46,832 nt of DNA from an uncultured Methylococcaceae bacterium (GTDB taxonomy: Bacteria > Pseudomonadota > Gammaproteobacteria > Methylococcales > Methylomonadaceae): the NCBI GenBank assembly GCA_903866825.1, contig CAIPPE010000267.1, positions 1 to 46,832 of the forward strand, written 5' to 3'. The notes under the pieces were generated by a model. It saw only the letters and a list, made by a program, of their open reading frames with translations, ran no database searches and was not told the origin of the DNA. The translations under genes and the position numbers were made by a program. Of this stretch, positions 1 to 46,832 are shown one piece after another (the stretch's first letter is position 1; every line of letters starts with the position of its first letter).

Positions 1-1
1 C

Positions 2-217
2 CACATGCCGATTATGGATGGCTACACCGCAACCCAGGAACTGCGCTTACTGGAATCCCGGCAAAACTTGCCACGACAAACCGTAATAGCCCTCACTGCA
101 AATGCACTGGAAGGCGAACGTGAAAAATGCCTGGCAGCAGGGATGGATGATTATATATCCAAACCTATCGTCTCTAGCCAGTTAATGACTCTCTTGATCG
201 CAAAACTGGGGAAATAG
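2..217 (+). CDS. Receiver (REC) domain, C-terminal fragment of a hybrid sensor kinase or response regulator
   Basis: The reading frame is open from the window edge to a TAG stop, so only the end of the protein is present. It begins just after the place expected for the phosphoacceptor aspartate and shows MPIMDG, then the conserved Thr/Ala strand (ALTANA) and the conserved Lys-Pro (SKP), which are the receiver-domain landmarks. The protein ends soon after the last helix, so the receiver is C-terminal. That is usual in hybrid histidine kinases, but a free-standing regulator cannot be excluded because the upstream part is missing. The stop lies only 23 bases from the end of the convergent porin gene. 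Confidence 0.85.
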
Positions 218-240
218 CCTCTGTATTTAACTTATCCTGT

Positions 241-1623
241 TTAAAAGGTATGCGTGTACTGAATGCCAATCACATTTATGCTGCTGTTATAGCTGCCTTG
301 AACCTGACCCGTTACGGTGCCTACCGCGCCTTGATTTATCTGGGCATTGTTCATAAAGATATGCGTATAGCCTGCGTCAAAGCTGCTATGGGATGACAGC
401 TTGTAGTTGGCACCCACTGATAACCAAATACGACTATTATCGGGAATACGTGCCGTACGGGTAGCATCTGTAACCGGGGTTTGATCATAGGCCGATCCGA
501 CCCGTAATTTTAGATTATCAGTGTACCGAAAACTGGCTCCGATCGAATAGCGCATGGTGTTCTGCCAATTTTCCAGCTGGTTGTTCAGTACGGCCCCTGA
601 CGTCTCCACGACTTGCAATTGCTTAAATAAATTCCAGTGTGTCCAGGTAGCATCGGCCAGTAAATCCCATTGGGAATTAAGTTGATGGACAATACTACCG
701 GAAAGCGTATCTGGCACAACAAAATTAGCCGTTACAGCACTGCTTGGAAATGCTCCGGCCAGCGGTGCGGCAATATTAGTAAAGGTAGCATTACCTTTCA
801 AGGTATAGTTAATTTTTGAACGGTAAGCAATACCGATGCGGGTTGACTGGATTGGTTGCAATATAACACCCAGATTGTAGCCCACGCCCCAGTTATTGCC
901 TTTTATACTGACGTTACCATCACTACTTTGTGGGGTTAACCCTAAAGCGCCACAAGTAGCCGGATTGACTTTGCCATAACAGATTGTACCCACATCCAGT
1001 GCGTTGGTCAGCGTTGTATCGGCATACTGAATATTTAGACCTGCACCCAATGAAACATAATCATTCGCTTTGAATGATAGACTGGGGTTGATATTGATCG
1101 TTTGAAGCTGGGAGTTTAACGCTTGATAACGGCCTACCCAGCCATTATCATATTTGGTTTCAAGACCGAAGGGTGAATTAACGCCAAGCCCCAAATGAAT
1201 CGAGTCAGTAACAGCTTTAGCGTAATAAAAGTTAGGTAAAAATGCCCAGCTGCCTGGATCGCCGCCGTTTCCACCAAGCAGACTGGCAGGAGTTCCTAGT
1301 GGACCAATCGTCTTTGAGTCATTATTATTAAACGAGGCACTTGGCTTGATAGCTTGTCCCGCCGCGACAAATTGACTATCAGGCAAATAACTCATGCCCG
1401 CTGGATTAAAGAAAATGGTACTCGCGTCTTCAGCGATTGCGGCTGCTCCGGCAAAAGCATTACCCGAGCCGCTGGCATTTTGATCGATTAGCGCGAAACC
1501 GGAAGCGTTTGCTAATCCGGTTGTTCCAATAAATGCTGCTGTTAACGCCGCAGAGGCTAGTTTAAGTTTAATAAGTCTTCTCCCGATTTGCGGCTTAGGA
1601 ATTAGCGCATAATTATGCACCAT
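241..1623 (-). CDS. FadL/OmpP1/TodX-family outer membrane transport protein
   Basis: A protein of 460 residues with an N-terminal export signal whose hydrophobic core lies at about residues 22-40 and ends in ANA. The mature start (SGFALIDQNASGSGNAFAG, then an NPAG motif) is the typical N-terminal plug of FadL proteins, which take hydrophobic molecules such as fatty acids or aromatics across the outer membrane. The rest has the alternating aromatic and polar pattern of a beta barrel and ends in phenylalanine, as outer membrane proteins do for BAM recognition. The n-region before the signal core is unusually long (about 20 residues) and no clear ribosome site precedes the first ATG, so the start may be internal. 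The substrate cannot be told. Confidence 0.9.
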   Translation of the reverse strand: MVHNYALIPKPQIGRRLIKLKLASAALTAAFIGTTGLANASGFALIDQNASGSGNAFAGAAAIAEDASTIFFNPAGMSYLPDSQFVAAGQAIKPSASFNNNDSKTIGPLGTPASLLGGNGGDPGSWAFLPNFYYAKAVTDSIHLGLGVNSPFGLETKYDNGWVGRYQALNSQLQTININPSLSFKANDYVSLGAGLNIQYADTTLTNALDVGTICYGKVNPATCGALGLTPQSSDGNVSIKGNNWGVGYNLGVILQPIQSTRIGIAYRSKINYTLKGNATFTNIAAPLAGAFPSSAVTANFVVPDTLSGSIVHQLNSQWDLLADATWTHWNLFKQLQVVETSGAVLNNQLENWQNTMRYSIGASFRYTDNLKLRVGSAYDQTPVTDATRTARIPDNSRIWLSVGANYKLSSHSSFDAGYTHIFMNNAQINQGAVGTVTGQVQGSYNSSINVIGIQYTHTF

Positions 1624-1726
1624 GTTATTATTTATTCAAAAAGGTATTGTAAAAATATCCTTAAAATTCATTCAAGCCCCAGTCCACGGCCTTTATATCC
1701 ACAATTTTGAGCCAATATCATAACTG

Positions 1727-4012
1727 ATGAATAATCTGGACAACAAAGCTGCGATACAATTCGAGCAACTTAGACAGCTGTATTCTTTGAATGTCGCTCC
1801 GTTAGTTACCAGCTCATTTCTTGCAGCAATTCTGGCTTATATGCAGCGAGAAGTGATCAGCTCTACTGTCGTTGTTGCCTGGTTTTCTTTGATTACCTTG
1901 ATCATGTTTTCAAGAGCGATTCTTACTTTCGCTTATCAACGTTCCTCGACTACTAGCCTGACCAGAACCCATCTCTGGCGGTTAGGATTTCGACTGGGCA
2001 TTCTGATCTCTGGTCTGACCTGGGGAGCAGCGGGTTTTTTGTTGTTTCCCGCCAATGCTCCACAAAATCAGTTGTTCCTGCTCTTTATACTGGCCGGATT
2101 GACGGCTGGCGCGGTGACGTCATATGCTGCCGATATTGTCAGCGCCCTTTTATTTTCACTGTTAGTACTAACGCCCATTATTATTCGCTTAACGCTGGTT
2201 GGCGAAAACCTGTATCTGGCAATGAGCTTGGCGTCAATACTATATCTTTGTCATTTGATTATGAGTTTGCGGCATATTAATCGCAATATCCTTGAGAATA
2301 TTGTGTTACGTCTTGAAGCCGCCGAACGGGAATCAACCGTCAAGATTAGCGAAGAACGCTATCGTTTGTTACTGAGTTATTCGCCTGTAGGCATATTCCA
2401 TTACGACACCAACCTCATCATTACCTATTGCAACTCACACTTTGTGGGGATTCTTCGCAGCTCTATTGAGAATGTAATCGGCCTGAATATGAAGCAACTC
2501 AAGAGCAAAGTTATTACGCCTGTTTTAAGTAATGCGTTACTAGGTGAAATAGGTAATTACGAAGGTCGTTACATTGCCACCTTCAGTACTGCCGACATCT
2601 GGATATCGATGACTTGCGCCCCTTTTAAGGATAAAGCTGGAGCGATTATTGGCGGTATTGGTATTGTTCAGGACGTCACCGAGCGTAAACTCGCGGAAGA
2701 AGAAATTAAAAGGTTGGCCTTCTATGATCACTTGACGGGCCTGCCTAATCGGAGATTTCTACAGGATCGTCTTAATTTGGCATTAGCATCAAGTGCTGAT
2801 AGCGGACGAAAAGGAGCGTTGTTGTTTCTTGATCTCGATCGTTTCAAAATGTTAAACGACTCCCGAGGTCACGACATTGGAGACTTGCTTCTGAAACAAG
2901 TGGCCGAACGGCTCAGCGCTTGCTTGAGAGAAGGTGATACGGTAGCCCGCTTGGGGGGTGACGAGTTTTTAGTGATTCTTGAAAACCTCAGTCAGCAACC
3001 TTCTGAAGCCAGTGCTCAAGCTCAACAAGTAGCCACTAAAATTTTAATTACTCTTAATCAAATATATTTTCTAGACCAGTATGAATACCGCAATGACAGT
3101 AGTATTGGCATTGTGCTTTTTAACGGTCATGAACATTTACAGGATGAGCTAATAAAACAAGCCGATATTGCCATGTATCAAGCCAAGAAAACAGGCCGCA
3201 ACTGCCTGTGTTTCTTTAATCCAATAATGCAAGAAGCTATCACCGCCAGGGTAGAATTCGAATACGACTTACGAAAAGCAGTCGAAAACTGGCAATTCTC
3301 TTTGCATTATCAAATACAGATGAACAATTCAGATCATCCCATTGGGGCTGAAGTTTTGATCCGTTGGCGACATCCACAACGCGGTCTTGTCCCTCCGGCA
3401 GACTTTATTCCACTTGCTGAAGAAACCGGACTGATCTTGCAGATTGGACTCTGGGTATTGGATTCCGCTTGCGCACAGCTCAAGTTATGGCAGCAAGCCC
3501 CCCTGACACGAGACATTGCTCTCTCTGTTAACGTCAGTTCAAAGCAATTTTTTCAAGACGACTTCGTCACTCAAGTCCAAGCTGTTATTTTAAATTATGG
3601 AATCAAACCCTCGTTACTCAAACTTGAATTAACCGAAAGTGTTTTTGTTAAGAGTATCGAAGAAACCATTCTGATTATGGATACCTTAATAGCAACCGGC
3701 ATTCAGTTCTCGCTGGATGATTTCGGCACTGGATACTCATCATTACAATATCTTAAACGTTTACCGTTACATCAACTTAAAATCGATCAGTCATTTGTCA
3801 GGGATATTGCTGTCGATAGTGACGACCAAGCTATCGTCCGAACCATTATTGCCATGGCAGACAGTCTAAATTTAAACGTCATCGCCGAAGGCGTAGAAAC
3901 AGAAGAACAGCGGAAGTTTCTCCAGGATAATGGCTGTGTAAATTTCCAGGGGTATTTGTTTAGTAAGCCGCTGGTGATTGAAGATTTTGAGGAATTCCTA
4001 AAACATACCTAA
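1727..4012 (+). CDS. Membrane-anchored PAS-GGDEF-EAL cyclic-di-GMP signalling protein
   Basis: A 761-residue protein. About six hydrophobic segments fill residues 20-185, followed by a PAS domain (about 205-320), a GGDEF domain and an EAL domain. The diguanylate cyclase motif GGDEF is intact at residues 410-414, and an RxxD product-inhibition site (REGD) sits five residues before it. In the phosphodiesterase domain the signature reads E542-V543-L544 in place of EAL; the catalytic glutamate is kept. The DDFGTG loop (664-669) and AEGVET are present. By sequence both activities are possible. The N-terminal sensor block resembles MASE-type membrane sensors, but I cannot assign a named class. The gene stands alone, divergent from the porin gene with about 100 bases between. 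Confidence 0.93.
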   Translation: MNNLDNKAAIQFEQLRQLYSLNVAPLVTSSFLAAILAYMQREVISSTVVVAWFSLITLIMFSRAILTFAYQRSSTTSLTRTHLWRLGFRLGILISGLTWGAAGFLLFPANAPQNQLFLLFILAGLTAGAVTSYAADIVSALLFSLLVLTPIIIRLTLVGENLYLAMSLASILYLCHLIMSLRHINRNILENIVLRLEAAERESTVKISEERYRLLLSYSPVGIFHYDTNLIITYCNSHFVGILRSSIENVIGLNMKQLKSKVITPVLSNALLGEIGNYEGRYIATFSTADIWISMTCAPFKDKAGAIIGGIGIVQDVTERKLAEEEIKRLAFYDHLTGLPNRRFLQDRLNLALASSADSGRKGALLFLDLDRFKMLNDSRGHDIGDLLLKQVAERLSACLREGDTVARLGGDEFLVILENLSQQPSEASAQAQQVATKILITLNQIYFLDQYEYRNDSSIGIVLFNGHEHLQDELIKQADIAMYQAKKTGRNCLCFFNPIMQEAITARVEFEYDLRKAVENWQFSLHYQIQMNNSDHPIGAEVLIRWRHPQRGLVPPADFIPLAEETGLILQIGLWVLDSACAQLKLWQQAPLTRDIALSVNVSSKQFFQDDFVTQVQAVILNYGIKPSLLKLELTESVFVKSIEETILIMDTLIATGIQFSLDDFGTGYSSLQYLKRLPLHQLKIDQSFVRDIAVDSDDQAIVRTIIAMADSLNLNVIAEGVETEEQRKFLQDNGCVNFQGYLFSKPLVIEDFEEFLKHT

Positions 4013-4180
4013 ACAATATCATCGCCCCATGCCAATTCTGTATGCTTCATAACATATCTGGCATAAGCAACTTTCAATTAACTATCAGAAAAACACCAGA
4101 ATTAATATTGAATTAATGCTCGTAAGTTATCATTGTTCCTGTTTTGAAATATCTTTTGGCTAAGAATACAGAGAAGAACC

Positions 4181-4903
4181 ATGATTGGCACGATACAAAC
4201 AATTTTGATAACTATTTTAGTATTCTGCTCACTATCACTCAATATTGCAAAAGCAGCAAATAACGAAGTGGGTGATATGCAGTATTGGGATGGAAACCAA
4301 TGGGCCAGGATTCCTGTCATTAAAGCCCCTAAAGGTTCAACACCTAAACTGACACTTTGTGAAGGTTTACCAACTTGGGTATTAAACAAGTGTCTCTCAA
4401 AAGGCCCTTATCAGATTGGTGGCCTTGGCCCTGCCAGAGGCATCGTGTTTTATTTATCCGATTCGAGTGGCTTGCATGGACTGGAAGCCGCCCCCGTAGA
4501 TCAATCATCCAGTGCTCAATGGGGTTGTTATGGAACCAATATTTCTATCATGGGCGGAACTGCAATTGGAACAGGGGCCGCTAACACTGCAAAGATTGTT
4601 ACTGACTGCAACCAGGCAGAAACCAGTTTTGCAGCTGTTCTCGCTAATGAATACGTATTTAATGGTTTTTCGGACTGGTATTTACCGTCACTAGACGAAT
4701 TAAATGAAATGCTTTCAACGATTGGTCCTGGCGCCTCTGCACCTTTAACAGATGTGGGTGGTCTTTCGAATGCTCATTATTGGAGTTCTACTGGGGATGG
4801 CTACTCAACTGCCAGAGGTTCAAGTTTTTCAAATGGTACGGTATATTCTCCGTCTTATACTACCAACACGACTATGTTTGTTCGTGCAATCAGATCTTTT
4901 TAA
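4181..4903 (+). CDS. Secreted DUF1566-domain protein
   Basis: A 240-residue protein with a signal peptide (hydrophobic residues about 5-22, ending AKA). The middle and C-terminal part matches the DUF1566 (Lcl-type) pattern: a WYLPSLDELNEM block, a YWSST block and a closing VRAIRSF. DUF1566 proteins are secreted or surface proteins, often cysteine-containing and lectin-like in fold, without a settled function. The start ATG is preceded by a purine-rich stretch (GAGAAGAA). It is monocistronic and the flanks give no functional clue. Confidence 0.8.
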   Translation: MIGTIQTILITILVFCSLSLNIAKAANNEVGDMQYWDGNQWARIPVIKAPKGSTPKLTLCEGLPTWVLNKCLSKGPYQIGGLGPARGIVFYLSDSSGLHGLEAAPVDQSSSAQWGCYGTNISIMGGTAIGTGAANTAKIVTDCNQAETSFAAVLANEYVFNGFSDWYLPSLDELNEMLSTIGPGASAPLTDVGGLSNAHYWSSTGDGYSTARGSSFSNGTVYSPSYTTNTTMFVRAIRSF

Positions 4904-4972
4904 GCTGGAAATGGCACATCGTTATCTTTTGTGGACGAATGGGTACTATCGATCTAAAAACGATATTGAAAT

Positions 4973-4999
4973 AGGGTAGACACTATTCGTACCTACCCT
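4973..4999 (+). terminator. Possible terminator hairpin after the DUF1566 gene
   Basis: AGGGTAG (4973-4979) and CTACCCT (4993-4999) form a perfect 7-bp stem with a 13-base loop, 70 bases after the stop codon. There is no T-run after it, so termination is only a guess. Confidence 0.3.
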
Positions 5000-5022
5000 T
5001 GGCCTGCTAAACCGCCATTAAA

Positions 5023-5348
5023 TTAAAAATCGAAACTTTCAACTTCTGCGATCAAAAACAAGGGTGTACCTCCTGTCGAAATATCAACTGCATGTTGTGC
5101 AGTTTCCTGTCCGCCTGGCGAATTTAAACAGGTTTCCAAAGCCTGTAGGACGGAAAGTAAACTTCGGCTATACGATGAAAAGGTGCTTGCTCCTGCCCTA
5201 CGCTAGCCTTAATCAGCGACGCAACAAAGCGGGTTTTTCCAGTCAATTTTTCTATCGCCATAGGGACATGCTCTTGCGCATAGCGTTGCTCAAAGGTATC
5301 AACATCGGCTGGCGTTGGGTACATCACAATCAATTTTGCTGTTTTCAT
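5023..5348 (-). pseudogene. EthD-family protein, broken by a -1 frameshift
   Basis: Reading from the ATG at 5348, the protein begins MKTAKLIVMYPTPADVDTF and continues to IAEVYFPS, which fits EthD-family proteins (small dimeric alpha/beta-barrel proteins of about 100 residues, often near oxidation genes). It then runs into a stop at 5124. One frame over, without a gap, the sequence continues LQALETCLNSPGGQ and TGGTPLFLIAEV to a stop at 5023-5025, which is the expected EthD C-terminus. Restoring one base near 5151-5157 (the TTT/CC runs on the minus strand) gives a full-length product. An ATG 36 bases further upstream (5384) is also open, but family members start near MKTAKL. The gene is divergent from the LysR gene at 5468. 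The break may be real or a sequencing error. Confidence 0.85.
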
Positions 5349-5400
5349 AGTTTTTTCATATTTGTATTTTAAAGGAACGGCCATGTTATAGTGAAAAATA

Positions 5401-5417
5401 GGTATTTGGATAATACC
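5401..5417. promoter_or_regulatory. Probable LysR operator between the EthD and LysR genes
   Basis: GGTATT-TGGAT-AATACC is a perfect interrupted palindrome that contains the T-N11-A core typical of LysR-type regulator sites. It lies 50 bases before the LysR start, in the 119-base region shared with the divergent EthD gene. A second, looser pair (ATAGGT and ACCTAT) follows nearby at about 5434-5453. Confidence 0.5.
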
Positions 5418-5467
5418 GAGTTACTATGGAATAATAGGTTTTATCTATACCTATCAGGGCAGTTCTC

Positions 5468-6340
5468 ATGGAAATGCAGCAAATACGCTATTTTTTGGCA
5501 GTCTGTGATCAAGGTACCATTACACAGGCCGCGCAACGTACCTATATCTCTCAACCGTCGTTGACACTGGCCATAAAGAAACTGGAAGATGAAATCGGTG
5601 GGGAATTATTTACGCGCACGCACGCTGGCTGCCAGTTAACGCAGTTAGGCCGTATGGTTGAACCTAAGCTGAGAAAAATTTATAAAGACCTTCAGGCAAC
5701 CAAAGCGGAAGCCATTCGTTTTACCCGCCTGAATACCATTCCTTTGCGCATTGGCCTGATGACAACCATAGGTGCACAGCGGCTATGTCCTTGTCTGGCG
5801 CGGTATCAGCAAGACTTTCCGAATATTGAACTGGAGTTAATCGTCGATAACGAAGCGGGGTTATTGAAGCAAATGGATTCAGGATTACTGGATCTAGTGA
5901 TTAGTGCGCCGACACAATTACTGGCATCATCCTATCAATCAATACGCCTCTACGAAGAGCGCTATGTGATCGCTTTCAATAGGACACATCGCTTTAATCA
6001 ATTGCAAAAAGTCGATCTGAAAGCCATACAGTCAGAGCCTTATTTAGACAGGCTAAATTGTGAACTAAGAGAAGATTTGAAATGTATTTGTCAAAACCAG
6101 GAAATTAATCTTTATGCGGTTTACCGCAGTAACAGTGAAGAATGGATTTTGCGTATGGTGCAGGCAGGTATTGGTGTTGCATTAATGCCAGAATATACGT
6201 TGCCCAAAGATTCAAGTGACATCAGTTATCGCTATCTTGTTGATCCTGAAATATGCCGTCAGGTTTATGCAATATATAAGCAGCAGACATCAGTAAAACC
6301 AGAATTGCTGGTATTGATCGATAGTTTGAACGGAGTATAA
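5468..6340 (+). CDS. LysR-family transcriptional regulator
   Basis: A 290-residue protein with an N-terminal winged helix-turn-helix (residues 1-60: MQQIRYFLAVCDQGTITQAA, SQPSLT, LTQLG) and a LysR substrate-binding domain from about residue 90. LysR proteins usually act as tetramers, sense a small molecule and control a divergent gene. Here the divergent gene is the EthD homologue, with a LysR-like palindrome between, so it is the likely target. The inducer is unknown. Because the partner gene carries a frameshift, the regulator may have lost its original purpose. Confidence 0.93.
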   Translation: MEMQQIRYFLAVCDQGTITQAAQRTYISQPSLTLAIKKLEDEIGGELFTRTHAGCQLTQLGRMVEPKLRKIYKDLQATKAEAIRFTRLNTIPLRIGLMTTIGAQRLCPCLARYQQDFPNIELELIVDNEAGLLKQMDSGLLDLVISAPTQLLASSYQSIRLYEERYVIAFNRTHRFNQLQKVDLKAIQSEPYLDRLNCELREDLKCICQNQEINLYAVYRSNSEEWILRMVQAGIGVALMPEYTLPKDSSDISYRYLVDPEICRQVYAIYKQQTSVKPELLVLIDSLNGV

Positions 6341-6353
6341 AATTTAGCGTTGA

Positions 6354-6441
6354 AAAATACAGTAACTTTGCTTGCAGTAACTGCCGTACATTTGAGCTAC
6401 TGTAAAACTTACTGCATAAATTGTCGACGTTACTGTATTTT
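6354..6441. repeat. Cluster of inverted CAGTAAC / GTTACTG words
   Basis: A 13-base sequence AAAATACAGTAAC (6354-6366) returns as its exact reverse complement at 6429-6441. The 62 bases between contain more copies of the same word in both directions, including the small palindrome GCAGTAACTGC and the forms CTACTGTAA and TTACTGCA. A related inverted pair occurs at 46452-46500. This looks like a REP-like intergenic element or a foldback remnant. It lies just after the LysR stop and before the tRNA terminator. Confidence 0.5.
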
Positions 6442-6461
6442 AATGCACTTCTTTGGACAAT

Positions 6462-6497
6462 AAAAAACCCGCTAAGCCTTATGACTTGCGGGTTTTT
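6462..6497 (-). terminator. Intrinsic terminator after tRNA-Cys (possibly bidirectional)
   Basis: The stem CCCGC / GCGGG, extended by AAG / CTT across a one-base bulge, is flanked by A6 on one side and T5 on the other. On the minus strand it lies about 32 bases past the tRNA-Cys 3' end and ends in a T-run. It could also stop LysR transcription coming from the other side. Confidence 0.75.
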
Positions 6498-6528
6498 GTA
6501 CTTCGTTGGTTCTTGCTGAATCTACCCG

Positions 6529-6602
6529 TGGAGGCTGCGGGCGGAGTCGAACCGCCGTAGATGGCTTTGCAGGCCACTGCATAACCGTTTTGCTACGCAG
6601 CC
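6529..6602 (-). tRNA. tRNA-Cys (GCA)
   Basis: The minus strand folds as a complete 74-nt tRNA with acceptor stem GGCTGCG / CGCAGCC, discriminator T and an encoded CCA. The T-arm contains GGTTCGACTCC. The anticodon loop CTGCAAA places anticodon GCA at 6570-6568. It lies downstream of tRNA-Gly on the same strand. Confidence 0.96.
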
Positions 6603-6616
6603 AGATGGGTTAAATA

Positions 6617-6643
6617 AAAAAGCCGCGATAGTTCGCGGCTTTT
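6617..6643 (-). terminator. Terminator hairpin between tRNA-Gly and tRNA-Cys
   Basis: AGCCGCGA (6621-6628) and TCGCGGCT (6633-6640) form a perfect 8-bp stem with a 4-base loop, flanked by A-runs and T-runs. On the minus strand it follows tRNA-Gly by about 15 bases and ends in T6, so it should stop or weaken readthrough into tRNA-Cys. Confidence 0.75.
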
Positions 6644-6654
6644 AATTTATATAT

Positions 6655-6729
6655 TGGAGCGGGAAACGAGATTCGAACTCGCGACCCCAACCTTGGCAAG
6701 GTTGTGCTCTACCACTGAGCTATTCCCGC
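6655..6729 (-). tRNA. tRNA-Gly (GCC)
   Basis: A 75-nt tRNA on the minus strand with acceptor stem GCGGGAA / TTCCCGC, discriminator T and encoded CCA. The D-arm has AGCTCAGTGGTAGAGC, the anticodon loop CTTGCCAAG has anticodon GCC at 6697-6695, and the T-arm has GAGTTCGAATCTC. It is the first gene of the Gly-Cys pair. Confidence 0.97.
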
Positions 6730-6783
6730 ACTGAATTTATTTGCGTATTATATATAATTTAAAAATACTGTCAAACTATATTT

Positions 6784-7305
6784 TTATTGAACATCAATTG
6801 ATAATGCCCAACCTTCATTACCTTTGCAAGATCCATCTTCTATTCTAACTTTAGAATAGGATTTTTGCTTACCATAAGCATCAGCAAACTCAAGAACAGT
6901 GACCGGAGTACCTTGTGCCAAATGCTGACAAGCACCGTTTCTATCGGCCTCTTCTGTATCATCATAAGCTGCAATAGCACCTGGCGTTGAAACTAAACGC
7001 ACAGTTGCAGATGCATCATAAGCATTAGCACTCTTTAAGGTATACTTTTGTCCAATTGCGAGATCTTTAAGAACAGGGCCAGAAAGCGCAGGCTTTTCAT
7101 CACCACCACTGATGGCAACTACTAAAATTAGTACCGCTATGCCGGCAATTCCACCAAAAAACACTTTGGGATTAGATTCTTTCAAACTTAAAACTGAACT
7201 TAGTACACCGCCTGCTGCACTTGGAGCAGCAACGACAGCTTCAACCGGTGCAACTGCTTCTGGTTGTACGATTTCTTCTTGATTTGCGTTATCTTCAGTA
7301 CTCAT
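6784..7305 (-). CDS. Single-pass membrane protein with a C-terminal SH3-like domain
   Basis: A 173-residue protein. Residues 1-45 are acidic and rich in Ala, Val and Pro; residues 49-66 form one transmembrane helix (FFGGIAGIAVLILVVAIS); and the rest is predicted outside the cytoplasm. The C-terminal 50 residues (GTPVTVLEF, a Tyr/Ser/Lys strand, NEGWALS) have the spacing of a bacterial SH3 domain, with two cysteines (in GACQH and GSCKG) that could form a disulfide. Start choice is supported by GAGGATGAGAA just before the ATG. No function is known. Such SH3 modules often bind peptidoglycan or partner proteins. It is monocistronic. Confidence 0.8.
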   Translation of the reverse strand: MSTEDNANQEEIVQPEAVAPVEAVVAAPSAAGGVLSSVLSLKESNPKVFFGGIAGIAVLILVVAISGGDEKPALSGPVLKDLAIGQKYTLKSANAYDASATVRLVSTPGAIAAYDDTEEADRNGACQHLAQGTPVTVLEFADAYGKQKSYSKVRIEDGSCKGNEGWALSIDVQ

Positions 7306-7592
7306 TTCTCATCCTCATAGTGGTCGTATAATCTTAATTATTATATTTATGGATCATTGCTTAATTTTAAAGTATGTATTCAAGCAACAGATAACCTATA
7401 ACCCATCTATTTTTACTTAAAAACCGATGGATTATTACATATATACCTAGTTGAACGATAAACTTACCATAATCACAAAACTTTTCAAGTGCTTAATAAG
7501 CCTTTTATCACAAATTCTATTTTTAGCCGTACCATAAATAATGGCGTTAAGCCTTTGTAAGCAAGGCTCTTGGCCTTTTAAGACCCGTTAAA

Positions 7593-8396
7593 CTAAGACC
7601 CACCTTTTTTCACCATCATCCCTTTTGAAGGGTTATAACCAATAATCGCTGCCGCCATAAAAAGCAAAAAAGCCACTAAAGTATAAATGAAAGCATGCTG
7701 ATCAAACTGCTCATACAAAGCAAATCGAATCATTTCAACGGCTTGTGAAAAAGGATTATATTCGGCCAGTTTACTGAGAAAGACACTGGACTCTTTCATT
7801 TTCCACAAAGGATACAGCGCGGTGGACATAAAAAACATCGGGAAGATAACAAAGTTCATCACCCCCGCAAAGTTTTCTAATTGCTTTATAAAGGACGACA
7901 ACAATAAACCTAAGGCACCCAGCATTAAGCCCGACAGTAATAAGGTAGGCATAATCCAAAGATACCCTTGCCAAGGCGCGTGAATATCATAAAACCAGGC
8001 AATGGCTAAAAACACATAGACCTGTAGAATAGACACCCCAGTCCCTGCCAACAACTTACTGAGTAATAAGAACCAGCGAGGCAAAGGACACACCATCAAG
8101 ATGCGCATACTGCCCATTTCTCGATCATAGACCATCGATAAAGAGCTCTGCATTCCATTGAACAGCTGGATCATGCCAATCAGACCCGGGGTGATGTAAA
8201 CCTCATAAAGAATATACGTTTCGTAAGGCGGGGTAATCGCCAGTCCTAAGGCCGCTCTAAATCCGGCAGCGAACACAAACAACCAAACCAGTGGCCTAAC
8301 CAAGGCAGAGATAAAGCGCTCCCGCTGAGTCACAAAGCGCCATAACTCTCGACCCACAATACCCCACATCGCTCGCCAATAATGCAGAAAACTCAT
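7593..8396 (-). CDS. ABC-2 type permease of the PQQ-alcohol-dehydrogenase-associated ABC system
   Basis: A 267-residue membrane protein with six predicted transmembrane segments and the ABC-2 permease layout (a long loop around YEVYITPGLIGMIQLFN, then MGSMRILMVCPLPRWFLL). ABC-2 permeases normally export. It is the last gene of a four-gene minus-strand run and its ATG overlaps the ATPase stop (ATGA at 8393-8396), so translation is coupled. The gene set (substrate-binding protein, beta-propeller, ATPase, this permease) is the one known beside PQQ-dependent alcohol dehydrogenases. The cargo is not established. No dehydrogenase gene is present in this window. Confidence 0.85.
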   Translation of the reverse strand: MSFLHYWRAMWGIVGRELWRFVTQRERFISALVRPLVWLFVFAAGFRAALGLAITPPYETYILYEVYITPGLIGMIQLFNGMQSSLSMVYDREMGSMRILMVCPLPRWFLLLSKLLAGTGVSILQVYVFLAIAWFYDIHAPWQGYLWIMPTLLLSGLMLGALGLLLSSFIKQLENFAGVMNFVIFPMFFMSTALYPLWKMKESSVFLSKLAEYNPFSQAVEMIRFALYEQFDQHAFIYTLVAFLLFMAAAIIGYNPSKGMMVKKGGS

Positions 8397-9133
8397 GCCT
8401 GCTCTCCTTGTGTCAAGCTGTAAAACGCATCTTTTATCGACATCGTCCCGGTGGTCTGTAAGACCTCATCCACGGTGCCTTTCGCTTTAATTTGGCCTTT
8501 ATGCAGGACAATTAAATGATCCTCAGGATAGATTTCATCAATCAAATGACTCGCCCAGAGTACGGCTAACTTTTCTTCCGCGACCAATTGATGAACATAT
8601 TCAACAATCGCCAAACGGCTCGGCACATCTAAACCCACGGTCGGCTCATCGAGCAATAATAAAGCCGGCTTATGCAATAACGCACGGGCAATCTCAACCC
8701 GCCGTCGGTGTCCACCATTTAATTGCCGTATTTTCTCAAAGCGCCGCTCATACATATTCAGGCGTTCTAATTCCTGTTGAATGCGTTGCAATGCCACTTT
8801 ACGCCCCAATCCATGTAACGACGTGTGATAACGTAGGTTCTGCATAACCGACAAATCCATATCCAGGGTGGTTTGTTGAAACACCACACCCAACTTAGCC
8901 AATGCTTGACGAGTTTGTTGTTTAACATTAAAGCCACATAATTCAATTTGTCCCTCGTGGCTATCATACAAACGGGTGATTAAAGAGAATAAGGTACTTT
9001 TACCCGCGCCGTTGGGGCCTAATAACAGCGTGCATTCTCCCGAGTTAATACTAAAGCCAAGCTGATCTAAAGCCTTTTTACCACCATAAGAGAAACTTAG
9101 ATTTTCGATAGATAATGCCGTTTGTAAACTCAT
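8393..9133 (-). CDS. ABC ATPase of the PQQ-alcohol-dehydrogenase-associated system
   Basis: From the ATG at 9133 the protein has about 246 residues. An open frame extends 7 codons further upstream, but this ATG overlaps the stop of the preceding gene as ATGA and starts MSLQTALSIENLSFSYGG, so it is the better start. Walker A is GPNGAGKST (39-47), Walker B is LLLLDEP followed by the D-loop TVGLD, and the switch histidine is in ASHLIDE. The ABC signature reads LNGGHRRRVEIA where LSGGQ is usual; Ser and Gln are both replaced. I recall the GGHRRR form as common in this subfamily, so it need not mean loss of activity. It energises the permease encoded next. Confidence 0.9.
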   Translation of the reverse strand: MSLQTALSIENLSFSYGGKKALDQLGFSINSGECTLLLGPNGAGKSTLFSLITRLYDSHEGQIELCGFNVKQQTRQALAKLGVVFQQTTLDMDLSVMQNLRYHTSLHGLGRKVALQRIQQELERLNMYERRFEKIRQLNGGHRRRVEIARALLHKPALLLLDEPTVGLDVPSRLAIVEYVHQLVAEEKLAVLWASHLIDEIYPEDHLIVLHKGQIKAKGTVDEVLQTTGTMSIKDAFYSLTQGEQA

Positions 9134-10092
9134 GGCTTGACCGCAACCCCCCAAGGATAAGTCCCCACACCCACCGATTTAGTCACGGTTTGTGTGTCCA
9201 GATCAATTAATGAAATATCGTTACTGGTGCCATTCGTGGTGTAAAGACGCTTTTGATCGGGTGAAAAGGCCAGATTCCAGACCCGCTGACCCACTAATAA
9301 TACTTTTTCTACTTCAAAGGTTTTCGCATTCACCACCGCAACCCGATTAGCTGGGCCTAAAGCAACATAAGCTCTATTTCGTTCTTTGTCGATGACCACC
9401 CCCACCGGCTGAATTTTGTCACGGGTAACGCCCTGCACATCAAAGCTAATGGTTTTAATAATTTGCTTGGTTTGGCTATCTAAGATCATTAACGTACCCG
9501 CCATTTCTGAGGTCACCCACAGTTGTTGACTATCCGCTGTAAAGCTTGCAGCACGAGGTCGAGGATCAACCAGAGTATTCGCTTCAATAGTATTGGTTTT
9601 AGTATTAATCCAATGCACCATATTAGTCGTCTCTGACACACTAATCAGCCATTTATTATCAGGACTAACGGTAATCCCCTCCGGCTCTACACCGACTTTA
9701 ATTTGCTTCAGTACTTTCTTCTTGGCGACATCAATCACCGTTACCAGACTATCATCTTCGTTTGAGACATAAAGCCGATCGCCAGCGGGATTTAATGCAA
9801 ATGTTTCTGGATCTTTACCTGACGGCAGTTTACCCAGCTCTTTAAAGGTAGTGGCATCGATTATTTTTATGGTGTTCTCATCACTGGTCGCAATGTACAA
9901 GAACTTATTATCAGGACTCACAAAGATACCGCGTGGACGTTGACCAACCGACACCGTTTTAATGAGTTTACCTTCAATGGGGTCAACCACGGCCAAGGCA
10001 TTATCTTTTTCTAACGTGACAAAGACCGTTTCTGCCTGTGCGCTGGCCGTGATCGCCAGCATTAAAAACCATTTTAAAGCCTTCTGTTTCAT
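9130..10092 (-). CDS. Periplasmic YVTN-type beta-propeller protein, PQQ-catabolism-associated
   Basis: A 320-residue protein with a signal peptide (hydrophobic residues about 8-20, ending AQA). About seven repeats follow, each with a strand like FVSPDNKFLYIATSDEN and a following DATTFK or IDVAKKK turn: the YVTN/cytochrome-D1-like propeller pattern. Propellers of this family sit in the periplasm beside PQQ-dependent dehydrogenases; their job is not established, and partner binding or scaffolding is likely. The gene starts 2 bases after the substrate-binding gene stops and overlaps the ATPase start, so it is inside the operon. Confidence 0.88.
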   Translation of the reverse strand: MKQKALKWFLMLAITASAQAETVFVTLEKDNALAVVDPIEGKLIKTVSVGQRPRGIFVSPDNKFLYIATSDENTIKIIDATTFKELGKLPSGKDPETFALNPAGDRLYVSNEDDSLVTVIDVAKKKVLKQIKVGVEPEGITVSPDNKWLISVSETTNMVHWINTKTNTIEANTLVDPRPRAASFTADSQQLWVTSEMAGTLMILDSQTKQIIKTISFDVQGVTRDKIQPVGVVIDKERNRAYVALGPANRVAVVNAKTFEVEKVLLVGQRVWNLAFSPDQKRLYTTNGTSNDISLIDLDTQTVTKSVGVGTYPWGVAVKP

Positions 10093-10094
10093 TC

Positions 10095-11291
10095 TTATTT
10101 ATCCCAGTGACAGTGTGATTCAGGTTGATCATAACCGAGGGTATCAAGTTCAGTTTTTGGATGTAAAAAACCGTCTATCGGTGCAACCGCAACTAATGAC
10201 CGTGGCGCAGCCAATAAAACAGGTTGTCGCAATTGGTTATCCCAAGACCGAAACGATAAAGGGGTTCCCGTATAACCGTTTAAAGCAAAGGCCTCACTGA
10301 ACAGATAATCTTTCACGGACTTGGGTTCATGACTTTGAGTACGGGTGGCTGCTTCTCCGACAGCCCTGACCGCTAAGTAAGCACCATAATCTTCTTCTTC
10401 CATCCAACGCCCGGCTTTTTCTAAAAAGCGGTGTTGAATTTGCACAGCCCCCCATTGTTCATGGGTTTTATGCCAAGGCGTAGCAATCAGTCCTTGAGTC
10501 CCCATCACCGGACGTGGAATCCAGGTACGATAATCTAAATACTCACCAAACTGGCCTTTTTCATCGGCAACGACTAACACATCATAAGGATCGTCTGTTT
10601 GGGTAAATACAGCCACATCGGACTGCACGGTACGCCGTGCATCATACGTATGTTCCCAGGCTTTTTCTGCAACGATCTTCATGCCAAAACGTTTAGCTGC
10701 GCGTTTGATGGCTTCTGCATACAAACGATCTTCTGGATTGGGCCCCACCACAAGAAACCATTGAGTCCAGCGTTTCTTCATCATATATTGCGCCAAGGCA
10801 TCCGCTCGCATCGCCCGACTCGGTAAAATATGCAGCACATTTCGGCGACATTCTTCATTGCGTAACGCATCATCACGGGTACCGACATCAAACAATAGCA
10901 ATGGCTTAGCGGCAGGTAGATCAGCCAGTTGATTCAAGGGTTGCGCCGGTAAATTAACCACCACATACTGAAAATGCGGACTGATCTCTTTGGTAAAGGT
11001 ATCCACGACATTGCCATCCAGGTGGACAATAAACTTTTTTAAATTAAATTGCTGCCCAGTAAATTCACCCGTAGTATTATCATCATCAATACCGAGTTCC
11101 GCACCTATCACACCTTTGTCTTTAACGAAGGGATCAAGATTAGACAGTGGTGCAGGAATAACCTGTTCTTGCGTTAAATAAGCAATATTAATCGTCTGCT
11201 TGGGTGCAGCCTGAGTAAAACTCAGGTTAACACACTGAGTTAATAATAAAATAATGGCAGGTATCGAATAAGGCACTTTAGCTAATCGCAT
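10095..11291 (-). CDS. Periplasmic substrate-binding protein of the PQQ-associated ABC system
   Basis: A 398-residue protein with an N-terminal signal (hydrophobic residues about 10-28). It has the type I periplasmic-binding layout of branched-chain amino acid and urea receptors: an early strand INIAYLTQEQ, a hinge region AKPLLLFDVGTRDDALRNEE, and WFLVVGPNPEDRLYAEAIK in the second lobe. This is the first gene of the operon that continues with propeller, ATPase and ABC-2 permease. The mix of an importer-type binding protein with an exporter-type permease is odd but typical for this PQQ-linked family. The promoter must lie in the 139 bases shared with the MOSC gene. Confidence 0.87.
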   Translation of the reverse strand: MRLAKVPYSIPAIILLLTQCVNLSFTQAAPKQTINIAYLTQEQVIPAPLSNLDPFVKDKGVIGAELGIDDDNTTGEFTGQQFNLKKFIVHLDGNVVDTFTKEISPHFQYVVVNLPAQPLNQLADLPAAKPLLLFDVGTRDDALRNEECRRNVLHILPSRAMRADALAQYMMKKRWTQWFLVVGPNPEDRLYAEAIKRAAKRFGMKIVAEKAWEHTYDARRTVQSDVAVFTQTDDPYDVLVVADEKGQFGEYLDYRTWIPRPVMGTQGLIATPWHKTHEQWGAVQIQHRFLEKAGRWMEEEDYGAYLAVRAVGEAATRTQSHEPKSVKDYLFSEAFALNGYTGTPLSFRSWDNQLRQPVLLAAPRSLVAVAPIDGFLHPKTELDTLGYDQPESHCHWDK

Positions 11292-11317
11292 GGCTTAATA
11301 ACAGTAAAGTTTGGTAG

Positions 11318-11333
11318 CCGTTAATTTTAACGG
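11318..11333. promoter_or_regulatory. Perfect 16-bp palindrome in the divergent PQQ-ABC / MOSC promoter region
   Basis: CCGTTAA-TT-TTAACGG, 27 bases upstream of the substrate-binding gene start. A second small hairpin (AAGGTG at 11372-11377 and CACCTT at 11386-11391) lies on the MOSC side. The first is a good operator candidate. The T6 that follows it also allows a weak terminator reading. Confidence 0.45.
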
Positions 11334-11430
11334 ATTCAGACTTTTTTGTATTGCTTTCGAGCAGTATACCTAAGGTGAGTTGAGGCACCTTTGTATTAAA
11401 ATATGTAAGTTCAAATAAGATCAGGCAACT

Positions 11431-12255
11431 ATGACACAAAACACCTTAAGCGAAATAATACTTTATCCTGTCAAATCATTGGCAGGAATCAGTGTTTCTC
11501 AATGGCCTGTTATTAAAACAGGACTTTTATATGACCGAAAATGGATGCTGGTTGACGGCGAAGGACAGTTCTTAAGTCAGCGTAAGTTACCCAGGATGGC
11601 GTTAATAAAAACAGCTTTAACAGATGAACATCTAATATTGTCAGCGGACGGCATGGAAGATTTGCTGATCCCTTTAAATCAGACTGACGGTGAGATTATC
11701 CGCTCTACAGTATGGGGAAATACGGATGATGCACTGCATGTTTCAAAAACAGTGGATCAATGGCTGAAGCAATTTTTAAACACGGACTGTTATTTAGTCT
11801 ATCAGCCTGAGGAGGCTATTCGACCCGTCGATCCTGATTATGGCATTGCGACTGATAGCGTGGCGTTTTCTGATGGCTTTCCTTTTTTAGTGGTTTCAGA
11901 AAACTCACTGGCTACGTTAAATCAGGACATGCAATTAAATTTAACCATGGCGCGGTTTAGACCCAATCTGGTGATTAGTGGTTGTGAGGGTTATGCTGAG
12001 GATCACTGGCGGGAAATAACCATTGGCAGCATTGATTTTAGACTTCCCAAGCCCTGTTCACGCTGCGCTGTGCCCGCGATAGATCCTGAAACAGCAGAAA
12101 CAGACAAAGAACCTTTACGCACGCTTAATCGTACAAGGAAATGGCAGAATAAAGTTTATTTTGGTCAGAATGCGATACATAATCAGAGCGGTATTTTAGC
12201 AGTGGGGGATATTGTGCAGGTTAAGGTTATTGGGGATAAACAGCCACCGCTTTAA
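11431..12255 (+). CDS. MOSC-domain protein (YcbX-like, without the ferredoxin domain)
   Basis: A 274-residue protein. Residues 5-120 are the MOSC N-terminal beta-barrel (SEIILYPVKSLAGI, YDRKWMLVD, FLSQRK) and residues about 130-270 the MOSC domain (MARFRPNLVI, then the conserved cysteine in KPCSRCAVPAID). MOSC proteins bind the molybdenum cofactor and in YcbX-type reductases reduce N-hydroxylated compounds. E. coli YcbX is about 370 residues because it carries a C-terminal 2Fe-2S ferredoxin; that domain is absent here, so electrons would come from another protein. It is divergent from the PQQ-associated ABC operon. Confidence 0.88.
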   Translation: MTQNTLSEIILYPVKSLAGISVSQWPVIKTGLLYDRKWMLVDGEGQFLSQRKLPRMALIKTALTDEHLILSADGMEDLLIPLNQTDGEIIRSTVWGNTDDALHVSKTVDQWLKQFLNTDCYLVYQPEEAIRPVDPDYGIATDSVAFSDGFPFLVVSENSLATLNQDMQLNLTMARFRPNLVISGCEGYAEDHWREITIGSIDFRLPKPCSRCAVPAIDPETAETDKEPLRTLNRTRKWQNKVYFGQNAIHNQSGILAVGDIVQVKVIGDKQPPL

Positions 12256-12453
12256 GGTATAAAATAAATTGATTAGTCAAGGAAATAGGGGTACTTTAGG
12301 CTCCCAAGCGATAGTGCTTGAAGTGAATTTTATCGCGCACTTGATTGGGTTGTTTTTTGGTTGCGTTGGAGTTGTATTTGTTTGCATGCATTGTCGCACT
12401 TACATATTCAGGGATTAATATAAACAATAGGTTATATTAATTTGGCATGATTA

Positions 12454-12472
12454 TACGACAACTATTGTCGTA
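12454..12472. promoter_or_regulatory. Perfect interrupted palindrome upstream of the DUF3224 gene
   Basis: TACGACAA-CTA-TTGTCGTA has two 8-base arms and lies 46 bases before the start codon, at the place of a promoter. A TTGGCA (12442-12447) precedes it. It looks like an operator for a dimeric repressor. The regulator is not next to it. Confidence 0.5.
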
Positions 12473-12517
12473 CATATATTCCGCTAGGCATTCAATTTTT
12501 ACTTAAGAGGATTAACA

Positions 12518-12925
12518 ATGGCAACAGATGCCAAATGCATATTTCAGATTACTGGTTGGGATGAAAAAACGTATCAAGAAATAGAGGATGGTGCAAAGCT
12601 GAGTAACGCAAAGGTCACGCAGTCCTATTCTGGTGCTATTGAAGGCACCAGTACCATCGAATATCTCATGTCCTACACCATTCACGGCACGGCCAGCTTT
12701 GTCGGTCTAGAGCGCGTATCCGGTACGGTCGATGGAAAAGCCGGAACGTTTGTCCTTCAACACACTGGAAGTTTTTCGGAAGGCAAAGCACGCAGTACCT
12801 GGTCTATTATTCCTGGCTCTGGTACTGGTGATCTAGCAAGTCTTCGTGGCAGTGGTAGCTATATGGCTGGTCATGGTGAGCCTGCTCAGGTTTCCTTCAC
12901 ATACGCCTTCGAGTCTAATGCCTAA
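12518..12925 (+). CDS. DUF3224-family protein
   Basis: A 135-residue soluble protein with no signal peptide. The features fit DUF3224: an acidic N-terminal segment, then alternating strands with GTSTIEYLMSY, FVGLERVSGTVDGKAGTFVLQH and a glycine-rich GSGTGDLASLRGSG turn, probably a single small beta-barrel. The function of the family is unknown. A strong site AAGAGGA precedes the ATG by about 8 bases. It has its own promoter region with a palindrome and no co-directional partner, so it is probably a regulated single gene. Confidence 0.85.
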   Translation: MATDAKCIFQITGWDEKTYQEIEDGAKLSNAKVTQSYSGAIEGTSTIEYLMSYTIHGTASFVGLERVSGTVDGKAGTFVLQHTGSFSEGKARSTWSIIPGSGTGDLASLRGSGSYMAGHGEPAQVSFTYAFESNA

Positions 12926-12975
12926 CCTTACATTCGAGATGATATGCGAAAAAGTGCGACGCCCTTTACTTTTAC

Positions 12976-13056
12976 GCTAGAAATAACTAGGGGCATAGCA
13001 AAGTTATATTATACTTAGGAATAAGTCGCGACCTGTCCCTACTGGGAAATAACTAG
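12976..13056. repeat. Left direct repeat flanking the toxin-antitoxin locus
   Basis: GCTAGAAATAACTAGG (12976-12991), then GCGACCTGTCC (13028-13038), then a second GAAATAACTAG (13046-13056). The first two elements return in the same order and direction at 13577-13629, beyond the broken toxin gene. Confidence 0.6.
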
Positions 13057-13120
13057 ACTCCACGTGATACATTTCATGAACCACTAACTAGAAAAACCAA
13101 CATAACACAAGAGATAATTT

Positions 13121-13321
13121 ATGATTCAAGTAGAGTTGTTAAAACAGCTTATAACTGAATTGGATGATTTATCATTTTCAAAACTCCGAGACTGGTTTGT
13201 TGAATACGAGCAATCACGGTGGGATAAAAAAATAGAAGCCGACTCAAATTCTGGGAAACTTAATTTTCTAATCCATGCAGCACTTACCGAGCATAAAACT
13301 GGAATAACAAGAGATCTTTGA
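13121..13321 (+). CDS. Antitoxin of a type II toxin-antitoxin pair
   Basis: A small 66-residue acidic protein: an N-terminal helical part (LLKQLITELDDLSFSKLRDW) and a C-terminal WDKKIEADSNSGKLNFLIHA block followed by LTEHKTGITRDL. Small proteins with a W-D-x-x-I-x-x-D-x-x-x-G-K-L pattern are the usual antitoxin partners of RelE-fold toxins, where the flexible tail wraps the toxin. It looks intact. Its TGA stop overlaps the TTG start of the toxin frame (TTGA at 13318-13321), the coupling typical of such pairs. The toxin itself is broken. Confidence 0.8.
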   Translation: MIQVELLKQLITELDDLSFSKLRDWFVEYEQSRWDKKIEADSNSGKLNFLIHAALTEHKTGITRDL

Positions 13322-13581
13322 AACACAAGACATCATTCAGTTTTTGGATGTCTTATGACAAACTACCACTGGAAGTTAAGAAGCTTGCAGACAAAAACTT
13401 CCAGCCACTAAAAAATCGATTTCAGCCATTCATCCTTACAATTTAAAAAAGTCGGTAAAGTATGGTCTGCTCGTATTGGCTTGAATTACCGTGGAATCGC
13501 CACACCGATTGAGGGTGGTTTTTTTGAGTTTGGATTGGCAATCATGCTGAATATGACAAACTACTTGCCTCAAATAGCTAG
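13318..13581 (+). pseudogene. RelE/ParE-fold toxin, broken by two frameshifts
   Basis: The frame opened by TTG at 13318 reads KHKTSFSFWMSYDKLPLEV and KKLADKNFQPLKN, a toxin-like start. At about 13417 one surplus base shifts the frame; the next frame reads DFSHSSLQFKKVGKVWSARI and GLNYRGIATPIEGGFFEF, the core of the RelE-fold sheet. At about 13529-13531 one base is missing, and the third frame reads WIGNHAEYDKLLASNS before a TAG at 13579-13581, the family's C-terminus. Correcting both shifts gives a toxin of about 88 residues with no internal stop. Two separate indels make a sequencing error less likely than real decay. Confidence 0.88.
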
Positions 13582-13629
13582 AAATAACTAGGTTCTTAAG
13601 TAGGTGAAAGGATAGGTAGCGACCTGTCC
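13577..13629. repeat. Right direct repeat flanking the toxin-antitoxin locus
   Basis: GCTAGAAATAACTAGG (13577-13592) is identical to 12976-12991, and GCGACCTGTCC (13619-13629) is identical to 13028-13038; spacing is 42 here and 52 there. The left arm overlaps the toxin stop codon. The repeats bracket about 600 bases and could mark how the cassette entered or spread. Confidence 0.6.
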
Positions 13630-13691
13630 ACACAGAGATACCGAACAAACCAAGGTCATCAGCGCTACACAACTACCGCTAATAACAATCT

Positions 13692-14618
13692 ATGTCTAAG
13701 CACAATAATCATCCTATTGCCCTGTTCGGGGAAGTACTGATAGATCAATTCCCTGAGGGTCAACGCATATTAGGTGGAGCACCGTTTAATGTCGCTTGGC
13801 ATCTACAAGCGTTTGGTCAAAAACCCTGCTTCATTAGCCGGATTGGTAACGATGAAACTGGACAACTGATTCAAAAGGCAATGAGTAATTGGGACCTGTC
13901 AATGGATGCCCTGCAAATTGATCCTGTTCATCCCACAGGTACTGTCGCGGTGACATTTGAACAAGGCGAGCCTCATTATGAGATTTTAACCGAGCAGGCC
14001 TATGATTTTATTAACGCTGAAGCACTTGATTTAACTACTGCTTATCCAATTATTTATCATGGCACTCTCGCGTTACGACACTCGGTTTCTGAACAGGCCC
14101 TTAAAACCCTAAGCACTCAGTCTACTGGCAAGATTTTTATTGATGTTAATTTGCGTGCCCCTTGGTGGCAGAAAGAAGCAGTAAATAAATGGTTAAGTAC
14201 CGCTCACTGGGTAAAGCTTAATCATGAAGAACTAATGGCCTTATTCCCTTTGCAAAGTAGCCTTCAAATTAACTTGCGTGAAACCATGCAACGCTTCTTA
14301 ACACAGCATAATCTGGAAGTTTTAGTGGTTACTTGTGGTCACTTAGGCGCTAAAGCCCTGAGTCAAACCGGTGAATTTATAGAAGTCTTTCCTTCTGATC
14401 AATTATCAGTCGTCGATACCGTTGGCGCAGGTGATGCATTTTCTACGGTGTTATTATTGGGTCTGCGCCTGGGCTGGTCATTATCGGTAACAATGAACAG
14501 AGCTCAGGCTTTTGCCTCTGCTTCGGTCACCCAACAAGGTGCCATTGTGCAAAACGTAAACTTCTATCAACCGTTTATAACTGAGTGGCAGCTTACTGAA
14601 GTTGTAACAAATAAATGA
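13692..14618 (+). CDS. PfkB-family sugar kinase, probably fructokinase
   Basis: A 308-residue protein of the ribokinase fold. The start ALFGEVLIDQFPEG, the glycine pair in LGGAPFNVAWHL, and the C-terminal signature VDTVGAGDAFSTVL (catalytic base D248 in GAGDAF) are all present. The short sequence between and the GTLALR / LNHEEL blocks resemble bacterial fructokinases, so fructose to fructose-6-phosphate is the likely reaction. In methanotrophs such kinases work with sucrose synthesis genes, but none is near. No good partner gene lies on either side. It is followed by a long stretch without intact genes. Confidence 0.85.
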   Translation: MSKHNNHPIALFGEVLIDQFPEGQRILGGAPFNVAWHLQAFGQKPCFISRIGNDETGQLIQKAMSNWDLSMDALQIDPVHPTGTVAVTFEQGEPHYEILTEQAYDFINAEALDLTTAYPIIYHGTLALRHSVSEQALKTLSTQSTGKIFIDVNLRAPWWQKEAVNKWLSTAHWVKLNHEELMALFPLQSSLQINLRETMQRFLTQHNLEVLVVTCGHLGAKALSQTGEFIEVFPSDQLSVVDTVGAGDAFSTVLLLGLRLGWSLSVTMNRAQAFASASVTQQGAIVQNVNFYQPFITEWQLTEVVTNK

Positions 14619-14657
14619 CAGCATCCCGCTATTGTTAAAATGCATCTAGCCAAAACG

Positions 14658-14922
14658 ATGAATGAATGGCCCACTCTAGCGCACTGTTTCAGCAAGTTGA
14701 TTTAGCGCTAGACAGTCATGACTGGTTGAAAATAATGATTTTTGAGCGGTATAACAATACCTAGAAGTGCTAGCGCTCTATGCTGAAGCGCTGCAAAGAC
14801 CCGCTTGATCCGTGCAAAAGGTCAATGGATTAATGTAAATATACTTTGAACTCGTTGCCCAACCTGCTAAAGCACTGCAAAGCTATGCTGAAGCACTGGG
14901 CCGTTTTAAAAAAAGAATATGA
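14658..14922 (+). pseudogene. Decayed small helical protein gene
   Basis: From the ATG at 14658 the frame reads NEWPTLAHCFQQVDLALDSH and DWLKIMIFERYNNT, then stops at 14763-14765. The frame one base over continues from 14761 with LEVLALYAEALQ, a stop, SVQKVNGLM, a stop, and FELVAQPAKALQSYAEALGR to a stop at 14920. The continuous helical pattern across one frameshift and two stops points to a dead gene of about 90-100 codons. The parts resemble short FliT-like or hypothetical helical proteins, but I cannot name the family. YAEAL appears twice 105 bases apart, so part may be an internal duplication. Confidence 0.45.
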
Positions 14923-15511
14923 GTGATTCTCCAGCACTTCAATGGACTTTTGAAGCACTCTAAAATGTTCCCAAAATGGCCGAGTAGATGTTAAGAATCG
15001 CTTTTTGGGTCACTGAATGGGTATACCAGATAAGCCAAATCATTGGCCGGGTTGTTGAAGTAATTGGCCAAGTGTTTGTAGCAGTCAAACTTGATTGCCG
15101 AGTGGGAATTAATGCTTGACGAGTGCCACATAAGATAGCTTGAGTGGTGCATTCACTTGATTAATTGCTAACTTAGATGTCTTAACCAAAACTATAGGCC
15201 TATCTACCCTTTCTGCAATGTAAACATTGCACAAGTAAATACAGCTATTTTTCTATCAATCAGTAAAAACTGAATTCAACTGAAAATTCATTAGCCAATG
15301 TTTCAACTGCATTTCTAAATTTATGCTCATGTCCATCTTTAATACTCAGCCTCATTAGTTGCCTTTGTATGAGATATAATGTGCATGGCTAAATTATGTC
15401 TCTATTTGAGATTGTCACACTGTAAGATTAATAAACGAAACTCGGATTTCTTACGAAAGATTGTTGTCCAATGCGTAAATTTTTAGCACTTAATTCGCAT
15501 TTTATACATTA
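14923..15511. other. Stretch without a supported gene, upstream of batD
   Basis: Together with the decayed gene before it, this makes about 890 bases without an intact coding region. The only open frame of note is 43 codons at 14988-15119 (hydrophobic, with QISQIIGRVVEVIGQVFVAV); it has no clear ribosome site and I do not call it a gene. The minus strand holds a 32-codon frame ending near 15259, also unsupported. A perfect TATAAT (15375-15380), 132 bases before batD, may be its -10 box, but no good -35 box is at the right distance. An 18-base palindrome is listed separately. Confidence 0.5.
15214..15231. promoter_or_regulatory. Perfect 18-bp palindrome in the region before batD
   Basis: TGCAATGT-AA-ACATTGCA has two 8-base arms. 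It lies about 280 bases before batD and 143 bases before a TATAAT box, so it could be an upstream operator or a small hairpin. No T-run follows. Confidence 0.35.
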
Positions 15512-17257
15512 ATGATTAAAACTATGATAACTACAAAAGAATTATTCAAGTATAGACCTAACCTCAGGTTATTATCAGCTTTAGTTTTTTTCCTATCAAT
15601 AATGTGGTGGTCTCAAAATACCCTGGCAGCAAATATTCAGGCATCTGTAGACCGGAATCCGGTCAGTTTTGATGAATCATTCCAGATCATCTTTACCGCC
15701 ACCGAGTCACCTGATGATGATCCGAACTTTAGTCCTTTAGAACAAAACTTCACCATACTCAGTCAAAACAATAGTACGAGTTCCTCATGGATTAATGGAA
15801 AATCAACTAAGACGATTCAATGGATAGTGAATGTGATGGCCAAAGAAACGGGCAGTATAGTTATTCCGGCCGTAAGATTTGGTAAAGATACCAGCCAGGC
15901 ATTAACTATCTTGGTTACTGATAATGCCGTAAAAAAACAGGCCAATACTGACGAAGAATTATATATTGATGTTGAAGCGACACCGCAAAGTCCTTTTATT
16001 CAATCACAGGTTTTTTACACCTTACGTCTGTTTACGCGAGTCGATATTTCTCAAGCCAGACTGAATGAGCCTGAGTTGCCTGATGCGGTTATTGAACGTT
16101 TAGGAGAGGACAATAATTATACGACTCAAGTCAAAGGCGTTAGTTATACTGTCACAGAGCGTAAGTACGCCATTTTTCCTCAAAAAAGCGGTAAGTTAAC
16201 TATTAAACCACTGGTATTAACGGCTGAAGTACTGGTTAATAATCCTGGGAGAATCAATCCCTTCTTTAACTCCCAAATGAGTAAAACAAAACGGGTTGAG
16301 TCCAAAGCAGTAACATTGGATGTGAAGCCTGTACCCGTCGCCTTTACAGGAAAACACTGGTTATCTGCTGAACAGTTAGTCATAAAAGAATCGTGGTCGG
16401 GAGACGCTCAGCAAATGAAAGTGGGAGAACCGTTGACCAGAACCCTAACGCTATTGGCAAAAGGAGCAACAGTAGGACAACTTCCTGAATTGAATACAAA
16501 CCAGACCAGTGAACAGTTAAAAATCTACCCTGATCAACCGGTATTGCAAGAACAGAAAAAACCCGATGGGCTGCTTTCAGTCAGAGAAGAGAAAACAGCA
16601 ATCATTCCTTCTAAAGCCGGTAATTACACATTACCCGCCATTGAAATACCCTGGTTCAACACTCAAACCCAAAAGTTGGAAATTGCCCGGATTTCAGCAA
16701 CAAAAATCTCTGCAACAGCTGCCGCTGGCCAAACAGAACCAGCCGCTATAACGCCATCAACAACACCCGCTCCCCAGCAAAATAATACTGTACCTGCTGT
16801 ACAGCAAAGCCCCCAACCAACCAACCAGGAAATCAGTATCTGGTTATGGGTTTCAGTGTTTTTAGCACTTGGGTGGTTAACAACCCTGATTATTTTGTTC
16901 CGCAAGCGTGCGCCTAAAAGTCAGGTCATTGAAGAAGATCCTACTGAGGTCAGCTTAAAGGAAGCTATTAAGCATTTAAAAGTGGCCTGCAAGCAAAATG
17001 ACCCACTGGCGGCTAAAAATGCCTTACTGATCTGGGGTAAGCTAAAGTTTAATAGTCATACCTTAGGCTCACTTGCAGAGTTTTGTGATGCCCGTTTAAG
17101 AGATGAAATACTACTTCTAAATCAAACACTTTATGGCAAAGCCATCGGTCAATGGCAGGGTAAAAAACTATTCCAAACCTTTACCGAATTTAAAGCCCTG
17201 GAGAAAATTACCTCCCCTACTGAAGATAAAAGCCTGGAACCGCTTTATCGCTTGTAG
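15512..17257 (+). CDS. batD: BatD-family (oxygen tolerance) protein
   Basis: A 581-residue protein with an N-terminal signal (hydrophobic core about residues 20-38, ending TLA), a long periplasmic part of BatD type (IQASVDRNPVSFDESFQIIF, YTLRLFTRVDISQARLNEPE, YAIFPQKSGKLTIKPL), a proline- and glutamine-rich linker at about 405-440, one transmembrane helix (about 445-463: WLWVSVFLALGWLTTLIILF) and a cytoplasmic tail. BatD normally belongs to a batABCD-MoxR operon that forms an inner-membrane complex with von Willebrand factor proteins. None of those genes is here, so this is an orphan. It is followed after 8 bases by trmN6, likely co-transcribed. Confidence 0.87.
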   Translation: MIKTMITTKELFKYRPNLRLLSALVFFLSIMWWSQNTLAANIQASVDRNPVSFDESFQIIFTATESPDDDPNFSPLEQNFTILSQNNSTSSSWINGKSTKTIQWIVNVMAKETGSIVIPAVRFGKDTSQALTILVTDNAVKKQANTDEELYIDVEATPQSPFIQSQVFYTLRLFTRVDISQARLNEPELPDAVIERLGEDNNYTTQVKGVSYTVTERKYAIFPQKSGKLTIKPLVLTAEVLVNNPGRINPFFNSQMSKTKRVESKAVTLDVKPVPVAFTGKHWLSAEQLVIKESWSGDAQQMKVGEPLTRTLTLLAKGATVGQLPELNTNQTSEQLKIYPDQPVLQEQKKPDGLLSVREEKTAIIPSKAGNYTLPAIEIPWFNTQTQKLEIARISATKISATAAAGQTEPAAITPSTTPAPQQNNTVPAVQQSPQPTNQEISIWLWVSVFLALGWLTTLIILFRKRAPKSQVIEEDPTEVSLKEAIKHLKVACKQNDPLAAKNALLIWGKLKFNSHTLGSLAEFCDARLRDEILLLNQTLYGKAIGQWQGKKLFQTFTEFKALEKITSPTEDKSLEPLYRL

Positions 17258-17265
17258 CACTTTTT

Positions 17266-17979
17266 ATGTCAAGCTTTCACTTTCAGCAGTTTTCGGTTGT
17301 TCAAAACCGATCTGCGATGAAAGTCTGTACAGACGCGGTTTTATTTGCAGCAATGGCACCGGTTAATCGGGGCGCCCATGTTTTAGATATTGGTGCAGGA
17401 ACAGGGGTTTTATCATTAATGGCGGCTCAATTAGGCGCTGCTCATGTCACCGCAGTTGAATTAACGCAACCAGGCCATGAAGAAGCTCAATTCAACTTCC
17501 AACAAAGCCCTTGGGCAGATCGCCTGAGGGCCGTACATCAGGATATTCAAAGCTTTGCTAATAAAAGTTCAGATCATTATGACCTTATCATTTGCAACCC
17601 ACCTTTCTTTGAAAATCACAGCAAAGCAACAGATACACTGAGGCATATTGCTCGACATAATGACCAATTGCCTTACGAAGATTTAATCAAAAGTGCCGAA
17701 CATTTATTGTCTGAACAGGGCGTGTTTTATGTTTTACTCCCTGTTCATGCCATAGAACGGTTTACTCAGCTTGCTAAAGAGGTAGGACTGCATTTAAGTC
17801 ATCGCACAGACTTTAGGGGCTACAGCCATAATAATGCCAAAGTGTCGGCGCTTAGGTACTGCCGTTCCGCCGCCATACTTTGTAAAACGTTATTAACGAT
17901 TTATGCAGCACATAACGTCTATTCTCAAGAAAGTGAACGTTACTTGTCAGCCTTTCTTTTAAGATTTTCCAAGCTGTAA
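17266..17979 (+). CDS. trmN6: tRNA1(Val) adenine-37 N6-methyltransferase
   Basis: A 237-residue class I SAM methyltransferase. Motif I is VLDIGAGTGVLSLM (about residues 39-52), the acidic ribose-binding residue is in TAVEL, and the catalytic NPPF motif lies in LIICNPPFFENH. The N-terminal block (FQQFSVVQNRSAMKVCTDAV) is diagnostic of the YfiC/TrmN6 family, which methylates N6 of A37 in tRNA-Val; the E. coli protein is 245 residues. It sits 8 bases behind batD, probably without a functional link. Confidence 0.9.
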   Translation: MSSFHFQQFSVVQNRSAMKVCTDAVLFAAMAPVNRGAHVLDIGAGTGVLSLMAAQLGAAHVTAVELTQPGHEEAQFNFQQSPWADRLRAVHQDIQSFANKSSDHYDLIICNPPFFENHSKATDTLRHIARHNDQLPYEDLIKSAEHLLSEQGVFYVLLPVHAIERFTQLAKEVGLHLSHRTDFRGYSHNNAKVSALRYCRSAAILCKTLLTIYAAHNVYSQESERYLSAFLLRFSKL

Positions 17980-18056
17980 TATCACAACTCGTTAAACTAA
18001 TATTATAAAAGTCGATGATAACAACGCGCCTAAGTGTTGCAATACCGCAGACCCAA

Positions 18057-18452
18057 TCATCTAATCACTTTATGACCACGACCACTCATGCAATTGTTAT
18101 AAGAACTTTTGTATTTATCTTCTGCACCGACACCTTTATAGGCTCCACCACCTAAACCACCTACGGTTGCACCAAGTGCCGCACCTGTACCAGGACTTCC
18201 TGCAATAGCGCCTAACAGAGCACCACCCGCCGCACCCACTAAAGCACCTGTGCCTGCACCTATTGCAGTTTCAGTTGCTGTCCCTCCAGATGCCTTACTA
18301 GCCAATTGCTTGCAATCTGCCATATCCTGATTAATTCGATAAGCATTTGGATCATTATAGGCATCAACAGTCGGAGTCCAGCCACCTTGACTGGCACAAG
18401 CTGTTAATAAAATACTAGCTATGAAAATACTTGCTGTTGTTAAATTTTTCAT
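18057..18452 (-). CDS. Glycine-zipper lipoprotein
   Basis: A protein of 131 residues from the ATG at 18452. An upstream in-frame GTG at 18461 lies within the AAAGGTG ribosome site and is unlikely as the start. The lipobox is LLTAC with the modified cysteine near residue 19. The middle is a glycine zipper (AIGAGTGALVGAAGGALLGA and later GAALGATVGG), a pattern of small outer-membrane-associated lipoproteins that pack helices in the membrane. The C-terminus has a Lys-rich CMSGRGHKVIR end. Function is unknown; it may support envelope integrity. It is monocistronic. Confidence 0.85.
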   Translation of the reverse strand: MKNLTTASIFIASILLTACASQGGWTPTVDAYNDPNAYRINQDMADCKQLASKASGGTATETAIGAGTGALVGAAGGALLGAIAGSPGTGAALGATVGGLGGGAYKGVGAEDKYKSSYNNCMSGRGHKVIR

Positions 18453-18526
18453 ATAGATCACCTTTGAAAGTTATTGTTATAGCTTATCAATTTAACATGA
18501 ATGCCTAATGAACAACCGATTTAAGA

Positions 18527-21016
18527 TTATAGTTCTCTCAGAACCCGAAGCGGGGGCTTATTAAGCACCTGCCTAACACCCATGAATCCTGCCGATCCCA
18601 CGAAAAAAGCACCGATCAACGGGATTGAAATAACTATCCCTGTATTGAACTGATATTCTATAGCCATCCATTGAGTGTATAGGATATAGGTAGTTGCTTC
18701 CGATATGATCACTGCAAACACACCAGAAATAAATCCAAGCATGCCAAACTCAAGCAACTGGGTTCTTCTTAAAAATGACCGGTTCGCACCAAATGTCCGC
18801 ATTAACGCGCCTTCATAGATGCGGTTATCCAAGGTCGCATAAACCGCTGCAAACAGTACTGTAAACCCCGCCATCAGTGCAAAATACAACAAGTAATTGA
18901 TGGCTTGGGTTAATTGCATTAACAAGGTCTTAACTTGCTTTAAAATTAAATCAACCTCTAAAATGGTGGTACTCGGATATTTCTTAACCAGACTATTAAG
19001 TAGATCTTTTTGTGTTTCCGGTAGATAAAAACTGGTGATATAAGTACTCGGATAAGCGTCTAAGGAACCCGGTGAGAAAATCATATAGAAATTTGGCTTC
19101 ATCGTATCCCAGCGTAGTTCTCGAATGCTGCTTACCGTTGCATTAACTTGTTGGCTGCCAATCGTAAAAGTTAAAAGATCGCCCAGTTTTATTTTTAAAC
19201 TATCAGCCAGCTTCTTTTCAATAGAAACCTGATCAGCTAGCTGTTCATTGCTCCACCAATTTCCAGCGACTATCTTATTTTCTTCTGGAAGTTCTTTTGT
19301 CCAGGTCAAACTTAATTCACGATGGGTTGCATTTTCACCCTGTGAATCTTTACTCACAAACTGCTGTACGGGCAGGTGGTTAATTTCAACTAAACGCCCC
19401 CTGACAACGGGATAAAATTGACTGCCTTTAATTGCGTTCTGTTGTAAATCACTTTTATACGCGGCTTGTTGCTCGGGGAAAATATTTAACGCGAAATGGT
19501 TAGGTGCATTATCGGGTAATTGCTGCTGCCAATTATCAATTAAATCAGTACGTACCGTAAAACTAAGCGTCATGGCAGCCAATGTCAAACCAAAGGCTAA
19601 GATCTGGCTAATGGTGGTACTGCTATTTCTTAATAAGCCTTGAAACGAAAAACGCCACGTTAAACTCATTGACGGGAGCCAGTTTTGAATCAACTTCAAT
19701 AAGCCATAGGTCAATAACCACAACACTAATAAAACGCCTAAACCAGCGCCTAAAATGGTTGCAGTCATTTTTATATCCATCGTATAGCGCCAAATCAACA
19801 AACCAATAACCCCAATGGACAGACTATAAACTAGCCATGCACTCGCTGGTAAGGGTTCCAGATCACGCCGTAATACACGCAAAGGCGATACCTGTTTAAG
19901 CCGTAATAAGGGCGGCATAGCAAAAGCCAGTAACACCACAATACCGATAGTAAAGCCAAAGAAAACCGCTCCAAAACCGGGGCTGACTAACTGCGGAGGC
20001 AACAACTCTTTAAGCAATTGAAATAACACTTCCTGGGCAAACCATCCCAACACACAACCTAAAGCGCTAGCTAAAGCGCCTAACACAACAAATTGACTGC
20101 TATACAACCAGAGAATTTCTTGCTGCTTACAACCTAAACAACGTAATAAAGCTGTCGCATTAAAATGCCGTTCGGTATAACGCCGAGTCGCCATAGCAAT
20201 AGCAACCCCCGAAATCAGGATAACCAGTATACTGGAAAGCCCCAAGTAGCGTTCTGCGCGCTGCAAAGCAGTGCCTAATTCAGGACGATCTTCATGAATA
20301 TCCACCAGATGCTGAGACGGGTTAAGCTGTGGCTTTAGCCATTGCTTAAAGTCCAGGACTGCTTGTGGGTCACCACTGAACTGAAAGAAATAATGCACGT
20401 GGCTACCCGGCTGAATAATATTCGTTGCCGCCAAATCAGCCTGATTAATCATCACTCTAGGCGAGAAGCTATAGAAGTTACCTTTTTTATCCGGTTCATA
20501 AGTCAGGATATGAGTAATGGTAAGCGGTTTTTCTCCGACCGTTAATGAATCTCCTATTTTTAGCTTAAGTGCAGAAAGAATGCGCTTCTCTACCCAAGCT
20601 GTGCCTTTCTCTGGGCCAGCATGTAAAATAGCCTCAGACGTATAATCCTCTGCCGTGGTCGCCTTTAATATGCCGCGTAATGGATAATGGTCACTGACTG
20701 CTTTAATACCCGCTAATAAGAGTTCATCGTGCTCAATTAATACACTTGAAAAATCCACTGTTTGGGCTTGCAATAAGCCAAACTGCGTTGCTTTATTCAG
20801 CCAATCCTCAGCAACAAGCGTTGAACAATCGATAACCAAATCAGCCGCTAGAAATTCCGCCGCTTGATTAACCATGGTTCGTTGTAATCGATCAGAAAAT
20901 AGGGCAATCGCTGTTGAACTGGTTACCGCAATGATGAGAGCCAGTATCAAGATAGTCAGTTCACCAGAGCGACTATCACGCCACAATAAACGCAAAGCTA
21001 AATTAAATCGACTCAT
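18527..21016 (-). CDS. ybbP: FtsX-like ABC permease (YbbP type)
   Basis: An 829-residue membrane protein: one N-terminal helix (about 18-38), a large periplasmic domain, three helices near residues 255-370, two more at about 395-445, a second large periplasmic domain and a closing group of three helices. This is the double FtsX/MacB arrangement of E. coli YbbP (804 residues). It starts with ATGA overlap to ybbA and is divergent from tesA, the same neighbourhood as in E. coli. YbbAP with TesA is an envelope ABC system thought to remove hydrophobic compounds from the inner membrane; the substrate is not settled. Confidence 0.9.
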   Translation of the reverse strand: MSRFNLALRLLWRDSRSGELTILILALIIAVTSSTAIALFSDRLQRTMVNQAAEFLAADLVIDCSTLVAEDWLNKATQFGLLQAQTVDFSSVLIEHDELLLAGIKAVSDHYPLRGILKATTAEDYTSEAILHAGPEKGTAWVEKRILSALKLKIGDSLTVGEKPLTITHILTYEPDKKGNFYSFSPRVMINQADLAATNIIQPGSHVHYFFQFSGDPQAVLDFKQWLKPQLNPSQHLVDIHEDRPELGTALQRAERYLGLSSILVILISGVAIAMATRRYTERHFNATALLRCLGCKQQEILWLYSSQFVVLGALASALGCVLGWFAQEVLFQLLKELLPPQLVSPGFGAVFFGFTIGIVVLLAFAMPPLLRLKQVSPLRVLRRDLEPLPASAWLVYSLSIGVIGLLIWRYTMDIKMTATILGAGLGVLLVLWLLTYGLLKLIQNWLPSMSLTWRFSFQGLLRNSSTTISQILAFGLTLAAMTLSFTVRTDLIDNWQQQLPDNAPNHFALNIFPEQQAAYKSDLQQNAIKGSQFYPVVRGRLVEINHLPVQQFVSKDSQGENATHRELSLTWTKELPEENKIVAGNWWSNEQLADQVSIEKKLADSLKIKLGDLLTFTIGSQQVNATVSSIRELRWDTMKPNFYMIFSPGSLDAYPSTYITSFYLPETQKDLLNSLVKKYPSTTILEVDLILKQVKTLLMQLTQAINYLLYFALMAGFTVLFAAVYATLDNRIYEGALMRTFGANRSFLRRTQLLEFGMLGFISGVFAVIISEATTYILYTQWMAIEYQFNTGIVISIPLIGAFFVGSAGFMGVRQVLNKPPLRVLREL

Positions 21017-21702
21017 ACGATGCGCCCTGCTTCAATTCTAATGGTACGTTGGCAGCCTGCGGCCAAAATCGGGTCATGCGTAACTAGAATCAATGTGGTT
21101 TGATTTTCGCGGTTCAACTCAAACAGTAAATTAATAATGGTCTCACCCGTTTTACTGTCTAAATTCCCAGTCGGTTCATCGGCAAATAAAATAGCGGGCT
21201 TAGTGGCAAATGCTCTCGCTAAAGCAACTCGTTGCTGCTCACCTCCCGACAGTTGTTTAGGCGTATGAGACAACCGCTGTCCTAAACCAACCCGATTTAA
21301 TAACGCCGTAGCCACTGCCTTTGCATTTTTATCACCTCTTAACTCTAATGGTAACATGACATTTTCCAGCGCAGTCAGCCCTTGTAATAATTGGAAGGAC
21401 TGAAACACAAAGCCAATCAACTCATTACGCAAGGCCGCCCGACCATCTTCATTCATTTCAGTTAGGAATTTTCCCTGAAGCTTAATAGTCCCACTACTCG
21501 GTGTATCTAATCCTGCCAACAGACTAATAAGGGTTGACTTCCCTGAACCCGACTCTCCAATAATCGCAATACTTTCACCCGAGTTGATTATCAAATCTAT
21601 CGATGACAAGATATGCAGCGTTCCTTCGGAAGTTACCACGGCTTTACCTAGATCTTCTGTTAATATAATAGCGTTTAAGGTCTTTTTAATTTGAGTTTGC
21701 AT
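21013..21702 (-). CDS. ybbA: ABC ATPase YbbA (LolD/MacB type)
   Basis: From the ATG at 21702 the protein has 229 residues, close to the 228 of E. coli YbbA; an upstream ATG at 21741 would add 13 residues and overlap tesA. Walker A is GESGSGKST (49-57), the signature is LSGGEQQRVALARAF, Walker B is ILFADEPTGNLD and the switch histidine is in LVTHD. It pairs with the FtsX-like permease. The chosen start codon lies one base from the tesA start codon on the other strand, so the promoter and ribosome site of each gene must sit inside the other. Confidence 0.92.
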   Translation of the reverse strand: MQTQIKKTLNAIILTEDLGKAVVTSEGTLHILSSIDLIINSGESIAIIGESGSGKSTLISLLAGLDTPSSGTIKLQGKFLTEMNEDGRAALRNELIGFVFQSFQLLQGLTALENVMLPLELRGDKNAKAVATALLNRVGLGQRLSHTPKQLSGGEQQRVALARAFATKPAILFADEPTGNLDSKTGETIINLLFELNRENQTTLILVTHDPILAAGCQRTIRIEAGRIV

Positions 21703-21703
21703 T

Positions 21704-22312
21704 ATGTCTAAATTTTTAATCACGGTTATATTTTTACTCATGCCCTGGTCTGTAATGGCTAAGTCCCAAACAATACTTGTGTTGGGTGATAGTATCAGCG
21801 CAGGTTATGGTATTGAGGTTACCCAAGGCTGGGTGTCTTTATTACAGAAAAAGCTTGTTGAATCCAATAGCCAATATAGTATTATAAATGCCAGTATTAG
21901 TGGAGAAACAAGTGCTGGCGGTTTATCCCGTATTGACTCGATCTTGACCTCCCATAAACCTGACATTGTTTTACTACAACTGGGCGCAAACGATGGCTTA
22001 CGAGGTCTTTCACCGGTACAAATGAAAATCAACCTTGCTGAAATTGTTCAACGTAGCCAAACATCGGGAGCTAAAGTGATTCTGTTAGGTATGAAAATTC
22101 CACCCAATTATGGTAAGCGTTATATTGATCTTTTTTACGCTGTTTACCCCGAGTTAGCCCATGAATTAAATATTCAGCTAGTCCCTTTTCTTCTCGAAGA
22201 TGTTGCACTGGATAAAAACCTTATGCAGGCTGATGGACTGCATCCCAATGCCAAAGCTCAACCCATTCTTGCCAAAAAAATAGAACCTTATCTTTTCCCT
22301 CTACTTAAATAA
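21704..22312 (+). CDS. tesA: TesA-type SGNH esterase / lysophospholipase
   Basis: A 202-residue periplasmic enzyme (E. coli TesA is 208). It has a signal peptide (hydrophobic residues 4-18, ending VMA) and the SGNH blocks: LVLGDSISAGYG with nucleophile S30, a glycine in NASISGETSAGG, the asparagine block LQLGANDG and the D177-x-x-H180 pair in DGLHPNA. TesA hydrolyses acyl-CoA esters and lysophospholipids in the periplasm. It is divergent from ybbAP and followed after 14 bases by a GlcG/HbpS-like gene, with which it is likely co-transcribed. Confidence 0.93.
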   Translation: MSKFLITVIFLLMPWSVMAKSQTILVLGDSISAGYGIEVTQGWVSLLQKKLVESNSQYSIINASISGETSAGGLSRIDSILTSHKPDIVLLQLGANDGLRGLSPVQMKINLAEIVQRSQTSGAKVILLGMKIPPNYGKRYIDLFYAVYPELAHELNIQLVPFLLEDVALDKNLMQADGLHPNAKAQPILAKKIEPYLFPLLK

Positions 22313-22326
22313 ACGAGAGTTTACTG

Positions 22327-22755
22327 ATGACCGTATTAACCTTAAAACAAGCCAATCTTATTATAAACACTGCAGTTCATATAGCACGAGAACTAAATTT
22401 AGCACCGCTGACTGTAGTGGTCCTCGATACTGCTGGTCATATTAAAGCATTGCAAAGAGAAGATGGAGCCAGCATGATAAGACAGCAAATTGCAACTGCA
22501 AAAGCTTGGGGTGCCGTTAACATGGGAGTATCGTCTCGAAGTTTAGCTGGGGTGGCCGCCCAACGTCCGGACTTTATGAATGCCCTTATTGACGTAGCCG
22601 GTGGCAAGATAATGCCGGTTCCCGGCGGCGTTCTGATTCGTGATGCTGACAATAATCTATTAGGCGCTGTCGGCATAAGTGGCGACGTATCCGATCAGGA
22701 TGAGCGTTGCGCCATTGCCGGTATTGAAGCAGTAGGCTTTTTTGCCGTTGTTTAA
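22327..22755 (+). CDS. GlcG/HbpS-family protein (DUF336)
   Basis: A 142-residue protein covering the whole family domain: LKQANLIINTAVHIARELNL, TVVVLDTAGHIKALQREDGA, PGGVLIRDADNNLLGAVGIS and a C-terminal DERCAIAGIEAV. Related proteins bind haem (HbpS) or flank glycolate oxidase genes (GlcG) and form octamers. Here the upstream gene is tesA; no haem or glycolate gene is adjacent, so a role cannot be given. No signal peptide is seen, and the typical signal sequence of HbpS is absent. Confidence 0.88.
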   Translation: MTVLTLKQANLIINTAVHIARELNLAPLTVVVLDTAGHIKALQREDGASMIRQQIATAKAWGAVNMGVSSRSLAGVAAQRPDFMNALIDVAGGKIMPVPGGVLIRDADNNLLGAVGISGDVSDQDERCAIAGIEAVGFFAVV

Positions 22756-22803
22756 TATCAGCAACTTTGCTCAATAAAGTTATTACTACTCTGTAATTAA
22801 ACA

Positions 22804-22839
22804 CTATTAAACGGTTAATCAACTTTAATCGTTTAATAG
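22804..22839. terminator. Hairpin between convergent genes (possible bidirectional terminator)
   Basis: CTATTAAACG (22804-22813) and CGTTTAATAG (22830-22839) are perfect complements and the stem can extend five more pairs, one of them G-U. It lies between the GlcG-like gene and convergent tatC. No T-run follows on either strand, so termination is likely but unproven. Confidence 0.45.
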
Positions 22840-22855
22840 CACTGACTGAAATTTT

Positions 22856-23644
22856 TTACTTTTCTATTTTCATGATCTGATTTTCTTCATCGTCCTCAAA
22901 ATCAGCACTATCTTTACTCTCGATCAATCTGGAGCATAACAAACCCACCTCAAATAACATCCACATGGGCACCGCTAATAAAGTTTGTGAAATAGCATCA
23001 GGCGGCGTTAAGAATGCCCCTATGACAAAAGCTGCCACGATCACATAAGGCCGTTTCTCGGCAAGATCTGCAGTCGAAACTATGCCAGTCCAAACCATCA
23101 CGATAGTAAATATTGGTACTTCAAAGCAAACCCCAAAGGCAAAAAACAGCGTTAAAATAAAATCCAGATACTTCGTTATATCTGTCATTATTGCAACTCC
23201 CGTTGGAGCTGCCGCCGTTAAAAACCCAAATATCAACGGAAAAACAACAAAATAAGCGAATACAACCCCTAAATAAAATAACAGGGTACTCGCAATCAGC
23301 AAGGGAAAAATCATTCTCTGTTCGCGCTTATAAAGACCCGGCGCTACAAAAGCCCAAAATTGATAGAGAATAACAGGGACAGAAATAAAAACCGCAACAA
23401 TCAATGCAAGTTTGAAAGGGGTCAAAAATGGTGAAGCCACATCAATAGCAATCATAGTGCTATTCTGTGGCATATGTTTCAATAAGGGTCCGGCTAAGAA
23501 ACTATAAATATCATTAGCGTATACCGATAGCCCTAAAAATATCACCAGCACACAGACCACCACCTTTAAGAGACGATTACGCAACTCAATCAGGTGACTA
23601 ATAAAAGGCTGAGCTGTCTCTTCAAAGTTATTTTGGTTCATCAA
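22856..23644 (-). CDS. tatC: Sec-independent (Tat) translocase subunit TatC
   Basis: A 262-residue protein with six predicted transmembrane helices. TatC landmarks are visible: the N-terminal FISHLIELRNRLLK, the periplasmic LAGPLLKHMP, the FQFW-like YQFWAFVAPGLYKRE, and a Pro-rich last loop PDAISQTLLAVPMW. TatC binds the twin-arginine signal peptides of folded substrates. Its ATG lies 17 bases inside tatB, so the two are translationally coupled. The acidic C-tail is short. It is the last gene of the his-tat run. Confidence 0.96.
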   Translation of the reverse strand: MMNQNNFEETAQPFISHLIELRNRLLKVVVCVLVIFLGLSVYANDIYSFLAGPLLKHMPQNSTMIAIDVASPFLTPFKLALIVAVFISVPVILYQFWAFVAPGLYKREQRMIFPLLIASTLLFYLGVVFAYFVVFPLIFGFLTAAAPTGVAIMTDITKYLDFILTLFFAFGVCFEVPIFTIVMVWTGIVSTADLAEKRPYVIVAAFVIGAFLTPPDAISQTLLAVPMWMLFEVGLLCSRLIESKDSADFEDDEENQIMKIEK

Positions 23645-23954
23645 CCTGACTCGTTTCTACTTTAGCATCCTCTAAGGACTCGATCAGTGAAACTTTAAGC
23701 GCATCAGTGGCTTCTGTTGTTTCATTGATGGCTGCATGCAACTCTTGCAAATCCATCTGCTCTTTTAATAATTGCCGCAATTCTTCCTGTTGAAACTCTT
23801 GATGGATTTCAGCCTTGACAGAAGCCATCATTGAACGAGACTTACCAATCCAGTAACCCACAATTCTGGCAACCTTCGGTAATCGTTCTGGCCCAATAAC
23901 AATCAAGCTGACCAGCCCAATCATCACCAATTCGGAAAATCCTATATCGAACAT
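23628..23954 (-). CDS. tatB: Tat translocase subunit TatB
   Basis: A 108-residue protein with one N-terminal membrane helix (MFDIGFSELVMIGLVSLIVI), the GPERLP hinge and an amphipathic helix that follows, all typical of TatB. It is shorter than E. coli TatB (171) in the variable C-terminal tail, which is acidic here. One base separates it from tatA and it overlaps tatC. TatB and TatC form the receptor complex for twin-arginine signals. Confidence 0.95.
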   Translation of the reverse strand: MFDIGFSELVMIGLVSLIVIGPERLPKVARIVGYWIGKSRSMMASVKAEIHQEFQQEELRQLLKEQMDLQELHAAINETTEATDALKVSLIESLEDAKVETSQVDEPK

Positions 23955-23955
23955 A

Positions 23956-24174
23956 TTAGTCTTTTTCGTTCTTTTTTGAGGTCACTTCCCCCTCAATTGT
24001 TTCTTCCTCTGTATCTACCGGATTTTTTTTGTCATCTTCACCCTCTTTAACGGCAGCCCTGAAACTTTTTATCGCTCCGCCTAAATCAGACCCGATATTG
24101 CGAAGTTTCTTGGTGCCGAATACGACTATAACAATAACCAATATAACTAATAATTCTTTAATCCCGATGCCCAT
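23956..24174 (-). CDS. tatA: Tat translocase subunit TatA
   Basis: A 72-residue protein with a membrane helix ([15 protein letters not shown]), the [17 protein letters not shown] hinge and amphipathic helix, and a charged tail. This is the TatA/E pattern; E. coli TatA has 89 residues. It oligomerises to form the passage used by folded proteins. It begins 93 bases after hisE, so the tat genes may be read from the his promoter or from one in this gap. Confidence 0.95.
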
Positions 24175-24267
24175 TGTTTACTCCATTGATCTATTAAGAT
24201 AAATTGCAGCGAATATAACTATTAAATGTGTTTAACCGAACTGATTGTTTGCAGTGGCTTTAACTAT

Positions 24268-24591
24268 TTAGGATTTCTGGCTACGCTGTGCTTTTTCTTC
24301 TAGGCCGGATAGACCGAAGCGCCGTTGTAGCTCATTTAAAACATCTTCAGGCCCTAAGCCTTGATCGGCAAGAAGCACCATGCAATGAAACCATAAATCC
24401 GCAGTTTCATAAATAATCTGTTGTTTATCGCCGTCTTTAGCAGCAATTATAGTTTCTGCAGCTTCTTCCCCTATTTTTTTTAAAATTGTGTTGATACCCT
24501 TTGCATAAAGGCTAGCCACGTAGGATTTTTCTGCTGACTCCAGTTTACGTTGCTCAAGTATTTCCGCTAATTGTTGCAATACATTACTCAT
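24268..24591 (-). CDS. hisE: Phosphoribosyl-ATP diphosphatase
   Basis: A 107-residue all-helical MazG-like protein: the central [14 protein letters not shown] block carries the metal-binding glutamates, followed by [16 protein letters not shown]. It hydrolyses phosphoribosyl-ATP to phosphoribosyl-AMP in histidine synthesis. In E. coli HisI and HisE are one fused protein; here they are separate genes whose ends overlap by 8 bases. Confidence 0.95.
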
Positions 24592-24979
24592 GTTTTGTGT
24601 AAATTGTGTGAGGATCTTTTAAAACAGGTTCGACTGATTGCCATTGTTGATCGGTCAGACGCCGATAAAAACAGCTTTCGCGCCCCGTATGACAGGCGAT
24701 ACCACCTTCTTGTTCTATCTTAAGGAGAATAACGTCTTCATCACAATCCAAAAATAGATCAATAACTTTTTGCCGGTGCCCAGACTCTTCGCCTTTACGC
24801 CATAAGCGATTGCGTGATCTGGACCAATAGACCGCATAACCTTCAGATACCGTCAAAGCTAAAGACTCACGGTTCATCCAGGCAAACATTAGTATTTTGC
24901 CACTCTCTGCCTGCTGGGCAATAACTGGACACAAACCGCCATCTGTCCAGCGGATTTCATCTAACCATGAAAGACTCAT
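24584..24979 (-). CDS. hisI: Phosphoribosyl-AMP cyclohydrolase
   Basis: A 131-residue protein with the HisI hallmarks: [10 protein letters not shown] near the N-terminus, [18 protein letters not shown] in the middle, the metal-binding aspartates in [11 protein letters not shown], and the two cysteine positions in [14 protein letters not shown] that bind zinc. It opens the purine ring of phosphoribosyl-AMP. Start and stop overlap hisF and hisE, consistent with one transcript. Confidence 0.96.
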
Positions 24980-25749
24980 AAGCGCATTTCTATACCGCGA
25001 GAAGCCAAATGCTGTTTGGCTTCTTGAATGGTATATTCCGCAAAGTGAAAAATGCTGGCTGCTAATACCGCATCAGCTTTACCCTCAAGCACCCCTGCTG
25101 CCAAATGATCCAAGTTTCCCACACCACCCGAAGCAATCACAGGTACAGTGACGGCCTCACTAATTGCGCGTGTCAATAACAAATCAAAGCCTTCTCTTGT
25201 ACCATCTCTATCCATACTGGTTAAAAGAATTTCACCAGCACCATAATCGACCATTTTTTTAGCCCATTCAATAGCATCAATCCCCGTTGCTTTTCGCCCA
25301 CCATGGGTAAAAATTTCCCAATGATTCACGTCGCCCGCTGAACTCACTTTTTTAGCATCAATGGCCACTACGATACATTGCGAGCCAAAACGCTGTGCGG
25401 CTTCACGAACAAATTCTGGATTAAAAACGGCGGCACTATTAATACCCACTTTGTCTGCCCCCGCATTCAGCATACGACGAATATCATCCAACGTTTTAAT
25501 ACCTCCTCCAACGGTCAAGGGTATAAAAACCTCACTAGCAACCTGTTCAACCACATGGACCATCGTGTCACGATTATCATGCGTTGCAGTAATATCTAAA
25601 AAAGTAATTTCATCAGCGCCTTCACGATCATAGCGTCTGGCAACCTCTACCGGGTCACCAGCATCACGAATATCCACAAACTGCACGCCTTTAACAACGC
25701 GCCCATTCGCGACATCCAGACAAGGAATAATACGTTTAGCTAAACTCAT
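24976..25749 (-). CDS. hisF: Imidazole glycerol phosphate synthase subunit HisF
   Basis: A 257-residue TIM barrel (E. coli HisF 258). The catalytic aspartate D12 is in [13 protein letters not shown], and the barrel contains the phosphate-binding VGGGI and SGGVG turns; the second catalytic aspartate follows in VVAIDAKK. It makes the imidazole ring using ammonia from HisH. The start overlaps hisA as ATGA and the stop overlaps hisI as ATGA. Confidence 0.97.
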
Positions 25750-26486
25750 GAGTTGTTATACGATTCAGCAAGTTTTTCTGCTTCGGCAAAATCTAATGTA
25801 CCTTCATAAATAGCACGTCCTGTAATTGCGCCCATAATACCTTCAAAAGCTACGGCGCCTAGGGCTTTTATATCATCTATATTCGTAATCCCACCAGAAG
25901 CAATAACAGGGATTTTAATAGCCCTGGCGAGACGGGCAGTGGCTTCAATATTAACGCCTTGCATCATACCGTCTCTGGAAATATCCGTATAAATAATGGC
26001 TTCTACACCATCCGCTTCAAAGTGCTGAGCCAAATCAATGACATCATGTTTAGACAGTTTTGACCAGCCATCAATAGCCACTTTACCGTCTTTAGCATCT
26101 AGGCCAACGATAATTCGTCTTGGATATTCTTGAGCCATATCTCTAACAAAGTGCGGCTCATTAACTGCTTTAGTACCGATAATGACATATTCTACGCCAG
26201 CATCCAGATACGCCTGAATTGTGTCTTCATCACGAATTCCACCGCCAATTTGCACGGGAATATCAGGATAGGCCGCAACGATGGCATGAATAACTTCAGC
26301 ATTAATTGGTTTGCCAGCAAAAGCGCCATCTAAATCAACGAGATGAATTCTTTTAGCACCGGCCGCAACCCAGCGCCCAGCAACAGCCACAGGATCATCA
26401 GAAAAAATCGTGTTATCGTCCATTCGACCTTGACGTAAACGCACACATTTTCCTTCTTTCAAATCGATAGCGGGTATTAACAACAT
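25746..26486 (-). CDS. hisA: ProFAR isomerase HisA
   Basis: A 246-residue half-barrel-duplicated TIM barrel of the HisA type: [19 protein letters not shown] with catalytic Asp8, IQIGGGIR-like [13 protein letters not shown], and the second catalytic Asp in [17 protein letters not shown], where HisF has no such GW extension. It isomerises ProFAR to PRFAR, the substrate of HisFH. It lies 33 bases behind hisH and overlaps hisF. Confidence 0.97.
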
Positions 26487-26519
26487 AGAAATTGAATCCT
26501 TTACATCAAATAGGGTGGG

Positions 26520-27161
26520 TTAAACTTGACCATCCCAGTGCAAAAAGTTATTCAGCAATTGTAAACCAACCGCTTGACTTTTTTCTGGGTGAAATTGTAC
26601 TGCAAATACATTCTCTCTAGCCAAAGCGCAAGCAAAGGCAGTGGGATACTCTGTAGTCGCACTGATTAAAGTCGTATCATTAGGTACTGCATAGTAGCTA
26701 TGTACAAAATAAAATCGACTATTTTGTTGAATTTTATCCCATAGCGGATGCGAGGAAAAATGAACTTGATTCCAACCCATATGCGGGATTTTTAAATTAT
26801 TTCCTTGAGCATCATGCAACGACTGGGAGAAATGAACAACATGACCAGGAAGAATATCCAAGCCTTGTGTGCTACCATTTTCCTCGCTATCTGTTAATAG
26901 AGCCTGCATACCCAAACAAATACCTAATAAAGGTTTACTTTTGGCAACTTCTTTAATTACATTGGCTAAATTAGAATGATTAAGAGCTTGCATACAGTCT
27001 CTCATCGCTCCAACGCCTGGAAAAACGACTCGATCAGCTTGCAGAATCAGATCGGGATCTGAAACAACTTGTACATCAACATGGGGTGCTGCATACTGCA
27101 AAGCTTTTGCAATTGAATGCAAATTTCCCATTCCATAATCAATAACAGCGACAGAAGACAT
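26520..27161 (-). CDS. hisH: Imidazole glycerol phosphate synthase glutaminase subunit HisH
   Basis: A 213-residue class I glutamine amidotransferase. The nucleophile C82 is in LLGICLGMQALL and the His-Glu pair is in VQFHPEKS near the C-terminus. It supplies ammonia to HisF through a channel between the subunits. It is somewhat longer than E. coli HisH (196). It lies 27 bases behind hisB. Confidence 0.96.
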   Translation of the reverse strand: MSSVAVIDYGMGNLHSIAKALQYAAPHVDVQVVSDPDLILQADRVVFPGVGAMRDCMQALNHSNLANVIKEVAKSKPLLGICLGMQALLTDSEENGSTQGLDILPGHVVHFSQSLHDAQGNNLKIPHMGWNQVHFSSHPLWDKIQQNSRFYFVHSYYAVPNDTTLISATTEYPTAFACALARENVFAVQFHPEKSQAVGLQLLNNFLHWDGQV

Positions 27162-27188
27162 AAAACAAATTTAAAGTAAGATTTAAGG

Positions 27189-27791
27189 CTAAAGAATCCC
27201 TTTAGTAGAAGGCATTATACCCGCCATTCTTTCATCTGCGGTAATTGCCATTCTTATTGCTCTTCCAAACGCTTTAAAAATGGTTTCAGCCACATGATGA
27301 GCATTGGCACCTTTCAAATTATCAATGTGTAAAGTAACGCCGGCATGATTAACAAAGCCTTGAAAGAATTCTCTAAACAAATCCACATCAAAACGCCCTA
27401 TCATTGCTTTGGGATAGTTAACGTCATAAAACAAACCTGGACGCCCAGAAAAATCAATCACCACACGAGACAAAGATTCATCCAAAGGCACATAAGCATG
27501 CCCATAACGATAAATCCCACGCTTATCACCCAACGCCTGAGCAAAAGCCTGGCCTAAAGTGATACCAATATCTTCGACCGTATGATGCGCATCAATTTCT
27601 AAATCACCTACTGCATGGATATCAATATCTATCAAACCATGCCGGGCGATTTGATCAAGCATATGATCAAGAAAAGGTACACCCGTTACAAATAACGATT
27701 TACCCTTTCCATCCAAGTCAATTTTAATCTTAATTTGAGTTTCGAGCGTATTGCGCTCAACTTCTGCCGTTCTTTGAATCATTCTTTTCAA
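27189..27791 (-). CDS. hisB: Imidazoleglycerol-phosphate dehydratase
   Basis: A 200-residue monofunctional IGPD. The duplicated metal-binding motifs are seen as HHTVEDIG and [12 protein letters not shown], plus [13 protein letters not shown]. It has no N-terminal HisB phosphatase domain, so histidinol phosphate must be dephosphorylated by another enzyme. It is the first gene of the hisBHAFIE run; hisG, hisD and hisC are not in the window. Between it and typA lies the typA terminator, so hisB should have its own promoter within 27792-27830. Confidence 0.97.
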
Positions 27792-27831
27792 ATAAGGTGA
27801 ACGGGCAATCTTTTACCCGCTATTGATAAAT

Positions 27832-27861
27832 AAAAAAGTGGGCGATAAAAGATCACCCACT
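27832..27861 (-). terminator. Intrinsic terminator of typA
   Basis: On the minus strand AGTGGGTGATC pairs with GATCGCCCACT-like sequence: six outer pairs, one A-C mismatch and three inner pairs, followed by T6. It lies about 46 bases past the typA stop and separates typA from hisB. Confidence 0.8.
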
Positions 27862-27906
27862 GTTCCAATCTTTACACTAAACTAAACTCATGGTATTACC
27901 TGTTTT

Positions 27907-29718
27907 TTAACCCTTAGACGCTCTTTTACGCTCGTTTTCGGTTAATAATTTTTTACGCAAGCGAATAGATTTTGGTGTAACTTCAACCAATTCATCTTCA
28001 GCAATAAACTCTAAAGCCTGTTCTAGAGTTAACTTCTGGATACGTGCCAGTGTTAATGTGTCATCAGTACCTGATGCACGAATATTGGTTAATTGCTTTG
28101 CTTTACACGGATTAACACATAGATCATTACTACGTGAATGCAAACCAACCAACATACCTTCGTAGACTTCATCACCATTTACTAATAATAATTCACCACG
28201 CTCTTGCAATGGATGTAAAGAATAGGTAACCGCTTTGCCAGCGACCATAGAAATCATTACGCCACGTAATCGGCTTCCGACATCACCGGCCTTCATAGGG
28301 CCGTAATGATCGAAAACGTGGTACAACAAACCAGAACCTGAAGTCGCTGTCATAAACTCAGTTTGAAAACCAATCAAACCACGAGAGGGCATCATATATT
28401 CTAAACGAATACGGCCTTTTCCATCAGGTACCATATTGGTTAAATCACCTTTACGATCCCCCAACTTCTCCATAATGGTTCCTTGGTGCTCTTCTTCAAC
28501 CTCAATGGTCACCATTTCATAAGGTTCGCACTTGACTCCATCAATTTCTTTAAGAATAACTTCTGGACGTGATACGCCCATTTCGAAACCTTCACGACGC
28601 ATGTTTTCAATCAATACAGATAAATGCAACTCGCCACGACCTGATACTTTAAATTTATCTGGATCAGCCGTATCTTCAACACGCAAAGCTACGTTATGTT
28701 GTAATTCTTTATCTAAACGATCACGAATTTGACGCGTTGTAACGAACTTACCTTCTTTACCCGCAAACGGTGAGTTATTAACCTGGAAAGTCATACTGAC
28801 TGTTGGCTCATCCACCGATAAAGGAGTCATCGCTTCAACAGCTTCTGGGTGACATAAAGTATCCGAAATTTCTAACTTTTCGATACCGGCAAAAGCGATA
28901 ATATCCCCAGCACGCGCCTCTGCAACTTCAACACGCTCTAAACCGTGGAAACCATAGATTTGTAACATTCTGGCTTTACGCTCAACACCTTCGCGATTAA
29001 CCACTACTAAAGGTTGGTTTGGCTTAATACTACCGCGTTGAATACGACCAATCCCGATAACACCCACATAAGTGTTGTAATCCAGACTAGAAACCTGCAT
29101 TTGGAAAGGACCCTCGATATCAACCGGCGGTGGACTTACTTTATCTACGATGGTTTGGAATAAAGGCGTCATGTCTCCATCGCTGATGTTATGATCTAAA
29201 CCTGCATAACCATTAATCGCTGAGGCATACACAATTGGGAAATCAAGTTGTTCATCAGTCGCACCTAATCGATCAAACAAATCAAAAGTTTGATCAACAA
29301 CCCAATCAGGACGAGCGCCTGGACGGTCAATTTTGTTAATAACAACAATCGGTTTTAAACCCAGAGCAAACGCTTTTTGTGTCACAAAACGAGTTTGTGG
29401 CATAGGCCCATCCACCGCATCAACTAATAATAGTACAGAGTCAACCATCGATAATACACGCTCTACTTCACCACCAAAATCAGCATGGCCTGGGGTGTCA
29501 ACGATATTGATGTGATAACCGTTCCAATCTAACGCCGTATTTTTTGCCAATATGGTAATACCACGTTCTTTTTCAATATCATTTGAATCCATTATGCGTT
29601 CAGTCACTTTTGCATGTGCAGCAAAGGTGCCAGACTGCTGTAACAGCTTATCAACCAAGGTCGTTTTACCATGGTCAACGTGGGCAATAATGGCAATATT
29701 TCTTAATTTTTCAATCAC
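27907..29718 (-). CDS. typA: Ribosome-associated translational GTPase TypA/BipA
   Basis: A 603-residue protein (E. coli BipA 607). The GTPase motifs are G1 [11 protein letters not shown]3 [13 protein letters not shown]4 NKIDRPGAR; then come the beta-barrel domain, the EF-G-like domains and the C-terminal CTD with [19 protein letters not shown]. TypA binds the ribosome and supports assembly and stress or low-temperature growth. It is preceded by an 80-base gap after the rhodanese gene and may share that transcript or have its own promoter. Confidence 0.97.
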
Positions 29719-29798
29719 TTTTTGTGTACTCTAATGGTTTTAATAAAATCATGTGTGGGCAAGCCTTAAGCACCCTTATAACGTGTTGAACGTATAGA

Positions 29799-30191
29799 TT
29801 AACTCTGGACCCAAGGCAGGTTATCGAAGCGCCAACCGCCTAAATTACCCCGATGATTCTGGGCATCTAAAGGACCTTCAAAGCCATCGATGATATTGAT
29901 AAGCCTTTGGTAACCAATGCCTTCAAGAGCCTTTGCCGCGTCCAGTGAACGCTGTCCACTCCGACACAGCAGCAAGATTGGAGTATTTTTATTACCCACC
30001 CTTCTTTCAACATCTCTCAAAAACTGTGGGTTAACCTGCCAATCAGGCGCCTCTTTCCAGGGAATATGAATGGCACCTATGGGATGCCCCACAAAGCCAT
30101 GTTCAACTTTGGAACGAACGTCAATTAATACTGCACTCGGATTTTGCTGCAACAAATCCCAAGATTGCTGTGGAGTTAAATTTTCTATCAT
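29799..30191 (-). CDS. Rhodanese-like domain protein
   Basis: A 130-residue single rhodanese domain. The active-site loop is LCRSGQRS with catalytic C76, and the CDC25-like VLIDVRSKVEHGFVGHPIGA precedes it. Single-domain rhodaneses carry persulfide sulfur. It starts 11 bases after the methyltransferase gene, so the two are co-transcribed. The donor and acceptor are unknown. Confidence 0.9.
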   Translation of the reverse strand: MIENLTPQQSWDLLQQNPSAVLIDVRSKVEHGFVGHPIGAIHIPWKEAPDWQVNPQFLRDVERRVGNKNTPILLLCRSGQRSLDAAKALEGIGYQRLINIIDGFEGPLDAQNHRGNLGGWRFDNLPWVQS

Positions 30192-30202
30192 TGTATTACC
30201 AA

Positions 30203-30784
30203 TTATTTTCGCTTTTGGCCGACAAACTGCGCTTCATTCCTTAAACCACGAAGCGGTTCCCCGATTAAAGCGTTTTCTCTATAAAAAATTACCCTTAACG
30301 GTGAAAATAACGTCAGCAACTCATTCTCAGTCAACAGATAATCGGGATTATTTGGCGGGCTCTCAATCATTTTTTCTCTTGTAAAAGTCTGATAAAAAAG
30401 CAACCCATCCGGTTTAAGTGCATCTATTATCGCATCACTTAGAGTACGGTCAAGAAATCGACTCACAACAATGACATCAAAAGAACATTCAGTAAAGCTT
30501 TCAACATCGATTTTTTCTTGGCAAGCATTGATATTCAGCCCTTCCTGGGTGGCATGAGCATTTAATTTATCTATTGCAACATGGGAAATATCCCAGGCAG
30601 TAACCGCCATACCATGATGTAACAAAAAAAGCGCATTAGCACCTAATCCACAGGCCAAATCTAATGCAGTGCCTGCTTTGGGTAATAAAAACTCATTTTC
30701 AGTCAGCACAGATACCGGAAGACAAGCTACCGAGTCCAATTGCGAATAAATAGCATCCCATTTACGACTCATTTCATCAATCAT
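30203..30784 (-). CDS. SAM-dependent methyltransferase (TehB-like)
   Basis: About 193 residues from the ATG at 30784, which overlaps the LysR stop as ATGA; an open frame continues 12 codons upstream into lysR but is a poorer start. It has motif I GTALDLACGLGANALFLL, the following acidic residue in TAWDIS, and the FDVIVVSRFLDR strand. It resembles TehB-type methyltransferases, which methylate tellurite and selenium or small thiols, but the substrate cannot be read from the sequence. It sits between lysR and a rhodanese, which may hint at sulfur or thiol chemistry. Confidence 0.82.
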   Translation of the reverse strand: MIDEMSRKWDAIYSQLDSVACLPVSVLTENEFLLPKAGTALDLACGLGANALFLLHHGMAVTAWDISHVAIDKLNAHATQEGLNINACQEKIDVESFTECSFDVIVVSRFLDRTLSDAIIDALKPDGLLFYQTFTREKMIESPPNNPDYLLTENELLTLFSPLRVIFYRENALIGEPLRGLRNEAQFVGQKRK

Positions 30785-31689
30785 TCTGCCCCTGGCATGC
30801 TTACACGGTGCTCTAACCATACCTGTAAGAAATCCATAAAGGCCTTAACCTTTGCTGACAAATATTTTCTATGAGGATAGACTGCGTGAATATCTAAAGG
30901 AGGCAAAGGATAGTTCTCCAATACAACCTTAAGTGTACCATTTTCAATATCCTTGCCAACAATATAGGTAGGCAACATAACCAGACCCAAACTGTTAATA
31001 GCGGCAATTCGTATCGGGTGAGCAGCATTAGCTTGCATTCTTCCAGACACCGTCACTATTTTAAAGCCTGTATCACACTTAAATTGCCATTTATTACGGG
31101 GAGAAATAGCCCAATTTACCAAACAACTATGATTAGTTAAATCCTCTGGCGTCAAAGGAACACCATAAACCTCTAAGTATTCAGGTGAGCCACAGACAAC
31201 CAGGGAAGAACTCGCTAATTTTCGGGCTACCATACTGGTATCTTCTAAAGCGCCCAGAAAAATCGCCACATCAATACCTTCATCAATCAAATCACCGGGG
31301 CTTCCTTGCAAAATCATTTCAACGGTTAAATCCGTATGAATTTTTAGAAACTCTGCTACAGCGCGCGCAATATGAGTTGCACCAATAGCCGGAGGCGCAC
31401 TGATTTTTAAAAGTCCTCGGGGTTCTGTTTGTAAATGCGTTACTGCAGACTCCATTTCTTCTACATCCAAGAGCACTTGCTGGCAACGCTCAAAATATGA
31501 AACACCTACATCTGTCAAACTTAAGCTCCGCGTGGTACGATTTATCAAACGTGTACCTAAACAGCCTTCAAGCTGCATAATATGTTTAGTTGCCATGGCT
31601 CTAGAAATTCCCAAATCACGTGCACCACCAGCAAAACTTCCTGCTTTGGCAACGCGAACAAAAACGGTCATACTCGTTAACTTATCCAT
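30781..31689 (-). CDS. LysR-family transcriptional regulator (AaeR/DmlR-like)
   Basis: A 302-residue protein. The N-terminal HTH (MTVFVRVAKAGSFAGGARDL, then SRAMATKHI, NRTTRSLSLT) is of the group that starts with MDKL, including PtrR, DmlR and AaeR-like regulators, and a substrate-binding domain follows from about residue 90. It heads the lysR-methyltransferase-rhodanese run. Upstream lie two perfect palindromes and the divergent small membrane peptide gene, the classic layout for a LysR protein and its target. Confidence 0.93.
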   Translation of the reverse strand: MDKLTSMTVFVRVAKAGSFAGGARDLGISRAMATKHIMQLEGCLGTRLINRTTRSLSLTDVGVSYFERCQQVLLDVEEMESAVTHLQTEPRGLLKISAPPAIGATHIARAVAEFLKIHTDLTVEMILQGSPGDLIDEGIDVAIFLGALEDTSMVARKLASSSLVVCGSPEYLEVYGVPLTPEDLTNHSCLVNWAISPRNKWQFKCDTGFKIVTVSGRMQANAAHPIRIAAINSLGLVMLPTYIVGKDIENGTLKVVLENYPLPPLDIHAVYPHRKYLSAKVKAFMDFLQVWLEHRVSMPGAE

Positions 31690-31766
31690 TTAATCCTCAT
31701 TAATCAGGCTCAAATCATGATGTCGTCTAAACCCCACGACAATAAAAGACTTGACATTACACACCA

Positions 31767-31781
31767 TTTCTAAATTAGAAA
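31767..31781. promoter_or_regulatory. Palindrome upstream of lysR (candidate LysR site)
   Basis: TTTCTAA-A-TTAGAAA is a perfect 15-base palindrome with a T-N11-A core, 78 bases before the lysR start. A TTGACA at 31751-31756 precedes it on the plus strand. Confidence 0.5.
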
Positions 31782-31802
31782 CAATTTATTTAATATTTAG
31801 TA

Positions 31803-31816
31803 TATTGTATACAATA
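31803..31816. promoter_or_regulatory. Second palindrome in the lysR / small peptide region
   Basis: TATTGTATACAATA is a perfect 14-base palindrome, 103 bases before the small membrane peptide gene and 22 bases beyond the first palindrome. Together they suggest a paired operator. Confidence 0.45.
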
Positions 31817-31918
31817 AATATCCCTGTATAGTAGTACCCATGTAAGAACGCAACAAAATTTGTAAATCAGCAACTCAGCTGTTTGAACAGTTTTAAACTT
31901 TATTACAGGATTAAGCTA

Positions 31919-32071
31919 ATGAATAATTTAAAAATATTTACAATTATTGGGTTAATCTCTATTGCAGGCATAGGCAGCTTTATTTACGGTCAATTTATTA
32001 TTTCGACAATATTGTTTGCTCTCGCTGCTATTTATAGCAACATTGCCATGCGAGTAAAACTAGACAGCTAA
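31919..32071 (+). CDS. Small two-helix membrane protein
   Basis: A 50-residue peptide from the ATG at 31919, with AGGA about 8 bases before. An upstream TTG would give 62 residues but has no ribosome site. It is almost entirely hydrophobic: helix one about residues 5-24 (IFTIIGLISIAGIGSFIYGQ) and helix two about 27-43, ending MRVKLDS. I do not recognise the family. It is followed by a strong T-run terminator and preceded by two palindromes, and faces a divergent LysR gene, so it is a real, probably regulated unit. Confidence 0.6.
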   Translation: MNNLKIFTIIGLISIAGIGSFIYGQFIISTILFALAAIYSNIAMRVKLDS

Positions 32072-32147
32072 GCTCAACCAGTTAACTACCTCCTGGTGTT
32101 ATACCTCCAAGCAGTTCCTCCTCATAAATGCTCTGCTTGAATTTTCG

Positions 32148-32183
32148 CCTTCCATTGCAATTCCGCCTTGGAAGGTTTTTTTT
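32148..32183 (+). terminator. Strong intrinsic terminator after the small membrane protein gene
   Basis: CCTTCCA (32148-32154) pairs with TGGAAGG (32169-32175), followed by eight T. The T-run is on the plus strand, so it serves the small peptide transcript. It lies just before the end of the convergent polysaccharide operon. Confidence 0.85.
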
Positions 32184-32202
32184 GCCTGCTGTTTTTTGCA
32201 CC

Positions 32203-34176
32203 TCAATTGGCTTCTAGCACAGCCTCGTTATCTGCTTTCCACATAACATCCTCGATACCACACTGAGGAACAAAACCAGAAACTGATTGCTTCAATAACA
32301 ACCGTATCAGTTCTATATCATCACTCTTGACAGCATTTTCCAATGAGGCTAACATTTTTTCAAGGTCAAACCAATTAATAACATACTCCTCGGCCCGCAT
32401 AATTCTTGGATGAATGGTTTCTGAAACATTATTACCAATCAATAATTCCTCGTAAAGCTTCTCACCCGGCCTTAACCCTGTTAAACTAATTTCTATTTCC
32501 CCGCCCGGATGACCTTCATCTTTTATTTCTAATCCACTTAAATGGATCATTCGTTTTGCCAAGTCCAGAATTCGAATAGGCTCTCCCATATCCAGAACAA
32601 ATACATCTCCCCCTTGACCCAAGGCACCGGCTTGAATCACGAGCTGAGAGGCTTCAGATATTGTCATAAAATAACGAATAATCCTCTCATCAGTCACAGT
32701 GACCGGGCCTCCTCTAGCTATCTGCTCCCTAAACAAAGGCACTACAGAACCAGAAGAACCCAACACATTACCAAACCGCACCATAGTAAACCGAGTTAAC
32801 TGTTTAGGGGTAAGCTGTAAACTGAGTGCTTGCAAAATAAGCTCTGCGAAACGCTTTGTCGCCCCCATAGTATTTGTTGGCCTAACTGCTTTATCTGTTG
32901 AAACTAATACAAACAACTCAACATCAGTTTTAATCGCCGCTTGTGCTACGTATAAAGTACCGAATATATTATTCCACACGGCTTCACTTGGATTTTTCTC
33001 CACCATGGGAACATGCTTATAAGCCGCTGCATGATAAATCGTTTGCACTTTAAACACCCGACAAACTTTTTCAACCCGCTTAGCATTGGTAACTGATCCC
33101 AAAACAGTAATAATCTCTATAGCATTTGACGAAGGTGTATTTTCTTTATCTAATAGTTGATTTAATTCTTTTTCTATAGCATAGAGCCCAAATTCATTGA
33201 CCTCAAATAAAACTAATGCTGTGGGTTGCAGTTGAATAATTTGACGACACAACTCTGAACCTATTGAGCCACCGGCTCCAGTCACCATCACTACTTTACC
33301 TGTAATATTCGCTTTCAGTAACGACTTATTTGGAGCTACAGGATCACGTCCTAACAGATCTGCAATATCAACCTCTTGCAATACATCCACAGTCACTCGA
33401 CCATGTGCAATATCCGATAAGCCAGGCATCGACATCACATGAACCCGATAAGGCTCCAACATCCGAATCAACTCGCTAATTCGAGAACGTTTTGCTGATG
33501 GCATCGCCAATAAAACATTGGAAACCTCATATCGACCAATTAAATAACCTAAAGAACTTAAAGGATATATCCTTAGATCATTGATCTTTCTTTTATGCAA
33601 CGCTTTATCATCATCTATAAAAGCTACCGCCTTAAAATCGCGCCCATGCGCTAAAGCAGAAGCTAATTGAACACCAGCACTGCCTGCCCCATAAATAACT
33701 ACGCTCTTTTTATATGATTTTGTTTTGTTGCGAACAGTGCCTACATTAAAATAGGCTTCTCCCAACCACCACCGAGCAAAAAAACGACTACTCCCCACCA
33801 GCAACATCACGATTAACCAATTAAGCGGGGAAACCGTTCGAGGAATAACCGGTATAGCTGATTGATACAACACAAAAGCAAAAACCAGGGCATACAACGC
33901 AGAAGCCTGAAAAATCGTCCACAGCGCTCTAATTTCAATATAACGGATAATTGCCCGATATAACCCTAACCTGACAAAAATAGGTAATGCAATAAACGGA
34001 GCCACAGAAAATAAGTACCACTCATCTCCTTTCGGAATATATAGAACACCCCACCGTAGAGAAAATGCAGACCAAAGAGCGAATAAAACAAAAAACACAT
34101 CCATGCTAATAAGGATAACTGCTTTATATTTTCGCTGAAGACCTATAAACCAGTGCGCTAACTTTGCTTGCATCAT
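32203..34176 (-). CDS. WbpM/FlaA1-type membrane nucleotide-sugar 4,6-dehydratase
   Basis: A 657-residue protein. Four N-terminal helices (about residues 20-125) are followed by a CoA-binding-like Rossmann fold (VIYGAGSAGVQLASAL) and then the catalytic extended SDR domain (VMVTGAGGSIGSELCRQI). The catalytic block reads STDKAVRPTNTMGATKRFAE, with Met in the place of the usual Tyr, as in WbpM, PglF and CapD enzymes that convert UDP-GlcNAc to the 4-keto-6-deoxy sugar. It is the last gene of a three-gene run; its ATG overlaps the stop of the glycosyltransferase (ATGA). Order matches Pseudomonas wbpK-wbpL-wbpM. Confidence 0.9.
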   Translation of the reverse strand: MMQAKLAHWFIGLQRKYKAVILISMDVFFVLFALWSAFSLRWGVLYIPKGDEWYLFSVAPFIALPIFVRLGLYRAIIRYIEIRALWTIFQASALYALVFAFVLYQSAIPVIPRTVSPLNWLIVMLLVGSSRFFARWWLGEAYFNVGTVRNKTKSYKKSVVIYGAGSAGVQLASALAHGRDFKAVAFIDDDKALHKRKINDLRIYPLSSLGYLIGRYEVSNVLLAMPSAKRSRISELIRMLEPYRVHVMSMPGLSDIAHGRVTVDVLQEVDIADLLGRDPVAPNKSLLKANITGKVVMVTGAGGSIGSELCRQIIQLQPTALVLFEVNEFGLYAIEKELNQLLDKENTPSSNAIEIITVLGSVTNAKRVEKVCRVFKVQTIYHAAAYKHVPMVEKNPSEAVWNNIFGTLYVAQAAIKTDVELFVLVSTDKAVRPTNTMGATKRFAELILQALSLQLTPKQLTRFTMVRFGNVLGSSGSVVPLFREQIARGGPVTVTDERIIRYFMTISEASQLVIQAGALGQGGDVFVLDMGEPIRILDLAKRMIHLSGLEIKDEGHPGGEIEISLTGLRPGEKLYEELLIGNNVSETIHPRIMRAEEYVINWFDLEKMLASLENAVKSDDIELIRLLLKQSVSGFVPQCGIEDVMWKADNEAVLEAN

Positions 34177-35204
34177 ATCAACTCTCGCGTCCCTGCTTTA
34201 AAATAAATCACTAGCAATAAAAGTGGCAAGTAAGCTAATACCAGGCCCAAATACACATTTAAGCCTGCTAGACCCACACCTAAAGCCAAAGGGGTTAACC
34301 AGGCCAAATTTATCAAGCCAACCGCCAATGAAACTTTTTTATGTGAACCGTAAAAACGAGAAGCGAATTGATAAGCATGACTTCTATGGGCTTCATAGAC
34401 CTTTTCACCTTGTAAAAAGCGCCTAGTTAATGTCCAGGTCGCATCCGTGACAAAAACACCTAATAAAATTAACCAACTCCAGAAAAACTGGGGCATTACC
34501 CAAGCAGCTTTAATAGAAAAAAGTCCCAACATAATACCTAAAAAACCACTCCCTGCATCACCCATGAATATCTTGGCTGGAGGAAAGTTCCACCATAAAA
34601 AACCGGCTACGATAAACGCCAATAAAACCAGCCCTAACCATTGCCCATCACTCCCACCACCTAACAAAATAAGTAGGATTCCTCCCATACAAACGGTAAT
34701 AGCTTCAATGCTTGCTAAACCATCGATACCATCCATAAAATTATAAAGATTCAGTAACCAAACCAGATAAAAAATACCCGCTATTTGTTCTAACCATCCC
34801 AACTCAACCTGTGTAATACCGATACTAACAGCTAAAGGTGGAACACCGCCTAGCCAATATAAGCCCCATATTGCGCCTATAAAATGAGTCAGCAACCGCC
34901 ATCGCGCAGCAATATGACCATGATCATCTAAAAAACCCACTAAAGCGACCCAGATACCCGTCCCACAGAATGCCAACAACGTTGCTGAAGTCATACCACC
35001 GATTTTATAAAGGTATGGAAACCCCAATAAAAACACCAGCACAATAGCTACGCCACCGCCTCTTGGAGTAGGAGTATTATGTGAGCTTCTGGGATTAGGT
35101 ATATCTAACAAATGCTTGGTTAGAGCGTAACGACGCAATAACTCCGTTAACACCATTGTTAATAACAAAGCAAAGAGAAACATCATTCCAACATTAATTG
35201 CCAT
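34173..35204 (-). CDS. WecA/WbpL-type polyprenyl-phosphate sugar-1-phosphate transferase
   Basis: A 343-residue integral membrane protein of the MraY/WecA family with about ten helices. The family motifs are visible: the early PNPRSSHNTPTPRGGG, the catalytic NFMDGIDGLA, and FMGDAGSGFLG, then the HRSHAYQ loop near the end. It links a sugar phosphate to undecaprenyl phosphate and so starts O-antigen or exopolysaccharide chains. It is placed between the epimerase (38 bases upstream) and the 4,6-dehydratase (overlap). The sugar is probably a FucNAc- or QuiNAc-like derivative by analogy with WbpL. Confidence 0.92.
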   Translation of the reverse strand: MAINVGMMFLFALLLTMVLTELLRRYALTKHLLDIPNPRSSHNTPTPRGGGVAIVLVFLLGFPYLYKIGGMTSATLLAFCGTGIWVALVGFLDDHGHIAARWRLLTHFIGAIWGLYWLGGVPPLAVSIGITQVELGWLEQIAGIFYLVWLLNLYNFMDGIDGLASIEAITVCMGGILLILLGGGSDGQWLGLVLLAFIVAGFLWWNFPPAKIFMGDAGSGFLGIMLGLFSIKAAWVMPQFFWSWLILLGVFVTDATWTLTRRFLQGEKVYEAHRSHAYQFASRFYGSHKKVSLAVGLINLAWLTPLALGVGLAGLNVYLGLVLAYLPLLLLVIYFKAGTRELI

Positions 35205-35242
35205 GAGGAATAGTTAACCTATATTTAAGATTAAAATATTTA

Positions 35243-36229
35243 TTATTCATGTAAGGCACTTTTATAAAATTTAGCCGCGTTAAGCAGGGCATTGTTCATA
35301 TCGACTGGTGGTTTCCAGTCTAACAGCTCACGGGTCTTAGAAATATCGACCTGTAATGATCCACAAAGCCTTTGAGCTATTGCTCGTTTTCCTATCAAAT
35401 AAGCGCACTGTTTTATTACGACGCTCGGTATAGGTATTAACCACGCCTTTTTACCTAACGCTAATGACATGCGCTTTAATAAAGCGGTCGTTGAGACATC
35501 CTCACCATCAGACACTAAAAAGGTTTGATTAGCCGCAGCTGGATGATGGGTACAAGTAATTATTAAATCAATCATGTTATCTAAGGAAACCAAACTACGC
35601 TGATTATTAATGGCACCTAATGGCAATGGAATAGACTTATCCAAATAGCGCATCATGCTATGAAAATTAGCTTTCACACCGGGACCATAAATTAGAGGTG
35701 GACGAATAATAACGACCTCTATTCCTGTTTCCTTGGCCAACAGTCGTAATGCGTCTTCGGCTTCTCGCTTCGAGATTCCGTAGGCATCCACTGGCGCAGG
35801 TTCATCTTCAGCGGTGTAAGGTGCTCCAGACAAGGTCTCTTCGCCATTAACCTTGATTGAACTAATAAAAATAAAACGCTTTATACCCGCTTTAACAGCC
35901 TGTCTAGCAAGATTTATAGTACCCTCAACATTAATCTTTCTAAATTCGACTAACCCTCCATCAGGTGTAATTTCATTCATGATGTGTACACGTGCTGCAA
36001 GATGCACAATAACATCTACGCAAGACAATGCGTCCGCCCAAGCGGTATTGCTATTTATATGGCCAACTGACACTGTTTCTGCATTTAAAGCAGACTTATC
36101 CGGATCTCGGATAGCAGCCCTAACCGCATAACCCTGGCGAAACAGCTCCAGGCAAAGAGATTTACCAACAAAGCCATTTCCTCCAGTGACAAGCACCCTA
36201 TTGGGCATTAAATTCACTTTATCAGACAA
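35243..36229 (-). CDS. NAD-dependent sugar epimerase/reductase (WbpK/WbpV-like)
   Basis: A 328-residue extended SDR. The NAD site is VLVTGGNGFVGKSLCLE, the catalytic Ser is in FISSIKVNGE and the YxxxK pair is in YGISKREAE. It fits the 4-epimerase/4-ketoreductase enzymes that act after WbpM-type dehydratases to make UDP-FucNAc or UDP-QuiNAc. It is the first gene of the three-gene surface-sugar run. No other glycosyltransferases, flippase or polymerase follow in the window. Confidence 0.88.
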   Translation of the reverse strand: MSDKVNLMPNRVLVTGGNGFVGKSLCLELFRQGYAVRAAIRDPDKSALNAETVSVGHINSNTAWADALSCVDVIVHLAARVHIMNEITPDGGLVEFRKINVEGTINLARQAVKAGIKRFIFISSIKVNGEETLSGAPYTAEDEPAPVDAYGISKREAEDALRLLAKETGIEVVIIRPPLIYGPGVKANFHSMMRYLDKSIPLPLGAINNQRSLVSLDNMIDLIITCTHHPAAANQTFLVSDGEDVSTTALLKRMSLALGKKAWLIPIPSVVIKQCAYLIGKRAIAQRLCGSLQVDISKTRELLDWKPPVDMNNALLNAAKFYKSALHE

Positions 36230-36375
36230 TAGTTATTCCCAGTTTATTGTTTAAATTTAGATGTTGGCAAGATTAACCTGCCAAAGTTCATTAAAAATCG
36301 TACACAAATCATGTGCATTATAAACTTGATATGGGTATCACTGATAAGAAGATATTGAAGTACAGCAGCATCGTT

Positions 36376-36421
36376 GGGCGAAACTCTAATGCAATGCTTA
36401 CAATTGCATAGAGTTTTACCC
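36376..36421. other. Long, nearly perfect hairpin downstream of the lpp-like gene
   Basis: AAACTCT (36381-36387) and ATGCAAT (36389-36395) are separated by one bulged A and pair with ATTGCAT (36403-36409) and AGAGTTT (36410-36416). Outside, GGG pairs with CCC over one mismatch and one G-U, giving about 18 pairs and a 7-base loop. It lies beyond the lpp terminator and upstream of the divergently placed epimerase start, and no T-run follows. It could be a small RNA end, an mRNA-stabilising stem or a repeat. Confidence 0.5.
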
Positions 36422-36431
36422 AGAATAATCC

Positions 36432-36459
36432 AAAAAACCTGGCCGCTCTAATTACCAGG
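36432..36459 (-). terminator. Terminator of the Lpp-like lipoprotein gene
   Basis: On the minus strand CCTGG and CCAGG pair over a 12-base loop and are followed by T6, 25 bases past the stop codon of the lipoprotein gene. Confidence 0.75.
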
Positions 36460-36483
36460 CCTCATTCGTTTTAAGCTATCAAT

Positions 36484-36762
36484 TTATTTCAACATTGATT
36501 TTTTAAATTTTCTATCCAGTTTATTATTGGCTTCATGCGATAAAGCTGTGGCACGATTTGCCTCCGCTTCTGCTGCTTGAGCCCTTGCAGCAGCGGATGC
36601 TGCAGTTGATTGTGCATTATTTGCATAGGCTGATGCTTGTTTAGCAGAAGAATCTAAACCATTCACCTGGGCCTGTAAATTCTCAATATCTGAATTAGTG
36701 GCACAAGCACTCAATAGACTCACTACGAGAGCAACCAGTGATAATTTTATTACTTTCTTCAT
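36484..36762 (-). CDS. Lpp/OprI-like alanine-zipper lipoprotein
   Basis: A 92-residue lipoprotein with a signal peptide and lipobox LLSAC. The mature part is one long Ala-rich coiled coil (QASAYANNAQSTAASAAARA and on), as in Pseudomonas OprI and the murein lipoprotein Lpp, where trimers span the periplasm. The C-terminus ends in lysine (KKSMLK), which in Lpp is the residue linked to peptidoglycan. Its own terminator follows, and it is probably highly expressed. Confidence 0.9.
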   Translation of the reverse strand: MKKVIKLSLVALVVSLLSACATNSDIENLQAQVNGLDSSAKQASAYANNAQSTAASAAARAQAAEAEANRATALSHEANNKLDRKFKKSMLK

Positions 36763-36986
36763 ATAACATTCCTGATTAAAACCTAAGGGCTAAAAATATT
36801 AAAATATGTAAAACAACTACTCATATTGGTTCACAGAAATATTCTGTTTACGCGCCAATATGAACGTCACATAGCGAACAACTCAAATTAGATAATTAGA
36901 TTTAATATGAGTTGTCTTATATTCTGCCTTGATACCTTAATACGACCTTAACAAGTACAACTAATTTGTTATACAGTGATTAATCA

Positions 36987-37565
36987 TCATTTTTTCAGCA
37001 TACCCAGCTCGGCTTTCTTTTGTTTCACACGCTCAGCTTTTTCTTCAAGTTCTTTAACTTTACGTAAACAACGTGCTTCATAGCGTTTCTTTGCTAATTG
37101 TGAAGCAGCGTAATTATCAGTCTGAACAAGAGACTGGTTCTCAACAGCCAGTGATACGGGATGCATAACGATACAATCAACTGGACAAGGAGCGATACAA
37201 AGCTCACACCCAGTGCATTCTGAAGCAATAACAGTATGCATAAATTTTGCAGCGCCTAAAATTGCATCAACGGGACAGGCTGCGATACATTTAACACAAC
37301 CAATACACTTATCTTCAATAATGAAAGCAACCTGTTTGGGTTTATGCTCACCATATTCCGGGTTAAGTGGTTTTGGGTTTATATTTAATAAACGTGCTAA
37401 CTTAACAATACCTAAATCACCACCCGGTGGACACTGATTGATATCAGCAAGCCCTGAAGCAATAGCTTCAGAATAAGGACGACACCCTTGAAAACCACAT
37501 TTTCTACATTGCGTTTGCGGCAAAATAGCATTTATTTGATCAATCACGATTCTAACTTCTAACAC
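36987..37565 (-). CDS. RnfB-like iron-sulfur protein without membrane anchor
   Basis: A 192-residue protein. The N-terminal 4Fe-4S domain has cysteines C20, C23, C28 and C45 in the RnfB spacing ([17 protein letters not shown], then NQCPPGG). Two 4Fe-4S ferredoxin motifs follow ([14 protein letters not shown] and [14 protein letters not shown]). In E. coli RnfB an N-terminal membrane helix of about 25 residues precedes this domain; here it is missing and a basic, coiled-coil-like C-terminal tail of about 45 residues ([20 protein letters not shown]) is present. No other rnf gene is near. It could be a soluble electron carrier. Confidence 0.87.
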
Positions 37566-37643
37566 TATACTTGAATGTTCTCTATCACTGACCGACTTGC
37601 AAACACAATACTAGCGGCCAGTGACATTAACTCTGACAGTTTT

Positions 37644-37660
37644 GCAGATAAAATATCTGC
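37644..37660. other. Small perfect hairpin after the LFGKK-motif protein gene
   Basis: GCAGATA-AAA-TATCTGC gives a 7-bp stem with a 3-base loop, 34 bases past the stop codon at 37694. No T-run follows on the minus strand, so it is a weak terminator candidate or an operator before the RnfB-like gene. Confidence 0.4.
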
Positions 37661-37693
37661 ATCCGATTTTAACTAACGGGTAGTCTTAAGTAA

Positions 37694-39406
37694 TTACTTT
37701 TTTTTACCAAACAAACCCTTTAGTTTTCCTTTAACACCCACATCAGGATCAGGTGTAGTTTCAACAATAACAGCTTCTATTTCAACAGACTCTAGTTCTA
37801 CTTTAGGCGTCACAGTCGTAGTTTTACCAAAAAGACCTTTAAGCTTTGCATTTACTTTAGCAACATCTGCTTTAACAACCTCCATAGGCCCTAATTGAGC
37901 AGCCAACCGGGGAGTATCAATTTCTGGCTCTGGCTCTGGCTCTGGCTCTGGCTCTAGCTCAACAACCACTGGAATAACCTCTTTTGCTTCTGGTTGCTCA
38001 GCATCGAGATTCTTTGAATTATTTTTGCCAAACAGACTTTTAAATTGCCCGCTTAAACCGATAGCCTTTTCCTTATCACCACCACTCTCAACCGATGGCT
38101 TTATAACTTCTGGCTCAGCATTAACGAAAGTAGGCGTTATCTCAATCTCTTTAGGCGCATCAATAACCGATAACGCACTATTTTTACTAGTAAATAAACC
38201 TTTAAACTTACCTGCCACACCAGCAGAGCGCTCTTCTATTGGACGTACGTCTTTAAATAAAGGCTCTGGGTCAATATCAGGAACACTTGAAGTTAAATCA
38301 ACATGATCTATTTTTTCATCAATCAATATTGATGCTTTTTTGCCAAACAATCCTTTAAATTTTCCAGTAAAACTACTCTCAGGCTCATTCTTAACCGAAC
38401 TGGGTGTTTCTATCAACTCCTGAGAAGGCTCTATTAAAACAGGCTGCTCAATCTTATGAACAATAGCTGGCGCTTCTTTGATTTCAACCTCAGGCTTTAT
38501 CTGAATCGGTGTTGACTCTTCCTTTTTAACTTCATGCGCTAATTTAACTTCAGAAACGATCTTAGTGTTTTCAAGTTGAACAATTAAAGCTTCCTTAGCT
38601 TTTAACACCTCTTTCAATTCACCTAATTGCTGCTGTGTATTAACCAAATTCAGTACTTGCTGTTCTAGTTCAGGAATACGAGCCAGTTCAGAATTATTTT
38701 TTTCAATCGTCTCAGCTAAAACTTGTTGCGCCTTATCTTGCTGAACCTTCAGGATAGATTTTTGATCTTCAAGCGCTTGCTCCAATAGAGATAGCTTTTC
38801 AGTTTGAACCGCTAATGTTGCCTGCAATGTTCTTGCTACCGACTCATTCTCAGCACTTTTTATCTTTTCAGCTTGTACTGATTCTTGTAACTGAACTTTA
38901 GACTGCTGCTCGGTTACTAGTTTTGTCACTAAAAGATTGACCACCCTGTCATGCTGTTGCCACAAGCCTTCTGCTTTAATATCACCCATAATTGGCAAAG
39001 GACGCTCGCCCAAATCAACACGGGTAGATAAAGACTTAATAAGATCAGCTATCTGGGTGTTACGGTGTTTAAGCTGCTCCTCAAGTTTTTTAGCTTTTTC
39101 TGTCTCTATTTGAGCCGTATGCTGGTCTTTTTTCAATTGCTCATTGTTAGCTGCCAAAACTTCTTGCATTGCTTGTAACTGTTGTTCTGAGACAGTCAGT
39201 GCAGCATTAAGGCTAATTGCCTCTTCGTTATGCGCCTTTTCTCTAACGAGAACTTTCCTTTTTAAAGAAGAAATCCGAAAGCCGTAGAGAATAGCTGTGA
39301 CAAAAAAAACTACGGCAGCTAACACAGAGGCATAAAATGGGTTAGTCAAAGTGAGTGCAAGCCAATCGGCTAGTGTACTGTTAATAATGGGTAAATAAGT
39401 TTCCAT
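37694..39406 (-). CDS. Membrane-anchored coiled-coil protein with five LFGKK-like motifs
   Basis: About 570 residues from the ATG at 39406; a TTG five codons upstream is also open but lacks a ribosome site. One membrane helix lies near residues 19-42 (ASVLAAVVFFVTAILYGFRI), then a long coiled coil to about residue 300 (many EQ, KL and LEQ heptads). The last 230 residues are acidic and low in complexity, and carry five copies of one short motif: GKFKGLFGKK, GKFKGLFTSK, GQFKSLFGKN, AKLKGLFGKT and GKLKGLFGKK, the last at the very C-terminus. A PE dipeptide run sits between copies three and four. I do not recognise the family. The layout suggests a scaffold with repeated binding peptides. Confidence 0.7.
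   Translation of the reverse strand: METYLPIINSTLADWLALTLTNPFYASVLAAVVFFVTAILYGFRISSLKRKVLVREKAHNEEAISLNAALTVSEQQLQAMQEVLAANNEQLKKDQHTAQIETEKAKKLEEQLKHRNTQIADLIKSLSTRVDLGERPLPIMGDIKAEGLWQQHDRVVNLLVTKLVTEQQSKVQLQESVQAEKIKSAENESVARTLQATLAVQTEKLSLLEQALEDQKSILKVQQDKAQQVLAETIEKNNSELARIPELEQQVLNLVNTQQQLGELKEVLKAKEALIVQLENTKIVSEVKLAHEVKKEESTPIQIKPEVEIKEAPAIVHKIEQPVLIEPSQELIETPSSVKNEPESSFTGKFKGLFGKKASILIDEKIDHVDLTSSVPDIDPEPLFKDVRPIEERSAGVAGKFKGLFTSKNSALSVIDAPKEIEITPTFVNAEPEVIKPSVESGGDKEKAIGLSGQFKSLFGKNNSKNLDAEQPEAKEVIPVVVELEPEPEPEPEPEIDTPRLAAQLGPMEVVKADVAKVNAKLKGLFGKTTTVTPKVELESVEIEAVIVETTPDPDVGVKGKLKGLFGKKK
37923..37958. repeat. Hexanucleotide tandem repeat encoding Pro-Glu
   Basis: TCTGGC occurs five times in a row (37923-37952) and a sixth copy differs by one base (TCTAGC, 37953-37958). 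On the coding strand it is CCAGAG, encoding Pro-Glu. Since the unit is six bases, gain or loss of units keeps the frame and changes only the length of the linker. Confidence 0.9.
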
Positions 39407-39464
39407 AAATAGGGTTCTCAATAAATTAAACAGTTGTGTTCAAATACTAAAATATTCTTAAAAA

Positions 39465-40001
39465 TTAAAATTCAATGCCTTGTTCAGCTTTAATACCTTT
39501 CTCAAAAGCATGCTTTATAAGCGACATTTCTGTCACCGTATCCGCGATGGCTATAACCTCAGGGGCTGCATTTCTACCAGTCAAAATCAAATGACACCAG
39601 GACGGTTTATCATTGAGAATAAAGTCCGCAATTTCCTGCCCAGAAATCCATTGATAGCCACAACAATAGTTAATCTCATCCAGCAAAACCAAATCAAACT
39701 CTTCAGAAAGAATTTTTTCTTTACTCAGCGCCCAAATCTCTCGACTGGTTTTAATATCTTGTTCTGGATTTTTAGTGTCCCAGGTAAACCCATCACCTAG
39801 TGCATGCCATTCAATATTATCAAAACGCGCGGCAGCTTTTTGTTCACCTGTTTGCCACTGACCTTTAATATACTGGATAACACACACCTTCATATTCCAG
39901 CCTGCTGCCCGAAAAACCATGCCTAAAGCGCTAGAAGATTTTCCTTTACCTTCGCCAGTATTAACGACAACCAAACCATGTCGCCTTTCTCTTGATTTCA
40001 T
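39465..40001 (-). CDS. cobO: Cob(I)yrinic acid a,c-diamide adenosyltransferase (CobA/BtuR type)
   Basis: A 178-residue P-loop protein: the ATP site GEGKGKSSSALG (residues 16-27), then a VIQYIKGQWQTGEQ block, LVLLDEINYCCGYQW and HLILTGRNAAPEVI, all typical of CobA/CobO/BtuR. It attaches the adenosyl group to cobalt in B12 synthesis or salvage (E. coli BtuR 196 residues). It lies upstream of the LFGKK-motif gene, with 58 bases between, and divergent from hemL, another tetrapyrrole gene. Confidence 0.93.
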   Translation of the reverse strand: MKSRERRHGLVVVNTGEGKGKSSSALGMVFRAAGWNMKVCVIQYIKGQWQTGEQKAAARFDNIEWHALGDGFTWDTKNPEQDIKTSREIWALSKEKILSEEFDLVLLDEINYCCGYQWISGQEIADFILNDKPSWCHLILTGRNAAPEVIAIADTVTEMSLIKHAFEKGIKAEQGIEF

Positions 40002-40134
40002 TTGCTATTCCAGAATTAAATTATTTAGCAAGAAAATACAACTTTTTTAAATACGTGAACGCGCTCAGCGCTTTCAATCATGATAAAGTTGGCCTTTTCT
40101 TTTCGCCCTTCATTGTAACCTTAAAAATTATATT

Positions 40135-41415
40135 ATGACCGAAGCAACTATTTTATTTTCTGATGCCAAGCAATTCATACCAGGTGGCGTTAACTCTCCC
40201 GTACGCTCTTTTAGTGGCGTAGGAGGAACTCCCGTTTTTATTGATCATGCCAATGGCCCTTATTTATTTGATAGCACAGGCAAACGCTACATAGACTATG
40301 TTGGCTCTTGGGGGCCCATGATTTTAGGCCATGCTCATCCTGAAGTGATTGCTGCGGTTAAAACAGCTGCAGAAAAAGGCTTAAGCTTTGGCGCACCGAC
40401 TGAAATTGAGACACAAATGGCTCAACGGGTTTGTGAGTTAGTTCCCTCGTGTGAATTGGTTAGAATGGTTAGCTCTGGTACAGAAGCCACCATGAGCGCT
40501 ATTCGTTTAGCAAGAGGTTATACGGGACGAGATAAAATTGTTAAATTCGAAGGCTGCTACCACGGTCATTCTGATTCCCTATTGGTAAAAGCCGGCTCAG
40601 GTGCTTTGACGTTTGGTGTACCCAGCTCACCGGGCGTGCCCGCTTCCGTTGCAGCAGACACACTGACTTTGACTTATAACGATTCTGAATCAGTCAAAAC
40701 ATTATTTGAAGCAATAGGTGAGCAAATTGCCTGCATTATTGTTGAACCTGTTGCTGGCAATATGAACTGTATTCCCCCGATCCCGGGTTTTCTGGAAACC
40801 TTGCGTCAAGTCTGTGACCAATATGGTAGTGTATTAATTTTTGACGAAGTGATGACTGGCTTTAGAGTAGGCCTTAATGGCGCACAAGGCGTTTATAACA
40901 TTAAACCCGACTTAACCACCTTAGGTAAAATTATCGGTGGTGGGATGCCTGTCGGTGCCTTTGGCGGCCAACTTAAAATTATGGAGCATCTTGCTCCCTT
41001 AGGCCCTGTCTATCAAGCGGGTACCTTATCTGGAAATCCCGTAGCAATGGCAGCCGGACTAAAGACGCTTGAACTCATCGCTCAACCCGGTTTTTATAAG
41101 GAGTTAACTCTTAAAACAGAGAAACTAACCCATAGCTTAAAAGAAGTTGCCAATCGAGCCGGTATTGCCCTGACGACTAACCAGGTAGGTGGTATGTTTG
41201 GTTTATTTTTTAGCCCAGAACCGCAGATTTCAACTTTTGCGCAAGTCATGCAATGTGATCAGGCTTTATTCAAACGCTTTTTTCACAGTATGCTTGAAGC
41301 GGGAATCTATCTAGCGCCTTCAGCTTTTGAAGCAGGCTTTGTATCAGCAGCCCACAAAGACGAAGATTTAGATAAAACACTCGCTAGTGCAGAAGTAATA
41401 TTTAAGGCTTTGTAA
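40135..41415 (+). CDS. hemL: Glutamate-1-semialdehyde 2,1-aminomutase
   Basis: A 426-residue class III PLP aminotransferase, the same length as E. coli HemL. It has [20 protein letters not shown] at the start, the aspartate in FDEVMTGFR, and the Schiff-base lysine K265 in [13 protein letters not shown]. It makes 5-aminolevulinate, the first step to haem, sirohaem and B12. It is divergent from cobO and has a strong terminator 40 bases after its stop. Confidence 0.98.
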
Positions 41416-41455
41416 CTTACGTTAAACGGCTTTTTAAAGTTACCCGAAAAAAAAG

Positions 41456-41484
41456 AAGGCACTTAATGTTTATTAAGTGCCTTT
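41456..41484 (+). terminator. Intrinsic terminator of hemL
   Basis: AAGGCACTTAAT (41456-41467) and ATTAAGTGCCTT (41472-41483) form a perfect 12-bp stem with a GTTT loop, followed by a short T-run. A-rich sequence precedes it, so it may also act in reverse. Confidence 0.85.
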
Positions 41485-41871
41485 TAGTGGCAACACACAG
41501 GAGAGTTCAAGTGCCTGTGATAATAAAAGCAATGGCTATGCCAAAGCGCTCTTAATCCTTATAAATCGACCCTGTTATAAAAATAGCACTCAATAATTAC
41601 CGCCAACTTGCCGGTAATGCTCCACAATTAAGCAACTATACCCCTCCTCACGCACCTTTTTAGATCACCAGACCCTGCATTTGGCTACTACACCGATATA
41701 AAATATGCCTAAATTTATAAAGGAAGCACAATACCTTACTCGCTAAACATTACTATCCATTCATTGGGTGGTAGAATAGCGCCTTAAATGGATTAGCTGG
41801 GTTAAAAGTACATTGACCATTAAAATGCAAAAACCCACCATCATTAATACTATTATTTATTTGAGGACACT
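41485..41871. other. Intergenic region between hemL terminator and UPF0182 gene
   Basis: About 390 bases without an open frame I would call a gene. It holds an imperfect 23-base palindrome (41595-41617: arms ATTACCG / CGGTAAT with CAA-C-TTG in the centre) and the promoter of the UPF0182 gene, whose ATG is preceded by TTGAGGA. A TAGAAT (41772-41777) is a possible -10 box but has no convincing -35. Confidence 0.5.
41595..41617. promoter_or_regulatory. Imperfect 23-base palindrome before the UPF0182 gene
   Basis: ATTACCG and CGGTAAT flank C-CAA-C-TTG-C. Only one pair (C opposite C) breaks the symmetry. It lies 255 bases before the UPF0182 start and could be an operator or a small hairpin. Confidence 0.35.
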
Positions 41872-44517
41872 ATGCGGAACATGAAGTTTTTACCCGCGAT
41901 CATTGGAGTGACGCTTATCGTCGCTATCATTTTGTTTGTCGCTTTCCATTTCGTATTTATTGACCTGTTTGTTGACCTGTGGTGGTACGAATCGTTAAAA
42001 CTTGAAACTTACTTCTGGCTAAGACTACTGTATAAGTTTTTTCTATCCGGTGGCGTAACCCTGCTGTTCTTCTCCATTTTCTTTTTCCATTTCTGGATTG
42101 CCTCACGTTATCTAGGCATCAACGCAACTAATGAAACATTCAATAATCTAGAGAGTCGTCGCAGCTTTCAACGCTTCGCCGATATCTTCATGAATGGCTC
42201 AGCAAAAGTTTACACGCCCATTTCATTAGCGCTTGCGATCTTTATTGCTATTCCCTTTTATAACCAATGGGAAGACGCCCTGTTATTCTTTTTTGGGCGC
42301 GACTCCGGTATTAACGAAACCGTTTATGGCAATGATGTCAGCTTTTACATGCTGTCTTATCCGACCTTTATTCTCATTCAAAAAGAGCTATTAATCACAG
42401 CGATTTTATTGTTCTTTTCAATTGGCCTCTTATATTGGCTTGAACATGTCTTTATACCGAACCAAAGCAAAGAATATCCGTTGGGTGTTAAAGTACATCT
42501 GAGCATTTTATTAAGCTTTGTGGTTGCTTTCGTGGTCTGGGGCTTCATGCTTGACCGTTTCAATCTACTGTATACCACTACCCATGAGCCGATCTTTTAT
42601 GGTCCGGGATTTGTAGAAATACGCTATCAATTACCACTTATCTGGCTAGAAATTATAACGTTCATAGCGACAGCACTCTCTGCGGGTTTCTTTATTTTTT
42701 CAGAAAAACATCGGGTTAAAATACCGCTTGTAATCTCATTAAGCCTGTTTATCTTCGCGATTGTCTTGCCCAGAATTGAGCTTATCCCTAATTTAGTACA
42801 TAAATACATCGTCAATCCGAACCCGGTAAAGACTAACAAGCCATTCATGCAACAAAATATTGATGCCACACTGAGCGCTTATGATTTAAAAAACATCAAT
42901 GTCGTAGATCAGTCGATTAAACTCAACGCAACTGAAGATATCGATACTTGGGGCACTCAAAAACGCTTTGAGAATATTCCAGTATGGGATAGAGAATTTA
43001 TTATTGACAGCTATAAACAATTACAAGAAATTAGACCCTATTACAAAATATTATCTGTTGATGAAGACCGTTATTTTGTGCTTGATCACACCCGCCAGGT
43101 CAATTTAGCAGCCAGAGAAGTTAACACCTCTAAATTACCGCCAGAAGCACAAAACTGGGAAAACATTCACCTACGTTACACCCATGGCTATGGGGCGGCG
43201 GTTACACCAGCGGCACAGGACGCCAACAAACCTTTAGTCTGGTATTTACGTGATTTAAATATGAATTCTGATGTTGGCTTTAAAGTCGAACATCCTGATA
43301 TTTACTATGGCCTAGAACACTATGAATATGCCATAGTCCCTAATAAACTAAACATCGAAGCCATTGCAGGCAGTGACCCCAGTATTGCCCTCGAATATCA
43401 TGGTGAAGGCGGTATTCCAATTCCATCGCTCTTTAGAAAATGGCTATTCTCTTTTTACTTCAAAGATGAAAAAATATTTTTCTCTAGCAATATCTCTACC
43501 CAAAGCAAGGTCAAGATACGTAGAAACATTACTGAGCGTATTCATACCCTTGCACCTTTTCTACACTTGGATAAAGACCCTTACCTAGTGATCAATAGCG
43601 ATCGTTTTTACTGGATTCAGGATGCTTATACCATCTCTAACAAATATCCAGACTCAAAACCTTCAGAGCATGATTTCCTGGACGGTAAACAAAACTTCAA
43701 CTATATCCGTAACTCCGTCAAAATAGTGGTAGATGCCTATGATGGTGATGTGGATTTTTATATTTCAGATCCTTCTGATCCAATCATCAAGGCTTATGAT
43801 AATGCCTACCCCGGATTATTTAAAAATCTGGACGAAATACCTTTGGAATTAAAGAAACACTTGCGTTACCCCCGTGATCTTTATTATCTACAAATGAAAA
43901 TGTATGCCAAATATCACCAGCAAAGCCCTGAGCTGTTCTATGAACAGGCAGAAACCTGGGCACAAGCCAAGGTTCGTGGCGAACCGGTACAGCCTTATTA
44001 TCAAACCATGGACTTTGGCAATTGTAATGATTCCGAAGAATTTGTCTTGATTGAGCCGATGACCCCCGTTAATCGGTCTAATCTGAGTATGATTGGTGTG
44101 GCAGGCACTATGGATAAAAAAACTTGCGGCGATACAAGCTATAAGCCGGGCATTACCATCTATAAATTTGGTAAAGATATTCAGGTCAATGGCCCCGCTC
44201 AAATTGAAGCACTCACTCAACAAGACCCTGAGATATCCGCTCAATTTACACTATGGGGACAATACGGTTCGGTTGTTGAAATGGGTCGTATGATTATTTT
44301 ACCTATGGGACATGCGGTACTTTATGTTCAACCGATTTATATCGCGTCGGCTAAAGACAAAATGCCCCAACTTACTAGAATCATTGTTTCTATCGGTAAC
44401 GAAACCATTATGGATACGACACTATGGTCAGCCTTTAACCGATTAAAACAAATTTTTGTTAAAAATGCTGCTGATAGTGATGGTACAGAAACACCTAGGT
44501 CCATCATAACCCGCTAG
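41872..44517 (+). CDS. UPF0182 family membrane protein
   Basis: An 881-residue protein. The first 310 residues hold about seven hydrophobic helices (for example FLPAIIGVTLIVAIILFVAF and FFLSGGVTLLFFSIFFFHFW), with a conserved DLWWYESL motif after the first. The large C-terminal part is soluble (YTHGYGAAVTPA, DPYLVINSDRFYWIQDAYT, VKIVVDAYDG), all typical of UPF0182, a widespread family of unknown function. Start by ATG after TTGAGGA. Length agrees with the family. No partner gene is overlapping, and the next gene is 170 bases away. Confidence 0.95.
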   Translation: MRNMKFLPAIIGVTLIVAIILFVAFHFVFIDLFVDLWWYESLKLETYFWLRLLYKFFLSGGVTLLFFSIFFFHFWIASRYLGINATNETFNNLESRRSFQRFADIFMNGSAKVYTPISLALAIFIAIPFYNQWEDALLFFFGRDSGINETVYGNDVSFYMLSYPTFILIQKELLITAILLFFSIGLLYWLEHVFIPNQSKEYPLGVKVHLSILLSFVVAFVVWGFMLDRFNLLYTTTHEPIFYGPGFVEIRYQLPLIWLEIITFIATALSAGFFIFSEKHRVKIPLVISLSLFIFAIVLPRIELIPNLVHKYIVNPNPVKTNKPFMQQNIDATLSAYDLKNINVVDQSIKLNATEDIDTWGTQKRFENIPVWDREFIIDSYKQLQEIRPYYKILSVDEDRYFVLDHTRQVNLAAREVNTSKLPPEAQNWENIHLRYTHGYGAAVTPAAQDANKPLVWYLRDLNMNSDVGFKVEHPDIYYGLEHYEYAIVPNKLNIEAIAGSDPSIALEYHGEGGIPIPSLFRKWLFSFYFKDEKIFFSSNISTQSKVKIRRNITERIHTLAPFLHLDKDPYLVINSDRFYWIQDAYTISNKYPDSKPSEHDFLDGKQNFNYIRNSVKIVVDAYDGDVDFYISDPSDPIIKAYDNAYPGLFKNLDEIPLELKKHLRYPRDLYYLQMKMYAKYHQQSPELFYEQAETWAQAKVRGEPVQPYYQTMDFGNCNDSEEFVLIEPMTPVNRSNLSMIGVAGTMDKKTCGDTSYKPGITIYKFGKDIQVNGPAQIEALTQQDPEISAQFTLWGQYGSVVEMGRMIILPMGHAVLYVQPIYIASAKDKMPQLTRIIVSIGNETIMDTTLWSAFNRLKQIFVKNAADSDGTETPRSIITR

Positions 44518-44545
44518 GCTATTAAGGATCTAATTTCCTGGATAG

Positions 44546-44617
44546 GCAATAGCGGATAAAATCTCCCCTAACCCCTCTTTTTCAAAGAGGGGGACTGAAT
44601 ATTTAGGAAGCTATTGC
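44546..44617. repeat. Foldback intergenic repeat (MITE- or REP-like)
   Basis: GCAATAGC (44546-44553) returns inverted as GCTATTGC (44610-44617). Within lies a strong hairpin, CCCCTCTTT-TTC-AAAGAGGGG (44572-44592), in a CCTAACCCC context. I know CCCCTAACCCC-T-rich/A-rich hairpins as scattered intergenic repeats in many bacterial genomes; I cannot count copies here. It lies after the UPF0182 gene and could also end its transcript. Confidence 0.6.
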
Positions 44618-44687
44618 ACTCCCGTTTTTAACCTTTAACGGTAATGCTCATATTGACTCATCAAGCGGGTTTTAGGAAAATGATCGA

Positions 44688-45236
44688 ATGATCACTCAAG
44701 CACTTATTTGCCATCCCTCTAATCAGAAATCCCCTGTCAATGAGATACAAGTCACACTACACCATGAGCCTCAAGGTGACTTACTTATTCACTATGAACT
44801 GATCGGTAGCATTGATCAAATTAAAATCCCGGCTTTGAAAACCTCAGAACCCGTAGATGGCTTGTGGGCACATACCTGCTTTGAGCTATTTATCGCGGTA
44901 AATGATGAAGACGGTTACTATGAATTCAACTTTTCACCGTCAACGCAATGGGCAAGCTATGCTTTTAGTGACTATCGCGTACGTAAAACTGATTGGCATC
45001 TAATCCAAGCCCCGATTATTGTTGTGACTCAATCATCTACCCATTTACGCCTTGAAGCCCGTGTTGCCGCAGCCGATTTACCGATGATTAAAGCCAATTC
45101 ATCCATCCAATTAGGCTTAAAGGCTGTCATTGAAACGAGTACAGGACAACACGCTTACTGGGCTTTAAAGCATCCTGAAGATCAACCCAACTTTCACCAC
45201 CGCGCGGGCTTTATTACTTTATCCAACCTGAATTAA
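44688..45236 (+). CDS. DOMON-like domain protein
   Basis: A 182-residue soluble protein without signal. It has the beta-sandwich pattern of DOMON-like proteins (QVTLHHEPQGDLLIHYELIG, the LWAHTCFELFIAV strand pair, YYEFNFSPSTQWASYAF, and the C-terminal YWALKHPEDQPNFHH). DOMON domains bind haem or sugars; this subgroup is uncharacterised. AGGA lies 10 bases before the ATG. It is followed after 10 bases by the NamZ-like gene, so they form an operon and may act together on cell-wall material. Confidence 0.82.
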   Translation: MITQALICHPSNQKSPVNEIQVTLHHEPQGDLLIHYELIGSIDQIKIPALKTSEPVDGLWAHTCFELFIAVNDEDGYYEFNFSPSTQWASYAFSDYRVRKTDWHLIQAPIIVVTQSSTHLRLEARVAAADLPMIKANSSIQLGLKAVIETSTGQHAYWALKHPEDQPNFHHRAGFITLSNLN

Positions 45237-45246
45237 TTTTATACAC

Positions 45247-46449
45247 ATGAAATTTGGTATTGACCGTTTACTAGAAGAAGCCTCCTTACGCAAACCACTT
45301 ACTGGCAAACGCATTGCTTTATTGGCACATCCGGCTTCAGTCACTCAAGACTTAACGCATTCATTAGATGCCTTAGCCAAGTTACCCGACATCACCCTCA
45401 GCGCCGCCTTTGGCCCCCAACATGGATTACGTGGTGACAAACAGGATAATATGATGGAATCGCCTGATTTTATCGACCCGCTATTAGGTATTCCGGTCTT
45501 TAGTCTGTATGGCGAAGTCCGACGTCCCACGGCAGCTATGATGGATACTTTCGATGTGTTACTCATTGATTTGCAAGATCTTGGCTGCCGTATTTATACC
45601 TTTATCACCACCTTGCGCTATCTCTTGGAAGCCGCTGCGACTCACCAAAAAACCGTCTGGATACTTGACCGTCCTAATCCTGCCGGTCGTCCAGTAGAAG
45701 GTTTAAGACTCCATCCGGGTTGGGAAAGTTTTGTGGGTGCTGGTCCGTTACCTATGCGTCATGGCTTAACCCTAGGCGAACTGGCCGGTTGGTTTATTAA
45801 AACGTTATCGTTAAACGTCGATTGCCAGATCATTACCCTGAAAGACTGGCAACCTGAAGCAGCCCCCGGATACGGTTGGCCATTATATGAACGGACCTGG
45901 ATTAATCCCAGTCCCAATGCCCCTAACCTTTGGATGACCCGCTGTTATGCTGGCACTGTTATGTTAGAAGGGACCACACTATCTGAAGGACGGGGCACGA
46001 CGCGGCCTCTGGAACTGTTTGGTGCGCCCGACCTTGATGCTCGTGCGTTAATTAAAACCATGCATGCGTTAGCGCCCCAGTGGTTAACCGGTTGTCGTTT
46101 GCGTGAATGCTGGTTTGAACCTACTTTTCATAAACATGCACACACGCTCTGTGCGGGTGTACAAATTCATGTTGAAGATCCTTCTTATCATCATGATACC
46201 TTTCAGCCTTGGCGCTTACAGGCATTAGCCTTTAAAGTATTACGTCAATTACATCCGGACTATCCTCTATGGCGAGACTTTCCTTATGAATATGAACTGG
46301 ATCGCTTAGCCATTGATGTTATCAATGGCTCACCCTTGTTACGTGAATGGGTTGATGATGCAGAAGCCACTCCCGCTGATCTTGATGCGATCACCTGTCC
46401 TGATGAACGCGCCTGGGAACAAGAGCGTGTAGACTACTTATTGTATTAA
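45247..46449 (+). CDS. DUF1343 / NamZ-type exo-beta-N-acetylmuramidase
   Basis: A 400-residue protein of the DUF1343 family (GH171), whose member NamZ from Bacillus removes terminal MurNAc from peptidoglycan fragments. Family blocks seen: IALLAHPASV, FGPQHGLRGDKQDNM, LLIDLQDLGCRIYTFITTL, ILDRPNPAGR, LTLGELAGWF, LEGTTLSEGRGTTRPLELFG. It has no signal peptide, so unlike secreted NamZ it would work in the cytoplasm on recycled muropeptides, or be exported in another way. The DOMON-like gene is just upstream. Confidence 0.9.
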   Translation: MKFGIDRLLEEASLRKPLTGKRIALLAHPASVTQDLTHSLDALAKLPDITLSAAFGPQHGLRGDKQDNMMESPDFIDPLLGIPVFSLYGEVRRPTAAMMDTFDVLLIDLQDLGCRIYTFITTLRYLLEAAATHQKTVWILDRPNPAGRPVEGLRLHPGWESFVGAGPLPMRHGLTLGELAGWFIKTLSLNVDCQIITLKDWQPEAAPGYGWPLYERTWINPSPNAPNLWMTRCYAGTVMLEGTTLSEGRGTTRPLELFGAPDLDARALIKTMHALAPQWLTGCRLRECWFEPTFHKHAHTLCAGVQIHVEDPSYHHDTFQPWRLQALAFKVLRQLHPDYPLWRDFPYEYELDRLAIDVINGSPLLREWVDDAEATPADLDAITCPDERAWEQERVDYLLY

Positions 46450-46451
46450 GG

Positions 46452-46500
46452 GTAACAGTAAATGGCAGTATTTGAGACAAGTTTAAAATGTTACTGTTAC
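46452..46500. repeat. Inverted repeat with CAGTAA words
   Basis: GTAACAGTAA (46452-46461) returns inverted as TTACTGTTAC (46491-46500), 29 bases apart. The start lies two bases after the muramidase stop codon. It resembles the CAGTAAC cluster at 6354-6441 and may be the same repeat family, or act as a terminator. Confidence 0.5.
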
Positions 46501-46560
46501 TAAGACCATCGGTTTTGACTGATGAACTTCCGTCTATTCTCAATGAATTCTGAATGACTA

Positions 46561-46711
46561 TTAATGAGTGGTATCATTGTCAAATACAGCGTTCAATGTT
46601 TCAGCGGTTAAAATAGATTCACTCCAAATATCTAATTCTTGCTCTGCTGCGTTCTCTAACTTATCGATTGCCCAAGTTGGTAAACTGCCGAAACGTTTTT
46701 CGAGTTGCCTT
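46561..46711 (-). pseudogene. C-terminal remnant of an Rpn-family (DUF4351) nuclease/transposase-like protein
   Basis: Reading from about 46711 down to the TAA at 46561-46563 the frame gives QLEKRFGSLPTWAIDKLENA, then EQELDIWSESILTAETLNAV and FDNDTTH. The RFG-L-P pattern followed by two helices ending in LxxVF is the DUF4351 tail found at the end of Rpn-type recombination-promoting nucleases. Nothing of the upstream nuclease domain is present. The frame instead abuts an aroB-like fragment in another frame, so this is a scar and no start codon can be assigned. Confidence 0.75.
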
Positions 46712-46832
46712 GATCTGGGCGCAGCGTTTGACGATAAAATTCAGCACGTCGATATTCCCTTGAAGGAATTTCTGATGATTTGCTTCGATAAAATTAAAAA
46801 GCGCCACATCACCGATAATGCCATACTTGATC
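46661..46832 (-). pseudogene. 3-dehydroquinate synthase (aroB) fragment, cut off inside the gene
   Basis: From the window edge the minus strand reads IKYGIIGDVALFNFIEANHQ, then a helix ending VKRCAQIKA. This matches the AroB region that in E. coli reads [20 protein letters not shown] and RRCCELKAEVV. After IKA (about 46709) the similarity ends; a normal AroB continues with the LNLGHTFGHAIE zinc-binding block, which is absent. The frame stops at 46661-46663. It is therefore a truncated copy joined to a DUF4351 tail. Whether the rest of aroB lies beyond the window is not visible. Confidence 0.8.

Follow-up and report, generated by a model that had tools for sequence, protein, structure and literature searches.

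The window, here meaning the whole 46,832-nucleotide stretch of DNA that was analysed, encodes a membrane-anchored protein whose family is real, conserved and lineage-restricted and has a multivalent tail. The layout of a single membrane helix, a long helical region and an acidic disordered tail with repeated short basic motifs is kept across the family, and the motifs are under purifying selection. Judged from the sequences, it is well supported that these motifs do a job. Membrane would be their likeliest single ligand, with a protein partner as a close rival.

The gene lies at 37694–39406 on the minus strand and encodes 570 residues followed by a stop; its open reading frame, start and stop were verified. 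A mechanical reading of the frame begins five codons upstream at a TTG, and the ATG at 39406 was taken as the start because the conserved METYLP-type N-terminus, common to the homologues, begins there. Residues 1–21 (39344–39406) form a conserved N-terminal helix, METYLPIINSTLADWLALTLT, predicted to be non-cytoplasmic from the alignment, an AlphaFold2 helix at 4–21 and the charge bias. The sole transmembrane helix, placed by hydropathy and charge at residues 24–48 (39263–39337; core 24–42), is followed by basic residues and then by a first long helix at 49–130 (39017–39262), which AlphaFold2 predicts and which has a coiled-coil-like period near 3.5 within 50–130. A conserved break, DLGERPLPIMGD, at residues 131–142 (38981–39016; seen in the alignment and two AlphaFold2 models) separates this helix from the second long helix at 143–285 (38552–38980; alignment and AlphaFold2), which starts with a conserved KAExLWQQHDRV. 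Conservation of the head peaks in the alignments at the break, DLGERPLPxxxD, and at the KAExLWQQHDRV after it, and D131–P136 are invariant in 28 close relatives. The remainder, residues 286–570 (37697–38551), is a Pro/Val/Glu-rich acidic tail, assigned as disordered from its composition and a pLDDT below 50 over most of its length.

The single anchoring helix claimed in an earlier note on this DNA was confirmed by hydropathy of the source protein, with one membrane helix near residues 24–42 and no other 19-mer at threshold. Family-wide, the helix was over threshold in 77/84 proteins and a second such stretch was found in 0/84. Acidic residues precede and basic residues follow the membrane helix in the source protein, so the bulk of the protein, including the tail, should be cytoplasmic; a charge bias for a cytoplasmic tail was seen in 83 of the 84 family proteins. 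The same note had proposed a long coiled coil, which is half supported, since periodicity was significant in only one of the two long helices (residues 50–130, p = 0.016) and heptad periodicity in the second was not (143–285, p = 0.35). The AlphaFold2 model of the source protein, built with 28 aligned relatives (mean pLDDT 60, pTM 0.26), has helices at 4–21, 23–130 and 143–285 and a weak one at 508–525, with most of the chain after residue 284 disordered. A protein of another genus was modelled with the same plan (helices 5–21, 23–122 and 132–229).

Five motif copies were found in the tail, all on the minus strand: GKFKGLFGKK (residues 348–357; 38336–38365), GKFKGLFTSK (399–408; 38183–38212), GQFKSLFGKN (453–462; 38021–38050), AKLKGLFGK(T) (520–528; 37823–37849), which overlaps the end of the weakly predicted helix, and GKLKGLFGKKK (560–570; 37697–37729), at the C-terminus. 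Gene and motifs had been described in the earlier note, and the motifs start within three residues of the positions given there. When the last 265 residues were shuffled, core motifs matching the consensus of that note occurred 0.00025 times per shuffle, compared with five observed. The tail is acidic and disordered as had been claimed, with 52 D/E against 21 K/R in the 232 residues outside the motifs, and 8 of its 11 F/W/Y residues lie inside motifs, the other three outside. At the DNA level, four of the five belong to one repeat family; compared over 37 nt with the fourth member, the other three show 62–78% identity, which does not suggest recent duplication. Searching the genome with a degenerate DNA pattern that recognises three of the copies gave no further match. 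The linker also contains a six-base repeat, TCTGGC, in 6.3 copies (37923–37960), which corresponds to an EPEPEP stretch.

The protein had been called unrecognised, with no characterised protein known to share its layout, and the searches returned nothing or generic coil matches. The source protein had no match over the curated cut-offs of Pfam and NCBIfam or at E ≤ 0.01 in PHROGs and PADLOC. Across 36 members, the N-terminal region matched 21 Pfam families at E ≤ 0.01, each in three members or fewer, and 32 NCBIfam families; among the matches listed, SMC_prok_B was the commonest (17/36, best E 1.1e-8). Matches to OSTbeta, DUF5300, TrlF, SMC, Crescentin rod and keratin were rejected as below cut-off or generic to coils. 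An SMC ATPase head was absent from the Pfam matches of the full source protein at E ≤ 1, a DivIVA domain was absent both from these 21 Pfam families and from the full source protein, and no mitofilin match was found by Pfam in the full source protein or the 36 N-terminal regions. No PDB structure matched at E ≤ 0.001 in a fold comparison, and no work recognised as being about this protein was found in the open-licence literature. The libraries searched contain no description of the family, but the protein is no orphan, being present in 115 genomes of 13 genera of the organism's own family.

The source genome (4.28 Mb, 99% complete) matches PF02461, the pmoA/amoA family, and named genome bins carrying relatives of the gene are labelled Methylococcales, Methylococcaceae, Methylobacter and Crenothrix; together these identify the source organism as a methanotroph. 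Searching with the single sequence detected the gene in 34/35 genomes of its own genus and 0/26 others. Across the family, single-sequence search found it in 102/179 genomes, a profile of close relatives in 103/179 and a broader profile (A3), the most generous count, in 118/179. A profile rich in distant members (A4), run order-wide, matched 118/234 genomes, with 115 genomes of 13 genera in the organism's own family, all at E ≤ 6e-10, and one good (genome G040, E 1.2e-15) and two weak matches outside it. The figure of 115 excludes six weak A3 matches (G074, G102, G106, G161, G191 and G203; E 3e-5 to 1e-3) that A4 did not recover, and G158, G159 and G170 were recovered by A4 only. L147, the only convincing homologue from outside the family, is without a C-terminal motif, and 14/231 other genomes of the class gave weak partial matches (E ≥ 8.9e-6), mostly to coil stretches. 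About a third of the family genomes (61/179) had no detectable copy, including PF02461-bearing genera such as g30. One genome (G084) carries, beside an ordinary member, a second divergent one, L132, with the C-terminus QLKGFYQKLLSKS; matches in two g14 genomes (L126 and L127) begin much like it.

No link with pmoA was seen in co-occurrence over the 179 family genomes. PF02461 was present in 161/179 and the protein in at most 118/179, which indicates that the protein is not needed for methane oxidation, and 11 of the 18 genomes without PF02461 match it; perhaps it is not needed for intracytoplasmic membranes either. Gene neighbourhood was conserved among close relatives, where cobO lies directly upstream in the order hemL-cobO-X at 11/12 named loci, although L041, at least, belongs to another genus and encodes the same protein as L141. 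The arrangement was found at 1/40 loci of other genera, where no cluster of unannotated neighbours spanned more than 4/40 loci. Just downstream of the gene in the window (36987–37565) is an RnfB-like ferredoxin of 192 aa. Its match to the 190-position rnfB profile starts at profile position 34, and the membrane anchor is therefore probably missing.

To compare constraint among regions, codons were classed as motif, linker or helical head in 39 proteins, arranged in 13 groups of close relatives. The motif class was the most constrained of the protein, with 85.9% identity and a pN/pS of 0.145, compared with 75.2% and 0.273 for the head and 58.1% and 0.493 for the linker. Synonymous divergence was similar throughout (pS 0.551 for motif, 0.499 for linker and 0.483 for head). 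In all 12 groups with motif codons, pN/pS was lower for the motif than for the linker; the remaining group (J) carries a variant that the pattern misses and so contributed no such codons. The earlier note had asked whether homologues vary in motif count while keeping the motif, and had held that a motif absent from homologues or diverging as fast as the linker would carry no conserved function. The number of copies per protein did vary, from 0 to 6 under a fixed pattern, and the motif itself was kept and diverged more slowly than the linker, so the refuting condition did not hold.

A motif was found within 12 residues of the C-terminus in 82/84 proteins, compared with a mean of 9.75 and a maximum of 18 in shuffles; the two without were L103 and L131. 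The scoring rule was written after these sequences had been seen, and 20 further proteins outside the motif definition served as a check, although some of their tails are near copies of earlier ones (up to 39/40 residues). Of these, 19/20 had the C-terminal motif (shuffles: mean 1.7, maximum 5), including three of the four distant members; the sole exception was L147, from another family of the order. Left out of the set of 84 are L023, which has a broken frame or an ambiguous base; L029 and L105, which lie at contig ends; L016, nearly a copy of L015; L041, identical to L141; the open-ended L124, L127 and L138; and the genome_contigs loci L031–L039 and L042, which were taken as copies of contigs already included.

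At the C-terminus the motif most often reads K-[LFI]-K-[GNS]-[LF]-[FYL]-x-K, frequently with another hydrophobic residue or lysines after it, and the net charge of the last 16 residues is at least +2 in 81/82. The residue after the second Lys is G, N or S in 76/82 and the last motif position is Lys in 73/82; the hydrophobic positions swap among L/F/I/M/V and F/Y/L/I. In 9/84 relatives (L008, L009, L011, L019, L020, L026, L027, L028 and L030) the tail has an internal variant that is aromatic and ends in an acidic residue, K[YFH][YF]FG[DE]. Among distant members, L149 has several Trp variants in its tail, such as KPEWFNFFKKA, and L150 has tail repeats such as NLFAKLKESAK together with the C-terminus LKAWYKKFTGNK.

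The motif resembles the end of a protein encoded in the same genome. The MinD of the source genome terminates in KKGFFRKLFGG, its membrane-targeting end, and copies 1 and 3 (GKFKGLFG and GQFKSLFG) are identical to its GFFRKLFG at 5/8 positions, the other copies at 3–4/8. Tail repeats of the form GFMKx[LI]F in two relatives, L102 (three copies) and L103 (five copies), are identical to it at 3–5/8. In the background, 51/193187 8-mers had 5/8 identity to a source motif and 10/680 frames had one near the end, both upper bounds because some family members remain in that background. Scored with the motif profile, the MinD tail reached 10.8 bits in a different register, compared with 31.5 bits for the source C-terminus, and 3/635 background tails reached the MinD score, two of them being fragments of this family. 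The only above-cut-off FtsY of the source genome (L167:1211-3133, contig C55) is, as assembled, a single open frame of 640 aa in which a COX15/CtaA domain (43–287, E 4.6e-25) precedes the SRP-receptor domains (351–637). This may be a natural fusion or an assembly error, and the fused membrane domain makes the gene useless as a second own-genome MTS yardstick.

Helical moments of the motifs in the source protein were not significant (shuffle fractions 0.24–0.52), although the tail of MinD itself gave 0.12, likewise not significant, and the test thus has little power for motifs this short. The C-terminal motif windows had a median shuffle rank of 0.086 family-wide, with 48/82 at or below 0.1. 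Ten 20-mers into which the motif continues in proteins of other genera, such as KFKHMFGNAMQQIAKLDEKL, all had significantly strong moments (10/10, p 0.002–0.011), but these were picked by a pattern requiring spaced hydrophobic residues, which favours amphipathic stretches; eight more C-terminal stretches chosen by eye gave p 0.011–0.26, four of them below 0.05. In an unselected test, the numbers of windows at p ≤ 0.05 in other genera were 26/104 for motif 11-mers against 10/108 for random tail, and 21/67 for motif 20-mers against 19/108. For close relatives the corresponding numbers were 2/79 against 3/60 for 11-mers and 15/79 against 9/60 for 20-mers. The picture is mixed: motif stretches of close relatives do not clearly exceed random tail, those of other genera exceed it moderately, and amphipathicity is clear only in some of these other genera. 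The motifs were not folded as confident helices in the AlphaFold2 models of the source protein and of one protein of another genus.

Our preferred explanation, which we favour tentatively and at somewhat less than an even chance, is that the protein acts as a helical strap anchored in the membrane, with a tail that attaches by avidity to a membrane surface, possibly that of intracytoplasmic membranes. One helix would anchor the protein in the inner membrane with its bulk in the cytoplasm, and a long, probably oligomeric helical stalk would hold out the flexible acidic tail. Each short basic motif, nearly always including one at the end, would bind membrane weakly, in the manner of the MinD membrane-targeting sequence, so that several weak copies per chain, multiplied by several chains per stalk, would give firm yet reversible attachment. 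This could occur in cis, on the same membrane, as a strap or fence, or in trans, on a facing membrane, as a tether; in these methanotrophs the intracytoplasmic membranes would be the obvious candidate for a facing surface. We lean to the membrane because of the likeness to the MinD tail of the genome and the amphipathic extensions in some other genera. Counted against this reading are the source motifs without a significant moment, the register mismatch in the MinD profile comparison and L147 without its C-terminal motif, and the preference for G, N or S after the second Lys exceeds what binding to lipid by itself would require and hints at a specific partner.

A specific partner is the core of the closest alternative, slightly less probable in our estimate, by which each motif is a linear docking site for a single conserved protein and the membrane-rooted scaffold gathers several copies of it. 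The largely fixed small residue after the second Lys and the Lys at the last position agree with such docking, as do the stronger constraint on the motif than on the helical head, the internal aromatic variant in nine relatives and the lack of clear amphipathicity in the motif stretches of the source genus. However, the hydrophobic positions are interchangeable, the motif extends into an amphipathic stretch in some other genera, and no neighbouring gene marks a partner, with cobO and neighbour clusters rarely shared beyond close relatives among neighbours that are partly identified. The earlier note had suggested multivalent docking to a partner or to membrane. Its multivalent part is well supported by the motif constraint, the variable copy number and the C-terminal copy; of the two ligands, membrane is the one we lean to.

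Two further explanations would give the motifs other roles or none. We consider it doubtful that the basic aromatic motifs act as stickers for the acidic linkers of other chains, producing a membrane-bound condensate or patch: the concentration of tail aromatics in the motifs and the acidity of the remaining tail fit this, but the linkers diverge fast, and so tight a C-terminal motif would be superfluous for a simple sticker. That the repeats are duplication leftovers in a low-complexity tail with no conserved role is very improbable. Copy number does differ between relatives and the linker does contain the six-base repeat array, but the strong purifying selection on motif codons contradicts this explanation, and the well-diverged DNA copies and the terminal copy in both protein sets count against it as well.

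Several known systems share parts of this arrangement. The MinD MTS is likewise a short basic C-terminal element, and that of the source genome has a partial sequence likeness to the motifs, whereas the present family has up to six pattern matches in the disordered tail of a transmembrane-anchored protein, no ATPase, and a motif helix predicted at most weakly. Mic60/Mitofilin and its alphaproteobacterial relatives have one membrane helix, a long coiled coil and a role in internal membranes. The parallel would lie in the single membrane helix, the long coiled coil and a possible internal-membrane role, but no mitofilin match was found and the bulk of the protein is predicted to be cytoplasmic from the charge bias, while that of Mic60 is periplasmic. 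DivIVA/Wag31 is reportedly a coiled-coil membrane tether of bacteria; the likeness, by description only, is that of a bacterial coiled-coil protein, but the DivIVA domain is missing here and the candidate binding elements are the tail motifs and the transmembrane helix. Bacterial microcompartment encapsulation peptides are said to be short helical peptides on a disordered linker, a resemblance again by description only to the short peptide and linker seen here, where several copies occur in one membrane protein.

For the preferred membrane reading there is a precedent in that a single E. coli MinD MTS is reported to be too weak to keep a protein membrane-bound, and fusing two copies improves binding (PMC8155659). 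According to PMC9445010, the intracytoplasmic membranes of Methylococcus capsulatus originate from the inner membrane and stack by unknown means. A more specific conjecture, which we regard as unlikely, is that the protein is a dedicated intracytoplasmic-membrane tether, rooted in one sheet and gripping the facing sheet through its MTS-like motifs, with stalk length and motif number setting the spacing or firmness of the stack. To our knowledge, no structural factor has been described for methanotroph intracytoplasmic membranes. A conserved membrane protein that is confined to one lineage and combines a predicted cytoplasmic stalk with anchor-like repeats is a testable candidate for shaping or holding the membranes of these bacteria, and if its motifs bind lipid, it would provide a natural example of a single chain carrying many weak membrane anchors.
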